Of a stretch of 64,000 nucleotides of DNA, positions 1 to 64,000 are shown piece by piece (position 1 is the first letter of the stretch; every line of letters starts with the position of its first letter). A model generated the notes under the pieces. It had not been told where the DNA came from. It searched no databases and was given only the letters and a program-made list of their open reading frames with translations. The DNA lies in assembly GCF_009911265.1 (NCBI RefSeq), contig NZ_QXXA01000005.1:186001-250000 (forward strand). Direction: 5' to 3'. This DNA is from Senegalia massiliensis (GTDB lineage Bacteria; Bacillota; Clostridia; Tissierellales; SIT17). The position numbers and the translations under genes are program-made.

Positions 1-1097
1 ATATTTAATTTTTTCAAATTATCATAATTAAGTGGACCAAATTTTCTTGCAGCAACTATCCTTCTAGCTGATTTAACTCCTATGCCTGGTACTCTTAAAA
101 GAGTATTGTAATCTGCCCTATTTATCTCTACAGGGAATATCCCAATATTTCTAAGCGCCCAATTACATTTTGGATCAAGAGACAAATCAAAATTAGGCAT
201 ATTTTCATCCAATAGTTCATCTGCCTTAAATTTGTAAAATCTAAGTAACCAATCTGCTTGATATAATCTATTTTCTCTAATTACAGGTGGTGAATCTAAT
301 ACAGGTAAATTAGGTGATTTCGCTACTGGTACATATGCAGAATAATACACTCTTTTTAAATTGTATCCATCATATAATCCTTCTGATAATTTAAGTATTT
401 TTAGATCATTATCCTCAGTTGCTCCAACTATTAACTGAGTACTTTGTCCCCCTGGTACAAAAGAATTTGCATATTTAAATTTTTTCTTTTCTTCTCTCGT
501 CTCTACTATTCTATTTCTAATATTTCCCATAGGGGTTAATATGCTCTTTTTAGTTTTATTTGGAGCAAGTAGTTTAAGTCCATTTTCAGAGGGTAATTCT
601 ATATTTATGCTCATTCTATCTACATATAATCCTATTTCATCTATAATACGTTTATCTGCATGAGGTATGGCTTTTGTATGGATATAACCATTAAATCCTT
701 CTACTTCCCTAAGCCTTTTTACTACATTTAATATAAGCTCCATTGTATGATTAGGTGATTTTATTATTGCAGAGCTTAGAAAAAGACCTTCTATATAATT
801 TCTCCTATAAAAATTTATAGTCAAATCTACTATTTCATCAGGAGTAAGTGTTGCTCTTTCTAAATCATTTGATGATCTATTTACACAATATGCACAATCA
901 TATATGCAATAATTTGTCATAAGTATTTTAAGTAGTGAAATACATCTTCCATCATCAGACCAACTATGACATATCCCATTTATACTAGCAGAACCTATGC
1001 CGCCTTTTTTATTTTTTCTACCACTTCCACTAGAAGAACAAGAAACATCATATTTTGCAGCATCAGAAAGTATTCTAAGTTTATCTAATACATCCAC
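1..1097 (-). CDS. Radical SAM protein with C-terminal helix-hairpin-helix (3' end outside window)
   Basis: The frame is open from a GTG at 1097 to the left edge, giving about 365 codons without a stop. Residues 64-71 read CIYDCAYC, the CxxxCxxC motif that holds the 4Fe-4S cluster of radical SAM enzymes. Near residue 340 is RVPGIGVKSARRIV, a helix-hairpin-helix DNA-binding motif. This combination matches the family annotated as putative DNA modification/repair radical SAM protein, whose substrate is not established. The GTG start is chosen because AGAGGTGG lies just upstream and the nearby ATG and TTG read into a stop. A strong sigma-A promoter sits 26 bases further up. A truncated copy of the 5' end lies near 4.9 kb. 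Confidence 0.85.
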   Translation of the reverse strand, partial: MDVLDKLRILSDAAKYDVSCSSSGSGRKNKKGGIGSASINGICHSWSDDGRCISLLKILMTNYCIYDCAYCVNRSSNDLERATLTPDEIVDLTINFYRRNYIEGLFLSSAIIKSPNHTMELILNVVKRLREVEGFNGYIHTKAIPHADKRIIDEIGLYVDRMSINIELPSENGLKLLAPNKTKKSILTPMGNIRNRIVETREEKKKFKYANSFVPGGQSTQLIVGATEDNDLKILKLSEGLYDGYNLKRVYYSAYVPVAKSPNLPVLDSPPVIRENRLYQADWLLRFYKFKADELLDENMPNFDLSLDPKCNWALRNIGIFPVEINRADYNTLLRVPGIGVKSARRIVAARKFGPLNYDNLKKLN

Positions 1098-1183
1098 AAA
1101 AACCACCTCTTTCTATAGGAAAATTATACTATGTAAAAGGTGGTTTGTCAAACATATGTTCGTGTATGGTAGGTGGATGTTAT
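1037..1183 (+). repeat. 147-bp direct repeat, copy A (contains promoter and 5' end of radical SAM gene)
   Basis: This stretch recurs in the same orientation at 4874-5020 with about a dozen substitutions and no gaps by eye. It carries the promoter, ribosome binding site and first 20 or so codons of the radical SAM gene. Copy A is the functional original because it leads into the full gene. Confidence 0.9.
1123..1151 (-). promoter_or_regulatory. Sigma-A promoter of the radical SAM gene
   Basis: On the minus strand TTGACA (1146-1151) and TATAAT (1123-1128) are both perfect and separated by 17 bases, placing the transcript start shortly before the GTG start at 1097. Confidence 0.85.
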
Positions 1184-1255
1184 ATATGGTAAAATACAGA
1201 TAATATGTTAAACTGATGTTTCTGACCCACATTATAAAAAGAAAGATAGGTTTAA

Positions 1256-1582
1256 ATGATAATTGCTAAATATATACTATTTGCTTTATTTCTAGCTATA
1301 ATTGTTAACTATATTTTGATTATTAAATTAAAGAAACCATTTATACTCTCTATAGTTATGTCACTTACAATTATTCCCCATAAAACAATTGAAATGCTAA
1401 CATATAATTCAATTTATCCCCCAATAGAAAACATGAATTTCTATTTAAAGTTTAATCACATTGCTTATATGTATTTTTCCTTATTATTATTTGATATAAT
1501 ATTTGGTATTCTATATATAGTTTTGAAAAAAATAATAAAAAACAAGAAAAATCATCATAGTAATTTTATTTTCTATATTTAA
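1256..1582 (+). CDS. Small three-helix membrane protein, unknown
   Basis: This 108-residue protein has three hydrophobic segments (about residues 5-25, 29-48 and 68-92) and a lysine-rich tail, so it should be an integral membrane protein. No family is recognised. A degraded copy of its 5' half lies at 6297-6432, which suggests the gene belonged to a duplicated block. The start ATG follows a weak AGG-type ribosome binding site. Function cannot be inferred. Confidence 0.5.
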   Translation: MIIAKYILFALFLAIIVNYILIIKLKKPFILSIVMSLTIIPHKTIEMLTYNSIYPPIENMNFYLKFNHIAYMYFSLLLFDIIFGILYIVLKKIIKNKKNHHSNFIFYI

Positions 1583-1702
1583 TGTATAAATGTAGATTTA
1601 TATTCTATAAGAAAATTTATATAGTCTTATAAGTAAAGAAGAGCAAGAATAATCTAACTATAAATATAATATAGTATGATATGTTAGAGTTTAGGTAGTA
1701 GT

Positions 1703-1783
1703 GGATATCTTATATTTAAACATTGGTCATTTCTAGCTTTTGGAGTAATAACAAGTAGTATTATATTGATAAGAGGTAATTAA
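1703..1783 (+). pseudogene. Fragment of a hydrophobic protein C-terminus
   Basis: A 26-codon open stretch ending in TAA encodes a transmembrane-like segment (beginning GYLIFKHWSFLAFGV). It lacks a start codon and has stops just upstream. This is probably the remains of a membrane protein gene, but the parent is not identifiable. Confidence 0.3.
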
Positions 1784-1833
1784 GTAGAGATTATTTATAT
1801 TAAAAAAATTTAATAGATAAAAGGTGTTTCATT

Positions 1834-1875
1834 ATGGTAAGAGTAATGAGAAGTGTTTTATCCATAGAAATTTAA
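1834..1875 (+). pseudogene. Remnant of a copy of the small membrane gene at 6433
   Basis: The sequence around the ATG at 1834, including the AAAGGTGTTT ribosome binding region and the codons for MVRV, closely matches the start of the intact gene at 6433-6672, then hits a stop after about a dozen codons. Confidence 0.5.
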
Positions 1876-2008
1876 GTAAATTTTATATTTTATTATAACT
1901 AGTATTTTGGACTCTATAGGAGTATAATATAATTAGGTTTTTTTAAAGTTTTTTAAAGAATTGTTTTATCTTTCTTTAAATTTTACTATATATTATAAGG
2001 GGATTTCA

Positions 2009-2479
2009 ATGAAAAATAAAAAATTATTTATTGTGCTGTTAATTTCAATTACTATTATTTTATTACTATATTACGTATTTGGACAAGGGCATAGATATGC
2101 TAAAAGCTATGCAAATCGACTTTTTGCTTATCAATTACCTAAAAAAACAAAAATAATTGAAAAGGATTTCGATTATGGTGTCCTCTATGGAGGCGGACCA
2201 AGGGGGAGTGGGGGTTATCCGACCATGGTAGCACACATGAAGTTGTCATCTGAATTAAGTGAAAAAGAGATATTTAATCATTACAATAAGAATAAGTTTG
2301 AGATATTTTTTGAAGGTTATGAAACCATTAAGAAGAATAGTGAAGGGAAAAAATGGTATGAAGGTCAAAAATCAACAGGTAAAACCCTTAGTGATGAAAT
2401 GAATAAAGACGAACCAATCAATTTTATCGTTCAATATAGAACAGAATTTAACTATCCATTCTTTATAGATTTTCATTAA
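2009..2479 (+). CDS. Membrane-anchored extracytoplasmic protein, unknown
   Basis: This 156-residue protein begins with a lysine-rich start and one hydrophobic segment (about residues 6-25). The remainder is polar, with a glycine-rich patch (YGGGPRGSGG), so it is probably anchored in the membrane and faces outward. An upstream in-frame ATG at 1961 exists, but AAGGGG stands correctly before the ATG at 2009. No family is recognised. It ends in a strong terminator and converges on the wall hydrolase gene. Confidence 0.6.
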   Translation: MKNKKLFIVLLISITIILLLYYVFGQGHRYAKSYANRLFAYQLPKKTKIIEKDFDYGVLYGGGPRGSGGYPTMVAHMKLSSELSEKEIFNHYNKNKFEIFFEGYETIKKNSEGKKWYEGQKSTGKTLSDEMNKDEPINFIVQYRTEFNYPFFIDFH

Positions 2480-2512
2480 GAAGCCGGAGTTAACCCTCCA
2501 GCTTCTTTTTTT
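2478..2512 (+). terminator. Intrinsic terminator
   Basis: A ten-pair GC-containing stem (GAAGCCGGAG with CTCCAGCTTC, one mismatch) is followed by seven T on the plus strand. It ends the gene at 2009-2479. Confidence 0.85.
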
Positions 2513-4673
2513 ATCTGCTTAGCTGGTTATAGTTTTCGAAAGCTTGGTAGATTGTATAGTTTCTTTCACCATACTTTGTGGCTGATTCATTTGTTCCATT
2601 GTAACGAGCAATAGTGCCTTTTACTTGAGATTCTGTGTAATTTAACATATTGGAAGGATATCCTTTTTCTACAACAGCTCCCCATTTAAGAACATATGCG
2701 CATGTTTCAATATTAAATGCTCGATCAACATGAAGTTTGTGCCAGATTTCATTTATGTCATCTTTATTATTAGCATCTCGTATTGTGTCATCTAGATAAT
2801 TTTGATTAATGGCCCAATTTCGAGCGTTAATCGCAACCCAGGCAAATATTTGACCTACTCCTGTACTTGAGTCATCAATGTCTCCGTTCTTAACTCTCTG
2901 ATCTTGAATTGCATCCAGAGTATTCTCTGCGGAAGCTTCCCAAGAGATCACTGTCTGGATAAAAGATTTTCGCATTTGAAGTTTTCTTGCCATTCGAGTG
3001 ATTAAGCCATCATAATCAAGAACGATATTAACTGAGTCAATTGGTTCTCTTATAGATGAAAATTCTTGAAGAAAGTTTAAAATATCTTTAATAATCGGAG
3101 GCACTTCCTCTCTTATCATAGGTAAATAAGTAAGAATAAGAGTAGAATCTAAGCCATCTTTATGATTTATAGGTTCTACCGACGATTGTCCTGCATCTAA
3201 TCCTGATGCAATATTTTTGTCGATAGTAATTAAACCCCTGCCTGAACCGACTGTAATGGTTGCAATTTGATCAAATGCCCAGTTCTGAGGAAGTGGGTAC
3301 CCAAGATTGCCACTGAATCCAGTTGACATTCCACTTACAAAACTTTTTGTTGCATATCCTGCTTGAGAAACTCTAATGCATATATTTCGTGGTCCGTATA
3401 CTCCAACTTTGTACTTACCACCTAATGCATAAAATTCAGATTCAATTGCTCGGAAATGAGGTAGAATGTTATTATCAACATCATTATCGTAAGCATCAAA
3501 ATCAACAGCAAAATAAATAGTAGTTCTATCTTTAAATCCGTGACTTTCTGCAGCATAGTACGCTTCAATAGCATCTCTTCCACCTTGACCGAAATTGAAA
3601 TATGATGCATCTCCACCATAAGTCTGAAAAATCGGGAAAACTCTTAGGTTAGCATCAAAGATTGTTTGCAGTTCACCAATTTGTATTTTTTTATTTAATA
3701 CACCATTTCTTGCATTTGTTAAATATCTTCCAATTATTTCATAACCTTCAGCCTTTAATGTTGTAGCTCTTTCAGGAGTAATCATGGTAACACTGTCACA
3801 AGCAGTACCTCTTCGACTAGTATCACCTGTACTAGTTATAGCAGAAAGCCAAGTTTGTTTCCCCGCAATACCATCTACTGGAGATAATGCTACAAATTCT
3901 TGGAATCCCATTACAGCATTCTTAACTCCATTTCCATAAATTCCATCAAAAACTCCAGGATCATATCTATTAAAATATAAAGCGTATTGAAACAATTTTA
4001 CGAAATCCCCTCTATTTCCTAACATTAAAGTAGGAAGACGCTCTCTTGTTGTAGGACCAACTGAACCTGTTTGTAAATCTGGAGCAATACCTTCTTCTGT
4101 CTGAATACCATAGATCAAAGCTTTGTTAGTACCTCTTTGATAATGTCCATCAGCTGGTTGAACACCAGAAGTCATAAAATAGTTGTAATTCAGGTTTCTT
4201 TGGATTTCTCTAATTCTAGGGTCGCCTCCTAATGTAAGTACATAAGCATCCATAACTAAAAATGCCTTAAATACATAGTCATAGACCTTACCATCTTGAA
4301 TAGGAAGACCCGCATCAGTTTGTAGCTTAGTTACTGCCGACTTTGTTCCTTCTCCAAATGTTCCAGTAAACCCTGTAGGATCATAACCTTTACAATACAT
4401 AGCCCCTTGTAGTATTTTTACAATATTTTGTCCTTGATGATTTAAAGGGACACTTCCCATTTCCATTTCTCCCCAAGCTTTATAAGCACTTGAAGTCCCT
4501 TCACCAAAATTGTTAGCTGGAGTAGCAATTCCTAACTCAATTTGCAAAGCTCTCGTCAACGAATACATTGTCGACCATCCTGTTTTTCCGTTTTCTGGTG
4601 CCAATATAAAGCCATTTTGCCCCGAATATGTGTTGTTAACCCATTGTTGAACAATTAAAACCATTGGATCCAT
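2511..4673 (-). CDS. Multidomain peptidoglycan hydrolase: PG-binding repeats, GH25-like DUF1906 domain, lysozyme-like domain
   Basis: The 720-residue protein begins with a region of peptidoglycan-binding-type repeats (about residues 35-280), with GYDPTGFTGTFGEGTKSAV and RYDPGVFDGIYGNGVKNAV as clear units. Residues about 290-500 form a glycoside hydrolase-like TIM barrel (Rv2525c/DUF1906), with IYFAVDFDAYDND as the acidic strand end. The C-terminus has lytic-transglycosylase landmarks: a glutamate near 579, STGVGQ at 603-608 and RYNG near 690. No signal peptide is present. The ATG at 4673 is chosen over an upstream start because AAAGGAGGG precedes it. A copy of the radical SAM promoter lies 290 bases upstream. 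Confidence 0.8.
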   Translation of the reverse strand: MDPMVLIVQQWVNNTYSGQNGFILAPENGKTGWSTMYSLTRALQIELGIATPANNFGEGTSSAYKAWGEMEMGSVPLNHQGQNIVKILQGAMYCKGYDPTGFTGTFGEGTKSAVTKLQTDAGLPIQDGKVYDYVFKAFLVMDAYVLTLGGDPRIREIQRNLNYNYFMTSGVQPADGHYQRGTNKALIYGIQTEEGIAPDLQTGSVGPTTRERLPTLMLGNRGDFVKLFQYALYFNRYDPGVFDGIYGNGVKNAVMGFQEFVALSPVDGIAGKQTWLSAITSTGDTSRRGTACDSVTMITPERATTLKAEGYEIIGRYLTNARNGVLNKKIQIGELQTIFDANLRVFPIFQTYGGDASYFNFGQGGRDAIEAYYAAESHGFKDRTTIYFAVDFDAYDNDVDNNILPHFRAIESEFYALGGKYKVGVYGPRNICIRVSQAGYATKSFVSGMSTGFSGNLGYPLPQNWAFDQIATITVGSGRGLITIDKNIASGLDAGQSSVEPINHKDGLDSTLILTYLPMIREEVPPIIKDILNFLQEFSSIREPIDSVNIVLDYDGLITRMARKLQMRKSFIQTVISWEASAENTLDAIQDQRVKNGDIDDSSTGVGQIFAWVAINARNWAINQNYLDDTIRDANNKDDINEIWHKLHVDRAFNIETCAYVLKWGAVVEKGYPSNMLNYTESQVKGTIARYNGTNESATKYGERNYTIYQAFENYNQLSR

Positions 4674-4862
4674 CTTAAAACCCTCCTTTGTTATATTTTT
4701 TAATCCCATTCAATTTTATTCTTTAATTTTTAAATTATACCAATAATACCTTAAATTTTATAAAGGATAACTCTTAATAATAATTAAAACTTAGAAATGA
4801 TTCTAAAAATAGTTCATCAAAAAGATAAATATATATAAACAATTTTTTAGTTTGGAATGAAG

Positions 4863-4934
4863 TTAAAGTAAATAACAAGAAACATCATATTCTGCAGCAT
4901 CAAAAAGTATTTTAAGTTTATCTAATACATCCAC
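4863..4934 (-). pseudogene. Truncated 5' end of the radical SAM gene (duplicate)
   Basis: A GTG at 4934 opens 23 codons that match the start of the radical SAM gene at 1097 (VDVLDKLKIL, DAAEYDVSC), then the match breaks and a TAA follows at 4863-4865. Promoter and ribosome binding site are retained, so a short peptide could still be made. Confidence 0.75.
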
Positions 4935-5020
4935 AAAAACTACCTTTTTCTATAAGAAAATTATACTATGAAAAAGGTAGTTTGTCAAACATATGTTCGG
5001 GTATGGCGGGTGAATGTTAT
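4874..5020 (+). repeat. 147-bp direct repeat, copy B
   Basis: This is about 92 percent identical by eye to 1037-1183 in the same orientation. It occupies most of the gene-free stretch 4674-5028 upstream of the wall hydrolase. Confidence 0.9.
4960..4988 (-). promoter_or_regulatory. Duplicated sigma-A promoter, now upstream of the wall hydrolase
   Basis: TTGACA (4983-4988) and TATAAT (4960-4965) with a 17-base spacer are preserved exactly in repeat copy B. With no terminator seen before 4673, transcription from here should continue into the hydrolase gene. Confidence 0.7.
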
Positions 5021-5028
5021 TCTATTAG

Positions 5029-5880
5029 CTAATTAGATATAAATTCTTTAAATTTTTTATCTAAATTATAAACTTTACCGTATTTATCTTTTATAATAAA
5101 TTTAAATAATAATTTTTCTTGAATAATTTCATCATCTATACCTTCTATACCAAGATTTCCTTCATAAAAATATTCTTTAGTTATATCTTTAAGCTTCTTT
5201 TTTTCAGCATTTTTTGTTATATCTATTGTATCTAATTTTTCATCCATATAATATATATCTGCTTTTATTGAGTTAATTTCTAAATCCTTTTTATCTTCTA
5301 TAGGACTATTAAATATTTGAATTTCATATTTTAGTTCTTTACCTTTTTCAAATTCGGTAGGGTACATATGTATTGTAAATCTTCTAGCTAATTCTTCAGC
5401 TAATTTTATAGGAGATAGTTCTTCACCTATCATTACTTCATCATTTTCCATAAACAATTTGACATTGTAATTATCATTATATGATAAGTTTAATTCAGTA
5501 GTATATTTAAGTTCCGAAACTTTATCTAATTTCACTTTTGCTGTACCTTCTTTTTCTGCTATAGAATATATTATATATGGAGTTGATTTATTTTTTAATT
5601 TTTTAAATTCAACTTGAACAGCTACATTTGCATTTTTATACTCATTTCCTATGTTCTCTATATCATAATTATGAGAGGATATTAAACTTGATTTTTCTTC
5701 TTCAGTTTTTAAATCTTGTTTTAAATTATATATTTCGTCTTCTAAAAAATATATTTGTTCTTTTAATCTTGAGATATCCTGTATTGTATCCGAACTAAAG
5801 AAGTTTAATAAAATATAACCATTTAAAATAAGTAATATAGCCATCATTATAATTATTATTTTGCCTGAACTTTGTGTCAC
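5029..5880 (-). CDS. Membrane-anchored extracellular protein, paralogue of 7888-8724
   Basis: The 283-residue protein has an N-terminal transmembrane segment (about residues 7-28), a short coiled coil (about 35-65), then a beta-rich outer domain. It aligns over its full length with the protein at 7888-8724; shared landmarks include NIGNEYKNANVAV versus NIGNNYEEANVAV and the D-K-YGKVYNLD versus D-K-SGRIYKLD endings. The GTG at 5880 is chosen because it aligns with the paralogue's start and is correctly spaced from AGGAGAG. No domain family is recognised. Confidence 0.65.
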   Translation of the reverse strand: MTQSSGKIIIIMMAILLILNGYILLNFFSSDTIQDISRLKEQIYFLEDEIYNLKQDLKTEEEKSSLISSHNYDIENIGNEYKNANVAVQVEFKKLKNKSTPYIIYSIAEKEGTAKVKLDKVSELKYTTELNLSYNDNYNVKLFMENDEVMIGEELSPIKLAEELARRFTIHMYPTEFEKGKELKYEIQIFNSPIEDKKDLEINSIKADIYYMDEKLDTIDITKNAEKKKLKDITKEYFYEGNLGIEGIDDEIIQEKLLFKFIIKDKYGKVYNLDKKFKEFISN

Positions 5881-5898
5881 CAAATCTCTCCTATCCTT

Positions 5899-6180
5899 TT
5901 AATTTTGTATTGATTTTTTTCTTATTAAATTATCTATTATGAATCCAAGTAATAATGGTAAGACTATGCTAATTATAGATATAGTAGTGCCATTATCTTC
6001 ATTTGTCCTATTAATTTTCAAAACATCTATCCCTATACTATAGGCTAGAATTTGCTCTATTACAAATAAGCTAAAAAATATAATCATAGCTTTAGGGTAT
6101 CTGTCTTTTTTTATATTATGTCTTACACCTAGGAATATTGCTATAAAAGATATAACTATATTAATCCAATGAGGCCACAT
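5899..6180 (-). CDS. Small membrane protein, unknown
   Basis: This 93-residue protein has three hydrophobic segments (about residues 5-20, 30-50 and 64-85). It is 18 bases upstream of the surface protein gene in the same direction, so the two probably form an operon. AAGGAGTG precedes the ATG. No family is recognised. Confidence 0.55.
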   Translation of the reverse strand: MWPHWINIVISFIAIFLGVRHNIKKDRYPKAMIIFFSLFVIEQILAYSIGIDVLKINRTNEDNGTTISIISIVLPLLLGFIIDNLIRKKSIQN

Positions 6181-6296
6181 ATGATTTCACTCCTTTTAAC
6201 TAAAAAATTCCCAAATTATTTACAATTGAATTATACCATAGGAAGCTATATAAAAAAATTATTATAAAAACTAAATTAAATTTATAAAAATTGGAA

Positions 6297-6432
6297 GTTA
6301 TATATGGTAAAATGTAGATAATATATAGTATTTGATTTATTTATAGCTATAATTGTCAACTATATTTTAATTTATTATTTAGTACATTATATTTAATCTT
6401 AAAAAAATATAAAAGATAAAGGGTGTTTAATT
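6297..6432 (+). pseudogene. Decayed copy of the membrane gene at 1256
   Basis: GTTATATATGGTAAAAT and AGCTATAATTGTCAACTAT match the upstream region and 5' part of the gene at 1256-1582, but about 70 bases between them are missing and the frame is closed. It leads directly into the intact gene at 6433. Confidence 0.6.
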
Positions 6433-6672
6433 ATGGTAAGAATAATAATTGGAAGTGTGTTTCTTTTAATATCTGCTATTCTTTATGGCACAAAATATTT
6501 ATCTGCTGCTATCTCAGGGGTAAATAGTACCTCTTGGGGTAAAGATGATTTTGTGCGAATGTTATCCTATACTCCAACCTTATTAAATTTTTATATTTAT
6601 ATTTCTTTTATACTAGGTATAAGTCTTCTTATATGGTATGTTGTTGATTTTTATAATAAGAATAATAAATAA
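6433..6672 (+). CDS. Small two-helix membrane protein, unknown
   Basis: The 79-residue protein has an N-terminal hydrophobic segment (about 5-20) and a C-terminal one (about 50-71) around a polar loop containing SWGKDDFVRM. Its ATG follows AAAGGGTG. The counterpart in the other block copy at 1834 is a pseudogene. Function unknown. Confidence 0.5.
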   Translation: MVRIIIGSVFLLISAILYGTKYLSAAISGVNSTSWGKDDFVRMLSYTPTLLNFYIYISFILGISLLIWYVVDFYNKNNK

Positions 6673-6718
6673 AGATATAAAAATATAGCTAGAATCTAGC
6701 TATATTTTTATATCTTTA
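6673..6718. terminator. Bidirectional terminator
   Basis: A long perfect stem (AAGATATAAAAATATAGCT and its complement around AGAATCT) separates the convergent genes ending at 6672 and 6716. Confidence 0.8.
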
Positions 6719-7399
6719 TTTTAAATCACTAATATAATTATTTTTCTCTCTTGCTAATCTATGAATATTTATTTTCTTTAAATATTGTATTATAAGATAT
6801 ATTACAGCTGATGGTATTATAATATACAAACTATTAACTTGAATTTTCTCTGAATTATTATTTGTTAAAAGTATAATACCTATCAATGCTATAAATGAAA
6901 ATGTAGATATTATTTGAGGTATATTCTTTTTAAATCCTTTTTCTGCTATAAAGATTGGTGTTATAATACTTTCCATTATAAATATAACTATGACTGTTAT
7001 TATATAAAAAACAAATAAATTAGAATTCATTCCCCAGTTAAACTGACCATACGCTATAATGGATACTGACATAAGCCAAATAGATATCCAACCGAATAAC
7101 TTAGATAAAAAATTCAAGATAATTTCTATCTTACTTGGTCCATTGCCATTATTTATAATTTCCTTAGCAAATCCTTTAACATCACCATTTATTTCTTCTT
7201 TTAAGCTAGAGTTCCTTAATCGCAATTCATGTGCCATACCTATCAAGTCTCTTTTTACAACTTCTGTATCATAAGAATTTAATTTGAATATACTCATGCT
7301 TCTCATGATATTCTTAATCATATCCTTATCTTCTTCTTTAATCTCTCTTGTTTGTTTTTTATTTTCCTTTTTTAATAAAGTCATCTCATTACCTATCAT
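6716..7399 (-). CDS. PadR-partner membrane protein
   Basis: The protein has a charged cytoplasmic N-terminal domain of about 95 residues followed by four hydrophobic segments. This is the layout of proteins encoded just after PadR regulators (the DUF1129/DUF1700-like class), which are often controlled by the adjacent PadR; their biochemical role is unclear. The gene overlaps the end of the PadR gene at 7389, so translation is coupled. The ATG at 7399 fits AAGGAG with nine bases; a GTG at 7405 is also possible. Confidence 0.6.
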   Translation of the reverse strand: MIGNEMTLLKKENKKQTREIKEEDKDMIKNIMRSMSIFKLNSYDTEVVKRDLIGMAHELRLRNSSLKEEINGDVKGFAKEIINNGNGPSKIEIILNFLSKLFGWISIWLMSVSIIAYGQFNWGMNSNLFVFYIITVIVIFIMESIITPIFIAEKGFKKNIPQIISTFSFIALIGIILLTNNNSEKIQVNSLYIIIPSAVIYLIIQYLKKINIHRLAREKNNYISDLK

Positions 7400-7727
7400 A
7401 TTCACCTTCTCCTTTCAAAACACTATCTACAGATTTTTTTACTTCATTCCATGAAATTATAAATTCTTTAAGAAATTCTTCTCCAATTTGAGTTAAAAAA
7501 TAGTATTTTCTCTTTGGTCCGAGTGGCGATTTTTTGTATAAGGATGATATTATTTTCTTTTTTTCAAGTCTTACTAAAATAGGATAAATTGTTCCTTCTT
7601 TCACATTATAAAATCCATAACCTTGTAAATGTGATACAATCTCATATCCATATGTTTCTCCCTTACTTATTATACTAACTATACATCCTTCTAATGTTCC
7701 TCTCATTAATTGAGATCTATCCATCAT
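7389..7727 (-). CDS. PadR family transcriptional regulator
   Basis: The 112-residue protein is a winged helix of the PadR family: RGTLEGCIVSIIS, then YGYEIVSHLQ, then KEGTIYPILVRLEKKKII and GPKRKYYFLT. These landmarks match the second PadR protein at 11151. The ATG at 7727 follows AAGGTAGGTG; the open frame extends eight codons further but without a ribosome binding site. Such regulators usually repress their own operon. Palindromic candidate operators lie immediately upstream. Confidence 0.85.
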   Translation of the reverse strand: MMDRSQLMRGTLEGCIVSIISKGETYGYEIVSHLQGYGFYNVKEGTIYPILVRLEKKKIISSLYKKSPLGPKRKYYFLTQIGEEFLKEFIISWNEVKKSVDSVLKGEGEYDR

Positions 7728-7739
7728 ATATTCACCTAC

Positions 7740-7792
7740 CTTGTAGTACATAGTAGCTTAACTATATTGTACCACATAGTAGTGCTTTTATC
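7740..7792 (-). promoter_or_regulatory. Candidate PadR operator/promoter region
   Basis: On the minus strand the motif CTACTATGTNNTAC occurs twice, and ACTAT and ATAGT form an inverted repeat ten bases apart. A related TACTATGT palindrome precedes the other PadR gene at 11116-11133. Confidence 0.45.
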
Positions 7793-7811
7793 CATAATTT
7801 TTCATAATAAT

Positions 7812-7848
7812 AAACACCCTTTTTTGTAATTCTATCTTAGGGTGTTTT
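7812..7848 (-). terminator. Possible terminator of the gene at 7888
   Basis: AAACACCC and GGGTGTTT form an eight-pair stem with a large loop followed by a TTATTATTAT tract on the minus strand. The loop is long, so this is moderate evidence. Confidence 0.45.
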
Positions 7849-7887
7849 ATTAATATAATATAATATTATATTTTAATTAGATATCAA

Positions 7888-8724
7888 CTAATATAATTTT
7901 CTATCTAACTTATATATTCTTCCTGACTTATCTATTATAGTAAATTTAAATGATAAACCTTGCTCAATATCTTCATCATTTAAACCTTCTATATTGATAG
8001 TGTCATTGAACAGAAATTCTTGATTCATATGATCATTTCTTATCTCTTCAGCTTTTTTCATTATATTTATAGTATCTACTTTTTTATCCCTGTAATATAT
8101 ATCTGCATTTATACTTTCAAGTTCTAATTTTTTTTCATTTTCGCTAATAGGATTTAATATTTCAATTTCATAAGTAAACCCTTTATTAGAGTCAAATGAT
8201 ATAAGATATATATTTATAGAAAATCTTTGTTTTAAATTTTCTGCAAGATTTATAGGGTCTAATTCTTCTGCTATTATTTCTTCTTCATTTTCCATGATTA
8301 TTTGAATATTATAGTTATTACTATATGATAAATTTAAATTTGTGGAATATTTAAGTCCTAAGCCTTTATTTAACTTTATTTTTTCTCCTTCATCTTTTCC
8401 TTCTATAGAATAAACTAAATATGGAATAGAGTCTTTTTTTAATTTATTGAGTTTTACTTCAACTGCTACATTTGCTTCTTCATAATTATTTCCTATATTT
8501 TCTATATAATAATTATATGATGATATTAAATTTGATTTTTTATTTAACTCATCTATATATTGTCGTAAACTATCTATTTCTTGTCTTTGATTAGATGTTT
8601 CATTTTCTATATGACGTAAATAACTTTGATCAATTTCCTTATTATTCATTATTAAAAAATATAGATTTATAAAAAGTAATATAACTGTAATTACAATAAA
8701 TATCTTTCCTGTTTTTTGTGTCAT
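7888..8724 (-). CDS. Membrane-anchored extracellular protein, paralogue of 5029-5880
   Basis: The 278-residue protein has an N-terminal membrane anchor (about residues 7-27), a coiled coil (about 35-65) and an outer domain colinear with the paralogue at 5029-5880. The two are probably ancient tandem copies, since identity is moderate rather than high. The ATG follows a GGGGGA ribosome binding site. No family recognised; location next to PadR-controlled membrane genes hints at an envelope role. Confidence 0.65.
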   Translation of the reverse strand: MTQKTGKIFIVITVILLFINLYFLIMNNKEIDQSYLRHIENETSNQRQEIDSLRQYIDELNKKSNLISSYNYYIENIGNNYEEANVAVEVKLNKLKKDSIPYLVYSIEGKDEGEKIKLNKGLGLKYSTNLNLSYSNNYNIQIIMENEEEIIAEELDPINLAENLKQRFSINIYLISFDSNKGFTYEIEILNPISENEKKLELESINADIYYRDKKVDTINIMKKAEEIRNDHMNQEFLFNDTINIEGLNDEDIEQGLSFKFTIIDKSGRIYKLDRKLY

Positions 8725-8753
8725 GCAAGTCCCCCAATTATTTTAATGATTAT

Positions 8754-9335
8754 TTATACGGATTTTACACATTTTCCTTCCAATGCAGTCTCTTCTATAT
8801 CTATAACATTTAATTTATCATCAAATGTAATAATAAATATAGCTGGCATTTTTAGTGCTTTCCAATCTTCATAATTAAACTTATCATCATAGTGATTTAA
8901 TAATACGCTAAGAAAAGTACCATGAGTTCCAACCACTATATCTTTGCCTTTATGTTTATTTAGTATATTTTCTATTACCTTTATTCCTCTATCTTTAACC
9001 TCATTAAGTGATTCTCCACCATTAAGCTTATAATTAAAATCTTTCCATTGATTTATTGAAAATGACATAAAATCATCTATAAATACATCTGATACCTTTC
9101 TTTCCCTTAAATCATCTACAATATTTATATCCATATTTCTAAAATCTGCATATAGTTTTATAGTATCTATTGCTCTTTTGTAGGGAGACGAATATATTAT
9201 ATCTACATTTTCTCTTTTTAATGCTTCTAATACATCTTTTCTTTGAATCTTTCCCTCTTCTGATAATTCTCTTGACTTATCATCTTCAGTATATATAACT
9301 TTTGCATGTCTTACCATTATTAATTTTGTGTTCAT
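8754..9335 (-). CDS. Histidine phosphatase superfamily protein
   Basis: The protein opens with IMVRHAKVIY, the RHG-type motif (here RHA) that holds the phosphorylated histidine of the phosphoglycerate mutase-like family. The other catalytic landmarks are SSPYKRAIDT (arginine), NGGESLNEV (glutamate) and VVGTHGTFLSVL (second histidine). At 193 residues it is the usual size for a broad-specificity phosphatase. The substrate cannot be read from the sequence. It may share a transcript with the surface protein gene 29 bases downstream. Confidence 0.85.
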   Translation of the reverse strand: MNTKLIMVRHAKVIYTEDDKSRELSEEGKIQRKDVLEALKRENVDIIYSSPYKRAIDTIKLYADFRNMDINIVDDLRERKVSDVFIDDFMSFSINQWKDFNYKLNGGESLNEVKDRGIKVIENILNKHKGKDIVVGTHGTFLSVLLNHYDDKFNYEDWKALKMPAIFIITFDDKLNVIDIEETALEGKCVKSV

Positions 9336-9353
9336 ATTTAATCTCCTTTATAT

Positions 9354-9605
9354 TTAGATTTGAACCATATCAATAAAAATAGGGATAAAAAGAAGAATTA
9401 AAATTAAACCTAAAATAAAATTATAATATCCCAATATTGATTTTGAATTATTCTTTAGCTCTAATATACCTCCAGTAAGCATATTAATACCTACAAGAGG
9501 TATAGCAATAAACGTATATATAAAATTGCTTTTCGTAACAAGAAAATAATAAATAGCTAATAAAATCATAATTACACTAGATATAATTCTAATTATTTTA
9601 AGCAA
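9354..9605 (-). CDS. Small membrane protein, unknown
   Basis: The 83-residue frame has three hydrophobic segments. The only early start is a TTG at 9605 without a clear ribosome binding site, so the start is uncertain. It lies 18 bases before the histidine phosphatase gene, in the same direction. Confidence 0.4.
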   Translation of the reverse strand: MLKIIRIISSVIMILLAIYYFLVTKSNFIYTFIAIPLVGINMLTGGILELKNNSKSILGYYNFILGLILILLFIPIFIDMVQI

Positions 9606-9657
9606 TATTTTCTATATGAATACTTCTCTCATATAAAAATTCTTGAGTAATATCATT

Positions 9658-9993
9658 TTAATTGTTTATTGATTTTTTTCTTACATAACTCCCTATGTAA
9701 TTAGATACTAATAATATAAATTCATATAGTATAAAAAATGACATTACTGATAATTCATAGTATATAAAAATTGTAGGTACAAATAAAAGTGCAATTATAT
9801 TGTGAAGAATTAAGTTAAACTCATTTTTTATGCCATAATGATAACCAAGTATAGCTGTTAAAACTGGAAATATAACTAGTAATAATATACTCATATAAGT
9901 ATCACTACTATTAAATAAAGGTAATATGTAAAAGAAAATTGAAGCTATTATTATGTAAGGTATCATTTTTTTATTAAAATTATGTGGTCTCAT
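9658..9993 (-). CDS. Small membrane protein, tandem paralogue of 10172-10534
   Basis: The 111-residue protein has three or four transmembrane segments and ends in a basic tail (YVRKKSINN). It is colinear with the next gene upstream: KKMIPYIIIA, FYILPL, LLVIFP, PTIFIYY and RKKS all recur there. Its ATG overlaps the stop of a VanZ-like fragment (ATGA), which suggests translational coupling to that lost gene. Function unknown. Confidence 0.55.
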   Translation of the reverse strand: MRPHNFNKKMIPYIIIASIFFYILPLFNSSDTYMSILLLVIFPVLTAILGYHYGIKNEFNLILHNIIALLFVPTIFIYYELSVMSFFILYEFILLVSNYIGSYVRKKSINN

Positions 9994-10199
9994 TTAATCA
10001 TCCTTTTCTTATATAGTATTATTTTCTTAATTAAATAATATGATCCATATCCTGTAACTGCGCCTAAAGTATTTAATATTAAATCATCTACATCAAATGA
10101 GCCAAGCCCTGATATTAGCTGTAGTATTTCAAATAATAAACTAATTATAATTGAAGTAAATAATATATGTTTTACCTTTTTAAATTCTCCATGTTTAAT
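9990..10199 (-). pseudogene. VanZ-like C-terminal remnant
   Basis: A frame without a start codon encodes about 65 residues ending at 9990, including LLFEILQLISGLGSFDVDDL and NTLGAVTGY, the hallmark end of VanZ-family membrane proteins. The 5' part is missing: the frame runs out of frame into the tail of the gene at 10172-10534, so a deletion probably fused the two. The upstream limit is approximate. Confidence 0.75.
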
Positions 10200-10534
10200 T
10201 TTATATTCTTTTTTGTCTTCTTTCTTATAAAATTTCCTATAATATTTCCTAGTAAAGTTAAAGTTTGATAAGTTGGAAAATATATTATTGCTGAAATATT
10301 ATAATATATAAAAATAGTTGGTAAAAATACACCTCCTAATAATAAAGGTAATAGAACATTAAACCCATATTTAGTTCCATAAATTAATCCTAAATTAAAA
10401 CTTACAAGAGGAAAAATCACTAAAAGTACAAGTATAAAATAACCTGCATTTTTCCCTAATAATGGCAATATGTAAAATGAAGCTATAGCTATTATTAAAT
10501 ATGGTAGCATTTTTTTATTTTTGTTTGTATTCAT
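10172..10534 (-). CDS. Small membrane protein with a fused out-of-frame tail
   Basis: The first 108 or so residues match the paralogue at 9658-9993, ending at IRKKT. The last dozen residues (KNIKLNMENLKR) are the VanZ remnant read in another frame, so the natural stop appears to have been lost in a deletion. GGAGATAGAG precedes the ATG. Three or four transmembrane segments are predicted. Function unknown. Confidence 0.55.
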   Translation of the reverse strand: MNTNKNKKMLPYLIIAIASFYILPLLGKNAGYFILVLLVIFPLVSFNLGLIYGTKYGFNVLLPLLLGGVFLPTIFIYYNISAIIYFPTYQTLTLLGNIIGNFIRKKTKKNIKLNMENLKR

Positions 10535-10988
10535 CTCTATCTCCTAATTTTTCTTTTAATAGTTCATCTACTTTATTTTTATCTTCTTCTTTCACTTTAA
10601 AAGTGAATTTATCATCTTGTGTTTTAAAATATAGAGAATAATAATTTTCTTTTTTTCTTATATTTAAATTTTCTTCCCATTCAAATACTAATATATCTTT
10701 CCATTTAAAATTACCATCTTTAGTATATATACCTTTATTTGTGATAATATCTCTTCTGGAATCATTAATTATGTATAATATTCCTAGAAAAAACATCATT
10801 AAAGTTATCTGATTGTTATTTTCATAAAAATTTAATGTAGCAACTAAAAACCAAAATATTGGTCCTAGTATTTTGAGATTCATATCTTTTATAGAATAAA
10901 AATAAATATCCATTATTTGCCTGTTACAAATATCATAAGCTATATCAATTAATATTACTAATGATAAAACTATAGTTACTTTCGCCAT
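10515..10988 (-). CDS. Membrane protein with C-terminal soluble domain (DUF5673-like)
   Basis: The 157-residue protein has three hydrophobic segments, then a soluble beta domain starting at GIYTKDGNFKWKDILVFEWE. This architecture, with the W-x-D-I core and a charged tail, resembles DUF5673 proteins and the gene at 55220-55726. It overlaps the next gene by 20 bases, so it heads the small membrane gene operon. GGGGTTAG precedes the ATG. Function unknown. Confidence 0.5.
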   Translation of the reverse strand: MAKVTIVLSLVILIDIAYDICNRQIMDIYFYSIKDMNLKILGPIFWFLVATLNFYENNNQITLMMFFLGILYIINDSRRDIITNKGIYTKDGNFKWKDILVFEWEENLNIRKKENYYSLYFKTQDDKFTFKVKEEDKNKVDELLKEKLGDRDEYKQK

Positions 10989-11115
10989 TTAATCTCTAAC
11001 CCCTTTATTCGCCTTTGATTAAATTATATCATAATAAATAAGTCATAAAAGGAAAATTATTCATAATCATAAAAAATTATTCACTATCATGTATTGCAAT
11101 ATAGCTTATTTTATA

Positions 11116-11133
11116 TTATACTATGTTGTATAA
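11116..11133 (+). promoter_or_regulatory. Palindromic candidate PadR operator
   Basis: TTATAC and GTATAA form a perfect inverted repeat with a six-base centre (TATGTT), ending 17 bases before the start of the PadR gene. TACTATGT is shared with the region upstream of the other PadR gene. Confidence 0.5.
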
Positions 11134-11150
11134 CAAGGTAGGTGATTTAT

Positions 11151-11474
11151 TTGGTAGATAATGCTCAAATTTTAAAAGGGATATTGGAAGGTTGCATATT
11201 GGAATTAATAGATAATAATCCTATTTACGGATATGAACTTGCATTAAAACTTCAAGAATACGGATTAGAAGTAAGTGAAGGTTCTATTTATCCAGTACTA
11301 CTTAGGTTACAAAAAAAGAATTTTATCACAGGAAAAATGAAAAAATCGCCTAGTGGACCAAATAGGAAGTATTATTATTTAACTGAAGAAGGGCAAATAT
11401 ATCTAAAAGAGTTTAAAATCAATTGGAAAAATATCAAATCTAGTGTAGATGATTTAATGAATGGAGGAAGATAA
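11151..11474 (+). CDS. PadR family transcriptional regulator
   Basis: The 107-residue winged-helix protein has the PadR landmarks LKGILEGCILELI, YGYELALKLQEYG, EGSIYPVLLRLQKK and GPNRKYYYLTEEG. The TTG at 11151 is preferred to the in-frame GTG at 11142, because the GTG sits inside the ribosome binding site AAGGTAGGTG and the TTG makes the N-terminus equal in length to the paralogue at 7389-7727. It is followed two bases later by a membrane partner gene, duplicating the 7.4-kb arrangement in the opposite direction. Confidence 0.85.
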   Translation: MVDNAQILKGILEGCILELIDNNPIYGYELALKLQEYGLEVSEGSIYPVLLRLQKKNFITGKMKKSPSGPNRKYYYLTEEGQIYLKEFKINWKNIKSSVDDLMNGGR

Positions 11475-11476
11475 TA

Positions 11477-12154
11477 ATGAAAGCTCAGGAATTAATTAAA
11501 TTAAATAATGAAAAAAGAGAAAAATTAAATGATGAAAATTTAAAGTATTATGAAGGTATGTTACTCTATATACGTACATCATGGGGTAAAAAAGAATTTG
11601 AAACAGAAGAAATTTTATCAGAACTATTAGATCATCTATTAGATGCTCAGGAAAATGGAAAAACAGCAAAAGAAGTATTCGGACAAGAGCCACGGGAATA
11701 TGCTAAGCAAATAACAAATGAATTACCTAAAATGAATATAAAGGAGCGAATATTATTTTTCACTCCTGCTACTTTATTTCTTATTGCAGGAGTATTATTA
11801 GTAAATGGAATATTTAATCCATTACTTTATTATTCTTTAAATATAGGTACATTAAATAAAACCATACATCTAGGTTCTCTTTTATTAGAAAGTATTTTAG
11901 TATTAATAATATTCGCTATATTTATATATATTATTATGAGGGCTACTAGAATGTTAATTTTTAAAAATATAAATAAAAAAATAGAATTTCTTATTTATTG
12001 GATCCTTAGTACATTATATTTAGGGATATTTATATTAATATTTTTATTTGTCCCTGACCTTGGATATGTAATTGCTGTTCCATTTTATATACAAATTTTA
12101 TTAGGAGCTATTTTAGCTATATCAGGCTATATTATATATAAAGTTAATAATTAA
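11477..12154 (+). CDS. DUF1129-type PadR-partner membrane protein
   Basis: The 225-residue protein has a cytoplasmic N-terminal domain (YYEGMLLYIRTSW, ILSELLDHLLDAQENGKTA, EVFGQEPREYAKQI) typical of DUF1129, then about four transmembrane helices. Its ATG is two bases after the PadR stop, with GGAGGAAG as ribosome binding site inside the PadR gene, so the two are one operon. Members are linked to PadR control across Firmicutes; molecular function is not known. Confidence 0.75.
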   Translation: MKAQELIKLNNEKREKLNDENLKYYEGMLLYIRTSWGKKEFETEEILSELLDHLLDAQENGKTAKEVFGQEPREYAKQITNELPKMNIKERILFFTPATLFLIAGVLLVNGIFNPLLYYSLNIGTLNKTIHLGSLLLESILVLIIFAIFIYIIMRATRMLIFKNINKKIEFLIYWILSTLYLGIFILIFLFVPDLGYVIAVPFYIQILLGAILAISGYIIYKVNN

Positions 12155-12163
12155 AATAAAAGA

Positions 12164-12208
12164 AAAACATCTATATTCCTAGTATTACCTAGTCTTATAG
12201 ATGTTTTA
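12164..12208. terminator. Bidirectional terminator
   Basis: AAAACATCTATA pairs with TATAGATGTTTT between the convergent DUF1129 gene and pyrG. Confidence 0.75.
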
Positions 12209-12212
12209 TTAT

Positions 12213-13847
<1,635 letters not shown>

Positions 13848-13880
13848 TTATCGTTCATTTATATTACCTTAACTTATAGT

Positions 13881-13909
13881 ATTGTATATTAAAGCCTATA
13901 TTATGTCAA
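13881..13909 (-). promoter_or_regulatory. Sigma-A promoter of pyrG
   Basis: TTGACA (13904-13909) and TACAAT (13881-13886) are separated by exactly 17 bases on the minus strand. The initial transcript does not start with the GGGC seen in Bacillus pyrG leaders, so control by G-addition is not evident. Confidence 0.8.
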
Positions 13910-13928
13910 TTGAATTTGCTGGAATTTA

Positions 13929-13960
13929 AAAAGATTCTCACTGAAGTGAGAATCTTTTTA
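13929..13960 (-). terminator. Terminator of the lysine operon
   Basis: AAAAAGATTCTCACT pairs with its complement around a short loop, with a T-rich end on the minus strand, right after the kamE stop. Confidence 0.9.
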
Positions 13961-13961
13961 T

Positions 13962-14717
13962 CTATACTAATTTTCTTTCAACTATTTCTGTAACTACAAA
14001 AGTTGCAACATCATTTGCAAAGCTTCCAGTAGTAAATCCAGCATCATATCCTAGTTCTTTTGCAAGTTCATGTGATAATCTTGGTCCACCACAAGCAAGT
14101 ACTATCTTATCTCTTATTCCTTCTGCTTCTAATAACTCTACAAGTTCAGTAAGGTTAGGTATATGAACATTTTTCTGAGTTACTATTTGAGATACAAGTA
14201 TTGCATCTGCATTTTCTTCTATTGCTTTTGCAACAAGCTCTTCATTAGGAACTTGACTGCCCATGTTTATTGCTTCTACTCCTTCATATCTTTCAAGTCC
14301 ATAATGACCATCGAAGCCTTTCATATTCATGATTGCATCTATTCCTACAGTATGAGCATCTGTTCCTGTACATGCTCCTATTATTTTTATTTCTCTTTTT
14401 ATATTCTCTTTTATATATTCTTCTACATCTGTTTTATCCATAGAATCAACTTCTACCTTTGGAACTTCTATTTTTGTATAATCTACAGTATGCATACACC
14501 TACCATATACTACAAAAAATGTATATCCAACTCCTAAATCTGAATAGTGAACTATTTCAGGTTCTTCCAGACCCATTTTCTTTCCTAATATTCTTGCTGC
14601 TTCTTTAGACTCATCATTATATGGTACTGGTAATGTAAAAGATAACTGCATCATTCCATCATTTAATGTATCACCATATGGTTTTATTTTAGTTAAATCT
14701 ACTTTTTCTACTGCCAT
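13962..14717 (-). CDS. kamE: Lysine 5,6-aminomutase, beta subunit
   Basis: The 251-residue subunit carries the cobalamin domain of D-lysine/beta-lysine 5,6-aminomutase. The B12 base-off motif DxHxxG is present as DAHTVG at residues 120-125, so H122 should bind cobalt. K133, eleven residues later, has the spacing of the lysine that forms the internal aldimine with pyridoxal phosphate in the studied clostridial enzyme (H133 and K144 there). Its start overlaps the kamD stop by one base (TAATG). It is the last gene of the operon. Confidence 0.95.
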   Translation of the reverse strand: MAVEKVDLTKIKPYGDTLNDGMMQLSFTLPVPYNDESKEAARILGKKMGLEEPEIVHYSDLGVGYTFFVVYGRCMHTVDYTKIEVPKVEVDSMDKTDVEEYIKENIKREIKIIGACTGTDAHTVGIDAIMNMKGFDGHYGLERYEGVEAINMGSQVPNEELVAKAIEENADAILVSQIVTQKNVHIPNLTELVELLEAEGIRDKIVLACGGPRLSHELAKELGYDAGFTTGSFANDVATFVVTEIVERKLV

Positions 14718-16273
14718 TATCTTTCACCTCCAAGCATCAATTTAATAAATGGATTGTAATAGTTTTTATCTTTTTCTATTACACCTTCAAGACCTTTTCC
14801 ACCATCTCTAGGTCTTTTTATATCTGCAAACTTACCTTTTTCTATAGTAGAGAATAATCCTTCTCTTTCTATATCTTTAAGTAATTTTTCTGCATCATCT
14901 AATACTTTATGAGCTCTAGTTTCTATTATTCCACCACTTTTGAACTCTATTTCTTCTCCTATATCTCTTGCATTATTAAATACATATTTTGCATTTTCAA
15001 TTGAAAGCATTCTATCTTGTAATAATGGTGTATGAATTGCTTCTGTTGGCATACCTAATAATTGTAAACCTTGATTTGTCCAAACAGATATAAGATTGAA
15101 CATTGCATCTTGAAGATGACCTTTAAATATATCTCCTGTCATAAACTTTGTAGGTGGCATATATTTAAGTGGTGCTTTTGGGAATATCTCTCTAGCCATT
15201 TGTGCTTGTGAAAGTTCAAGTAAAAATCCATTTTCTAAACTAGGATCCATTTCAAATGCATGACCAAGTCCCATTTGTTCTTCTGGTATTCCAGCTTTTA
15301 GGGCAAATTGTTCATTCATAAATTGAGAAGCAAGTACAGTATGAGCTTCTTCTACTGCATCAGCTGTTGTAAGGTAATTATCTTCACCTGTATTTATTAT
15401 TACTCCTCCATATCCATTTATAATTCTAGAGAAATATTGATCAACTAATGTTCTTTGCATGTTTATATCTCTGAAAAGTATTCCATATAAAGCATCATTT
15501 AACATTACATCTAATCTTTCAAGTGCACCCATTGCTGCAATTTCAGGCATACATAATCCTGAACAATAATTACAAAGTCTAATATATCTTCCTACTTCTT
15601 CTCCTACTTCATCTAAAGCTTTTCTCATTATTCTAAAGTTTTCTTCAGTAGCATAAGTTCCACCAAATCCTTCAGTTGTAGCACCATAAGGTACATAATC
15701 AAGAAGTGATTGAGCTGTAGTTCTTATAACTGCTATTATATCTGCACCTTGTCTTGCTGCTGCTTGAGCTTGAACAGCATCTTCATAAATATTTCCAGTA
15801 GCAACTATTACATATAAATAAGGCTTTCTACCTTCACCTAAAGTTTCAATGTATTCATCTCTTTTTAACTTATTTTTTCTTATTTTTTCTGTAGTGTCTT
15901 TTGCTATTAATTCTACTTTTGTATATATTTCATCATCACTTGCTATAGGTAATTTTGTTAAATCTATTTCCCCTCTACTTACAAGTTCTGCTACCATTTG
16001 AGGACCTTCTCCAGTATGAACCATAGCATTTCCTATCCAATATGCTATACCTTTTTCTAATCCTCCACCTTCTTTTACATTGTCTACTACTACATTTGGT
16101 AATGGTCTTTCTATTTCATCTACTCCATCAATACCAAGTAATCTTGCTACTGTTCTTTCTACTGATACAGTAGAATGCTTGTCTATAAACTTTTGAACAT
16201 CTTCAGCTATATTTTTAGCTGCATTTCTAGCACTTTCTACTTTATTAAAATCTAAGTTTAATTTGCTATTCAT
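14717..16273 (-). CDS. kamD: Lysine 5,6-aminomutase, alpha subunit
   Basis: The 518-residue alpha subunit has the expected size of about 57 kDa and supplies most of the TIM-barrel active site that, with KamE, moves the amino group of beta-lysine from C6 to C5 using adenosylcobalamin and pyridoxal phosphate. Typical stretches include GEGRKPYLYVIVATGNIYED, ATTEGFGGTYATEENFR and MPPTKFMTGD. It is co-translated with kamE downstream and is immediately preceded by the kamC stop. Confidence 0.95.
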   Translation of the reverse strand: MNSKLNLDFNKVESARNAAKNIAEDVQKFIDKHSTVSVERTVARLLGIDGVDEIERPLPNVVVDNVKEGGGLEKGIAYWIGNAMVHTGEGPQMVAELVSRGEIDLTKLPIASDDEIYTKVELIAKDTTEKIRKNKLKRDEYIETLGEGRKPYLYVIVATGNIYEDAVQAQAAARQGADIIAVIRTTAQSLLDYVPYGATTEGFGGTYATEENFRIMRKALDEVGEEVGRYIRLCNYCSGLCMPEIAAMGALERLDVMLNDALYGILFRDINMQRTLVDQYFSRIINGYGGVIINTGEDNYLTTADAVEEAHTVLASQFMNEQFALKAGIPEEQMGLGHAFEMDPSLENGFLLELSQAQMAREIFPKAPLKYMPPTKFMTGDIFKGHLQDAMFNLISVWTNQGLQLLGMPTEAIHTPLLQDRMLSIENAKYVFNNARDIGEEIEFKSGGIIETRAHKVLDDAEKLLKDIEREGLFSTIEKGKFADIKRPRDGGKGLEGVIEKDKNYYNPFIKLMLGGER

Positions 16274-17899
16274 TTAATCTTCCCCCTCCATTAGTATTTT
16301 TTCCGCTTGATCCAATATTTCATCCTGCAATCCCATAAATTTCGAAATGTTTAATGCATCTCTTGGTACATTTGCTATATTTTCAAGCTTTGTAAGTCTA
16401 TAGTCCATAAACTGACTGATAGCTTCAATTCCTATATCCTTACTTTCATTTTTAAGTTTATTAAAATCAAGGTTTTTAAGTCCAATAACTTGATAATGAA
16501 CTACACCTTTTGTATTTGCAATATTGTCATAATGTGTTGTTATTACATTTATAGAAGGCTTCTCTAAAAGATATTTTAAAATTGATTTTGATATTGCATA
16601 GCCTTCCTTTGGGTTTGTTCCACGAGCTAACTCATCTATTAAAATAAGTCCCTTTTTATCACTATTTGATAATGCATTTTTAACCTTATTTATTTCTCCC
16701 CCAAATGTACTAAGGCCACTATCAATTGATTGAAGGTCTCCCATAGATACAAAAATATATTCTCTAAGTGATGTTTCCATGGATTTAGCAGGAACTAATA
16801 ATCCATATTGGGCCATTGCTGTAAGAAGTGCAATTATTCTTAAGGTTATTGTCTTGCCTCCCATATTTGCTCCTGTTATACAAGTAACACCTTTATTTAA
16901 ATATATTGATATCGGTATGAATTCTCCATTTCTTCTTGTTACTTCCTGTTTGGCTTTAGGATGAATTCCTTCTATTATATTTATTTCATTTTCATCTAAT
17001 ATTTTTGGTTCTGTTGCATTTAATCTAAGTGCTAAATAAGCTTTAGCTAACTTAAGATCAAAATTACCTATAGATTCAATGTTATTCATAAGGAAATCAA
17101 AATGAAAACCAATTTCAGAAGAAATCTTTTCTCTTATTCTTATTTCCTCTTCTTCTTCTTCATACTTTAAGCTTTCTAATTTATTTATTAAATTAGATAT
17201 TTCAATTGAATCTTTTATTTTATATCTAATAGACATATAGCTTTCCGATAAATATTCAAATTCATCACTATTATTTAATTCATCATTTAATTCACCGTTC
17301 TCTTTTGAAACTACTACTTCTCCCTTTGGATCTATTCTTATATTAAATTTGTCTTTTAATTCTTTTCTCTTTTTGTTTTTCTCTAGTTTTATTTCTTTTC
17401 CTATGTTTCTTTTTTCTGCTCTTATTCTTTTAAGTTCTTCTGAATATTCTTCATATATATAGAATGTTTGGAGACCCTTATCTTCAGGATCAAATAATAA
17501 TCTTAAGGTATCTGATGATTCTATAAATGTATCATCAAACATATCAAATGGTAGTTTATGCATTATAGCTTCTATGTCTTCTATAATTGATATAAAAGTT
17601 TTAATTTCATAAAGTTCAACTACAGAAAGAATAGAATCATTTTTAGCTCTATATATTGAATTTCTTATATCTTTTATATGAATGAAAAGGGATGTCAATT
17701 GTTCATATAAATTTCTATTATCTTCTATACTATCTTTAATTATTGATACCTTATTAAGTTCAGAATTTAATTTTTCTTTATCAAAAAAGGGCTCCATTTC
17801 ACTCTTTTTATCTCTACCATAAGGAGTGAGCACCTCTATATTTTTTAATATATAATCAAATCCTATAGCTTGTTTCGTACTATTTGTCATATATTTCAT
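16274..17899 (-). CDS. kamC: MutS-like ATPase of the lysine aminomutase operon
   Basis: The 541-residue protein has a MutS-type core and clamp region with coiled coil (about 150-260), then an ABC-type ATPase domain: Walker A GANMGGKT at 343-350, the STFGGE signature-like segment at 397-402, and Walker B LILIDE at 418-423. The mismatch-recognition domain of true MutS is missing. The name follows the same gene in characterised clostridial lysine clusters. Its operon position suggests a helper of the B12 enzyme rather than DNA repair, but this is not proven. AGGAG stands rather far from the ATG. Confidence 0.85.
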   Translation of the reverse strand: MKYMTNSTKQAIGFDYILKNIEVLTPYGRDKKSEMEPFFDKEKLNSELNKVSIIKDSIEDNRNLYEQLTSLFIHIKDIRNSIYRAKNDSILSVVELYEIKTFISIIEDIEAIMHKLPFDMFDDTFIESSDTLRLLFDPEDKGLQTFYIYEEYSEELKRIRAEKRNIGKEIKLEKNKKRKELKDKFNIRIDPKGEVVVSKENGELNDELNNSDEFEYLSESYMSIRYKIKDSIEISNLINKLESLKYEEEEEEIRIREKISSEIGFHFDFLMNNIESIGNFDLKLAKAYLALRLNATEPKILDENEINIIEGIHPKAKQEVTRRNGEFIPISIYLNKGVTCITGANMGGKTITLRIIALLTAMAQYGLLVPAKSMETSLREYIFVSMGDLQSIDSGLSTFGGEINKVKNALSNSDKKGLILIDELARGTNPKEGYAISKSILKYLLEKPSINVITTHYDNIANTKGVVHYQVIGLKNLDFNKLKNESKDIGIEAISQFMDYRLTKLENIANVPRDALNISKFMGLQDEILDQAEKILMEGED

Positions 17900-17914
17900 T
17901 TAGCTATCAACTCC

Positions 17915-18931
17915 TTACATCATTACATCATATACTGGTACATCTTTTATATACTTATCCATCTTGTCTTTGAAATTGTCTCTATCAAAATAATATCCAG
18001 AAGGTGAATATGGATTTAAAGTTATTGCTGCTATATTTACTCTATTTAAAACATTAATTTCTATGCCTTTTTTCTTGAATTTAAACCAATCAATAGGAGA
18101 TATAAATATCTTAGTACCATCTCTTACTATTATCTTTATATTTTTATAATATTTTGTTGACTCAGTTAAGTCCTTTAATGTCTTAGTAACAAAACAGCCA
18201 GGTATATATACATATCTGGAATCTTCATCTATATTATCAGCTATTATCTTACCTGAATTTAATGAAGTTTTTAAATCTACACTTTTAACTCTTTTTTCTT
18301 TATCTATAACTGATATCTTATCTATATTTTTTTCTATTATTTTCTTTATATCAATACCTACTTCATCTAATGATAAGATAGTTTTTTGATGAAGAGTTTC
18401 TTTTATAACTTTATCCATATTTCTACTTAAAACTGCACCTGTAGCAAGTATTGTAGCTTCAGTAACTGTAGGATCAGCTACAGCAATTCTATTTATGGAA
18501 CCATCTATTAACACTAATTCCGCTCCGTAATTTAGCATTTTTTGAGATAAAACTTTCATTTCATTTGCAGTTTGAGCTCCAGCAATTTCAATATATCCCC
18601 CATATACTACTCTTGCAAGAACAATATTTCCCATAGATGACCTATAATTTGTAACTTCTAATATTTCTACTGTAGCATCTCCTTGTTCAATACTTCCTGT
18701 TGTTGTTGCAATAATACTCTCTTCATATACATATATGGCTGGTTTTTCTGTACTAGTTACTACATCTTCGCGCTCCCCATCACGTCCAGTTGATGTAATT
18801 CCTAAGTTTATATCTTCATAATAGGCATCTTCTATTATTTTATTTAATGTTACAGTTTTTCCAGCATTTTTAGCCATACCTATTATAGATACAATTTTAT
18901 ATTTTTGATTTATATTATCTATTAATTCCAT
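17915..18931 (-). CDS. kamB: P-loop protein of the lysine aminomutase operon
   Basis: The 338-residue protein has a P-loop GMAKNAGKT near residue 20 and an NTPase-like fold through LVLIDGSINR. It is the KamB family, always found with lysine aminomutase genes and without a demonstrated activity. The ATG at 18931 is chosen because AAAGGAGGC is eight bases away; the in-frame TTG just before it is closer than normal. It lies between kamA and kamC in a tight operon. Confidence 0.85.
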   Translation of the reverse strand: MELIDNINQKYKIVSIIGMAKNAGKTVTLNKIIEDAYYEDINLGITSTGRDGEREDVVTSTEKPAIYVYEESIIATTTGSIEQGDATVEILEVTNYRSSMGNIVLARVVYGGYIEIAGAQTANEMKVLSQKMLNYGAELVLIDGSINRIAVADPTVTEATILATGAVLSRNMDKVIKETLHQKTILSLDEVGIDIKKIIEKNIDKISVIDKEKRVKSVDLKTSLNSGKIIADNIDEDSRYVYIPGCFVTKTLKDLTESTKYYKNIKIIVRDGTKIFISPIDWFKFKKKGIEINVLNRVNIAAITLNPYSPSGYYFDRDNFKDKMDKYIKDVPVYDVMM

Positions 18932-18971
18932 CAAAACCAGCCTCCTTTTTCAATAATTATTGTTTAATATA

Positions 18972-20234
18972 TTACTTACTTTCTTCTCTTTTCTTAGCTC
19001 TTTCATTTCTTGCAAGCTTTGTAGGCTCAAGTGCTATATCATTTCCTTCTAATAATCCTGCAACACCTGTAAGTTCATGCTTATCTTTTCCTGTACAAGT
19101 ATCACATTTACATTCACTTTGTTTTACTTCTGGCTCAGTATAAGTTGTAATAACTCCTTCAAAGTTTCTAAGAACAACTTTGTTTGAAGATCTAGATACT
19201 ACGTAATTTGGCATTACTGGTATCTTTCCACCTCCACCTGGTGCATCTACTACGAATGTTGGTACTGCATATCCTGAAGTATGTCCACGAAGTCCTTCTA
19301 CAATTTCAATTCCTTTACCTACAGAAGTTCTAAAATGCTCTATTCCCATAGATAAATCACATTGATAAATATAGTATGGTCTAACTCTTATTTTAACTAA
19401 TTTATGAACTAAGTCTCTCATTATGTGTACACAATCATTTATTCCTCTTAAAAGTACAGATTGATTTCCTAATGGTATACCCGCATTAGCTAATAATTCT
19501 ATTGCACGAGTAGATTCTTCTGTAATTTCTTTTGGATGATTAAAATGTGTATTTAACCAAATTGGATGATATTTTTTAAGCATACTTACTAGGTTTTCAG
19601 TTATTCTTTGTGGCATAACAACTGGTGCTCTTGAACCTATTCTTATTATCTCTACATGTGGTATTTCTCTTAATTCTTTAATAATTTCTTCTAATCTTTC
19701 ATCAGATACTAAAAGTGCATCTCCACCAGATAATAATACGTCTCTAACTTGTGGTGTTTTTCTTATATAATCAATAGCTTTCTTTATTCTATCCATTCCC
19801 ATTGGAGAATCTTTTTGACCTGCAAATCTTCTTCTAGTACAGTGTCTACAATACATACTACATTGATCTGTTATTAAAAGAAGTACTCTATCAGGATATC
19901 TATGAGTAAGTCCTGGTACAGGTGAATCTGTATCTTCATGAAGTGGATCTTCCATATCATTTGCACCCATATGTGTCTCTACAAGCTCTGGTACTGCTTG
20001 CATTCTTACTGGACAATTTGGATCATCTTTATCCATAAGAGAAGCATAGTATGGAGTAATTCCCATTCTAAACTTTTCAAGTACAGAACCTATATTTTTT
20101 TCTTCTTCTTCAGTTATGTTTATTAATTTCTTTAAATCTTCTACAGTATTTATTCTGTTTTTTACTTGCCAGTGCCAGTCATTCCAATCCTTTTCATCTA
20201 CATTTTTCCACATATCAATATTCTTATAATTCAT
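18972..20234 (-). CDS. kamA: Lysine 2,3-aminomutase
   Basis: This radical SAM and pyridoxal phosphate enzyme converts L-lysine to L-beta-lysine. With the ATG at 20234 the numbering equals that of the studied clostridial enzyme: cluster cysteines C125, C129 and C132 (CSMYCRHC), D293, D330 and the pyridoxal-binding K337 in PGGGGK. The cysteine-rich C-terminal tail (ECKCDTC) matches the zinc-binding tail. An ATG nine bases earlier sits inside the ribosome binding site AAAGGAGG and is rejected. The protein is 420 residues and is second in the operon. Confidence 0.97.
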
Positions 20235-20253
20235 AGTATTCATCCTCCTTTTA

Positions 20254-21291
20254 TTATGCGTATAAATCTTCGTATACTTTTCTTAAATTTTTATCTTCTC
20301 TCATTATTTCAAGAGAAATTTCAGCATGGCCTTTTGTATATCCATTACCCATAATCATATTTACATCTTTACCTACTCCTTCAGCTCCTAAAGCAGCTTT
20401 TGTAAAGTTTGTAGCCATACTAAAGAAATATATTGTTCCATCATCTTTTGTAGATAATATACTTCCCATTTCAGTGTTTGGTACATTTACATTATTTATA
20501 GTTATATCTACCATTTTTCCATCAGTTGCTTCACTTACTTTATTCATTACTTCTACTGCATTAGTAGCATCTGCAACTATATAATGATCTGCTAATCCTA
20601 ATCCTTTAACTCTTTCAATAGTCTCCTCACTATGACCTAGGCAAATAACTTTACCAGTTACTCCTACACGCTTTTTAGCTTCATATAAGCAAAGCATTCC
20701 TGATTTTCCTGCTCCACCTATAACAAGTACTGTATCTCCTGGATGAACTAATTTTGCAGTTTGTGCTGGTGCTCCAGCTACATCAAGTACTGATAATGCT
20801 AAGTTTTCTGGAAGATCATTTGGTATTACTGCATATATTCCACTTTCAAAAAGAATTGCTTTTCCTTTTATATCAACTTGATCTATATCTTCTCTTACTT
20901 CATTAATTTCATCAATTCTCAACGGAGTTAAAGATAATGAAACAAGAGTTGCTATTTTATCTCCAACCTTTAAATCAGTTTTTCCTTCAAGAGCAGGTCC
21001 TATTTTTTCAACAGTACCTATAAGCATTCCACCAGAACCTGTAACAGGGTTTTGATGCTTCCCACGAGTTTCAACTATGTTTTTCATTATTTCTTTTATT
21101 TTTTCAACCTTTCCACCTGCTTCATTCTTTATTTGAGTAAAGCTTGCAGAATCAATGTTTAATGTTTGAACATCAATTAAAATTTCATTATCATAAATTT
21201 CCATGTTATTATCAATTTTTGTAGCTGGTTGTGGTAATGTACCTTTTGGTTCAATTACCCTATGTGTTCCATATGGATTTCCTTTTTTCAT
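20254..21291 (-). CDS. kdd: L-erythro-3,5-diaminohexanoate dehydrogenase
   Basis: The 345-residue enzyme oxidatively deaminates 3,5-diaminohexanoate, the product of the two mutases, with NAD(P). The nucleotide-binding motif [11 protein letters not shown] lies at about 188-198, and the N-terminal [16 protein letters not shown] is the family's typical opening. It is the first gene of the operon, 63 bases after a sigma-54 promoter. The later steps of the pathway are not encoded in this window. Confidence 0.95.
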
Positions 21292-21353
21292 TATATTACC
21301 CCCTAAAAAATTTGAATTTATCTATCGAAACCTTTTCACGAAATAAATAATAT

Positions 21354-21371
21354 TGCAAAGCTCATGCCAAA
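21354..21371 (-). promoter_or_regulatory. Sigma-54 promoter of the lysine operon
   Basis: The minus strand reads TTTGGCATGAGCTTTGCA, a near-perfect TGGCACG-N4-TTGCA element with the invariant GG and GC at the correct ten-base gap. It stands 63 bases before kdd and next to a sigma-54 activator gene. Confidence 0.92.
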
Positions 21372-21433
21372 ATTATAAAAAATAATATCTTTTTCAAAAA
21401 AATATATTTTGTATAAGTAATATCAATGTTTCG

Positions 21434-21477
21434 ACAAAAAAACAGACAATATTACAAATTTGCAACATTGTCTGTTT
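21434..21477 (-). terminator. Terminator of the sigma-54 activator gene (34-bp near-palindrome)
   Basis: ACAGACAAT pairs with ATTGTCTGT and the pairing continues inward with two mismatches to CAAATTTG. On the minus strand a run of seven T follows. It ends the activator transcript and could also serve as a protein-binding dyad. Confidence 0.7.
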
Positions 21478-21538
21478 TATGTTTTTTTGATTTATTATAA
21501 ACTTTTTTGGGTATATATTGAGTTGATATGATAACTTT

Positions 21539-21554
21539 TGCCGAATTTTCGGCA
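21539..21554. promoter_or_regulatory. Candidate activator binding site (UAS)
   Basis: TGCCGAATTTTCGGCA is a perfect inverted repeat about 190 bases upstream of the sigma-54 promoter, the usual range for an enhancer-binding protein site. Assignment is by position and symmetry only. Confidence 0.5.
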
Positions 21555-21586
21555 CAGTTTATTTTTTATCGTTAAATATTGTACAT

Positions 21587-22972
21587 TTATAACCCATATT
21601 TTTTGATCTTATACTGTAATGTTTGTCTTGGTATAGATATGAGTTCTGCTGTTTTTGTAATGTTCCTATCTGTTTTTTTAAGTGCTTCTTTTATTATATT
21701 TTTTTCTAACTTCTCAACTGCACTATTTAAAGGTCTTATATCCTCATCTTTATTAATTTGAACTTTATATTTTTCAAATTGATATGGTAAATGTTCTTTT
21801 TTTATAGTATCAGTATCTTCTAATGCAAGTACTCCCTGAATTACATGCTCTAATTCACGTACATTTCCAGGCCAATCATATTTCATAAGTACATCTAATG
21901 TATCATCTTCAATTCCCTCTACATCATTACCTAGTTCTTTATTATATTTATCTATAAAAAACTCTATTAGTAATGGTATATCATCCTTTCTTTCTCTAAG
22001 TGCTGGTATTTTAAGATTTATAACTGCTAGTCTATAATATAAATCTTTCCTCATTATTTTTTCGTCTATTGCTTGTTCTGGTTCTGTATTTGTAGCAGTA
22101 ATTACACGAACATTTACATCTATTGTTTTAGTTGAACCTACTCTTCTTATACTTCCATCTTGTAAAACTCTAAGCATTTTTGCTTGTAATTCAAGTGGCA
22201 TAGAATTTATTTCATCTAAAAAAAGTGTTCCACCATTTGCAAGTTCAAATAGTCCCTTTCTATCTTCTGCTCCAGTAAAACCACCTTTAACTGTACCAAA
22301 AAGTATCCCTTCTAATAAATTAGATGGGAGTGCTGCGCAGTTTTGTGCTATAAATGGTTTGTTTTTTCTTGGACTTGCATTGTGAATTGATTGAACTAGA
22401 AGTTCCTTACCTGTCCCAGTTTCACCATATATAAGTACAGGGGAAGATGTATTTGATGCCCTAAGTGCTGTTGACTTAAGTTTAGCCATTTTTCTATTTT
22501 GACCTATTATATCTATGAATGTATACTTAGCTCTTTCATTATTCTTCTTTGGATTATCATTTTCACTATATAATTTTGTTTGTAAATCTGTTATCTTTTC
22601 TGTCATTTTTCTTACATGGGTTATATTTCTAGATATTTCTATAGCGCCTTTTATTCTGCCTTTTTCCTTAATAGGTATAGATGTATTAATCGTAGTTATT
22701 TTATTTCCTTTATAGTTTATAAACATCTGTTCTTTTTCATATATAGGACTACCTGTTTGCATTACTTGTATAAGAGTAGATGTATCATGATTAAGTGATG
22801 GATATACTTCTAATATATGACGTCCTATTATCTTTTCTCTACCTAGTTCATCTAATTCTTTAGCAGATTTATTAAAATACAATATTCTTCCCTTTTCATC
22901 TATTATTTGAATAGCTTCTTCTATATGATTTAATATTTCAAATATATTTTCCCTAAAGAATATACTTTTCAC
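21587..22972 (-). CDS. PAS-domain sigma-54-dependent transcriptional activator
   Basis: The 461-residue regulator has a PAS domain (about 12-115), an AAA+ sigma-54 interaction domain (about 150-380) and a C-terminal Fis-type helix-turn-helix (NITKTAELISIPRQTLQYKI). Walker A is GETGTGKE at 183-190 and Walker B GGTLFLDE at 247-254. The sigma-54-contacting loop, normally GAFTGA, reads GGFTGA at 230-235. It probably senses a small molecule through PAS and activates kdd-kamABCDE. The GTG start is preceded by GGGAGGG. Confidence 0.93.
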   Translation of the reverse strand: MKSIFFRENIFEILNHIEEAIQIIDEKGRILYFNKSAKELDELGREKIIGRHILEVYPSLNHDTSTLIQVMQTGSPIYEKEQMFINYKGNKITTINTSIPIKEKGRIKGAIEISRNITHVRKMTEKITDLQTKLYSENDNPKKNNERAKYTFIDIIGQNRKMAKLKSTALRASNTSSPVLIYGETGTGKELLVQSIHNASPRKNKPFIAQNCAALPSNLLEGILFGTVKGGFTGAEDRKGLFELANGGTLFLDEINSMPLELQAKMLRVLQDGSIRRVGSTKTIDVNVRVITATNTEPEQAIDEKIMRKDLYYRLAVINLKIPALRERKDDIPLLIEFFIDKYNKELGNDVEGIEDDTLDVLMKYDWPGNVRELEHVIQGVLALEDTDTIKKEHLPYQFEKYKVQINKDEDIRPLNSAVEKLEKNIIKEALKKTDRNITKTAELISIPRQTLQYKIKKYGL

Positions 22973-22996
22973 CTTAAACCCTCCCGCTTAATTTTT

Positions 22997-23032
22997 GGCA
23001 CTACGTGCAAAATAATAGGCACTATTTGTGCC
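22997..23032. promoter_or_regulatory. Paired dyads upstream of the activator gene
   Basis: GGCACTATTTGTGCC (23018-23032) is an inverted repeat with five-base arms, and a second GGCACTACGTGC lies at 22997-23008. Their place between the activator start and the upstream gene suggests autoregulation, but the half-sites differ from the dyad at 21539. Confidence 0.4.
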
Positions 23033-23445
23033 TAAGATATTGTTATATCTAATGTATTTAAACTTTCCATATTATTTGAAATTAACAATTTATATTTTAA
23101 GAATATCTTCCCTTTACCTTCTTTTATATCTACTTGTATTTTTTGAGTTGAAACTTCCATATCTAGATTCCCATAAATTGTAGAATATAAAGTATTGTAT
23201 TTATAATTTTTTTTAAACTCCATTTTGGAATTATTATCTCCAAAGCGCTTCATGGAAACTTCATCTTGTTTTATTTTTAAACTAGTAGTGGAATTTTCAA
23301 GTCCTGATATTTCAGATTCATCATATAATAAATAATATGAATCATTTTTCTCATAAAATTTTCCTTCTGTTACAAGCTCTATTTTGTTTTTTTCTCCATC
23401 TTCTGTCTCTTGTGTTCCTTTTAATTTTACTAAGACATCTTTCAT
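23032..23445 (-). CDS. DUF1934 family beta-barrel protein
   Basis: The 137-residue protein has the DUF1934 (YwiB-like) pattern: an N-terminal strand VLVKLKGTQE, then GKFYEKNDSYYLLYDESE, and MKRFGDN followed by LYSTIYGNLDMEVST. The family is calycin-like and has no known function. AAGGAAG precedes the ATG. It is separated from ypeB by a terminator and may be co-transcribed with the sigma-54 activator gene 59 bases downstream. Confidence 0.75.
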   Translation of the reverse strand: MKDVLVKLKGTQETEDGEKNKIELVTEGKFYEKNDSYYLLYDESEISGLENSTTSLKIKQDEVSMKRFGDNNSKMEFKKNYKYNTLYSTIYGNLDMEVSTQKIQVDIKEGKGKIFLKYKLLISNNMESLNTLDITIS

Positions 23446-23499
23446 TATATCTTCCTTTCAACTATTATCTTTACTTATATATATTGTACATTATTATTG

Positions 23500-23532
23500 C
23501 AAAAAAGAAAACCCGATTTAATAATCGGGTTT
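23500..23532 (-). terminator. Terminator of ypeB
   Basis: AAACCCGATT pairs with AATCGGGTTT followed by TTCTTTTTT on the minus strand. Confidence 0.9.
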
Positions 23533-23533
23533 A

Positions 23534-24898
23534 TTACATCATAAGTGTACCATTTTCATCTTTTATTATTCTTAATATATCTTCCTGAGTCCCATCCATG
23601 GCATTTATATATACTATAAAATCATAACCTTTATATTGCCCACTAAATTCATAGCATAACATATCCCTGCTGCCATTGTCAGGAATTATTGCAAGTCGAA
23701 CTCTTTCTATATTAAATCCAATTCTTACCTTCTCTTTAGCTTCATTTTCACTTATTTTAGGTTTTGGTATTTCTCTATCAACATGACTTATAAGATATTT
23801 AGCCATATCTGCAGCTATTATTTCTCCATCATCTAGTGCTACTTTAACTTTTATTAAATCTGTATATATTGGAACACCATTTTTCTCATATACAAAGTTA
23901 TATAAAATACTATCATCATATTTGGTGCTATAATTTGCTTCCATACCTTTATAACCATTCTTACTTAGAAATTCCTCTGCTTTTTTTAGAGCTTCTTTTT
24001 CACTAATATTTTTCTCTTTTACATCTTTAGGATTTTGCATCCATACTACTTTTCCACCTTTTACACTGACTCCTATTATTATATTTCTGTCACCTTTCTT
24101 AGGAGTTATGCTAAATGTATATGCTTCAATATTACTAGTTCCAGTATCCTTACCTTTATTAAAAAGTTTAACCTCTGACGGATTACTAATTCTTAGAAAA
24201 TCAAGTGCTATTTTCTCAGCTTGTTCTCTCGTTACTTTCTTTTTAGGAAGTCCCTTTGGAACTGCATTCATAACTTGATCAGAAAACGGACCGTCATATA
24301 TAAGCTCTGGATAATCTGTCATTTGCTCTTCTTCATATTTTTGCATCTGTACATCTAATATATTTTGATTAGATTTTGCTATTTCTTGATTTTGTCCTTT
24401 AGCTACTTTAAAAAGAGTTAAATCACCCTTAGCTATTTTTTCATGAGCACCTTCAAGTTCTCTTGTTAATTGTTCCGTATAATCTTGTAGTCTAAACAAC
24501 ACTTGTCTTTCCTTATCATCTAATTTTTCACCTTTCATAAACCTTGCAATAAGTGAATAACTATAATCTGCAACTTGAGTTAAAAACTTTTCTGTTTTGG
24601 CAAGATTATTATGTGCTACAGGTAACTGTGACAATTTATCATGAGCAAAATATGCTTGTTGATATATTTGACTAAGTAACAATACGTCCTTTTCTTCAGA
24701 TGCTGATACTAATGATTTAGAAAGTGAAGTCTGAACTGTTTCTATATTATCTTTCATATCATAAAACATTCTTTGATATTGATTAGTTAATTGATCTTTA
24801 TAATAATTTTTAGTCTTATATTCATTATATCCCCATACTCCCACTGCAACTAATGCTAGTAAAAGTAATACAGATATTATTGTCTTTTTATCTCTCAT
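23534..24898 (-). CDS. ypeB: Germination protein YpeB
   Basis: The 454-residue protein has an N-terminal membrane anchor (about residues 7-23) and C-terminal PepSY-type repeats (KVTREQAEKIALDFL, ISEKEALKKAEEFL, ISENEAKEKVRIGF). YpeB is required to keep SleB stable and correctly placed in the spore. The neighbouring sleB gene, 11 bases upstream, confirms the assignment. AAAGGAGG precedes the ATG. Confidence 0.95.
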   Translation of the reverse strand: MRDKKTIISVLLLLALVAVGVWGYNEYKTKNYYKDQLTNQYQRMFYDMKDNIETVQTSLSKSLVSASEEKDVLLLSQIYQQAYFAHDKLSQLPVAHNNLAKTEKFLTQVADYSYSLIARFMKGEKLDDKERQVLFRLQDYTEQLTRELEGAHEKIAKGDLTLFKVAKGQNQEIAKSNQNILDVQMQKYEEEQMTDYPELIYDGPFSDQVMNAVPKGLPKKKVTREQAEKIALDFLRISNPSEVKLFNKGKDTGTSNIEAYTFSITPKKGDRNIIIGVSVKGGKVVWMQNPKDVKEKNISEKEALKKAEEFLSKNGYKGMEANYSTKYDDSILYNFVYEKNGVPIYTDLIKVKVALDDGEIIAADMAKYLISHVDREIPKPKISENEAKEKVRIGFNIERVRLAIIPDNGSRDMLCYEFSGQYKGYDFIVYINAMDGTQEDILRIIKDENGTLMM

Positions 24899-24909
24899 CT
24901 TTACCTCCT

Positions 24910-25620
24910 TTAGTTTCCAAACCAGTGTTTACCTATTTGAATAACTTTTTTTCTAGACCATATCCACTTACTTGTAGCTGTAGCAGGATTCCAGTAATAA
25001 TTGCATCCATAAGTTGGATCCCAGCCATTTAATGCATCCCTAGCAGCTTTTAAAGATTCACCATCTGGTGCTAAATTTATTTGTCCATCAGCTACTGCAG
25101 TAAAAGCAAGTGGTTGATAAATAACCCCTGCTATAGAATTAGGGAAAGATGGATTTTCAACTCTATTTAATATTACAGCAGCCACTGCTACTTTTCCTAC
25201 ATATGGTTCACCTCTGGCTTCTCCGTGTATTGCACGAGCAAGTAAATATGCATTATCGTCTCTTGAAACTCCACTACTTGCAGTATTAGCACCAGCAAGT
25301 GATATGCCTAATTTATTTGCTGTTGCAGGTCCTATTATTCCATCCACTCCTAGACCATGTCTTCTTTGAAATTCTCTAGTTGCTCTATAGGTTCCAGTTC
25401 CATATATACCATCTACTGATCCAGTATAATATCCCCAGTCTTTTAATCTTCTTTGCGCTTCCCTTACTACATCACCAGAAGAACCCCAATATATAGTTTT
25501 AGGTGCTTTCATTTTATATCTTTTTGCAATAGTTCCTATTTGTTCATTATTATTTAGTGCCATATTTATTGGTATCATTAATAACAATGCTAAAAATGTT
25601 ATTACAATTAACTTTTTCAT
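24910..25620 (-). CDS. sleB: Spore cortex-lytic enzyme SleB
   Basis: The 236-residue protein has a signal peptide (about residues 1-25), a peptidoglycan-binding domain (about 46-107: [32 protein letters not shown]) and a C-terminal hydrolase_2 lytic transglycosylase domain with [20 protein letters not shown] holding the catalytic glutamate. It cuts cortex peptidoglycan at muramic-delta-lactam residues during germination. It is in one operon with ypeB. Confidence 0.96.
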
Positions 25621-25691
25621 CTTGACCTCCTTAATCTTTATATCCTATAACTTAAATATATTTTCTGTAATAACATTACTTTTTATACCAT

Positions 25692-25718
25692 GAAAAAAAG
25701 AAAGGGTTAACCCTTTCT
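25692..25718 (-). terminator. Terminator of spoIIR
   Basis: GAAAGGGTTAACCCTTTC is a perfect palindrome followed by TTTTTTTC on the minus strand. Confidence 0.88.
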
Positions 25719-26407
25719 TATATTCCACCATTAAATAAATTGGCAAGCTTAGTTTTGTTTTTTTCAATTACTTCTACAACTTTGAACTTTAATCTTACAG
25801 GAGTATCTCCTTCATTTTCTTCATTTTCTTCTTTTTCTTCATTATTTATCATATTATATTCATTTTCTGAAAGTACTTTCTCCATATTTTCTTCTGAGTG
25901 AGAGCTTTCAACATTATTATCTAAGTCTAAAAAACAAAGTGGAGGAAACATAACACACCACCAATTTTCACCTACCCCTTCACCAAGAACAATTTTAAGT
26001 GCTCTATAATTACCAGCTGGAAGAGTAAATTTACCGTATGATTTTGTTGGAAAATCATAATCTCCAAAATATACCTTCACTCCATAATCTTTTCCTATTT
26101 TATGTAATTCTTTTTCTGCTATATTTTGGATTAAATCCATATTTTCTTTTAATATCATTTCAGTTTCATCTATAGATTCTGATTCCTGAAACTTAGGAGT
26201 CATTTCTTCTATTATCTTATCTCTTATTTGTAACTTTATATCTTGATCTTCTTTTGTATCACTATTTGCTATTACATGAAGTCTTATAAGTTTTTCCTTA
26301 TAACTTCCCACATTTTTATATACCTCTGCAATAGATACTGCCCCTATACCTATAAGTATTGCTAAAATCAAAACTATATTTATAATAATTTTAAATTTAC
26401 CTTTCAC
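25718..26407 (-). CDS. spoIIR: Stage II sporulation protein R
   Basis: The 229-residue protein has an N-terminal hydrophobic segment (about 9-28) and then the SpoIIR domain: EKLIRLHVIANSDT, QDIKLQIRDKII, LPAGNYRALKIVLGEG and NWWCVMFPPLCFLD. It is made in the forespore and signals across the septum to activate SpoIIGA, which processes pro-sigma-E. A glutamate-rich linker (residues about 185-205) precedes the last strand. The start is a GTG behind GGGGGTA. Confidence 0.95.
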   Translation of the reverse strand: MKGKFKIIINIVLILAILIGIGAVSIAEVYKNVGSYKEKLIRLHVIANSDTKEDQDIKLQIRDKIIEEMTPKFQESESIDETEMILKENMDLIQNIAEKELHKIGKDYGVKVYFGDYDFPTKSYGKFTLPAGNYRALKIVLGEGVGENWWCVMFPPLCFLDLDNNVESSHSEENMEKVLSENEYNMINNEEKEENEENEGDTPVRLKFKVVEVIEKNKTKLANLFNGGI

Positions 26408-26505
26408 TTTAATACCCCCTAAAACTTTTATTAGTATTAAGTATTAGCATAAAAGGTAAATTTTAAACCTATTTCCCTTAAAAAATTAGTATAATTATTC
26501 GAAAC

Positions 26506-27642
26506 TTATTTTGTAAGCCCAATTCTTCTAACTTCAGTATTTACATTTACTGTAAAATCTATTTCTTTAAATTCATTCTCCCAATTATCTTTTACTCTAT
26601 CCCACAATTCAGGCTCTTTTTTTCTTAGATGGTCTTCTACTTTTAATACATCTACCCCTACTTCATTTTGTAATTTATCTATAGTATTAATTATACTTTT
26701 CTTTATTTTTTCATCTAATTGTTTTTCTATATTTTTTATAATCTTACCTTCTAGTAAATCTGAATCAGTTTTAATTGTCTTTGGATCTAGATATTCATCG
26801 ATATATCCTTCTGTCTTTATATCATAAATAAAATTTATATTTCCATTTTCAACTTTTACATCTTTTTCTACTTTATATTCACCTACAATATAATTAACTA
26901 TATACTTTCCTGAATCTTTCATTATAGTAACTTCATCATTATAAATTTCTTCTGTAAGTATAAGTATAGTTCTCGTATCTTTTTGATCTAAAAATTCTAC
27001 TAATTTTCTATCTTTTATTATACTTGATCCTTCTACTACCATATTATTTTTCTCATATTTTATCTTCCCTACTAATCCTATATTACTTCTATATAAATCT
27101 TTAGATAAATCACTTATAGTTGTAACTCTGTATTTGCCACCTATAGTTTTTCTTTCTGATAAATCACTTAGATATCTTCCTAATAAGGAATTTCCTACTG
27201 TATTACTATTCAATATATCTTCCGCTCTTCCTTTGGCTATAAATATAATAACTTTTCTTCCTGTTATGGGTGTCCTATTAAAGATTTCAATCATTTGAGA
27301 AAATTTAACTTTATCCTTAGCCAAGTCTTCTCCTATAATTATCACTCTTAGATGATTAAAAAATACATCCTTTTCAACAATAGTTCCTATTTCTCTATCA
27401 ATCTTTGATAAGACTTTACCTGACTTACTAATAATAAATTTAGGTTCCCCTTGACCATTTTTTCCTACAGCTCTTAAATTTGGATATTCATATGTAACCT
27501 TAAACCCATCACTATCGCCTTCTATCTTATCCATTCCTATAGCTGTAATATATGCTCTATTCTCCATCTCATGTTTATCCCAACAGGCTGTGTTTATAAA
27601 AAAACTAATTATAATTATAATTATTAATATAATTTTTTTCAT
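26506..27642 (-). CDS. gerC: Germinant receptor C subunit (Ger(x)C lipoprotein)
   Basis: The 378-residue lipoprotein has a signal peptide ending in INTACW, so a lipid-modified cysteine near residue 20. The Ger(x)C fold follows, with WDKHEMENRAYITAIGMDK and the EIFNRTPITGRKVIIFIAKG segment. It is the membrane-anchored subunit of a spore nutrient receptor. Its ATG overlaps the gerB stop by four bases (ATGA). Confidence 0.93.
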   Translation of the reverse strand: MKKIILIIIIIISFFINTACWDKHEMENRAYITAIGMDKIEGDSDGFKVTYEYPNLRAVGKNGQGEPKFIISKSGKVLSKIDREIGTIVEKDVFFNHLRVIIIGEDLAKDKVKFSQMIEIFNRTPITGRKVIIFIAKGRAEDILNSNTVGNSLLGRYLSDLSERKTIGGKYRVTTISDLSKDLYRSNIGLVGKIKYEKNNMVVEGSSIIKDRKLVEFLDQKDTRTILILTEEIYNDEVTIMKDSGKYIVNYIVGEYKVEKDVKVENGNINFIYDIKTEGYIDEYLDPKTIKTDSDLLEGKIIKNIEKQLDEKIKKSIINTIDKLQNEVGVDVLKVEDHLRKKEPELWDRVKDNWENEFKEIDFTVNVNTEVRRIGLTK

Positions 27643-28739
27643 ATTTTATTATCCCCTTTCTTTGTTATAACAACAAATACAAATAATATTAAGGGTATTA
27701 TAAGTATTATTACTACGCCTAAATAATTGGAAAACAAATCAATATAATAATAAACTTCATCAATATTGTCGGGAAAAAGGGCTAATAAATACATTATAGG
27801 AAGTAATGTCATAGAAAGAAAATCTACTTCTTTTAATTTAAATGATTTATTTAATACAATATTTGACTGAATTAAAACAATAGATAATATTTGAATAGAA
27901 ATAAATGTCCATAAGGAAATAATTATTCCATCAACATTTTCTAAAAAAGCACCTGGTACATCTACAGTTTTCATTAAAAGTAATGTAGGCCATAATAAAT
28001 CTTCTGTTTGTTCTTTACCAAATTCTGATATAACAACAATAAATGCTACCAAATACATAATTCCTAAAAATATCACAGATAAAATATTATATTTTAATAT
28101 TTTATCTGTATTTTTAACATAAGCAGTTGAAACAAGTACTATCTCTATACCTATAAAACTAAATACTGTTGTTTTTATCCCTTTTAATACATCAACAGTA
28201 TTCATTTGAAATACAGGATAAATATTTGTAAAATCTAATTCAGGTATTAAAGATAAAAATAAAATAAAAATAGGAATAACAACTAACGGTAATACAATCT
28301 GTGCTAATCTAGCCACAGGCTCTATTCCTTTTCTCGTAATAAAGGAAACCGCTAAAATTAGTGATAATATTGTTACCTCTAAAGGTGTGTTTCTTAATAA
28401 AAACATTCTTATTATATCACCAAATATTCTAACTATTATTGCTCCTGTAATTAAATAATGTAAAATAAATAATAGATCAATAATCTTTGCTATGGGATTT
28501 GGAAGTATTTCATCTATCACTTCAAATATTGTTTTAGACTTAAATCTAGTTATCAACTTAGTATACATTGTTACTAATAATATACTAATAATCGTCCCAC
28601 TTATTATTGAAATAATACCATTAAATCCTGAACTTTTAGCAAGCTGACTAGGTAATGATAATATACCTACACCTAAAATAGAAGCTATAATAAGACTTAG
28701 ATTTTGCCCTTTAGTTATTTTATCATTACCCCCTATCAT
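27639..28739 (-). CDS. gerB: Germinant receptor B subunit (spore permease)
   Basis: The 366-residue protein has about ten transmembrane helices and belongs to the spore permease branch of the APC transporters; SLIIASILGVGILSLPSQLA is the typical first helix. It probably binds the germinant in the spore inner membrane. The ATG at 28739 follows GGTGAGG and lies inside the 3' end of gerA, which overlaps it by 14 bases. Confidence 0.93.
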   Translation of the reverse strand: MIGGNDKITKGQNLSLIIASILGVGILSLPSQLAKSSGFNGIISIISGTIISILLVTMYTKLITRFKSKTIFEVIDEILPNPIAKIIDLLFILHYLITGAIIVRIFGDIIRMFLLRNTPLEVTILSLILAVSFITRKGIEPVARLAQIVLPLVVIPIFILFLSLIPELDFTNIYPVFQMNTVDVLKGIKTTVFSFIGIEIVLVSTAYVKNTDKILKYNILSVIFLGIMYLVAFIVVISEFGKEQTEDLLWPTLLLMKTVDVPGAFLENVDGIIISLWTFISIQILSIVLIQSNIVLNKSFKLKEVDFLSMTLLPIMYLLALFPDNIDEVYYYIDLFSNYLGVVIILIIPLILFVFVVITKKGDNKI

Positions 28740-30318
28740 TTTTATCCTCACCTTCGCTTTCATTTAATAATGAGTTTATATATCTGCTATTATTCATTCT
28801 AACCTTATCAGTTGTATTCAAAAATTTAGGTCTTAACTTCATAAATTTATAAGGTAATTGAATTATACTATCTTTTAAGTCATAAAAATTATTAACCATA
28901 TTAGAATAAGGGTCCATGTAAGGAATTCCAAAACTCTTCAAACTCACTAAATGTGCTAAAAATACCATAAATCCTATACTTATACCGTAAAGTCCTAATA
29001 CGGTTGCTAAGATCATCAATAAAAATCTCCATAGTCTTATTCCTGATGTAAGAGAAAAACTAGGTAAAGTAAATGATGCTATAGTAGTAAGAGCAACTAT
29101 AATTATCATAAAAGGACTCACAATTCCTGCTTCAACTGCTGCTTGACCTATTACAAGACCTCCTACTATACCTATAGTCGTACCTATAGGTCCAGAAATA
29201 CGAGTTCCTGCTTCTCTTAATATTTCAAGTGTTCCTTCCATTATAAAAGCTTCAATAAATGCAGGAAATGGAACATCTATTCTTGTTGCTGCAAGATATA
29301 GTGCTAATTCTGTAGGAAGAATTCCTGGATGATAAGAAGTAATAGCTATATATATTGCTGGTAATATTAAAGATATAGGTAAAGATATATAACGTATTAC
29401 TCTTACTAAATTAGCTTTTGACCATCTTCCATAATAATCTTCAGAGGAATGTAACAATATATTAAAAGTAGCAGGAATTAAAAGTGCCGAAGGACTATTG
29501 TCTACTACTAAAGCTATTCTACCTTCGTATAATGCAGCTGCTACTGCATCTGGTCTTTCTGTATCTTGTATTTGAGGAAAAGGAGATAACCAATTATCTT
29601 CTATTAACTGTTCTATATATGAACTTTCTAAAATAGCATCTACATCTATTCCTTTAAGCCTCCTATTAAGTTCTTTTAATACTTCTTTATCTACAATATC
29701 TTCTATATACATTAAAGCTACATCTGTTTTTGAACGTCTACCTATTTTTTGATATTTTAATTTTAATTTAGGATCTCTTATTCTCCTTCTGATTAAAGAA
29801 GTATTCACTTTACCTGTCTCAGTAAATCCATCTCTTGGTCCTCTATTCACTGATTCTGTTGTAGGTTCAGCTATCCCTCTTATAGGCCAACCACGTGAAG
29901 ATGTTAAAAGTATTTCACTAAACCCATCAAATAACAATATTGTTTCTCCTGCAAGCACGCTATCAATTGCGGTTTCCAAACAGTAAATATCTTTTACTTC
30001 ACTTAGAGGTATTCCCCCTCTTTTAGAAAGTTCATATAAATCTTCACTTACAGTTCTAGGGCTAGGAATTTCATCTCGTGCATCATGCATAAGTGCTTCA
30101 AGTACATATTCATTTATCAATTGCTTGTCAATCAAACCATCTATATAAATAAGTGCAAATCTATAATTTTGCTTTTTACCTACATTAAATTCTCTAATAA
30201 TTACATCGTCACAATCTGCTAATATCTCTTTTATTTTTTTAAGATTTACATCTAAATCTTTAGATATTGGTATTTTAATTTTATCTTTAATTTCTTTACT
30301 TCTCTTTTTTTTCTTCAA
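28726..30318 (-). CDS. gerA: Germinant receptor A subunit
   Basis: The 530-residue protein has the GerA soluble domain (about 1-300), with RYALIYIDGLIDKQL, SPRTVSED and EPTTESVNRGPRDGFTE, then five or so transmembrane helices including PFPAFIEAFIMEGTLEILREAG cores. It forms the oligomeric channel part of the nutrient receptor. The start is a TTG seven bases after AAAGGAG. A very basic N-terminus (MKKKKRSKEIKDK) precedes the domain. Confidence 0.94.
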   Translation of the reverse strand: MKKKKRSKEIKDKIKIPISKDLDVNLKKIKEILADCDDVIIREFNVGKKQNYRFALIYIDGLIDKQLINEYVLEALMHDARDEIPSPRTVSEDLYELSKRGGIPLSEVKDIYCLETAIDSVLAGETILLFDGFSEILLTSSRGWPIRGIAEPTTESVNRGPRDGFTETGKVNTSLIRRRIRDPKLKLKYQKIGRRSKTDVALMYIEDIVDKEVLKELNRRLKGIDVDAILESSYIEQLIEDNWLSPFPQIQDTERPDAVAAALYEGRIALVVDNSPSALLIPATFNILLHSSEDYYGRWSKANLVRVIRYISLPISLILPAIYIAITSYHPGILPTELALYLAATRIDVPFPAFIEAFIMEGTLEILREAGTRISGPIGTTIGIVGGLVIGQAAVEAGIVSPFMIIIVALTTIASFTLPSFSLTSGIRLWRFLLMILATVLGLYGISIGFMVFLAHLVSLKSFGIPYMDPYSNMVNNFYDLKDSIIQLPYKFMKLRPKFLNTTDKVRMNNSRYINSLLNESEGEDKNDRG

Positions 30319-30333
30319 TGAAGTACTCCTTTC

Positions 30334-30531
30334 CTATAAAATAACGGATAATATATACATAAAAGGTCCTATTATAATTAAGGCTACAGACAATACTATT
30401 GCTATTTTCCTTTCTTTTTCTAATCCTTTTTTATTTAATTTATGTGCATCTATAAAAAATAATACAAAAGCTACAATTACAGTTAAAATAACAAAATAAA
30501 AATCTATTAATCCTTTAAACTTTTCAATCAT
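30334..30531 (-). CDS. Two-helix small membrane protein of the ger operon (candidate D subunit)
   Basis: The 65-residue protein has two transmembrane segments (about 9-27 and 43-63) separated by a basic loop (HKLNKKGLEKERK). It is the first gene of the operon, 16 bases before gerA. Short two-helix proteins of this size, called D subunits, are known with some Bacillus germinant receptor operons and tune the receptor. Identification here rests on size, topology and position, not on clear sequence similarity. AGGAGAA precedes the ATG. Confidence 0.6.
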   Translation of the reverse strand: MIEKFKGLIDFYFVILTVIVAFVLFFIDAHKLNKKGLEKERKIAIVLSVALIIIGPFMYILSVIL

Positions 30532-30561
30532 AAATATTCTCCTATTATTAAAGTCTTATTA

Positions 30562-30592
30562 TAATATTGACTATTAAACTTATAGTTATTCA
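30562..30592 (-). promoter_or_regulatory. Possible forespore (sigma-G-type) promoter of the ger operon
   Basis: TGAATA (30587-30592) and CAATATTA (30562-30569) are 17 bases apart on the minus strand, resembling the TGAATA-N17-CATACTA pattern, although the -10 element is imperfect. Confidence 0.4.
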
Positions 30593-30602
30593 AAAAGAGC
30601 AT

Positions 30603-30628
30603 AAAAAAAAGACCTTTATAGGTCTTAT
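30603..30628 (-). terminator. Terminator of the GntR regulator gene
   Basis: AAGACC and GGTCTT pair around TTTATA, with eight T after the stem on the minus strand; the stem includes the stop region of the gene. Confidence 0.88.
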
Positions 30629-31302
30629 TTACTTTTATTTTGGAAATGTTCTACTATATGTTTTTTTGATATTTCAATATGCTCTTCTGCATATTTTTTT
30701 GCTTTTGATTTATCTCTATTTACTATAGCATCTATTATTTTTTTATGTTCTTTATATAATTCAGCTGCCTGTGAATGACTACTTACATAGCTAACTCTAA
30801 ATCTTTGAACTTGTTCTTTTAATGAATCTACCATTTCAATAAGCTTAGAATTTCTTGCAGCATTAAAAATTATTTTGTGAAGTTCTTCATCCTTTTTTAA
30901 AATTCCTTCTACATCTTTTTTATCTGCATATCCTTTTAATTCTTCATGTTTTTTTATAAGTTGTTTTAATTCATCATCTTCTATTCTTTCAGCTGCCAAA
31001 TATGCCCCTAATCCTTCAAGACTAACTCTTATTTCTAATGCTTCTTTAATATCTTTTAAAGACACTTCAGATACATATGCTCCTTTTCTTGGAATCATTA
31101 TTACTAATCCTTCTAATTCCAATTTTCTTATAGCTTCCCTTACAGGAGTTCTACTAACTCCCAATTCTTCAGCAAGTTGTATCTCCATAAGCCTTTCTCC
31201 TGGAGCCATTTTGCCAAGAATTATAGATTCTCTTAAATGTTCAAATACAATTTCTCGCAAAGGTTTATAATCATGTAAATCCAACTTTTTAATTTCATCC
31301 AT
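30625..31302 (-). CDS. GntR family regulator, FadR/FCD type
   Basis: The 225-residue protein has an N-terminal winged helix (REIVFEHLRESIILGKMAPGER core, then ELGVSRTPVREAIRKLE) and a C-terminal all-helical FCD ligand domain. FCD regulators usually bind small organic acids, often through a metal. The target is unknown; no obvious operator was found. The ATG at 31302 is nine bases after GAGG; the ATG five codons earlier lacks a site. It follows ispE closely and may be co-transcribed with it. Confidence 0.9.
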   Translation of the reverse strand: MDEIKKLDLHDYKPLREIVFEHLRESIILGKMAPGERLMEIQLAEELGVSRTPVREAIRKLELEGLVIMIPRKGAYVSEVSLKDIKEALEIRVSLEGLGAYLAAERIEDDELKQLIKKHEELKGYADKKDVEGILKKDEELHKIIFNAARNSKLIEMVDSLKEQVQRFRVSYVSSHSQAAELYKEHKKIIDAIVNRDKSKAKKYAEEHIEISKKHIVEHFQNKSK

Positions 31303-31325
31303 ATAATTAATCCTCATTTCTATTT

Positions 31326-32174
31326 TTATATAGTTTTCGTTACATATACTTCATCTATAGTTTCCTTTAGTATATCTTTGCATTTCTCAGCCTGTTGTTT
31401 TGTTTCAAATATACCAAATACAGTAGGTCCACTACCACTCATCATACTCCCCATTGCTTCACATTCAATCATTTGTTTTTTTATATTATTTATTATAGGG
31501 TGTTTTTTTATAGTTACAGTTTCAAGAACATTCTTCATATTATTTGCTATAAATTTTATATCCTTTTTTTCAATAGCTTTTAATAAACTATCAGTATCAG
31601 GATGATCTACATTTCTAAAATTTAATTTTTCATATACTTCTTTTGTAGAAACATCAATATCTGGTTTTGCTAAAAGGATTATATTATTTTTAAAAGATGT
31701 AATCTCTGAAATATGTTCCCCTATTCCACGAGCAAAACCTGTTCCACCAAATATGCAAAATGGGATATCTGCCCCAATACTTACACCCATTTCCATAAGC
31801 TCTATATCATTTATTTCTAAATTCCAAAGTTTAGAAATACCTATAAGAGTTTGAGCAGCATCAGAACTTCCTCCTGCAAGTCCTGCAGCTATTGGAATAT
31901 TTTTCTCCAAATAAATTCTTACACCTTTATTTATAGAATATTTTTGTTTTATAACTTCATAAGCTTTATATATTAAATTACTTTTATCTGTAGGAACTCT
32001 TTTGTCATTACAAATTATTTCTATTCCACTCTCTATTTCTTCAAATGTCAATATATCATGTAAATCAACTTGTTGCATTATCATTTCTACTTCATGGTAT
32101 CCATCATCTCTTTTTTTTAATACATCTAATGATAAATTTATTTTAGCGTAAGCATGTCTTTTTACCCTGTTCAA
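31326..32174 (-). CDS. ispE: 4-diphosphocytidyl-2-C-methyl-D-erythritol kinase
   Basis: The 282-residue GHMP-family kinase acts in the non-mevalonate isoprenoid pathway. Landmarks are AYAKINLSLDVL at the start, IPIAAGLAGGSSDAAQTL for ATP binding and GSMMSGSGPTVFGIF near the end. The TTG at 32174 is selected, because AGGAG lies about eight bases away, whereas the GTG at 32183 overlaps that site. The veg-ispE order, here with sipL between, follows the ancient Firmicutes arrangement. Confidence 0.95.
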   Translation of the reverse strand: MNRVKRHAYAKINLSLDVLKKRDDGYHEVEMIMQQVDLHDILTFEEIESGIEIICNDKRVPTDKSNLIYKAYEVIKQKYSINKGVRIYLEKNIPIAAGLAGGSSDAAQTLIGISKLWNLEINDIELMEMGVSIGADIPFCIFGGTGFARGIGEHISEITSFKNNIILLAKPDIDVSTKEVYEKLNFRNVDHPDTDSLLKAIEKKDIKFIANNMKNVLETVTIKKHPIINNIKKQMIECEAMGSMMSGSGPTVFGIFETKQQAEKCKDILKETIDEVYVTKTI

Positions 32175-32240
32175 AAAAATCACTCCTATATTTTATCCCT
32201 TATCTTATTATATAGGAATATTGTATACATTGAAACAAGA

Positions 32241-32271
32241 AAATAAACTAGAGAATGATTTCTCTAGTTTA
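32241..32271 (-). terminator. Terminator of sipL
   Basis: AAACTAGAGAA and its complement form a stem overlapping the stop codon, with a T-rich end on the minus strand. Confidence 0.75.
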
Positions 32272-33831
32272 AATAGCTACATCTACTGTCTTTATTATGA
32301 ATATCTTTTCTCCAGGCATTAAATTTTCTGGAGCAATTATATCGTTTACTCTGATTAATTCTTCTGTAGTGGTATTATACCTTTTAGCTATATCCCAAAG
32401 AGTATCTCCGTCTTTAACTATATATATTACTATAGAATGTCCTTTATTTATATCTTCTACATCCTCAATTTCCAATACATTAGTAACTATATCTATATTC
32501 TTAATTCTGTTTACAGAAGTATCAGTCTTTATATCTGATATTATTTCTACCTCTCTAGAGCTTGTTTTTTTATAATCTAATTTCACAAGATTCATTTCAA
32601 CTTCAAGATCCATATCATCACATATATCATCCATATCTATATATGATTTAAATGGAAAATCATTTCTTGCACTTTTTATTTCTCCACTTTCTTCACCTAA
32701 ATAAAGCATATTTGCATTTAAAATACCTTCAATTATGGCTTTATCCTCAATAATTCTAGTATCTGTCACTATAGGGATAGTATTAACACTATAAATCTCT
32801 TTTATTATTTCATCATCATAGCTAACATCTATAGAATCTTTTATGGTTTCATAAGTTGAAAATGAATTTATATTTTCTGTTATCTTTATATTTTCTTTAG
32901 ATAATTCAACTTGCTTTTTAGTTGAATATGTATCTACAGCTATTTCTTTTTCTTTTACTTGAAATACTTTTGCATTTATTTCTATGAGAGATTCTAAATC
33001 CAATATTCTATTTTTTCCATTTATATCTTTTTTAACTTCATAATTAGGATCAGAATTGACTAATTTAACCCTACATTCCATATCTTTATTTATTCCATCA
33101 ACATCTACGAAATGAGTAAATGGTATAGTGTGAGATATAGTATTTAATTTGTTCTCATCAGAATCTTCTATATACATTACTTTTCCTTCAACTTCACCAG
33201 CTACAATTATTTTTCCATCAACTATTTTAACTTCCTTCTGATATGATTTAACATCAATATTTAATACTTCAAGAATATCAGAAAGATCTTCAGTTAATTC
33301 AAAACCATCTTTTACTATTGTAGAAGACGAATTTTCACCTATAACTTCATTGTACTTTATATTTTCCTTTAATACCTGTATACCTTTTTCACCAGTTATA
33401 TCTTTTAATACATTTATAATGCTATTTTTAGTTATCTTTATATTTATACTTATAACTGATTTAATCTCAACTTGTTTTTCATTAGAAAGTAAAAAGTCTA
33501 TATTTTCTATTTCTAAAGAAACTTCTGCTTTCATATCATCCTCAAGATTATCTATAAGTATTTCTTCCTTAAAATCAAATTTTTCAGACTTAGAATTTAT
33601 ATGTCCTTCTTCTGTCATATACAATGTCATAATATTTAAATACCCTATTACCTTTAGTTTGCCTTTATATATTTCAAAAGAATCTAAAGATACATTACCT
33701 TCTACATTTAAAACTTTTGCTAATTTACTTTGAGTCTCTATGTCAATATTTTTTGTTAAATATACATCCTTTTCTTCTCTAGCTACAGTTTGGTCTATCT
33801 TAATTAGATCTTTCACTAATTCAATTGCCAA
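32269..33831 (-). CDS. sipL: SPOCS (DUF3794) and LysM spore coat morphogenetic protein
   Basis: The 520-residue protein has repeated DUF3794/SPOCS beta domains across about residues 30-440 and a C-terminal LysM domain (YIVKDGDTLWDIAKRYNTTT, about 470-515). This is the architecture of clostridial SipL, which binds SpoIVA and directs coat assembly around the forespore. The TTG start follows AAAGGGAGGG. Three DUF3794 copies are suggested by recurring strand patterns with two YLxEE(G) landmarks, though the exact count is by eye. Confidence 0.88.
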   Translation of the reverse strand: MAIELVKDLIKIDQTVAREEKDVYLTKNIDIETQSKLAKVLNVEGNVSLDSFEIYKGKLKVIGYLNIMTLYMTEEGHINSKSEKFDFKEEILIDNLEDDMKAEVSLEIENIDFLLSNEKQVEIKSVISINIKITKNSIINVLKDITGEKGIQVLKENIKYNEVIGENSSSTIVKDGFELTEDLSDILEVLNIDVKSYQKEVKIVDGKIIVAGEVEGKVMYIEDSDENKLNTISHTIPFTHFVDVDGINKDMECRVKLVNSDPNYEVKKDINGKNRILDLESLIEINAKVFQVKEKEIAVDTYSTKKQVELSKENIKITENINSFSTYETIKDSIDVSYDDEIIKEIYSVNTIPIVTDTRIIEDKAIIEGILNANMLYLGEESGEIKSARNDFPFKSYIDMDDICDDMDLEVEMNLVKLDYKKTSSREVEIISDIKTDTSVNRIKNIDIVTNVLEIEDVEDINKGHSIVIYIVKDGDTLWDIAKRYNTTTEELIRVNDIIAPENLMPGEKIFIIKTVDVAI

Positions 33832-33946
33832 AATTGTTCCCTCCCTTTAATTAATCTATCAATTAATTGTATAGATATTATTCTATTAATATATCTATGC
33901 AAATATAAAAGAGAAAATGAACAATTTTATAAATTTTTTTGGACAG

Positions 33947-33973
33947 TAAAAAAACCGCATTCAAGCGGTCTAC
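33947..33973 (-). terminator. Terminator of veg
   Basis: ACCGCTTGAATGCGGT with a run of seven T on the minus strand. Confidence 0.9.
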
Positions 33974-33975
33974 TT

Positions 33976-34242
33976 CTAACTAATTCTAACTTTGTTGTCA
34001 ATGTCGCAAAGGGTTACTTCTACAGTCTCTGTTAATATGTCTGAATAACTATAAGATACTCTTCTTACTGAATTATATCCGCCTTCAATCTTAACTACAA
34101 AAATACTTGGATAAGCATTTTCTAATATACCTTCTCTTATAGTAGTTTTCTTTCTTCCTTTGTTTGCCTTTAGTCTCACCTTTTCTCCGATATGAACTGC
34201 AACATTCTCTTTAATTTGATCTAGAGTGTTTCTCTTTATCAA
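33976..34242 (-). CDS. veg: Veg family protein
   Basis: The 88-residue protein has the Veg core (TLDQIKENVAVHIGEKVRLKANKGRKKT and then SVRRVSYSYSDILTETVEVT). Veg is highly expressed, affects biofilm and spore outgrowth in Bacillus, and its mechanism is not settled. The frame is open to a TTG at 34272, but the strong promoter would place that only about eight bases from the transcript start. The TTG at 34242, behind GAAGGTGAT, gives the normal family length. Confidence 0.9.
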   Translation of the reverse strand: MIKRNTLDQIKENVAVHIGEKVRLKANKGRKKTTIREGILENAYPSIFVVKIEGGYNSVRRVSYSYSDILTETVEVTLCDIDNKVRIS

Positions 34243-34286
34243 AGGATCACCTTCTTTATTTATTTTAGACAAATCACATTACTCTA

Positions 34287-34315
34287 ATAATAACATATAT
34301 TTCACCAATTGTCAA
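34287..34315 (-). promoter_or_regulatory. Strong sigma-A promoter of veg
   Basis: TTGACA (34310-34315) and TATTAT (34287-34292) are 17 bases apart on the minus strand. Confidence 0.8.
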
Positions 34316-34495
34316 ACATCTAAATAAATATTATACATCTTTATTGTATAGTATGTCAAATGTTTTTTTATAGCATTATGTACAATAAAAATAGTATTTA
34401 CTTTTTTTAATTTTTTTATTCATTAAATACAAAGTCTGATATAATATATATTATGAATTAAATATTACTTTGGTACTAACAGAAAGGAGAAATTT

Positions 34496-36298
34496 ATGAA
34501 AGCAACAATAGTATCATCTTGGATAAAAACTTGCGAAAAAATATTTGGAGAAGAACTTACAAATGAAGCAATACAACATTCCGGGATTGATCGCAAAAAA
34601 ATATTTAGACCTACAGAAGATATAGAAGACTCTAAGCCAAAAGAAATGATTTCCTACATAGCTAAAAAAATAAACAAAACTACATATGAAGCTTGGAAAG
34701 AAATGGGGGAAGAAAATATAAATTCTTTCTTTAATGATTATCCTGCTTTTTTTGATCATAAAAATTTATATTCTTTTTTAAAGTCAATGTACGATGTACA
34801 TGTAGTTATAGCAGGAAAAATAAAAGGTGCAAATCCTCCTCTTTTAGGTATAATTCCTATAGATAAATATACAGCTGAAATGACTTATAAGTCAAAAAGA
34901 GGTTTGTTTGGTTATTTTAAAGGATTATTAAAAGGAGCTAGTAATTTTTATGGGGAAAAAATTGAAATAGACAGAATCGAAAATACAGATAATTTTCTAA
35001 AATTACATATTAAATTTAGTGAACCAATACATTATTTCAAAAAATATAAAATAAATAATTTATTATCATTTGGTTTTATAAAATCACTACATACAAAAAT
35101 TGCTGTATCTTCACTTTTATTTGTGGGATTGCCTTATATAATATTATCTAATCTTACAAGTGGAACAGTATTAAATATTGTCACTTTAGCTCTTACATTT
35201 ATAGTTCCTTTTATAACTTCAAAATTATTATTTATGCCTAAAAGAAGTATAATAAATTCTTTAAAAGATTTAGAACAAAGAAATTATGCTGAAAACATAG
35301 AGATATCCACAAATGATTTTTTTGAAGACATAAATAAATATGTAAACAATTACAAAGAAAATTTAATAACTGACTTTGTAGGATTTAAAGGTATGAGTGA
35401 TGAATTAAATGTTTTTACAGAAAAATTTAATGAAGTTTCTTCAAATATGGATAATACTTCAAAGGATATTGCAGGGGTTGTAGAGCAGGTTGCAGCCGGA
35501 GCAATAAGTCAAGCAGAAGAAACAGAAAATGCTGCTTATATATTAAATAATAATATTTCTTCTCTAACAAAAATTACAGAAAAAGAAAATGAAAGTAAAG
35601 TTTCACTTGAAAATGCAGTTGATAATATTAACAATGGATACAATGAACTTAAAGATACAGCTTTAAATTTAAAAAATATATTAACTAAATTTAGAAATGT
35701 AAAAGAAAATAGTACAATACTTCAAAATAAAGCAAAAGATGTTACAAAAATAGTAGAAACAGTAGAAAATATATCTGATCAAACTAATCTACTTGCACTT
35801 AATGCTTCTATAGAAGCTTCACGTGCTGGAGAATATGGTAGAGGTTTTAATGTAGTTGCAAATGAAATAAGATCTTTGGCAGAAGAATCTAAAAATGCAG
35901 TTAATAATATAAATCAAAATTTATTATCCTTCATTAATGATATAGATAGCTTAGTAAATCAAATAGATGAACAGTATATAGTATTAGATAAAGAAAATAA
36001 CAAACTTTCAAATGTGGCTGAAAATAACTATGAGACAGTTGTAACTATAGACGAAGTGTCTAATTCCCTTATAGATATGATAAATGCTCTTACAAAGGAA
36101 ACAGAATCCATAACAAAAGTATCAGGAAATATTGAATCATTAGCAGCCATAGCAGAAGAGAACTCCGCTTCTTCACAAGAGGTAAGTGCAAATGTACACA
36201 CTTATTCAGAAGAATTGTCTAAGATGATGAGTAGCATAGTTGAATTTAAAAAAGTATCAGATGAATTTAGAAAAGATTTAGGAAAATATAAGATATAA
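34496..36298 (+). CDS. H-NOX heme chemoreceptor (methyl-accepting chemotaxis protein)
   Basis: The 600-residue receptor begins with a heme NO/O2-binding H-NOX domain (1-185), followed by two transmembrane helices (about 198-240), a linker and a cytoplasmic signalling domain with the conserved tip [20 protein letters not shown]102 is the heme ligand, and Y131, S133 and R135 form the YxSxR motif that holds the heme propionates. W9, N74 and Y140 match the distal oxygen-binding pocket of the Caldanaerobacter protein at the same numbers. It should report gas levels to the chemotaxis kinase. AGAAAGGAG precedes the ATG. Confidence 0.95.
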
Positions 36299-36330
36299 TC
36301 TAAGGGATATCCCTTAGATTATATCTTTTC
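36294..36330. terminator. Bidirectional terminator
   Basis: ATAATCTAAGGG pairs perfectly with CCCTTAGATTAT between the convergent receptor gene and the DUF2500-like gene. Confidence 0.85.
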
Positions 36331-36687
36331 TTCTTTATCAAAATTCATAAGGATATTACCTTTATACGTTAAATACCCTTCATCATTTATATTCAGCTTA
36401 TCATATTTAGATCTAGTCACTTTCATCTCAACTTCACTTCTATCATCTAGTTGAAATTTAACATAATAATTATTTTGATCTATTTCTAAAAAAGTTTCAT
36501 TAGAATTAGATATAAATTCTTCTCTTTTACCTATAACTTTACCTTTCTTTTTTACAAAATATTTATAATTATTAGAAAACCACATACTAGATTCTATTAT
36601 TGTTTTAAATGCAAATACTACAAGTATTATAACAGCTAATGGTGTTATTATCCAAATAAATATATCGCTTATGGAATCTAATTTCAT
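36319..36687 (-). CDS. DUF2500-like membrane protein
   Basis: The 122-residue protein has one N-terminal transmembrane segment (about 8-32) and a small soluble beta domain with KGKVIGKREE, YYVKFQLDDRSEVEMKV and NDEGYLTYKGN, resembling DUF2500 proteins. Function is unknown. AGGGGGGA precedes the ATG. Confidence 0.65.
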   Translation of the reverse strand: MKLDSISDIFIWIITPLAVIILVVFAFKTIIESSMWFSNNYKYFVKKKGKVIGKREEFISNSNETFLEIDQNNYYVKFQLDDRSEVEMKVTRSKYDKLNINDEGYLTYKGNILMNFDKEEKI

Positions 36688-36704
36688 ATTATCCCCCTAT
36701 AAAA

Positions 36705-37514
36705 TTACTTTTCTATTTTGTTTATCATCCATTTTGTAGCAAAATCTACTATTTCTCTTTGCTTGAAAAGTCTTGATTTAGAAGAACCTATATATCCAAT
36801 GTTTATATCATTATTTTCTTCAAATTCTTTACCTATTTCTTCAAATTCATCAGTATCAAGATCTATATCATTAAATGTTTTCCATACTCTCTTGTTATCT
36901 TCAATTATTGGTGCTTGAAGTTTACACTTTTCTCTTATTCTAGACCTATATTCTGAAAGATGTAAAGAAGTATTATTATCATGATTAACTCCTAATAAAA
37001 GTATAAAACCATCTAAATCATATATTTTAGCAAGAGGAGAATTCTCTCCTAGACTATATTCTAAAGAATGATTATTTATAATTTGTTCTTTATATCTGCC
37101 CCATGCCGCAAAGGAATTATGGGGGTGAGAACTACGAATAACTCCAGGAAAAGTCCTAAATACTTCTACAATTCTTCCCATACTTCTTGTAGGTGTAATT
37201 TGTTTATCATATGCTGGCATAGTTTCCTTTATTGTACCTATCCATTCCTTTGGTACAGCTGGATTTCCCCATAAAGAGGGATCTCCTAAATCTCCACTTT
37301 GAGTTGGCATAATAATCGTTCCTGATTCTGTCACTACGTCCATCAAAGCTTGAACAACTGCTACTGGCCCTCCACTAACCCATCCTAAAGATTTTAATGA
37401 AGAGTGAACAATTATTGTCATGCCTTGCTTTAACCCTAAACTTCTTAAATCATCTGAAATACTCTCCCTAGTTCTAGGAAAAGGTGTGTTTTCTATTAAA
37501 TTTTTTTCGCTCAT
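36705..37514 (-). CDS. AAC(3)-family N-acetyltransferase
   Basis: The 269-residue protein belongs to the antibiotic N3-acetyltransferase fold: [42 protein letters not shown] and [18 protein letters not shown] are the family motifs, the last with the catalytic-type histidine. The family includes aminoglycoside acetyltransferases and the YokD type with other or unknown substrates, so resistance should not be assumed. AAAGGAG precedes the ATG. Confidence 0.85.
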
Positions 37515-37567
37515 TTTATGTCTCCTTTTTATGTTAATTACTCTTAAAATCTAAATCTTCATCACTA

Positions 37568-38095
37568 CTAAACCCAATCCTCCTTTAGTAGAGCCATAAG
37601 TATATCATCTTGATATTTCCCGTGTCTATATACCTCTTGCTTTAATACTCCTTCAACTTTAAATCCACATTTTTCATAACATCTTATTGCTCTTTTATTA
37701 AATGAATAAACATTTAACTTTATTTTATTTATATTCATTTCATTAAAGATGAATTTTATTAATACTTTTAATGCATCTGTACCATACCCCTTTGACCAAT
37801 AATCTTTATCACCTATAAACATACCTATTATAACATTGCTATTTTTCCAATCTATACTATTGATACCACAGCCACCTATATATTTGTTATCTTCTAATGT
37901 TCTCATTGCAAAATTATACTTATCATTATTTGCCGATTGACTTTCATACCATTTTTCTTCATCTTCTAATGTATATGGATATGGTATACCTGGAGATAAC
38001 AATCCTTTTATTTCAGCATCATTTACATATTCCTGCGCTTTTTTTATATCTTCTTTTCTATATTCAGTCAATACTACTTTTTCACCTTTGTACAT
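37568..38095 (-). CDS. GNAT N-acetyltransferase, RimJ/RimL type
   Basis: The 175-residue protein has the GNAT acetyl-CoA loop IGMFIGDKDYWSKGYGTDALK and the C-terminal INKIKLNVYSFNKRAIRCYEKCGF pattern of ribosomal-protein-type acetyltransferases. Its substrate is unknown. It is 14 bases downstream of the next minus-strand gene and may be read with it. Confidence 0.88.
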   Translation of the reverse strand: MYKGEKVVLTEYRKEDIKKAQEYVNDAEIKGLLSPGIPYPYTLEDEEKWYESQSANNDKYNFAMRTLEDNKYIGGCGINSIDWKNSNVIIGMFIGDKDYWSKGYGTDALKVLIKFIFNEMNINKIKLNVYSFNKRAIRCYEKCGFKVEGVLKQEVYRHGKYQDDILMALLKEDWV

Positions 38096-38108
38096 ATTAA
38101 ACCACCCT

Positions 38109-38810
38109 TTACTTGTTTTCTAAATCTAAACCTTCATGTTCCCACTTATCACCATGATATTCTATTTCGTACTCATCATCTTTTATTTCAATATTAGCAT
38201 TTTTCAGTAAATGTTCTATATAATTTACCCAAGAATCAAAAGATTCTCTATATTCAAGATCACCATTCATATTCTCTTTATCTAATTCTTTTTTTAATTC
38301 ATCCATATAATTTATTGATAACTCATTAATTAAATATCTAGTTATTAGCATATCTATATTTTCTTCATAATAATTTTCCATGGAGTCATATCCATATTCT
38401 TTTACAATGCTTTCTTTAAATTCTTCGCTACTACCATATTTATCATTTAAATTTCCCTTAATTTCTGGGTCTACTTTCTCCCTTTGCTCTTTAGATTCAT
38501 CAAGCATTTTCATCATTTCCTCTTTTGTTTTAACCTCATAGCCTAAGTTTTTAGCTTCAATATATTGCACTTTTTCTCTTACTATAAGATTAAATACTTC
38601 ATTTTGTGTAAAATTAGTTTCAGCATCTTCTTTCCCTGTATATAGTTTCTCAGCTACTTCTAAAAATTCTATTCTATCTTTTATATCTTGCTCTGTTATT
38701 TCCTCTCCTTCTACTGTAGCTATTACATTTTCTTTAGACTCTCCAGTACAACCTACAAAAGAAATAATTATAAATAATCCTAATATTAAAATGCTAATAT
38801 ATTTTTTCAT
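38109..38810 (-). CDS. SurA_N-like lipoprotein
   Basis: The 233-residue protein has a signal peptide with lipobox ISFVGC, so cysteine 20 or 21 is probably lipidated. It then has a SurA N-terminal-type chaperone helix bundle (TVEGEEITEQDIKDRIEFLE, FNLIVREKVQYIEAKNLGYEV). The peptidyl-prolyl isomerase domain of PrsA is absent, so it may hold but not isomerise exported proteins. The ATG at 38810 fits AGGGGTAAAG; the open frame extends 21 codons further without a site. Confidence 0.8.
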   Translation of the reverse strand: MKKYISILILGLFIIISFVGCTGESKENVIATVEGEEITEQDIKDRIEFLEVAEKLYTGKEDAETNFTQNEVFNLIVREKVQYIEAKNLGYEVKTKEEMMKMLDESKEQREKVDPEIKGNLNDKYGSSEEFKESIVKEYGYDSMENYYEENIDMLITRYLINELSINYMDELKKELDKENMNGDLEYRESFDSWVNYIEHLLKNANIEIKDDEYEIEYHGDKWEHEGLDLENK

Positions 38811-38930
38811 CTTTACCCCTCCATTTTTAATTATATATCTCAAATCACAAGTATCTTGTTCCTTGAAATGCATATTATTATATTTATGAAGTCTTGAAAG
38901 TTGAATTCCTTTACTTATAATTTTAGCTTC

Positions 38931-39413
38931 TTACTCCCAGTATCCTTCCTCTAATTCTAATAATTTTCCTGTTTGTTCATTAACAATGAAATATTTATAT
39001 TTATTTCTTAATTTTATTTTATAATAATATGCTCTATCCTTTGTAAAAAGATTTTTAGGTTTGTTAGACACAGGTATTGTATCCATATCTCTTGAATAAT
39101 GTACAAACTCTACTTTCTCATTAAAATAGTCTTTTATAATATCCTTGCCACCATCATAAGTATAATTAGGCAATGTAAAATATATTATAATAGGTAAAAT
39201 AATTGATAATAATACTGATACAATAATTCTAAATCTAGACTGAGGCTTTTCTTTTTTCAATAACCAAATATACCATATAGGCTGTAATATGAATATACTA
39301 AAAAAAGCAATATCATATACACCTCTATAATTTATATAAACATTATAACCCCAATATAATTCTATTAAAGTTATTATAATAATTAATATATAAATAAACC
39401 TATTCCTTCTCAT
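38931..39413 (-). CDS. Membrane protein, unknown
   Basis: The 160-residue protein has three transmembrane segments (about 7-24, 32-52 and 64-85) and a C-terminal soluble part of about 70 residues. Its start lies within the 3' end of the upstream gene (14-base overlap), so the two are coupled. No family recognised. Confidence 0.5.
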   Translation of the reverse strand: MRRNRFIYILIIIITLIELYWGYNVYINYRGVYDIAFFSIFILQPIWYIWLLKKEKPQSRFRIIVSVLLSIILPIIIYFTLPNYTYDGGKDIIKDYFNEKVEFVHYSRDMDTIPVSNKPKNLFTKDRAYYYKIKLRNKYKYFIVNEQTGKLLELEEGYWE

Positions 39414-39783
39414 AAACCTTATAACTCCTATTAGCTACTAAAATATATATTATTAAAATTATACTTATAAACACATCTATACCACCACCTGTTATTCCTA
39501 GTTCTAAGGTGCTAAAATTTGCTCCTCTTTCTATATCATAAATAACTATATTAATTATAAACACAATAATCTCTACTATAAAAAAAGGAATAAATTTTTT
39601 AGCTTCAAGTTTCTTTTTATTATCAATATTCAAATAATAAATTCCTAAAAATACTATTAATAATCTTAAGATAAGACTTATTATGTGTAAGTCTGTTTTA
39701 AATACAAAGTAAAGCACACTATATATAGTTCCAGTTACTACTGAAAATGCTATTAACAATATACTTAAATATTTACCCTTCAT
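39400..39783 (-). CDS. Membrane protein, unknown
   Basis: The 127-residue protein has four hydrophobic segments and almost no soluble part. It is the first gene of the pair 39783-38931. GGTGTAGG precedes the ATG. No family recognised. Confidence 0.5.
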   Translation of the reverse strand: MKGKYLSILLIAFSVVTGTIYSVLYFVFKTDLHIISLILRLLIVFLGIYYLNIDNKKKLEAKKFIPFFIVEIIVFIINIVIYDIERGANFSTLELGITGGGIDVFISIILIIYILVANRSYKVYEKE

Positions 39784-39854
39784 TGACCTACACCTCTATT
39801 AACTATTATATTCTACATAGATATTATATCTCCTTCTTTTTCTAAAATTTTACA

Positions 39855-39886
39855 CAAAAATAAGTTATGCTTAAGCATAACTTATC
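39855..39886 (-). terminator. Terminator of corA
   Basis: AAGTTATGCTTAAGCATAACTT is a palindrome (two arms of eleven) followed by ATTTTTG on the minus strand, five bases after corA. Confidence 0.8.
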
Positions 39887-39890
39887 ATTT

Positions 39891-40826
39891 TCAAAACATA
39901 TTTTTTCTAGAAAGTATTACTATTGCTATTGTAGCTAAAACTATTGAAAGTCCCATTATCATTGGAAATGCATATGGTGAATTTTGAAGCGGAAGTCCTA
40001 CGTTCATTCCATAAAAGCTTGCAAGCATTGTAGGAATTGCCATAACTATTGTTATTGATGTTAATACTTTCATTACTATATTCAAATTATTTGATATAAC
40101 TGATGCAAATGCATCCATCATACCACTTAATATATTACTATAAATATTTGCCATTTCTATTGCTTGCTTGTTTTCTATAATTACATCTTCAAGTAAATCC
40201 TCATCTTCGGGATATAATTTCACTGATTCAGATTTAAGCATCTTTTCCATAACTATTTCATTTGCTTTAAGTGAAGTCGAAAAATAAACAAGAGATTTTT
40301 CTAAATCCAAGAGCTGTATTAATTCTCTGTTTTTAGTAGATTTATGAAGTTGTCTTTCTATTCTATGACTTATTTTATCTATCTGTTTCAAATATATCAA
40401 ATATCTTGCTGACATTCTATATAACATTTGAAGTACAAAGCGAGTTCTTTTATAGGTATAAAAAGATTTTACTTTTCCTTCAACAAATTGTTCTAAAAGT
40501 AAATTTTCTTTAAGACATATTGTTATAATATATTTTTTATAAAGTATAATTCCAAGAGGAAAAGTATAATATACATATGAATCATCTTCTTTTTCAACCA
40601 TAGGTATATCTACTAATATAAGTGTTTGATCTTCTTCAATTTCAAGTCTTGAAGTTTCTTCATCATCTAGAGGAGACTTTAAAAAATCCATATCTACATT
40701 TAGCTCTGTATTTACTCTTTCTAACTCTTCCTTTGTAGGATCAATTAAATTAATCCAACATCCGTTTTCAAAATCATCTAATTCTGCAAATGTCCTATCT
40801 TGCATTGTTTTATAAATATTAAGCAT
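39891..40826 (-). CDS. corA: CorA family divalent cation transporter
   Basis: The 311-residue protein has a large cytoplasmic domain (1-250) and two C-terminal transmembrane helices joined by the pore-entry motif YGMN (in MLASFYGMNVGLPL). CorA forms pentameric channels for magnesium, sometimes cobalt or nickel. The upstream 200 bases are strongly structured and include a short reading frame, so expression is probably controlled at the RNA level. AGGAGTG precedes the ATG. Confidence 0.94.
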   Translation of the reverse strand: MLNIYKTMQDRTFAELDDFENGCWINLIDPTKEELERVNTELNVDMDFLKSPLDDEETSRLEIEEDQTLILVDIPMVEKEDDSYVYYTFPLGIILYKKYIITICLKENLLLEQFVEGKVKSFYTYKRTRFVLQMLYRMSARYLIYLKQIDKISHRIERQLHKSTKNRELIQLLDLEKSLVYFSTSLKANEIVMEKMLKSESVKLYPEDEDLLEDVIIENKQAIEMANIYSNILSGMMDAFASVISNNLNIVMKVLTSITIVMAIPTMLASFYGMNVGLPLQNSPYAFPMIMGLSIVLATIAIVILSRKNMF

Positions 40827-41010
40827 AAAATCACTCCTAATAAATATCCGAGTCTCCTTTTACACTTATGTGAAAATGGAGGTCAGATATATTGTTTAAC
40901 TTTCTTCTGTCCCATAAACTGGGTCCTTCGTCCACCTTCACCACACCCTTCATATATACTAGCCTTCCTTTATATCTTATTCTATCATAGGGTTTTTTGC
41001 AAGAAAATAA
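40827..41010 (-). promoter_or_regulatory. Structured corA leader RNA, class unknown
   Basis: Two nested helices are visible on the minus strand: CTCC-TTTT-ACA with its complement at 40872-40901, enclosed by ATATC/GATAT with asymmetric purine-rich internal loops (TGAC and ACTCG). Upstream are GGACGAAGGACC and CCCAGTTTATGGGACAG. It does not match the M-box magnesium riboswitch consensus as I remember it. A metal-sensing riboswitch or a leader-peptide switch are both possible. Confidence 0.45.
40837..40953 (-). CDS. Candidate corA leader peptide
   Basis: A 38-codon frame starts with an ATG nine bases after AAGGAAGG, a good ribosome binding site, and ends 10 bases before the corA start. It encodes a charged peptide starting MKGVVKVDEGPSLWDRRKL. 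It spans the structured leader, so translation would unfold the helices. It could be a real leader peptide or chance. Confidence 0.3.
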   Translation of the reverse strand: MKGVVKVDEGPSLWDRRKLNNISDLHFHISVKGDSDIY

Positions 41011-41015
41011 CCAAA

Positions 41016-41060
41016 ATAATGAGGATAACTTATTTTGCAAAATAAGTTATCCCCATTATT
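41016..41060 (-). terminator. Terminator of csoR
   Basis: ATAATGAGGATAACTTATTTT pairs with its complement across a tiny loop (one G-C mismatch), at the csoR stop. The T tract is interrupted. Confidence 0.6.
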
Positions 41061-41319
41061 TAATATATTTATCCAGAACATTAATTATTTCATCTATCTT
41101 CTCATCACCATGTCCTTCTAATATTGCTTCTTTTACACAAGATTTTATATGTGCATCTAATATATTTAAATTAGATTTTTTAAGTAAACCTTGTACTGCA
41201 AGAATTTGTTTTGATATATCTACACAATATCTATCATTTTCTAGCATTTTTATAATACCTTCTATTTGTCCTTTTGAAGTTTTTAAAAGGTTTAATGCCT
41301 TTTTTCTTTCATCTGTCAT
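41056..41319 (-). CDS. csoR: CsoR-type copper-sensing repressor
   Basis: The 87-residue all-helical repressor has the copper site C32, H57 and C61, with the exact spacing of CsoR (25 and 4 residues), and so is not the persulfide-sensing CstR type, which lacks the histidine. Apo-CsoR binds G-tract palindromes and is released by Cu(I). Candidate operators of this type occur upstream of copA, hesB-like, ccdA and the glutaredoxin gene. It lies downstream of copZ behind a hairpin. AGAGGTG precedes the ATG. Confidence 0.93.
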   Translation of the reverse strand: MTDERKKALNLLKTSKGQIEGIIKMLENDRYCVDISKQILAVQGLLKKSNLNILDAHIKSCVKEAILEGHGDEKIDEIINVLDKYIK

Positions 41320-41348
41320 ATAATCACCTCTTTTACAATTATCATAAA

Positions 41349-41389
41349 ATGCTTGGATGACATAGATATAATAATGTCATCCTAAGCAA
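41349..41389 (-). terminator. Terminator after copZ
   Basis: GCTTAGGATGACAT pairs with ATGTCATCCAAGC on the minus strand, followed by ATTTTAT. It may partly separate csoR from copA-copZ. Confidence 0.65.
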
Positions 41390-41402
41390 AATATAATTAG
41401 TT

Positions 41403-41615
41403 TTATATTGTCTTTATATCTATTACTTCATATCCTGCATCTGTTACTGCTTTTTTAAGATCATCATCATTAAGCTCATAGCCTTCAACTTCTGCTGTTT
41501 TGCTTGCTAAATCAACACGTGCATTTGTTACTTGCTCTAGTGATTTTAAAGATTCCTCAACTGCCTTTTGGCAATGACCACAGCTCATTCCTTTAACTGT
41601 TAATGTTTTTTGCAT
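41403..41615 (-). CDS. copZ: Copper chaperone CopZ (HMA domain)
   Basis: The 70-residue protein is a single heavy-metal-associated domain with the Cu(I)-binding motif GMSCGHC at residues 9-15. It hands copper to the exporter CopA, encoded 14 bases upstream in the same operon. AAAGGAGAG precedes the ATG. Confidence 0.95.
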   Translation of the reverse strand: MQKTLTVKGMSCGHCQKAVEESLKSLEQVTNARVDLASKTAEVEGYELNDDDLKKAVTDAGYEVIDIKTI

Positions 41616-41629
41616 TATAATCTCTCCTT

Positions 41630-44005
41630 TTATTTTACATTAAATTTTTTTAGTCTAAGTGAATTTGTGAGTACTGATACTGAACTAAATGCCATAGCTC
41701 CTCCTGCAATCATAGGATTTAATAATCCTAGTGCTGCAATTGGTATTCCAGCAGTATTATATGCAAATGCCCAGAATAAATTTTGCTTGATAGTTCTCAT
41801 AGTTTTTTTACTTAACTTTATAGCAGTAACTATTTCCATCAAGTCTCCTCTCATAAGAGTTATATCAGCTGCTTCAATAGCTACATCTGTACCAGTTCCT
41901 ATTGCAAAACCTATATCTGCTTGCGCAAGTGCTGGTGCATCATTTATTCCATCTCCTACCATTGCTACTTTTTTATTTTGAGATTGAATTTTTTCTACAT
42001 TTGCTGCTTTATCTTCAGGCAATACTTCTGCTATTACATTTTCTATACCCACTTGTTTTGCTATAGCATTTGCTGTCCTTTGATTGTCACCAGTTATCAT
42101 ATATACGTCTATATGCATATTTTTAAGTTCTTCTATAGCTCTTTTTGAACTTTCTTTTATTGTATCAGCTACTGCTATTATACCCTTTAATTCTTTATCT
42201 ATAGCTAAAATCATAGCAGTTTTTCCTTCATTTTCAAGTCTTTCTATCTCAGATGAAGCTTTAGATATATCTATATTTTCTCTATCCATAAGACGTCTAT
42301 TTCCTAAATATATCTCTTTTTTATCTAGTGTTGAATATATACCATGTCCTGGTATTGCTTCAAAATCAGATACATCACTAAGCAAAATTTCTTTAGAGTT
42401 TGCATCATTTACTATAGCTTCAGCTAAAGGATGTTCTGAAGATTTTTCTGCCGATGCTGAAATTCGAAGCACCTCTTTTTCATCTAAATCATATGTTAAT
42501 ATATCTGTAACTTCAGGTTTACCTTTAGTAATAGTTCCTGTCTTATCAAATATTATAGTATCTGTTTTTTGTGCTCTTTCTAGATGTTCTCCACCTTTTA
42601 TAAGTATTCCATTTTCTGCACCTTTACCTGTACCAACCATTATAGCTGTAGGAGTTGCAAGCCCTAATGCACAAGGACAAGCTATTACTAGAACAGATAC
42701 TGATGCTACCATTGCAGGATTAATCTCTCCACTTACTACATACCATATAATAAAGGTAAGAATAGCTATTACTACAACAATAGGAACAAATATACCAGAT
42801 ACCTTATCAGCAAGTCTTTGTACTGGTGCTTTAGATCCTTGTGCTTCTTCTACCAGCTTTATGATCTGTGATAAAGCGGTATCTTTACCAACCTTTGTAG
42901 CCTTGAATTTAAATGTACCATGTTTATTTATAGTTGAACCTATTACTTCTTCACCTATAACTTTTTCAACCGGTATTGATTCACCTGTAAGCATAGATTC
43001 ATCTACTGTAGATTTACCTTCAATGATTTCACCATCTACTGGTATTTTTTCTCCTGGTCTAACTATTATAGTTTCTCCTACTTCTACTTCTTCTACTGGT
43101 ATATCTTTTTCTTCACCGTTTCTTATTACTTTTGCAGTTTTAGCTTGAAGTCCCATAAGCTTTTTCATAGCTTCTGATGTTTTTCCTTTAGCTATGGCTT
43201 CCATTAACTTCCCTAATATTATTAAGGTAATAATAACTGCTGAAGATTCAAAGTAAAAATGGTTCATTCCTACAAGTAACATATAAATACTATAAAAATA
43301 TGCTGCTGATGTACCCATAGCTACAAGTACATCCATATTTGCTCCTCCACCTTTTAATGAATGGTAAGCACCTTTATAAAATCTCCATCCTACAATAAAT
43401 TGTACAGGTGTTGCTAAAATAAATTGAAACCATCCATTACTAAGTATAGTATCCAGTCCTGCCATATCTACAAACATAGCTGAAAGTAACGGTAAACTTA
43501 GTATTGTTGATATTATAAAAAGAGTTTTAAGATTCTTTATTTCTTTTTCTCTTGCTTCCTTTTGCTTATCAACATCTACATTTTGTTCTTTTTGTGCTTT
43601 ATATCCTGCATTTTCTACTGCTAACTGCATTTCTTTTATATTTGTCTCAGATGATAGATATTCTATAGTTGCTTTATTTGTAGCTATATTTACGTTTACT
43701 TCTCCTATACCTTCAACTTTTTTTAACGCTTTTTCCACTCTTGCAGCACAAGCTGAACAAGTCATACCTTCAATATCTAACCTTACTCTATCCATTGAAG
43801 CTGTGTATCCTGTGTTTGTTACTGTATCCATTAATTTTTTAACACTAACTTTTTCAGGATCATATTCAACTGTAGCTTTTTCAGCAATTAGGTTTACTAC
43901 TGCACTTTTTACACCATCTATCTTTGATAGAGAACCCTCTACCCTATTTGAACAGGATGCTCAAGTCATACCTGTAACTTTAAAACTTACTTTTTCTACA
44001 CTCAT
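41630..44005 (-). CDS. copA: Copper-exporting P1B ATPase with a selenocysteine in its first metal-binding domain
   Basis: Read from the ATG at 44005 the protein is 791 residues with one in-frame TGA at codon 15 (43961-43963). The first HMA domain then reads GMTUASC, with U in place of the first cysteine of the CxxC motif; the second HMA domain has normal GMTCSAC with C83 and C86. The ATPase core is complete: CPC in [29 protein letters not shown] and [11 protein letters not shown]. Homology continues on both sides of the TGA in the same frame, with GGGAG before the ATG, so this is not a frameshift. A Sec-less start at 43831 would drop the first domain. A CsoR operator lies upstream. Confidence 0.9.
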
Positions 44006-44025
44006 TGTTACAACTCCCTTCTTAT

Positions 44026-44046
44026 ACCCCACCCTATGTGGGGTGT
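44026..44046. promoter_or_regulatory. CsoR-type operator of copA-copZ
   Basis: ACCCCACCCTATGTGGGGT contains the CCCCAC/GTGGGG inverted repeat between the promoter and the copA start, as expected for a CsoR site. Confidence 0.75.
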
Positions 44047-44057
44047 GTTATAAATTA

Positions 44058-44086
44058 ATAATAACATATATTTTTTTATAATGCAA
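44058..44086 (-). promoter_or_regulatory. Promoter of copA-copZ
   Basis: TTGCAT (44081-44086) and TATTAT (44058-44063) are 17 bases apart on the minus strand, and the operator covers the start of transcription. Confidence 0.65.
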
Positions 44087-44111
44087 ATAGTTATTATAAT
44101 TATTACCCTAA

Positions 44112-44156
44112 AAAATAAAAAAATATGACCTTAATAAAAAGGTCATATTTTTTATT
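44112..44156 (-). terminator. Terminator of mrp
   Basis: AAAATATGACCTT pairs with AAGGTCATATTTT followed by a T-rich tract on the minus strand. Confidence 0.88.
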
Positions 44157-44163
44157 TTAAATC

Positions 44164-45216
44164 TTATTCTGTTTCTAAAAGTTTTGTTGCTATTAAATTA
44201 TATTTATCTTTCATGTTAAGTCTTTCATCTAATACTGAAGGAACACCTTTGTCACTATCCTCTCTTACAAGGGTTGATAGAGGAATTTCACCAAGTAAAG
44301 GTACATTTAATTCTTTACTTAATTTTTCTCCTTCACGTTTACCAAATATATAATGTTTTTCATCACAATTATCACATATGAAATAACTCATATTTTCTAT
44401 AATTCCTATTACTTTACTGTTTGTTTTAGATGCCATAAATCCTAATCTTTTTGCTACATCTGCTGCCGTAATTTGTGGTGTTGTAACTATAAGTATTTCT
44501 GCTTTTGGTAATTGTTGCATAAGACTTAATGGCACATCACCTGTTCCTGGAGGTAAATCTATTAACATATAATCTAATTCTCCCCAATAAACATCGTTGA
44601 AAAACTGTGTAAGAATTCCACCAAGAACTGGCCCCCTCCATATAAGGGCTTCATCTTTTTCTATTAGATTACCCATTGAAATAACTTTTACACCATTTGC
44701 ATTAATAGGTATAATTGTTCCATCACTCATAGCCATAGGTTTCTGACCCTTTATACCTAATATTTGTGGTATACTATGTCCTAATATATCTGCATCAATT
44801 AAACCTACACTATAACCCATCTCGCTTAACTCTACAGCTAAATTTGAAGTTACAGTAGATTTTCCTACTCCACCTTTTCCACTACCTATAGCAATTACTC
44901 TAGTATTTTTAAAAGGTTCTTTTGTATCTTGCTCACCTCTAAGCTTTTTAGCTAAATTCTGTTTTTGTTCATCTGTCATTTCCCCAAATACTACTTCTAC
45001 TTTTTCAATCTCATCTATTTTTAATAACTCTTTTTCTACATCTCCTGATATAGTATTTTTTAAAGGACAACCTTTTGTAGTTAATGTAACATTTACGATT
45101 ACATTTTTACCATCTATAGTTACATCACCTATCATATCTAATTCCACTAAATTTTTCTTTATTTCAGGATCATCTACATTTTCAAGTGCTTTATATATTT
45201 TATCTTTTAGAGTCAC
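44164..45216 (-). CDS. mrp: Mrp/NBP35-type iron-sulfur carrier ATPase
   Basis: The 350-residue protein has an N-terminal MIP18/DUF59 domain (about 1-90) and a deviant-P-loop ATPase domain starting GSGKGGVGKSTVTSNLA near 111. The CDNC pair (in YFICDNCDEKHY) is the CxxC that bridges a 4Fe-4S cluster between two subunits. It scaffolds or delivers Fe-S clusters. The start is a GTG eight bases after AAGGAG. Its place beside a HesB-like selenoprotein fits a cluster-assembly theme. Confidence 0.93.
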   Translation of the reverse strand: MTLKDKIYKALENVDDPEIKKNLVELDMIGDVTIDGKNVIVNVTLTTKGCPLKNTISGDVEKELLKIDEIEKVEVVFGEMTDEQKQNLAKKLRGEQDTKEPFKNTRVIAIGSGKGGVGKSTVTSNLAVELSEMGYSVGLIDADILGHSIPQILGIKGQKPMAMSDGTIIPINANGVKVISMGNLIEKDEALIWRGPVLGGILTQFFNDVYWGELDYMLIDLPPGTGDVPLSLMQQLPKAEILIVTTPQITAADVAKRLGFMASKTNSKVIGIIENMSYFICDNCDEKHYIFGKREGEKLSKELNVPLLGEIPLSTLVREDSDKGVPSVLDERLNMKDKYNLIATKLLETE

Positions 45217-45282
45217 TTTTTCATCTCCTTAATATTTTTACTTAAGTATATAATAATTGTCTTTATTTAACTATGATATATA

Positions 45283-45864
45283 TCACCTTTCACAAACTAT
45301 AATTCTTGTAGGTGTTACTATATAATCAACAGGTATATCAAATTTCTCACTAGGAACTTCTGAAAATATTTGAAAATCATAACTAACAGCTATTTTAGTG
45401 GCTTGTGGTGCAGACTTTAATAATTTATCATAATATCCTCCACCATACCCTACTCTATTTCCTTTTTTATCAAAAGCAAGACCAGGAGTTATTATTAGAT
45501 CTATCTCACTAGGATTCACTTTCTCTATACTATCCTCTTTAGGCTCTAAATACCCAAAAGGATTTTTTTCAAGGGAATCTTCAAGATCTATTAATCTACA
45601 AGGTATTAATACATTTTCTTTTTTATCAGTATATGTTATAACTACCTTTTTTCCAAGACCTCTCATCTTATCTATGAGATTAAATGTATCAACTTCTTGT
45701 TTGAAACTTAAATATACCATTATAGTTTCACTTTGTTTAAATTCTTTCATCTTTATAAGATAGGATATGATTTTGTCACTTAAAGAATTTACTGCATCTT
45801 TATTTAATTTTTTTCTTTCTTTTAAAACTATCTTTCTCAGTTCTTTTTTCTCATCAGTATTCAT
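45283..45864 (-). CDS. 5-formyltetrahydrofolate cyclo-ligase
   Basis: The 193-residue enzyme converts 5-formyl-THF to 5,10-methenyl-THF with ATP. Landmarks are the N-terminal KKELRKIVLKERKKL and the nucleotide/folate loop NRVGYGGGYYDKLL. The ATG at 45864 is eight bases after AAGGAG; an in-frame GTG at 45873 overlaps that site. It may be co-transcribed with mrp. Confidence 0.93.
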   Translation of the reverse strand: MNTDEKKELRKIVLKERKKLNKDAVNSLSDKIISYLIKMKEFKQSETIMVYLSFKQEVDTFNLIDKMRGLGKKVVITYTDKKENVLIPCRLIDLEDSLEKNPFGYLEPKEDSIEKVNPSEIDLIITPGLAFDKKGNRVGYGGGYYDKLLKSAPQATKIAVSYDFQIFSEVPSEKFDIPVDYIVTPTRIIVCER

Positions 45865-45935
45865 ACTCCACACTCCTTATAAAGTAAAACTTAAGTAATA
45901 TTATATACCTATTTTTATATCTATACAAATAATTA

Positions 45936-45966
45936 ATAAAACTCCTGCAATATTGCAGGAGTTTTA
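45936..45966 (-). terminator. Terminator of the HesB-like gene
   Basis: AAAACTCCTGCAA pairs perfectly with TTGCAGGAGTTTT, with a T-rich end on the minus strand. Confidence 0.9.
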
Positions 45967-46266
45967 TTAACAAGATGATGCACCATTTCCTGTTGTTACT
46001 CTAAACCCTTTACCGGTCCAATTTTTAGTATAGTCTACATTGAATGCGCCTACTTGATCAGATAAATTCTTATCTACCAAGAAAGTTATTCCATCTATAT
46101 CTTCAGTTATATCTTCTTTGTTTTGCTCATCCAGAGCAATACCATAAGATGGACCACCTCAACCAAAGCCTGCTACATATACTCTTATTTTCTTGTCTAG
46201 TGCATCTTTTTTTTCCATAATTTTTTTAATTTCATTAATTGCTGTTGTTGTTACATTTAATTTCAC
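45967..46266 (-). CDS. HesB-like selenoprotein
   Basis: Read from the GTG at 46266 (AGAGGAGAG before it) the gene encodes 99 residues with one in-frame TGA at codon 36 (46159-46161). The context is VYVAGFGUGGPSYGIALDE, the signature of the known HesB-like selenoprotein family, in which other members carry Cys at this place. The protein ends NGASSC. The fold is that of IscA/HesB iron-sulfur carriers. Its upstream region carries a G-tract palindrome and a second 26-bp palindrome over the promoter. Without Sec insertion only a 35-residue fragment would be made. Confidence 0.92.
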
Positions 46267-46283
46267 ATTAATCTCTCCTCTCT

Positions 46284-46300
46284 ATACCCTATCAGGGTAT
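46284..46300. promoter_or_regulatory. G-tract operator upstream of the HesB-like gene
   Basis: ATACCCTATCAGGGTAT is a perfect inverted repeat with seven-base arms between promoter and start, similar to CsoR-family sites. Confidence 0.6.
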
Positions 46301-46307
46301 GTGTTTA

Positions 46308-46342
46308 TATATATTGTAATATTACAATATATACCTTGTCAA
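46308..46342 (-). promoter_or_regulatory. HesB-like gene promoter overlapped by a 26-bp perfect palindrome
   Basis: TTGACA (46337-46342) and TACAAT (46313-46318) form a promoter with an 18-base spacer on the minus strand. Positions 46308-46333 are a perfect palindrome with thirteen-base arms (core TTGTAATATTACAA) that covers the -10 and part of the spacer. Confidence 0.6.
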
Positions 46343-46385
46343 GTCTTATATTATATTTTTACCCTATATTATAAACATATAATTA

Positions 46386-46955
46386 TTAAAGTAGTATTTC
46401 CAGTCCATAATAAAATATCATAGTTAAAGATAAAGTTATTAAACCTACTTTTTTATGCTTTTCAAATAAAAGTAAATGAGATACTAAAATTATAAAAAAC
46501 ATAATTGAATAAACAAGTGTTTCTATTGGATTTGAATTAGAAAGTATACCTTCAAATTCAAATGCCCATACACCTATTGCCATAGAGAAGTAAAAGGGAA
46601 CTAATAAATAATTGAGTATTAATAAAAATGGTTCACCTTTTCTTTTTGTTAATATAAATAATACTATTACAGCTATTAAAACACCACCAAATAAATTCAG
46701 ATTATAATGATTAGGTCTAATAGCATCTAATAATCTTTCTGCATATATATCCAAATGAAAAATCACATAAACAATTCTAGCACCAACAAATCCCAATATA
46801 AGCTCTAATAGATAGTAGTCTTCCATTACTTTTCTATATTTATTATTTTTAGCTATAACCTTTAAAATTATATATCCTATAATAGTTAATACTACTGTAA
46901 AAAGTAGAAACCAAGTTATATTTACAGGTCCTAAGCTTAAAAATATAGGTTTCAT
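46386..46955 (-). CDS. Lgt-like membrane protein lacking the catalytic signature
   Basis: The 189-residue protein has about six or seven transmembrane helices and follows the prolipoprotein diacylglyceryl transferase pattern: GFVGARIVYVIFH, LNLFGGVLIAV, PIETLVYSIMFF. Where Lgt has IGRxGNFxNxE, this protein has IGVWAFEFEG, so the key arginine and asparagine are missing. It is therefore unlikely to be a normal Lgt. The gene starts one base after tlpA and belongs to the ccdA-tlpA operon, so a role in thiol-redox or membrane targeting of TlpA is possible. Confidence 0.65.
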   Translation of the reverse strand: MKPIFLSLGPVNITWFLLFTVVLTIIGYIILKVIAKNNKYRKVMEDYYLLELILGFVGARIVYVIFHLDIYAERLLDAIRPNHYNLNLFGGVLIAVIVLFILTKRKGEPFLLILNYLLVPFYFSMAIGVWAFEFEGILSNSNPIETLVYSIMFFIILVSHLLLFEKHKKVGLITLSLTMIFYYGLEILL

Positions 46956-47591
46956 TTAAAGTTCTCCATTTCTTATTTGTTCTAATATTTGAGTCATTTG
47001 AGGATAAGTCATCATGCCTGGAACTGCTCCTATTAAATTCCCATTTTTATCAATAAAATATGAAGTTGGAAATGCACTTACATAATAATTATTTCTAGAA
47101 ACTTTCATATTACTATCTAATAGTACTGGAAAAGTATATCCACCTTCTTCTATATAATCTCTAACTAGACTTTCTTCTTCACCTACATCAACTGCAAGTA
47201 CTACAAAATCATCATTTTTATTATCATTATATAATTTTTCTAAATCTGGCATCTCTTCATCACAATAAGTGCACCAAGTAGCCCAGAAGTTTATTAATAC
47301 AATCTTTCCTTTATAATCAGATAAGGAAGCTTTTTCACCACTTAATGTTTGTAAAGTAAAATCTGGTGCTGGTTTTCCTCTCTCAAGTACTACATCTTCT
47401 ATATCTTCTTTATCCTCATTATTTTCTTCTTGTTCACTAATAGCTTCATCAGGTAATTGTTCACTATTTTCATCATTTTCTTCTATTATAGGTTGTTCTG
47501 CTACTTGCTCCTGTTCTTGTATAGCATAAAATATCCCTACAATCAACATTATTGCAAGAACTGATATAGCAATAATACTTTTTTTATTCAT
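46956..47591 (-). CDS. TlpA/ResA-type membrane-anchored thiol-disulfide oxidoreductase
   Basis: The 211-residue protein has an N-terminal membrane anchor (about 6-24), an acidic linker (about 28-70) and a thioredoxin fold with NFWATWCTYCDEEMP, the catalytic CxxC. It acts outside the membrane, reducing or exchanging disulfides, with electrons from CcdA encoded 27 bases upstream. AAAGGAG precedes the ATG. Confidence 0.92.
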   Translation of the reverse strand: MNKKSIIAISVLAIMLIVGIFYAIQEQEQVAEQPIIEENDENSEQLPDEAISEQEENNEDKEDIEDVVLERGKPAPDFTLQTLSGEKASLSDYKGKIVLINFWATWCTYCDEEMPDLEKLYNDNKNDDFVVLAVDVGEEESLVRDYIEEGGYTFPVLLDSNMKVSRNNYYVSAFPTSYFIDKNGNLIGAVPGMMTYPQMTQILEQIRNGEL

Positions 47592-47618
47592 AATATTCTC
47601 CTTTCAATAAAAAAGTGA

Positions 47619-48314
47619 CTATTGATTTAGCCAATTTCCAATTATAATCATTTTGTCAAAAAATACTAACAATCCAAATATAACCATTATAATTCCTGCT
47701 ATTTTATATATATATCCAGACCACTTTTGTATTTTATTTAAAAATCTAGTAGAATAGTTTATAAACAATGCTGTTAATATAAATGGTACAGCCATTCCAA
47801 TAGAATAAACTAATAGTAGATATACAGAACTTGATACATCATTAGATAGTCCTGCTTTTACCAAAATTGATGCAAGTATAGGTCCATAACAAGGAGTCCA
47901 TCCTGCAGCAAATGCCATACCCATTACTGTAGATCCTAAAAAAGTAGTTACTTTCTTTGGACTTTTTGCTTTTCTTTGAGTATTCATAAACTTCAAGTCA
48001 ATTATACCCATTAAATTAAGTCCAAAAAACATTATTAAAACTCCACTTATCTTTGTAAATATAGCTTTATTTTCTATAAATAATCTTCCTATATAACTTG
48101 CTGAAACTCCCATTATCATAAATATTATAGTAAATCCTAATACGAAACCTAATGTGCGTGATAATGCTAGCCATTTTTTTCTAGATAATTCTTCCTCTAT
48201 ACTAGTTCCTGTCATATACATTATATATGCAGGTATAAGAGGTAAAATACATGGAGAAAAAAATGAAAGTACTCCAGCGATAAAAGCTACAGAGAATGTA
48301 ACATCTTCAAACAT
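47619..48314 (-). CDS. ccdA: CcdA-type transmembrane electron transporter
   Basis: The 231-residue protein has six transmembrane helices and the two redox cysteines in FFSPCILPLIPAYIM and GWTPCYGPILASI. It carries reducing power from cytoplasmic thioredoxin-like proteins to outside partners such as the TlpA protein of the same operon. AAGGAAGG precedes the ATG. A CsoR-like palindrome lies in its promoter. Confidence 0.93.
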   Translation of the reverse strand: MFEDVTFSVAFIAGVLSFFSPCILPLIPAYIMYMTGTSIEEELSRKKWLALSRTLGFVLGFTIIFMIMGVSASYIGRLFIENKAIFTKISGVLIMFFGLNLMGIIDLKFMNTQRKAKSPKKVTTFLGSTVMGMAFAAGWTPCYGPILASILVKAGLSNDVSSSVYLLLVYSIGMAVPFILTALFINYSTRFLNKIQKWSGYIYKIAGIIMVIFGLLVFFDKMIIIGNWLNQ

Positions 48315-48342
48315 ATTCTCACCTTCCTTATATATTTACACT

Positions 48343-48374
48343 ATACCATATAGGGGTATTTCAAATCAAGATAA
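48343..48374 (-). promoter_or_regulatory. ccdA promoter with CsoR-like palindrome
   Basis: ATACCCCTATATGGTAT (48343-48359, minus strand) is an imperfect ATACC/GGTAT inverted repeat. It lies between a TTGATT -35 and a TATAGT -10 on the minus strand. Confidence 0.5.
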
Positions 48375-48405
48375 AAATACCAAGTAAAAAAGTTGGAATT
48401 AACTC

Positions 48406-48434
48406 TTGGTTAATAGTAAAAAATAGGGTATAAT
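48406..48434 (+). promoter_or_regulatory. Promoter of the DUF1858 gene
   Basis: TTGGTT (48406-48411) and a perfect TATAAT (48429-48434) have a 17-base spacer. TAGGGTATAA at the -10 resembles half of the G-tract operators nearby. Confidence 0.55.
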
Positions 48435-48477
48435 ATTAGTGAAGAATTCTAGTCTTATTAGGTAAGGAGGAATAGAA

Positions 48478-48663
48478 ATGGCTATTACTAAGGATATGCT
48501 TATAGGTGAAATATTAAGAGAGAGACCAGATGCTCCAGAAATACTAATGCGCTTTGGTATGGGATGTGTAGGTTGCCCTGCTTCTCAAATGGAATCATTA
48601 GAACAAGCTGCAATGGTACATGGACTTGATTTAACTGAATTATTAGAAGCATTAAATGAGTAA
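48478..48663 (+). CDS. DUF1858 domain protein
   Basis: The 61-residue protein has the DUF1858 core [33 protein letters not shown] with the CVGC pair; the family is linked to hybrid-cluster proteins and redox or scaffold functions. It is divergent from the ccdA operon and convergent with the glutaredoxin genes. AAGGAGGA precedes the ATG. Confidence 0.85.
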
Positions 48664-48673
48664 ATAAATTTTT

Positions 48674-48702
48674 AGCCCAGAATAAAATTCTGGGCTATTT
48701 TA
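48674..48702. terminator. Terminator after the DUF1858 gene
   Basis: AGCCCAGAAT pairs with ATTCTGGGCT followed by ATTTTATATTT, between convergent genes. Confidence 0.82.
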
Positions 48703-48714
48703 TATTTCTATATC

Positions 48715-48939
48715 TTACAGTAATTCTTCTAGTCTATTTTTATCGAAGCCTACCATTTCTTCTCCATCTACTATTATTACTGGAACTCCCATATATCCTT
48801 TTTGGATTAGTTCCTTTCTTGCTGTAGAATCAGTAGTTACATTTTTTTCTGTAAAGTCTACACCTTTTTCATTTAAATATTCTTTAGCAGAAGTACAATG
48901 TGGACAAGTGCTACTTGTATATACTGTTACATTTTTCAT
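48715..48939 (-). CDS. Glutaredoxin-like protein, cysteine form
   Basis: The 74-residue protein has the thioredoxin fold of NrdH/Grx type: [21 protein letters not shown] with the CPHC active site at residues 11-14, then [18 protein letters not shown]. It is nearly identical over its C-terminal half to the Sec-containing copy upstream (49091-49315). AAGGAGG stands before the ATG at 48939; an in-frame start 20 codons earlier lies inside the promoter and is rejected. It has its own promoter with a perfect CsoR-type operator. Confidence 0.92.
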
Positions 48940-48970
48940 ATAAATTACCTCCTTGAATTTCATTAATAAT

Positions 48971-48998
48971 ATTATACCCCATAGGGGTATAATTGTCA
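48971..48998 (-). promoter_or_regulatory. Promoter and CsoR-type operator of the Cys glutaredoxin gene
   Basis: TTGACA and TATAAT on the minus strand are separated by 17 bases, and perfect ten-base arms ATTATACCCC and GGGGTATAAT (48971-48993, three-base centre) fill the spacer and -10. This is the strongest operator of the set. Confidence 0.85.
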
Positions 48999-49042
48999 AA
49001 CCCTATATTTATTATGATACCACATAAAATTATTTTAAATAT

Positions 49043-49082
49043 TAAAAAAACCTATAGGAATATCATTACCTATAGGTTTTAT
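49043..49082 (-). terminator. Terminator of the Sec glutaredoxin gene
   Basis: AAAACCTATAGG and CCTATAGGTTTTTTT form a strong hairpin on the minus strand. Confidence 0.88.
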
Positions 49083-49090
49083 CTATGTTC

Positions 49091-49315
49091 TTATAGTAAT
49101 TCTTCTAATCTATTCTTATCGAAGCCTACCATTTCTTCTCCATCTACTATTATTACTGGAACTCCCATATATCCTTTTTGAATTAGTTCCTTTCTTGCTG
49201 ATGGATCAGTTTGTACGTTTTTTTCCTCATATTCTACACCTTTCTCCGAAAGGTATTGCTTGGCAGTAGCACAATGAGGTCAAGTATTACTTGTGTAAAT
49301 TGTTACATTTGCCAT
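49091..49315 (-). CDS. Glutaredoxin-like selenoprotein (UxxC)
   Basis: From the ATG at 49315 (AAGGAGG in front) the gene encodes 74 residues with one in-frame TGA at codon 12 (49280-49282). The active site therefore reads TUPHC where the paralogue at 48715-48939 reads TCPHC. The rest is colinear, and from [13 protein letters not shown] to the stop it is the same protein. TTG-T-GC and GC-CAA after the TGA can form a short stem with a bulged T, compatible with a bacterial SECIS. Such Sec forms normally have much faster thiol chemistry than Cys forms. Confidence 0.93.
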
Positions 49316-49420
49316 TTAAATTCCTCCTTATAGAAATATTCTATAGTTTTTTTAAAACTATTGACTATTTCTATAATACCCTATATTCACTCCTAATAAT
49401 CATTATTTATTCTTAATATT

Positions 49421-50842
49421 TTAAGATAGAGGACTTGTTGGTCTAAGAGGCGTTATTATTCTTCCAGTTTTTGCATCAATATGAATTAGCCAATAGCCTA
49501 ACCTTTCATCTCCTGAATCTTTAGACTCAAGCCATGTAGTAAAACCAGACATACCTCTAAAGGGTTGCTCTTTTCTTGTAAATAATCCTGGTATACCATA
49601 TACAAAGTGCTTAACTGTACTTTCACCATAAGAAACTATTCCAAATAAATAATGTTTATATTTTCTAATTTGCTTTGATGGACTATTCATTTTATTCATT
49701 AAGGTATAAGGATATTGCATATTTACAACGTAATTATAATATGGTAAAAACCCTCTTCTTATATTTACACTATCTTCAGTAATTTCCCAGAAGTTATATT
49801 CTTCTAAATTAATTTTAAAAGGTTCTACTTGATTAAAGTAGTTTAATATATTTAGCGAATAAGCTTGATATTTATTTTTATTTCTATTATTAGTAGTTTT
49901 ATTATTATATTTCTTTTGATTGTTTACTTCTTTTGATTTATATTCCTTATATCTATAATATTCTTCTAAATCTCTCTCTGATTTATTTAGTATATATTCT
50001 TCTAAATTTGAATCTGCATTCGGATAATCTTCATCGTGAATATCATCATCATCATAATTCAATTCTATACCTTGTGTTTCTTGTTCTCTTTCTATCTCTT
50101 TAACTTCTATTTCTTTTTCTTGTCCTTCTTCTACCTCTTCAAATTCTATTTCTTCTTTTGGCTCTTCTTCTACTTCTTTTATCTCTATTTCTTCTTTCGG
50201 CTCTTCTTCTACTTCTTCTATCTCTATTTCTTCTTTTGGCTCTTCTTCTACTTCTTCTATCTCTATTTCTTCTTTTGGCTCTTCTTCTACTTCTTCTATC
50301 TCTATTTCTTCTTTTGGCTCTTCTTCTACTTCTTCTATCTCTATTTCTTCTTTTGGCTCTTCTTCTACTTCTTCTATCTCTATTTCTTCTTTTGGCTCTT
50401 CTTTTACTTCTTCTATCTCTATTTCTTCTTTTGGCTCTTCGTACTTTCTAGATACTATAGAAAGTATATCTTTTTCCTTCTCTTTTCTATGTATATATCC
50501 GTATAATACTTCTGAATCAGAGCTTTTTATTACTATAATATTATAGTCATCTATTGCTCTATCTGAATGTAATACGTTTTTAGGATTAAAATCATTTTTA
50601 TAGAATGATTTGCCTCCTCCTACATCAGACATAGTTCCAAAATATAAAAATTCTTTTTTTGAACTATTATCATCAATGAGAATTATGTCATATACGTTAT
50701 TTACATCTGCTATTCCACTGATATTTACTTCTAATTTCCCTCTTCCATCTCTGACTTCAATTTTGGAATGTCCTTTTATATGGGTATTAGAAGTCGCACT
50801 TTCTAACATAATAAATTTTCTTAAATATTTAATATTACTCAC
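49421..50842 (-). CDS. Acidic repeat protein, unknown
   Basis: The 473-residue protein has an N-terminal beta-rich domain (about 1-125; GKLEVNISGIADVNNVYDIIL), a central array of 13-residue repeats of type EEPKEEIEIEEVE (about 133-250), a lysine/asparagine-rich linker and a conserved-looking C-terminal domain (about 340-473; EEYNFWEITEDSVNIRRGFLPYYNYV, FGIVSYGESTVKHFVYGIPG). No signal peptide or membrane segment. The ends resemble clostridial proteins of unknown, possibly spore-related, role, but I cannot name a family. The GTG start follows AAAGGGGGG. Confidence 0.7.
   Translation of the reverse strand: MSNIKYLRKFIMLESATSNTHIKGHSKIEVRDGRGKLEVNISGIADVNNVYDIILIDDNSSKKEFLYFGTMSDVGGGKSFYKNDFNPKNVLHSDRAIDDYNIIVIKSSDSEVLYGYIHRKEKEKDILSIVSRKYEEPKEEIEIEEVKEEPKEEIEIEEVEEEPKEEIEIEEVEEEPKEEIEIEEVEEEPKEEIEIEEVEEEPKEEIEIEEVEEEPKEEIEIKEVEEEPKEEIEFEEVEEGQEKEIEVKEIEREQETQGIELNYDDDDIHDEDYPNADSNLEEYILNKSERDLEEYYRYKEYKSKEVNNQKKYNNKTTNNRNKNKYQAYSLNILNYFNQVEPFKINLEEYNFWEITEDSVNIRRGFLPYYNYVVNMQYPYTLMNKMNSPSKQIRKYKHYLFGIVSYGESTVKHFVYGIPGLFTRKEQPFRGMSGFTTWLESKDSGDERLGYWLIHIDAKTGRIITPLRPTSPLS
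50108..50445 (-). repeat. 39-bp coding tandem repeat
   Basis: Eight near-identical 39-base units (GGCTCTTCTTCTACTTCTTC on the plus strand begins most units) plus one degenerate unit encode EEPKEEIEIEEVE. The inner five units translate identically, so the array probably expands and contracts. Confidence 0.9.
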
Positions 50843-50900
50843 AATTGACCCCCCTTTAATCCTTATTAGTATTATATGTACAAATACTTAAATAGTTGAC

Positions 50901-50937
50901 AAAAAAAATTAGAGGATTAATCCTCTAATTTTTTTTG
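50901..50937 (-). terminator. Terminator of rsmA
   Basis: AAAAATTAGAGGATTAATCC pairs with its complement; eight A and eight T flank the stem. Confidence 0.88.
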
Positions 50938-51794
50938 TCATATATGCTATCTGCAAGGAGAGCAAATTGTTCTATTGAAAGTTTTTCTCCTCTTATATTT
51001 TCTTTTATATTTAAATCTCTTAATATTTCTTTTATTTCTTCTTTGTTTATACCTACATCACTAGAACTCAATGAATTTACAAGTGTTTTTCTTCTAAGAG
51101 AAAAAGCTCCTTTAACTACATTAAAGAATAGTTGTTCATCTTTAACATCTACTCTTGGCTTACTATAAACATCTAATTTTATAACTGCAGAATCTACATT
51201 TGGCTTAGGTATAAATACATTTTTAGGAACTATAGTTACTATCTCAGGATTACTATAATATTGAACTGCAATAGATAATGCACCATAAGCTTTAGAACCA
51301 GGTGAAGCCTTCATTCGTTCTGCTACTTCCTTTTGAACCATGACTATTATGCTTTCTAAATTTATCTTTTGTTCTAACAATTTCATTATTATGGGAGTAG
51401 TTATATAATAAGGCAAGTTTGCAGCAAGTTTAACTTTTTTATTTTCAAACTTTTCTTCTATTATATTATTTAAATCTAATTTTAAAACATCTCCATGAAT
51501 AACTTCAATATTTTTATAACTACTTAAAGTATCATCCAATATAGGTAAAAGTCTTTTATCCAATTCTATAGCTATAACTTTCCTAGCTCTTTCAGCAAGA
51601 GCACTAGTAAGCGTCCCTATTCCTGGACCTATTTCTACTACTTCATCATCCTTATCTAAATTTATTCCATCACATATTTTATCTAATATATTCCCATCTA
51701 TCAAAAAATTTTGACCAAGATTTTTTGAAAATCTAAAATTATATTTTTTTAAAATATCATTCATTACTTTTGGTGAATATAATTTATTTTCCAT
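50925..51794 (-). CDS. rsmA: 16S rRNA dimethyladenosine transferase (KsgA)
   Basis: The 289-residue methyltransferase dimethylates two adjacent adenines near the 3' end of 16S rRNA. FSKNLGQNFLIDGNILDKI, the SAM-binding VVEIGPGIGTLTSAL and the catalytic NLPYYITTPI are all present. It overlaps the end of rnmV by 11 bases, as in Bacillus, where the same gene pair occurs. Confidence 0.97.
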   Translation of the reverse strand: MENKLYSPKVMNDILKKYNFRFSKNLGQNFLIDGNILDKICDGINLDKDDEVVEIGPGIGTLTSALAERARKVIAIELDKRLLPILDDTLSSYKNIEVIHGDVLKLDLNNIIEEKFENKKVKLAANLPYYITTPIIMKLLEQKINLESIIVMVQKEVAERMKASPGSKAYGALSIAVQYYSNPEIVTIVPKNVFIPKPNVDSAVIKLDVYSKPRVDVKDEQLFFNVVKGAFSLRRKTLVNSLSSSDVGINKEEIKEILRDLNIKENIRGEKLSIEQFALLADSIYDKKN

Positions 51795-52332
51795 CTATAT
51801 TTTCAATCCTTTCTAAAGCTATTTCAAATTCATTTCTTGATATTCCATAATTATTAAGTCTCTTTAAAAACTGTTTTGAATTACAATATCCTATAGAGAG
51901 GATTTTACCAAGTATAGCACGCCTATAAGAAGCTTTACTTCCACCATTTAATCCATTTTTCAATAAATCTACTTTAGTAAATTCATTTCTCTTTTTACTT
52001 GATTCATATCTTGCACCTGTTAAAGCCTCTATTATATCTTTTGGTTTAGCATTTTCTATTCCTATGTTATCATTTAATGTTGCTTTTTCTTGTGGTAAAA
52101 ATGCATGCTTACATCCTTTCACACGCGATGATATAAAATTTCTTATTTTTTCACCTGCAAAATCTGGATCAGTAAAAATTATTACACCTCTATTTTTCTG
52201 TGCTAGTTTAACTCTTTCTACAAGATCATCAGGATATCCAAATCCACCTGTAGTTATAACTTCACAATCTACTGCCCTTTTAAGTGCAGATACATCATCT
52301 TTACCTTCAACAACTATAACCTCTTTAATCAT
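51784..52332 (-). CDS. rnmV: Ribonuclease M5
   Basis: The 182-residue Toprim nuclease matures 5S rRNA. The Toprim motifs are EVIVVEGKDDVSALKRA (glutamate) and VIIFTDPDFAGEKIR (DxD). AAAGGAGTG precedes the ATG. It forms an operon with rsmA. Confidence 0.96.
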   Translation of the reverse strand: MIKEVIVVEGKDDVSALKRAVDCEVITTGGFGYPDDLVERVKLAQKNRGVIIFTDPDFAGEKIRNFISSRVKGCKHAFLPQEKATLNDNIGIENAKPKDIIEALTGARYESSKKRNEFTKVDLLKNGLNGGSKASYRRAILGKILSIGYCNSKQFLKRLNNYGISRNEFEIALERIENIDGK

Positions 52333-52390
52333 CAGTACACTCCTTTTATAAAGTATAGTATATTATACCATAATTAACTTTCAATTATAT

Positions 52391-52419
52391 AAAAAGAAAA
52401 GGCGGATATCCGCCTTTTC
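52391..52419 (-). terminator. Terminator of the YabE-like gene
   Basis: AAGGCGGATATCCGCCTT is a perfect palindrome followed by TTCTTTTT on the minus strand. Confidence 0.9.
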
Positions 52420-53496
52420 TTAATTTAATATATGAACTTTTATTTTTCTTCTACCATATTTTAATGCTGTACTTCTATTTGAGTAAAATAAATCAACCTT
52501 ATTTCCTTTTATAGCTGAACCAGTATCTGCTGCTATTGCATATCCATAATCTGACCAACCATCTAATGACTCAATATATAATCTTGTTCCTAATGGTATC
52601 ACATTTGGATCTACTGCTACTTTCCCTGGACCTGATGGAACACCAGAAGCAGTAGTGCCTTTTATACTATAAGCAGTAGAACTCATTACTATTGTTCTCT
52701 TTGCATTAAACTTGTTACTTGAAGAGCTATTACTCGAAGAACTACTATTTGAAGAACTGCTACTTGAATTAGAAGATGGCTTGGATACCTTCTTTCTATC
52801 TGAACTACTACCTCTTGAAGCTACTGTTAAAGGTTTTTTACCTTTTTCTATAATTTGATTTACAGGTTCTTTAACTACTTCTTCAGAAATTATATCTTCT
52901 TTTACAAGCTTTCCATTTTCAAATATTTGAGCTTTAGTTATTTCTTTTATTCCTTTAGCACCTTTTTTAACTGTACTTGTTTTACCAAGCTCTAATCTTT
53001 TATTGTCTTTATACAGAGTTTTAAACTCTAATTCTTCTTCTTCAAATACTTTCTTCTTATCTACTTTTGTAAGAATTATTTTTCCATCTGTATGTTCTGC
53101 ATTTAAACCTGGTTTTACTTTATCATCTTTGTCTACTTTTATACCAAAGTCCTTTAAGATTTCCTTTATATTGTTTTTATATGTCTTTTTTGTCACTGTT
53201 TTAGTTCCAATTTCAACAGTCACTGGTTTAGAGCGTTTTATCACTATCTCCATATCTTTTTCTAATTTATCTTCCAGATCAAAATTAATATAATCTGATT
53301 TTCCTATATATATACCTTCTTCTTCGATTACTTCTCCAACTGTTTCGTTAGATGTCTTTATATTCTGAGTCTTATCGTCTATTGTCAATTTTACTTGTGC
53401 AAATGAATCTTGATATAGGAAAACAGAAAATAATGCAATTACAAAAACAACACTAATAGCTATAAGCCATTTTTTGCTTTTTAATATATTTTGCAT
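52420..53496 (-). CDS. YabE-like cell wall protein (DUF348, G5 and 3D domains)
   Basis: The 358-residue protein has an N-terminal signal anchor (about 10-28), ubiquitin-like DUF348 repeats (about 35-140), a G5 domain (about 145-225), a serine-rich linker (about 230-262) and a C-terminal 3D domain with AVDPNVIPLGTRLYI, AADTGSAIKG and KVDLFY, the conserved aspartates of lytic transglycosylases related to MltA and Rpf/Sps proteins. It probably cuts peptidoglycan in growth or spore outgrowth. The tatD-yabE-rnmV-rsmA order matches Bacillus. Confidence 0.92.
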   Translation of the reverse strand: MQNILKSKKWLIAISVVFVIALFSVFLYQDSFAQVKLTIDDKTQNIKTSNETVGEVIEEEGIYIGKSDYINFDLEDKLEKDMEIVIKRSKPVTVEIGTKTVTKKTYKNNIKEILKDFGIKVDKDDKVKPGLNAEHTDGKIILTKVDKKKVFEEEELEFKTLYKDNKRLELGKTSTVKKGAKGIKEITKAQIFENGKLVKEDIISEEVVKEPVNQIIEKGKKPLTVASRGSSSDRKKVSKPSSNSSSSSSNSSSSSNSSSSNKFNAKRTIVMSSTAYSIKGTTASGVPSGPGKVAVDPNVIPLGTRLYIESLDGWSDYGYAIAADTGSAIKGNKVDLFYSNRSTALKYGRRKIKVHILN

Positions 53497-53688
53497 TTTA
53501 TAACCTCCATTTCTTGATTCTTAAGTAGTATATTAAGTATTTTTCTGTTTGTCAAATTTATTGACATATTTCTTTGTTAAATATACTTCAATGAACCCAC
53601 TTTTATGTATATAACCTACTTTAATCATATTGAAATATAAATGTTATGTTTCTGTAATAATATGTACATGTATAGATAATATTATTCA

Positions 53689-53744
53689 AAAAAAACATAA
53701 AAAAGAAGAACTTTTTTAAAAAAGTTCTTCTTTTTTATGTTTTT
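53689..53744 (-). terminator. Terminator of the Pro/Met-rich protein gene
   Basis: AAAAACATAAAAAAGAAGAA pairs with its complement at 53724-53745, with a T8 tract on the minus strand. Confidence 0.85.
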
Positions 53745-53768
53745 ACTTAATATATACGTAATATACTT

Positions 53769-54155
53769 TTAATACATTGGATACATACCATTATATCCTT
53801 CATAATCATCCCAATCTTCCATACAATCTTCCATATCTGGCATCATTGGATATGGGCACATTGGATACATAGGACCACAATTATTATTCATTCTGTCTCC
53901 CAATACTTCTTCTATACATTCCATTATGCAATAACATAACTTCATTTTAACCGGATCCATATTCATAGGCATATTTGGCATAGGCCTAGGCATTGGCATT
54001 GGTTTTGGCATTGGTCTTGGACAAGGTCTCATCTCCGGATTTGGCATATGTGGAGGTGGACATGGCCTCATAGGTTTATCTTCTATAGGTAATCTATCTG
54101 GTTTATATGGCTTTTTAGGCGTTCTAGGATAATCATATTTTTTATCTTTTTCCAT
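53769..54155 (-). CDS. Proline/methionine/cysteine-rich protein, possible spore coat protein
   Basis: The 128-residue protein has a basic N-terminus (YDYPRTPKKPYKPDR), a PMP/PRPMP low-complexity centre (about 30-70), a short helical cysteine part (KLCYCIMECIEEVLGD) and a tyrosine/methionine-rich tail (MYPMCPYPMMPD, YEGYNGMYPMY). Such composition is usual in spore coat or exosporium proteins, but no family is recognised. AAGGAGAG precedes the ATG. Confidence 0.65.
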   Translation of the reverse strand: MEKDKKYDYPRTPKKPYKPDRLPIEDKPMRPCPPPHMPNPEMRPCPRPMPKPMPMPRPMPNMPMNMDPVKMKLCYCIMECIEEVLGDRMNNNCGPMYPMCPYPMMPDMEDCMEDWDDYEGYNGMYPMY

Positions 54156-54221
54156 TTAACAATCTCTCCTTAATAATAGTATTTATATCTACTATCATTA
54201 TATGGAGATATATTAGGGGTG

Positions 54222-54989
54222 TTACTCTATACCAAAAATTTTCTTAGCATTTCTTGTAGTACTATCTTCTATTTCTTCTAATGGTACATTTTTTAAATCT
54301 GCTATAGTTTGAGCTACATATTTTACATATTTAGGTTCATTTCTTTTCCCTCTATATGGATGTGGTGTTAAATAAGGAGAATCCGTTTCAATTAATAATC
54401 TATCTAAATCTATACCTTTTGCTACTTCTTTTGGTGTTTTTGCATTCTTAAATGTAGTAGGACCTGCTAATGATATATAAAACCCTAAATCTATGAACTG
54501 ACTACTCATCTCTAAAGAACTTTGATAACAGTGCATTATACCTCGTAACTTTTCATCATTTTCTTCTTTTAAAATATTATATGTGTCTTCATGTGCATCT
54601 CTATCATGTATAATTATAGGTAAGTCAAGCTCTTTAGCTAGTCTTATCTGCTCTCTAAACCATTTTTTTTGTAATTCTCTAGGTGAATTATCATAATAAT
54701 AGTCAAGTCCTATCTCACCTATTGCAACGACTTTTTCTTCTCTTGCAAGTTTTCTCAATTCTTCTATTGTATTTTGGTCCATATCCTTTACATCATGAGG
54801 ATGTACTCCTACTGCTGCATAAATCATCTTATTGTCTCTTGCTAATTCTACAGCCCTTTTAGATGTATCTAAATCTGCACCTGGATTTACTATAAATTCT
54901 ATATTATTTTCCTCTAATTCTTTAATTATATTTTCTCTATCTTTATTAAATCTTTTATCATCTAAATGTGCATGACTATCTACTAACAT
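54222..54989 (-). CDS. tatD: TatD family metal-dependent hydrolase
   Basis: The 255-residue TIM-barrel enzyme has the metal motif DSHAHLDDKRF at the start, then AAVGVHPHDV, IGEIGLDYYYD, IIHDRDAHEDT and LLIETDSPYLTPHPYRGKRN. Family members are DNases or related phosphodiesterases. The ATG at 54989, after AAAGGAGATG, gives the normal start. Neighbours metG and yabE match the conserved order. Confidence 0.95.
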   Translation of the reverse strand: MLVDSHAHLDDKRFNKDRENIIKELEENNIEFIVNPGADLDTSKRAVELARDNKMIYAAVGVHPHDVKDMDQNTIEELRKLAREEKVVAIGEIGLDYYYDNSPRELQKKWFREQIRLAKELDLPIIIHDRDAHEDTYNILKEENDEKLRGIMHCYQSSLEMSSQFIDLGFYISLAGPTTFKNAKTPKEVAKGIDLDRLLIETDSPYLTPHPYRGKRNEPKYVKYVAQTIADLKNVPLEEIEDSTTRNAKKIFGIE

Positions 54990-55022
54990 TATTTCATCTC
55001 CTTTAACTCTTTTGTACATTTA

Positions 55023-55208
55023 TTACCCATTATTATATTTATCTATACATGCTTTACAAATACATGCTTTTCCCTTTTTGTCTTCTGGCACTTTTTCTAT
55101 AAGTTCTTTTGGAACTTTAACTTTATTACACCAGCAATCTCCCTCGTGAGCCTTACAATAATTAGGTTGTCCACAAAGTGGACATATTTTATCATTTAAT
55201 TTATTCAA
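55023..55208 (-). CDS. Cysteine-rich CWC family protein
   Basis: The 61-residue protein holds four CxxC-type pairs: CPLCGQPNYC, GDCWCNKVKVP and ACICKACI, a putative zinc-binding fold of the CWC family (function unknown). The TTG at 55208 is spaced correctly from AGGGG; a GTG three codons earlier is inside the ribosome binding site. Confidence 0.75.
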   Translation of the reverse strand: MNKLNDKICPLCGQPNYCKAHEGDCWCNKVKVPKELIEKVPEDKKGKACICKACIDKYNNG

Positions 55209-55219
55209 TCTATTCACCC

Positions 55220-55726
55220 CTAAATTTTTCTTATAACTTTTTTTCGAAACATATTCTCTATTTCTTCTTTATCATAAATATCTATAATAAGTCTTTTTAC
55301 TTTCAGTTCAGTATCTCTTTTATATTTTATAGTCAATTTATATTTTTCTCCTTTTGTATCTTTAAACTCATAATTTTTAATATGTTTAAATCTTATAAAG
55401 TTATTATATTTTATTACACCTTCTTCTCCTATAACAAAAGGCTTTGTATAGTAATTAGCAAAAAATATATAATATACTGAAAGGAATACACCTATATCAA
55501 TATTTTTTATTATATCTTTGTCTATTATCATATTATATCCTGCATATATTAAATATATTGAAGCTACTCCAAATAATATCCATTTTATAATATTTATAAT
55601 ACCATTTTCTTTTTTATCCTCATATAAAACTTCTCCTACTAATTTCATATTAGCCCTATCTTTTAATAAACTCACTACAGCAAAAACTAATACTAAAAAA
55701 GTAAGAACAAAATACGTACTATCCAT
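55220..55726 (-). CDS. Membrane protein with C-terminal soluble domain (DUF5673-like)
   Basis: The 168-residue protein has about four hydrophobic segments before a soluble domain (GEEGVIKYNNFIRFKHIKNYEF), a layout similar to the protein at 10515-10988. GGAGG precedes the ATG at 55726; the frame opens six codons earlier without a site. Function unknown. Confidence 0.55.
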   Translation of the reverse strand: MDSTYFVLTFLVLVFAVVSLLKDRANMKLVGEVLYEDKKENGIINIIKWILFGVASIYLIYAGYNMIIDKDIIKNIDIGVFLSVYYIFFANYYTKPFVIGEEGVIKYNNFIRFKHIKNYEFKDTKGEKYKLTIKYKRDTELKVKRLIIDIYDKEEIENMFRKKVIRKI

Positions 55727-55778
55727 AAAAATTCCTCCATCCATATATACTATAGTTTAATTATATCACTAAATTATA

Positions 55779-55818
55779 ATAATCCCCATATAGAAATTTC
55801 TATATGGGGATTATTATT
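55779..55818 (-). terminator. Terminator of metG
   Basis: AATAATCCCCATATAGAAA forms a near-perfect palindrome with its complement at the metG stop. Confidence 0.8.
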
Positions 55819-57772
55819 ATAATACTTTTGCTCCACTTTCTATTTCATCTAATGTTGTAAGAAGTGAAATTGCTTTTCCTTTTTCTGCTGAAAGAATCAT
55901 TCCTTCTGATTTTACTCCTCTTAATTTAATAGGTTTTAAGTTTGCTACTATTACTACTTTTTTACCTATAAGTTCTTCAGGAGAATAAACCTCTGCTATT
56001 CCTGAAACTATTTGTCTTTCTTCTTCTCCAACCTTTAGCTTGAATACTAAGAGTTTATCTGCATCTGGGTGTTTTTCTGCTTTTATTATTTCAGCTACTT
56101 TTAAATCAACTTTGTCAAATTCATCTAATGATATATAATTTGTTTCCACTTTCTTTTCCTCCTTATTCATCTTACCTGTTCTTTGTTCTACTAATTTTTT
56201 ATTCGCTTCATCTAATTTTTCTATTTCCTTTTCTACTTCTAACCTTGGAAACATTGGACCTTCTTTCCTTACATTTGATCCAGACTTAAGTCTTCCCCAA
56301 TTAGATAGAGATTCCCAAGTAGTCTCTGGCCCTTTATCTATACCTAATTGTTTCCATATTTGATTTGATGTATTTTCCATAAATGGTCTTATAAGTACAG
56401 ATATTATTCTTATAGATTCAGATAAATTGTAAAGAACAGTATCTAATCTATCTTTTTTATCCTCATCTTTAGCTAGAATCCAAGGTGTAGTTTCATCAAT
56501 ATATTTATTTGTTCTACTTATAAGCTTCCATATTTCTTCTAGTGCATTACTATATTTAAGTTCATTCATATGACTATCTACCATAGTAGGTGTTGATATA
56601 GCAAGACCTTTTAAGCTTTCATCAAACTTACCTTCTTCTTTAACATCTGGTATTATTCCACCATTGTATTTGTCAATCATTGCTACAGTTCTACTCACTA
56701 GATTTCCTAAATCATTAGCAAGGTCAGAGTTTAATCTATTCATAAACTTTTCCTTTGTGAATGATCCATCTTGACCAAATGTAAATTCACGAAGCAAGAA
56801 ATACTTAAGCGCATCTACACCATATAAATCTATAATAGATTCAGGATATACAACATTTCCTTTTGACTTTGACATCTTATCATCATCAAATAATATCCAC
56901 CCATGACCAAATACTTGCTTAGGCAGTTCTTCACCTAATGCCATAAGTATTGCAGGCCAAATAATAGTATGGAATCTTACTATTTCCTTACCTACAAAAT
57001 GTATATCTGCAGGCCAATATTTCTTGTAATCACTATCATCATCACTTAAATATCCAAGTGCAGATATATAATTACTTAATGCATCAGTCCAAACATATAT
57101 TACATGCTCTTCATCAAATGGTACTTTTATACCCCAGTCAAATGATGAGCGTGTTACAGATAAATCATCTAGACCAGGTTTTAAGAAGTTGTTTAACATT
57201 TCATTTCTTCTAGATTCTGGTTGTATAAAGTCAGGATTTTCTTCAATGTGTTTTATAAGTTTATCAGTATATTTTGATAGCTTGAAGAAGTATGTTTCTT
57301 CTTTTTGCTTCTCAACATGCCTATTACAATCAGGACATTTACCTTCATTTAATTGCTTTTCTGTAAAGAAAGATTCGCAAGGTGTACAATAATAACCTTC
57401 ATATACTCCTTTATAAATGTCACCTTTCTCATAAAGTGTTTTAAATATCTTTTTTACTGTTTCTTCATGATAATAATCAGTTGTACGAATAAATATATCA
57501 TAAGATATATCCATAGTCTCCCAAAGTTCTTTTATTTCACCTACTATTTTATCTACATATTCTTTAGGTTTAATACCTTTTTCGTTTGCTACTTTTTCTA
57601 TTTTTTGTCCATGTTCATCTGTTCCTGTAAGGAATTTTACATCATATCCTTGCAACCTCTTATACCTTGCTAATGCATCTACAGCTACAGTAGTATAAGT
57701 ATGACCTATTGTAAGATTTGCACTAGGATAGTATAAGGGGGTGGTAATATAAAAACTATTCTTATCTTTCAT
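55817..57772 (-). CDS. metG: Methionyl-tRNA synthetase
   Basis: The 651-residue class I synthetase charges tRNA-Met. The HIGH-type motif is TIGHTYTT, the zinc knuckle CTPCESF-CPDCNRH, and the KMSKS motif is present as KMSKSKGN. An EMAP/Trbp111-type tRNA-binding domain (about 545-651) closes the chain. The ATG at 57772 is next to GGAGGAG; the open frame extends 11 codons further. A T-box leader controls it. Confidence 0.97.
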
Positions 57773-57810
57773 ATTTTCTCCTCCTCTAAATTTATTTTTA
57801 CCCAATTTTC

Positions 57811-58068
57811 ACAATAAAAAAATCCTCATCTCTTGTAGAGACGAAGATTCGTGTTACCACTCTAATTTACTTAAATTTCTCAATTTAAGCCTTAATAGGT
57901 TCTAAGACCTTACAAATTAACGTTTTGTATACGTCTAGACCTACTTTAATTCAACCTAGAAGCTCAGGGGCCATCTTCAATTAATATTCTACCGCTAGCT
58001 TTCACCTAACCTAGCTCTCTTTTTGGTATCTTCTTAATTTACTCTTCCCTTCACAGCTTTTATTTTAT
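57811..58068 (-). ncRNA. T-box leader of metG
   Basis: The minus strand carries AGAGTGGTAACACG (around 57850-57864), the T-box sequence that pairs with the uncharged tRNA 3' end, then a hairpin ATCTTCGTCTCT/AGAGATGAGGAT with a T7 tract (57811-57848) as terminator. Stem I contains AGAGAGCTAGG, with an ATG at 57972-57974 as likely methionine specifier. Low tRNA-Met charging would favour antitermination. Confidence 0.92.
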
Positions 58069-58135
58069 TATATACTATTATTGATTAATGATATCCAAAC
58101 TATTCATTTTTGTCAAGATTTTTTATACGATAATA

Positions 58136-58173
58136 GAAAAAATCAGAGGAGATTAATTTCCTCTGATTTTTTA
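58136..58173 (-). terminator. Terminator of the M6 protease gene
   Basis: AAAATCAGAGGA pairs with TCCTCTGATTTT, with T6 on the minus strand. Confidence 0.9.
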
Positions 58174-58179
58174 GTTTTA

Positions 58180-60552
58180 TTATTTAAATAATAATATTTT
58201 ACCTACAGAGTTATCTTTATTTTTACCAACAACTCTTATTTTTAATCCATAACTAGATATATTACGACCTGCATCAACTAAATCTGGATTGCTGTAATCA
58301 TTACTATCATCAAATAAAGCATTAGCTTTAGTATAGTTATCTTTCATTGTTACACCTAATAAGTCAGTATAATCTAAGAACATTTTAGAAGATTTTTCTG
58401 TACTAAAAGCAGCATCATGAATTTGATATCTAGTAGATCCTATAGATTTGTCACTCCATTTATTACCACGTTGATCAGCATCTACTATTCCAAGGAATCC
58501 TTCTCCAGGATGTGCTCCCGTCCAATTGTTATCATAAGAATTATCAACATACCAAACAAGCATACCAGGATCGAAACTCATTAATGAATCTCCCCTTCTA
58601 ATATTTGATAATCCTTCATCTACTCCTGTATGAGTTCTCCACTCAACTAAATAATAATGATTTGAATAAGATTTACCTGTATCTTTTGAGAAACCATTCA
58701 ATGTAAATAATGTATCTGATTCTGCATCATCAGAGAAGATATCTGTTCCATCAGCTGCTACATTTATATTATCTACATATAATCCATCAAGATTAGTTCC
58801 CCAATCAGTCATATAACGGAATTGTAATTTAACTTTTTGACCAACATATTCACTTAAATCAATGGATTCATTTAACCATCCGTTGCTATTACCAGTATAT
58901 CCTGGTACATTCTCTTTTATTTCTGGATAACCATCTTCAACAATATCAGATACTGTATTTGGAGTTGATAATGATGTCCATGTCTCTCCATCATCAGTAG
59001 ATATCTGAACCATACCAAAATCCCAATTTGATTCAATATTATACCAAACATCATAGTTTAAAGAAGCTTCTTTAACTCCACTTAAATCTACAGTAGCTAT
59101 CATTTTATTGTCAATTTCGTCTCCTCTTCCACTGAAATACTCATATTCTCCTCCTGCTGGAGTATTAACTGTACTTTCCTTATCAGGAAGATTAATTCTT
59201 ACTACATCATTGTTAACTCCTTTTGAACTAGCTTGATCTAATACAGCTTCAATTCCTTTAGATGTTATTTCATCAACCTCTATAGTAGTTCCACTTAACC
59301 AATTTCCTCCATGGACAGCTTGTAAAAATTCTTTAGCATATGGACTCATTCCTGTAGGCTCTGTTCCAGGAACATCTCCTGCCCAACTACCACTACTCAT
59401 TAATGACCAATATCCTACTGGTTCTCCTTCACCTGTATATTGTGTGTCATATTCATCAGGTAATCCTAAGTCATGACCATATTCATGCGCAAATACACCA
59501 GCTGCTCCATCTTCTGGTTCTATAGTATAATCATATGCACCTAATAATCCACCAAATCTATCACTATTTGATGTACCACCTGGAACTGCAACTAAATCTC
59601 CTAAATTCCATCTATGAGACCATATAGCATCTCCACCTAATTTTCCTCCACCAGCTTCTTCTCCAACGCCAGCATGAATTACCATTAAGTGATCTATGAT
59701 TCCATCAGGCTCATCATATACTCCATCCCCATCATAATCATCTCTATCCCATACATCATATTCACTTAAATCAATATTAGGATCTTGTCCTGCTTTTGTG
59801 AGAGCTTCAAAAACTAATTCACGAGGACGATGATCTGATCCATCAGGTGTTGGATAGTTTCCTCCATAATAAGCTGCTGGGTGATCTGCAGTATACCACC
59901 CTGCTACTGTTCCATCAACTGTATAGCTACCACCTGACTGTTCTTCGTAATATTGTCTCATTGAAACTAAAGTCTCACAATTTGGTCCTTTATATCCATC
60001 TTTACCAAATATCATATTTTGAAAATGCTCATTTGTATAATCTTCATACCACATATCCGTTTCTTCTTTAGTGATTGAGCCATTTTCATAATCAGGAAAA
60101 TCAATAGCAAGAACTAAAACTTTATCTTTTCTTACATTCCCATTATAAGGTTCTTTCTCAAGAGAATCTAAATCTTCAACATGCCCTTTTTTAATTCCTT
60201 TCCCATTAAAAGTTCCATTATTAAGATTTTTAGCTCCTGGAATAACTTTGTCTATATCTTTTACTTGATTATCTCTTTTTTTAGTAGATTCAGCTTTAGA
60301 TTTTAAATACTTATTTAATGCCTTTTCTGCTTCTTTAAGAGTTGCATTTTTAGATATTTTACCTTCATCTTTTAACATTTCTATTAATTTCTCATCATTA
60401 GCTATCCCTAAGTCAAAGGAACTTCCCCTGTATGCCTGTACTTTATGTTCTGAATTTAAATCTAAAACTTTTGATTCTGGTGCTTCTGCTGCAAAACTAA
60501 ATGAACTAAGCAACATACTGCTTGCAACTGCTAAACTTAAGATCTTTTTCAT
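58180..60552 (-). CDS. Secreted M6 metalloprotease (immune inhibitor A type)
   Basis: The 790-residue exported protease has a signal peptide (about 1-22), a propeptide (about 25-140) and the zinc site FAHEYGHDLGLPDEYD, the HExxHxxGxxD motif of M6 peptidases. DNDDYDGDGVYDEPDG-like acidic segments probably bind calcium. The C-terminal part (about 450-650) is a beta-sandwich seen in InhA-type proteins. It is likely a nutrient-releasing protease feeding amino acid fermentation. The ATG at 60552 follows AAGGGGG. Confidence 0.93.
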   Translation of the reverse strand: MKKILSLAVASSMLLSSFSFAAEAPESKVLDLNSEHKVQAYRGSSFDLGIANDEKLIEMLKDEGKISKNATLKEAEKALNKYLKSKAESTKKRDNQVKDIDKVIPGAKNLNNGTFNGKGIKKGHVEDLDSLEKEPYNGNVRKDKVLVLAIDFPDYENGSITKEETDMWYEDYTNEHFQNMIFGKDGYKGPNCETLVSMRQYYEEQSGGSYTVDGTVAGWYTADHPAAYYGGNYPTPDGSDHRPRELVFEALTKAGQDPNIDLSEYDVWDRDDYDGDGVYDEPDGIIDHLMVIHAGVGEEAGGGKLGGDAIWSHRWNLGDLVAVPGGTSNSDRFGGLLGAYDYTIEPEDGAAGVFAHEYGHDLGLPDEYDTQYTGEGEPVGYWSLMSSGSWAGDVPGTEPTGMSPYAKEFLQAVHGGNWLSGTTIEVDEITSKGIEAVLDQASSKGVNNDVVRINLPDKESTVNTPAGGEYEYFSGRGDEIDNKMIATVDLSGVKEASLNYDVWYNIESNWDFGMVQISTDDGETWTSLSTPNTVSDIVEDGYPEIKENVPGYTGNSNGWLNESIDLSEYVGQKVKLQFRYMTDWGTNLDGLYVDNINVAADGTDIFSDDAESDTLFTLNGFSKDTGKSYSNHYYLVEWRTHTGVDEGLSNIRRGDSLMSFDPGMLVWYVDNSYDNNWTGAHPGEGFLGIVDADQRGNKWSDKSIGSTRYQIHDAAFSTEKSSKMFLDYTDLLGVTMKDNYTKANALFDDSNDYSNPDLVDAGRNISSYGLKIRVVGKNKDNSVGKILLFK

Positions 60553-60833
60553 CAATAAACCCCCTTGATTAAATTTATCTTTTAAACCTGTTACATAAAT
60601 ATACCTCTTCTCTTGTACACCTCCTTATACTTTTTTATTTATGATTATGATATTATGCTCTATTATTTTGAATATTATGAATATTGGTTATTAATATAAT
60701 ACATCAGTTGTTACGTTATTGCAATATTTTCCAAATAAATAGTTCTAAGTTCCTATACTTTTTACAACATAACTAATATATATTATTTTACTTTAAAAAA
60801 TATTACTTGTTTTATTTATTATAACTAATATTT

Positions 60834-60863
60834 ATTATAAAATTTAGCGAAATGGCTTGTCAA
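60834..60863 (-). promoter_or_regulatory. Sigma-A promoter of the M6 protease, with long 5' UTR
   Basis: TTGACA (60858-60863) and TATAAT (60834-60839) are 18 bases apart on the minus strand. The transcript would have about 275 untranslated bases. The region 60553-60830 shows no gene or recognised riboswitch; an AAGGAGGTGTAC sits at about 60620 without an open frame behind it. Confidence 0.7.
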
Positions 60864-60879
60864 TTTGGTTCTATTTTTG

Positions 60880-60928
60880 AAAAAAAAGATAAAAATAAGA
60901 AGATTTTTTAATCTTTTTATTTTTATCT
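60880..60928 (-). terminator. Terminator of the epimerase gene
   Basis: AGATAAAAATAA pairs with TTATTTTTATCT, with a T7 tract on the minus strand. Confidence 0.8.
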
Positions 60929-62015
60929 ATATATATTCTATTCCTTCTATATATTTAATTCCAAATCCTATTTCTTTATTGACTGTTATTTTAGAATTAT
61001 TAAATGTTGATCCACCTATTACAGGATCTGCTTTACATAATACTGGACCATCTAAGTCTATTTTTGTAATTATTTTTTTAGCAGCTGCCAAATGTACTGC
61101 TGCATTTACACTAACTTTAGCTTCTAACATACACCCTATCATGCATTCTACATCATATATCTCTGCCATAGTCATTATTTTGAGTGCCTTATTTATTCCA
61201 CCTGTCTTCATTAATTTTATATTTATAATATCTGCAGCTCTTTTCTGTAATATTTTTAAAGCATCTCTTTCAGAAAATACACTTTCATCTGCAAGTACAG
61301 GTATATTCACATTATCTGTGACAAGCTTCATTCCTTCTATATCATATGCTACAACTGGTTGTTCCACTAATTCTAAATTAAGTTCTAAATCTTCCATTTT
61401 ATTAAGAGTTTTTATAGCTTCTTTAGGTTTCCATCCTTGATTTGCATCTATCCTTATGTCTATATTATTTCCTACTGCATTTCTTATATCAGAAAGTCTT
61501 TTTATATCCATTTGAGAATCTTTTCCTACTTTTACTTTAAGGGTTTTATATCCTAATTTTATAGCATTTATACTATCTCTAACCATTTCATCTGGATTAT
61601 TTACACTGATAGTTATATCTGTAGTAATATTTTTTCTATATCCACCTAATATTTTATATACAGATGTATTATAAAGCTGTCCATATAAATCATATAAAGC
61701 TATATCTATAGCAGCCTTTGCGCTAGTATTTCCTACAACAGATGAATGTAGTTTACTCATTAATTCTTCAAAGTTTTCTATATGGCATCCTTTAATTGAA
61801 GGTGCAATATGATCCTTTATAGCTCCTATTATAGATAAATTAGTATCACCTGTGATTACTCCAGTTGGTGCAGCTTCTCCATAACCAATATTTCCTATAT
61901 CTGTATGAATCTCAACTATTATATCTTCTATAGATTTTACTGTTCTAAGTGCTGTTTTAAATGGAACTTTAAGTGGTACCGATATTTTGCCTAGTTTTAT
62001 ATCTGTAATTTTCAA
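60927..62015 (-). CDS. Dipeptide epimerase (L-Ala-D/L-Glu epimerase type)
   Basis: The 362-residue enolase-superfamily protein has the acid/base lysines TLKVKVGK and INIKLMKTGG, and the metal ligands in IRIDANQGW, LVEQPV and VLADESVF. The end carries KIDLDGPVL, the D-x-D that fixes the dipeptide amino group in L-Ala-D/L-Glu epimerases. It would recycle murein peptides or other dipeptides. The TTG start follows AGGGGGAC. Confidence 0.9.
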   Translation of the reverse strand: MKITDIKLGKISVPLKVPFKTALRTVKSIEDIIVEIHTDIGNIGYGEAAPTGVITGDTNLSIIGAIKDHIAPSIKGCHIENFEELMSKLHSSVVGNTSAKAAIDIALYDLYGQLYNTSVYKILGGYRKNITTDITISVNNPDEMVRDSINAIKLGYKTLKVKVGKDSQMDIKRLSDIRNAVGNNIDIRIDANQGWKPKEAIKTLNKMEDLELNLELVEQPVVAYDIEGMKLVTDNVNIPVLADESVFSERDALKILQKRAADIINIKLMKTGGINKALKIMTMAEIYDVECMIGCMLEAKVSVNAAVHLAAAKKIITKIDLDGPVLCKADPVIGGSTFNNSKITVNKEIGFGIKYIEGIEYI

Positions 62016-62095
62016 AATATGTCCCCCTATATTAGAAAATTTTATTCTATCACTTCTAATAGTATATTATTTAAAAACAATTAAATTAATACTAA

Positions 62096-62131
62096 TAAAA
62101 GCTATTGGATGTTGCATCCAATAGCTTTTTG
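62096..62131 (-). terminator. Terminator of the acidic lipoprotein gene
   Basis: AAAAGCTATTGGATG pairs with CATCCAATAGCTTTT across a two-base loop. Confidence 0.85.
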
Positions 62132-62150
62132 TGATTTTATATTTAGTTTT

Positions 62151-62414
62151 TTACTGTTCTTCCTCAGTTTTCTTATCTTCTTCATTCATATTATCGTCTT
62201 CTTGATCCATGTCTAATCCATCTTCTTCATTTTGTTCTTCAGATGGCTCCTCATCAATATCAGGCTCATATTCATCATCACCCATCTCATCATTTGGGTC
62301 TTCTGCTGGTTCTTCGTCTAAATCTGGTTCTTCTGGATCTGAACTCGTATCACAAGCTATCACATTCAAAGCAAGCATAAAAGTTAATAAGACTATTAAA
62401 ATTTTCTTTTTCAT
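62151..62414 (-). CDS. Small acidic lipoprotein
   Basis: The 87-residue protein has a lipoprotein signal (lipobox LNVIAC, cysteine at about 21) followed only by a repetitive Asp/Glu/Pro tail (DPEEPDLDEEPAEDPNDE and similar). It probably hangs from the membrane as a disordered polyanion. Function unknown. Confidence 0.7.
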   Translation of the reverse strand: MKKKILIVLLTFMLALNVIACDTSSDPEEPDLDEEPAEDPNDEMGDDEYEPDIDEEPSEEQNEEDGLDMDQEDDNMNEEDKKTEEEQ

Positions 62415-62487
62415 TTTTTATACATACTCTCCTTTAATTTAAAATTGTTTGTATAGCTCTTATAATTCCCAAGATATATTTTTTTAT

Positions 62488-62524
62488 TAGATAAAAAAGC
62501 TACTGGATTAAATTCCCAGTAGCT
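62488..62524 (-). terminator. Terminator of the RNase H gene
   Basis: AGCTACTGG pairs with CCAGTAGCT followed by TTTTTTATC on the minus strand; the stem includes the stop codon. Confidence 0.8.
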
Positions 62525-63147
62525 TTAGTTTCTAATGCTTCTTTAGCAAGTTTATCTGCTAAATCATTATATTTATCACCTGAATGACCTTTTACCTTTA
62601 CAAAATTAATTTTTATTTTTTTACTAGCATCTATACAATATTTTTTATAAGATTTTGTACCATCTTTATTAGCTTTCCAATCACCGGTAGCCCATTTTGA
62701 TATTCCCTCATAATCGTGATAAATATCTATCTCTTTAATCTTATTATCTATTCCAAAGGCTATAGCTTTCTCTGCTCCTTTTAGTTCTCCTGATACATTT
62801 CTCATTTTTGAAAGTTCTTCATCATCAAACTTATCAGAAAAATGGTATTCTTTATTATTCCAAAAAATCACTGCACCATATGAAAATTCCTTTGTTTTCT
62901 TTTTATAGCTACCATCTACATATGCAATAGCTCTATCTTTATCTTTAACTATAATTTCATCTATATTCTTTTCTTTTTGTACTGTATATTCTTTTCTATC
63001 ATTCATATATTTTTCTGCATCAATTTTTCTTTTAAAAGATTTATATTCTGCACCAGAATATCCATTAACATTTTTCTTACAATCATCCCAACTCGTAAAT
63101 ATACCTATTTTTTTACCTTGTCTTACTGCATAATATTTCTTTGTCAT
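62500..63147 (-). CDS. rnhA: Ribonuclease H with viroplasmin-type RNA-binding domain
   Basis: The 215-residue protein has an N-terminal caulimovirus-type viroplasmin domain (KYYAVRQGKKIGIFTSWDDC, YKSFKRKIDAEKYM) and a C-terminal RNase HI domain with the acidic residues in AIAYVDGSYKK, SGELKGAEKAI, IYHDYEGI and NDLADKLAKEA. It removes RNA from RNA/DNA hybrids. Its ATG overlaps the stop of the GGDEF gene by four bases (ATGA), so both are one operon. Confidence 0.94.
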   Translation of the reverse strand: MTKKYYAVRQGKKIGIFTSWDDCKKNVNGYSGAEYKSFKRKIDAEKYMNDRKEYTVQKEKNIDEIIVKDKDRAIAYVDGSYKKKTKEFSYGAVIFWNNKEYHFSDKFDDEELSKMRNVSGELKGAEKAIAFGIDNKIKEIDIYHDYEGISKWATGDWKANKDGTKSYKKYCIDASKKIKINFVKVKGHSGDKYNDLADKLAKEALETKATGNLIQ

Positions 63148-64000
63148 GAAATCACCTTTCTTAAAAACACTCTATTTCTTCCCATATTTTTAGCTCTATA
63201 AAGCTCTTTATCAGCAAGTTCCATAATATCTTGTATTGAGTCAAAATCTGAATTATTACCTACTACTCCTCCAATACTTATTGTTATAAACTTTTTTTCT
63301 CCTTTATATATATAATAAAGACCACTATTTTCAACTTCCATTCGAATAATATTAGCTAGCTTAAAAGCCTCTTCATAATTTATAGAAGTGGAAATATATA
63401 CAAACTCTTCCCCTCCATATCTCCCAAAAGTATCATCTTTTTTTACTTGAATCCTCTTTATACAATCTACAACCTTTTTTATACATAAATCCCCTTGAAC
63501 ATGTCCCCAATAATCATTATATCTTTTAAATTTATCTATATCTATTATAAATAATGCTACTAAACTTTTTGATGTTTTATTTAGAATATTTTTAAGATAT
63601 AAATTTATGCTTCTTCTATTTTTAATTCCTGTTAAATCATCTTCATAAACTTTCTTTTCAAGCATTTTATTTGAATCTTTTATATTTTTAAGTTCATATT
63701 TTTGTCTAGATATTTCATTTTCAAGCCTTATTCTTATCTTTTCAACTTCTACTTTCTCATCAATATTTTTAAACTCTATATTTAATATTTCTAATTTACT
63801 CTTTATCTTTGAACTCATAATTTCCTGATTTATATTAGAATATTTTTTATAATATTCTAAAGCATTCTTATAATCCTCTTCTTTTTCATGATATTCAGAA
63901 ATAAGTCTATATATATTGCAAAGTTTATTTTTAGAGCCAACAATCTCTGCAAACTCCATAGCTTTTTCATAAAAATTCAATGCTCTTCCAGTTGACATTT
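63144..64000 (-). CDS. GGDEF diguanylate cyclase (5' end outside window)
   Basis: At least 284 residues are visible, with the reading frame open at the right edge. A TPR-like repeat (LNFYEKAMEFAEIVGS, ALEYYKKYSNINQ) and a coiled coil precede the GGDEF domain (about 120-280), with the active-site motif GRYGGEEF. The inhibitory site RxxD is KKDD here, so product inhibition is probably absent. It should make cyclic di-GMP. The true N-terminus is missing. Confidence 0.88.
   Translation of the reverse strand, partial: MSTGRALNFYEKAMEFAEIVGSKNKLCNIYRLISEYHEKEEDYKNALEYYKKYSNINQEIMSSKIKSKLEILNIEFKNIDEKVEVEKIRIRLENEISRQKYELKNIKDSNKMLEKKVYEDDLTGIKNRRSINLYLKNILNKTSKSLVALFIIDIDKFKRYNDYWGHVQGDLCIKKVVDCIKRIQVKKDDTFGRYGGEEFVYISTSINYEEAFKLANIIRMEVENSGLYYIYKGEKKFITISIGGVVGNNSDFDSIQDIMELADKELYRAKNMGRNRVFLRKVIS

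Follow-up and report, generated by a model that had tools for sequence, protein, structure and literature searches.

An open question is why cells bear the cost of selenocysteine (Sec) when homologs with Cys are available. A few described systems come close to the one considered here. The best solved relative of the selenoprotein considered here (E 8e-28) is Grx1 of Clostridium (Alkaliphilus) oremlandii (PDB 7c10, 7c12), a native selenoprotein glutaredoxin (PMC7642778; Kim et al. 2011, cited in PMC13188914) with a selenoprotein MsrA as its proposed partner. Sec and Cys isoforms coexist in one organism, under different transcriptional control, in Methanococcus maripaludis (PMC11097638). A mark of bacterial selenoprotein genes is a hairpin shortly downstream of the UGA whose small apical loop includes a G (PMC1088965). 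Few Sec-to-Cys changes are said to have been documented in bacteria (PMC13188914).

The window analyzed here is a 64,000-nucleotide stretch of a 3.1 Mb genome (G000) that belongs to the same genus as two deposited Anaeromonas genomes. The pair of 74-codon Sec and Cys genes pointed out in an initial annotation of this DNA is real, the two copies being separated by 151 bp:

49091-49315, minus strand: Sec glutaredoxin-like gene, 74 codons, TUPHC active site (PF00462, 71.7 bits; cut-off 22.9)
49280-49282, minus strand: in-frame UGA at codon 12 of the Sec copy, predicted to encode Sec; shared at this position by 18 copies of the order
48715-48939, minus strand: Cys glutaredoxin-like gene, 74 codons, TCPHC (PF00462, 68.7 bits; cut-off 22.9)
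48478-48663, plus strand: DUF1858/TIGR03980 redox-disulfide protein, a conserved neighbor

Both proteins have the glutaredoxin fold (PF00462) and lie nearest to the YruB and NrdH-like groups. Their best NCBIfam match is TIGR02196 (YruB-type glutaredoxin), yet at 86.8 and 86.7 bits they fall just below its cut-off of 88.55; for NF041212 (UXX-star seleno-glutaredoxins, cut-off 66) the Sec copy reaches 63.8 bits and the Cys copy 58.2. The Sec protein begins MANVTIYTSNTUPHCATAKQYLSEKG. Compared codon by codon, the copies show a two-phase identity, in which codons 1-39 hold most of the changed codons and codons 40-75 hold four, all synonymous, with a run of 21 identical codons at 46-66. The near identity originally described for the last two thirds of the genes is thus present at their 3' end, and is closer to the last half in extent. 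Upstream of the Sec gene, a 473-aa protein contains a repeated acidic peptide (EEPKEEIEIEEVE; window 50140-50440, minus strand).

The genome encodes the full machinery for Sec: a tRNA-Sec at 69.9 bits over cut-off, SelB (profile score 373), SelA (640) and SelD (387), all clustered on one contig within 8 kb, the SelD gene carrying an in-frame UGA of its own. The UGA of the glutaredoxin gene aligns with the catalytic Cys of homologs, and all Sec copies, from several families of the order, have it as their twelfth codon. Downstream of it, G000 and Anaeromonas gelatinilytica (G002) differ in their Sec genes with a dS of 0.86 and a dN of 0.028 (dN/dS ~0.03); codons 13-36, which make up the unconverted 5' half discussed below, give a dN of 0.054 and a dS of 0.76. 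The two observations that the initial annotation had set down as able to overturn its selenium-dependent isoform, a lack of Sec machinery or relaxed selection past codon 12, are therefore both contradicted. Judged by its sequence, the UGA copy functions as a selenoprotein gene, at whose codon 12 Sec would be inserted, and not a pseudogene.

A candidate recoding signal follows the UGA:

49236-49256, minus strand: predicted SECIS hairpin (AUACCUUU - CGGAG - AAAGGUGU), apical loop ~32 nt past the UGA

As RNA the element reads ACCUUU-CGGAG-AAAGGU, a hairpin just after the UGA whose small apical loop holds a G. Its core, CUUUCGG...AAAGG, is invariant at synonymous sites in 13 distinct class-I Sec copies from five families, and imposes codons that the genome otherwise avoids (TCG, 1.6% of Ser codons; TAC, 8% of synonyms). 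When each gene was set against 500 synonymous recodings, the fold of the G000 Sec copy had a z of -4.1, and at most 2.4% of recodings were as stable in 11 of the 13 class-I Sec copies and in none of the Cys copies. A search for covariation in the SECIS found one-sided changes only and no compensatory double changes, so its support is taken from synonymous-site invariance and the recoding controls, which together indicate maintenance by purifying selection. An Rfam search of the gene-pair region returned nothing above chance.

Side-by-side pairs were found in three genomes of the genus (G000, G002 and G003) and, outside it, in Caloranaerobacter azorensis (L025, the same locus as G214), its relatives G215 and G216, and G248; the MES13 MAG has two loci, each with one Sec and two Cys genes. 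The assembly of A. frigoriresistens (G001) is interrupted within the 3' half that the copies share, where a near-exact repeat would be expected to break it. The segments in question are:

49091-49211, minus strand: 3' half of the Sec copy, homogenized with the Cys copy (tract at about codons 36-75)
48715-48835, minus strand: 3' half of the Cys copy, homogenized with the Sec copy

In the comparison of G000 with G002, 15 sites pair the copies by residue type (the two Sec genes together, the two Cys genes together), none of them after nt 104, and nine pair them by species, eight of these from nt 111 on; sites of the third pattern do not occur. A single breakpoint fits 23 of the 24 sites (permutation p ~1e-4). 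Synonymous divergence along the two genes, the check that had been proposed for this pair, changes in the same way: paralog dS is 1.34, 2.0 and 1.34 (G000, G002 and G003, respectively) in codons 13-36 and 0.24, 0.30 and 0.13 in codons 37-74, against Sec ortholog values between G000 and G002 of 0.76 and 0.93 for the same two segments. The replacement K67R is present in both G002 copies. Since paralog dS is above that of the species split in the 5' part and below it in the 3' part, the duplication is older than the species, and homogenization of the back halves came after the split. The initial annotation had offered recent duplication or gene conversion; the breakpoint and the dS of codons 13-36 reject the former and bear out the latter. 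From these alignments, homogenization by conversion took place after speciation in at least two lineages of Anaeromonas, and the half that carries the promoter, UGA and SECIS stays distinct, the conversion boundary falling just downstream of UGA and SECIS. It may be that selection against loss of the UGA or SECIS sets this boundary. A tree of the 5' half is poorly resolved, the sequence being too short, and a brief literature search found no paper on conversion between Sec and Cys paralogs in bacteria.

The two copies also have different upstream regions. That of the Sec copy contains:

49366-49402, minus strand: conserved upstream element, TGATT-N16-GGGTATTATAGAAATA, sigma-B-like

The TGATT-GGGTA element is present in 10 of 18 Sec upstream regions (expected 0.23). 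At the Sec gene of the window it reads TGATT-N16-GGGTAT, in agreement with WGWTT-N13-17-GGGTA, the consensus reported for sigma-B promoters in Clostridioides difficile (PMC7494833, PMC7482061), and G000 encodes rsbV-rsbW-sigB, in addition to sigF and sigG. A genus-wide search for GWTTAA-N13/15-GGGTAT gave 13 sites against 37 in the reversed control, so there is no large regulon of this spelling; most of its intergenic matches directly precede redox genes (the Sec glutaredoxin, a WrbA-like flavoprotein and nitroreductases). A relaxed sigma-B-like pattern also finds matches upstream of 15 of 34 Cys genes, in most cases through a -35 box that reads TTGATT. Given promoter resemblance of this kind, a sigma-B assignment of the Sec-copy element is plausible. 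The same region had been read as half of the Cys-copy operator, on account of TAGGGTAT at 49376-49383. This 8-mer is found six times in the window where 2.8 are expected and so is by itself no evidence of a half operator; we discard that reading in favor of the separate conserved element. The Sec gene leader (window 49330-49382, minus strand) includes a long inverted repeat (TATAGAAATA ... TATTTCTATA) that ends at the ribosome-binding site and is also seen in Anaeromonas and some relatives.

Upstream of the Cys copy lie a promoter and an operator of the CsoR/CstR family, here called class B, which recurs elsewhere in the window together with a second class at the copper genes:

48971-48999, minus strand: promoter of the Cys copy, TTGACA-N17-TATAAT (12/12)
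48974-48990, unstranded: class-B operator ATACCC-N5-GGGTAT in the promoter spacer, CsoR/CstR family
48343-48359, unstranded: class-B operator variant before ccdA (ATACCATATAGGGGTAT)
47619-48314, minus strand: ccdA (PF02683), then a tlpA/resA-like gene and an lgt-like gene
46284-46300, unstranded: class-B operator before the HesB-like gene
45967-46266, minus strand: HesB-like selenoprotein gene (GFGUGGP), class-B regulon
44024-44046, unstranded: copA operator, different and longer, class A, CsoR-like
41056-41319, minus strand: csoR (Cys-His-Cys ligand set), with copZ and copA

The operator of the Cys copy is as perfect as first described, ATACCCC-ATA-GGGGTAT (ATACCCC-TAT-GGGGTAT on the other strand) inside the 17-nt spacer, with 0 expected by chance, and class-B operators stand upstream of 19 of 34 Cys genes (expected 0.07). 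With one weaker half allowed, class-B sites precede the Cys glutaredoxin, ccdA and HesB-like selenoprotein genes in congeners and in other families. The UGA of the HesB-like gene is itself kept across the genus and order. In G003, ATACCCCCTAGGGGTAT stands before a TusA-rhodanese/DsrE/rhodanese-MBL/TusA operon, so that the operator is shared with cst-type genes, and the gene content is that of CstR regulons (PMC5480029, PMC9405070). This cst-like operon (L169, 6263-11102) continues with a SulP-type transporter and a carbonic anhydrase. Because the class-B regulon has the gene content of a CstR regulon, we somewhat favor a Cys copy that answers per- or polysulfide over one that answers copper.

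The initial annotation had considered the Cys form metal-inducible. The copA operator, however, belongs to another class (ACCCCAC...GTGGGGT), both in the window and in its congeners, four genomes in all, and is close to the CsoR site of M. tuberculosis (PMC10318464); the Cys copy shares its operator not with copA and csoR but with the sulfurtransferase operon, ccdA and the HesB-like gene, and copper control is accordingly disfavored. Two CsoR-family proteins are encoded in the genome: the window encodes one with the Cys-His-Cys copper-sensor set, and the second (L145; G000:C9:89427-89663) retains both Cys residues with a Tyr where CsoR has its metal-ligand His, resembling the CstR dithiol sensors, which are likewise without the His. 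No class-B site was found beside this second gene, and its link to the class-B operator is indirect. No selenium-linked regulator was seen, and the operator class argues against induction of the Cys copy by selenium shortage. Within the copper genes, an N-terminal extension of CopA (window 43830-44005, minus strand) has a UGA in its first heavy-metal motif (GMTUASC), kept in four congeners; CopA with this motif would be a selenoprotein copper ATPase, and the open reading frame listing begins copA too late.

We consider it probable that an old duplication, common to several families of the order, gave rise to two glutaredoxin/NrdH-like reductases whose back halves are converted and whose front halves are selected apart. 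In one copy, the UGA and a SECIS hairpin within codons 20-28 would place Sec at the nucleophile, and a conserved promoter that belongs to this copy, probably sigma-B (general stress) in type, would drive transcription. The other, which keeps Cys, would be expressed from a sigma-A promoter under repression by a CsoR-family protein, for which a CstR-type persulfide sensor is the likeliest candidate. Conversion would repeatedly rewrite the back half that the copies have in common (codons ~36-75, including the segments GVPVI and GFD), giving both proteins one body, and selection would remove tracts that erase the UGA, the SECIS or the promoters, leaving the front halves distinct.

Relatives are informative as to the alternatives. 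Most genomes with a pair have Sec under the sigma-B-type element and Cys under the operator, but the pair in G193 (L137, 1067-1583) is swapped, with Cys under the sigma-B-type element and Sec under the operator, and in G204 and G207 (L138, L139) Sec is likewise in the operator-driven copy. The latter two have a second SECIS position, a hairpin CUGCAAA-GGAUUA-UUUGCAG ~20 nt past the UGA, which suggests an independent gain of Sec; no excess of RNA structure over synonymous recodings was found in G193 and G197. In G160 (L129, 3005-3226) a Cys glutaredoxin has a Sec-type promoter and a SECIS remnant, CUUUCAGAGAAAG, with one loop base altered, likely a recent Sec-to-Cys reversion by these features, and G005 and G023 have Cys/Cys tandems. 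The swapped and operator-driven Sec copies, together with a HesB selenoprotein in the operator regulon, argue against the simple selenium-free backup that the Cys form was at first taken for; they favor one type of enzyme that receives two stress inputs and tends to carry Sec in the general-stress branch. A main Sec enzyme with a copper-inducible, selenium-independent Cys backup, arising from a recent duplication, would fit the CsoR-family operator of the Cys copy, csoR-copZ-copA only 5-8 kb away and the selenium-controlled Sec/Cys isoforms known elsewhere (PMC11097638). It is nonetheless improbable in view of the different operator class of copA, the company the Cys-copy operator keeps (sulfurtransferase, ccdA and HesB-selenoprotein genes), the paralog dS of 1.3-2.0 in codons 13-36, and Sec in the operator-driven copies of G193, G204 and G207.

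The swapped residues of G193, the Cys in the sigma-B-type copy of G160 with its SECIS-like remnant and the Cys/Cys tandems also lend themselves to another account, in which the two promoters do represent different stress inputs while Sec and Cys are secondary and interchangeable, drifting between the copies with little functional effect. Against this stand the prevailing association of Sec with the sigma-B-type element and of Cys with the operator, and a SECIS maintained by purifying selection; we regard such drift as rather unlikely, though much less so than the copper backup. That the UGA copy is a decaying pseudogene, sustained by conversion from its neighbor, would account for a 3' half repeatedly homogenized with an intact copy, and is extremely improbable: the unconverted 5' half is conserved between species, the position of the UGA (codon 12) is the same in all Sec copies of the different families, the SECIS is likewise conserved, and the dN/dS of ~0.03 after the UGA rejects it. 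Under differential stress control with converted back halves, it is nearly as likely as not that the recoding signal is a barrier to conversion. A tandem Sec/Cys pair would then evolve in concert up to a fixed boundary at the UGA-SECIS block, with conversion homogenizing all that Sec insertion can do without, while across the order Sec moves between stress-promoter and persulfide-operator copies, with two SECIS positions and a Sec-to-Cys reversion that leaves a SECIS remnant.

Sec/Cys isoforms as such are already known; what makes the function of Sec testable here is the recurrence of the pairs, together with a boundary to conversion and with reversions. One 74-residue protein exists in Sec and Cys forms in the same cell, with near-identical back halves and different switches, a natural test of the role of selenium. 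With the pair replicated in several species, and swapped and reverted cases at hand, kinetics, oxidation resistance and fitness can be compared, as can the ways in which SECIS constraints shape gene conversion. C. oremlandii Grx1, which has native Sec, shares the U(C)PxC active site with the Sec copy. In M. maripaludis the switch is selenium status acting through HrsM, whereas the elements in Anaeromonas point to stress and persulfide signals, and the Anaeromonas pair differs from the M. maripaludis sets in consisting of small thiol reductases that undergo conversion. The C. difficile sigma-B regulon has the same promoter type (WGWTT-N13-17-GGGTA; PMC7494833, PMC7482061), and rsbV-rsbW-sigB is present here; the main text of those papers names no glutaredoxin. 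Sigma-B-like matches here also precede nitroreductase and WrbA-like genes, with no genome-wide enrichment in number. With the CstR regulons of S. aureus and E. faecalis (PMC5480029, PMC9405070) the class-B regulon has in common an operator before a TusA-rhodanese/rhodanese-MBL operon, in G003, and a second regulator without the copper-binding His; it differs from them in additionally including a glutaredoxin, CcdA and a HesB-like selenoprotein.
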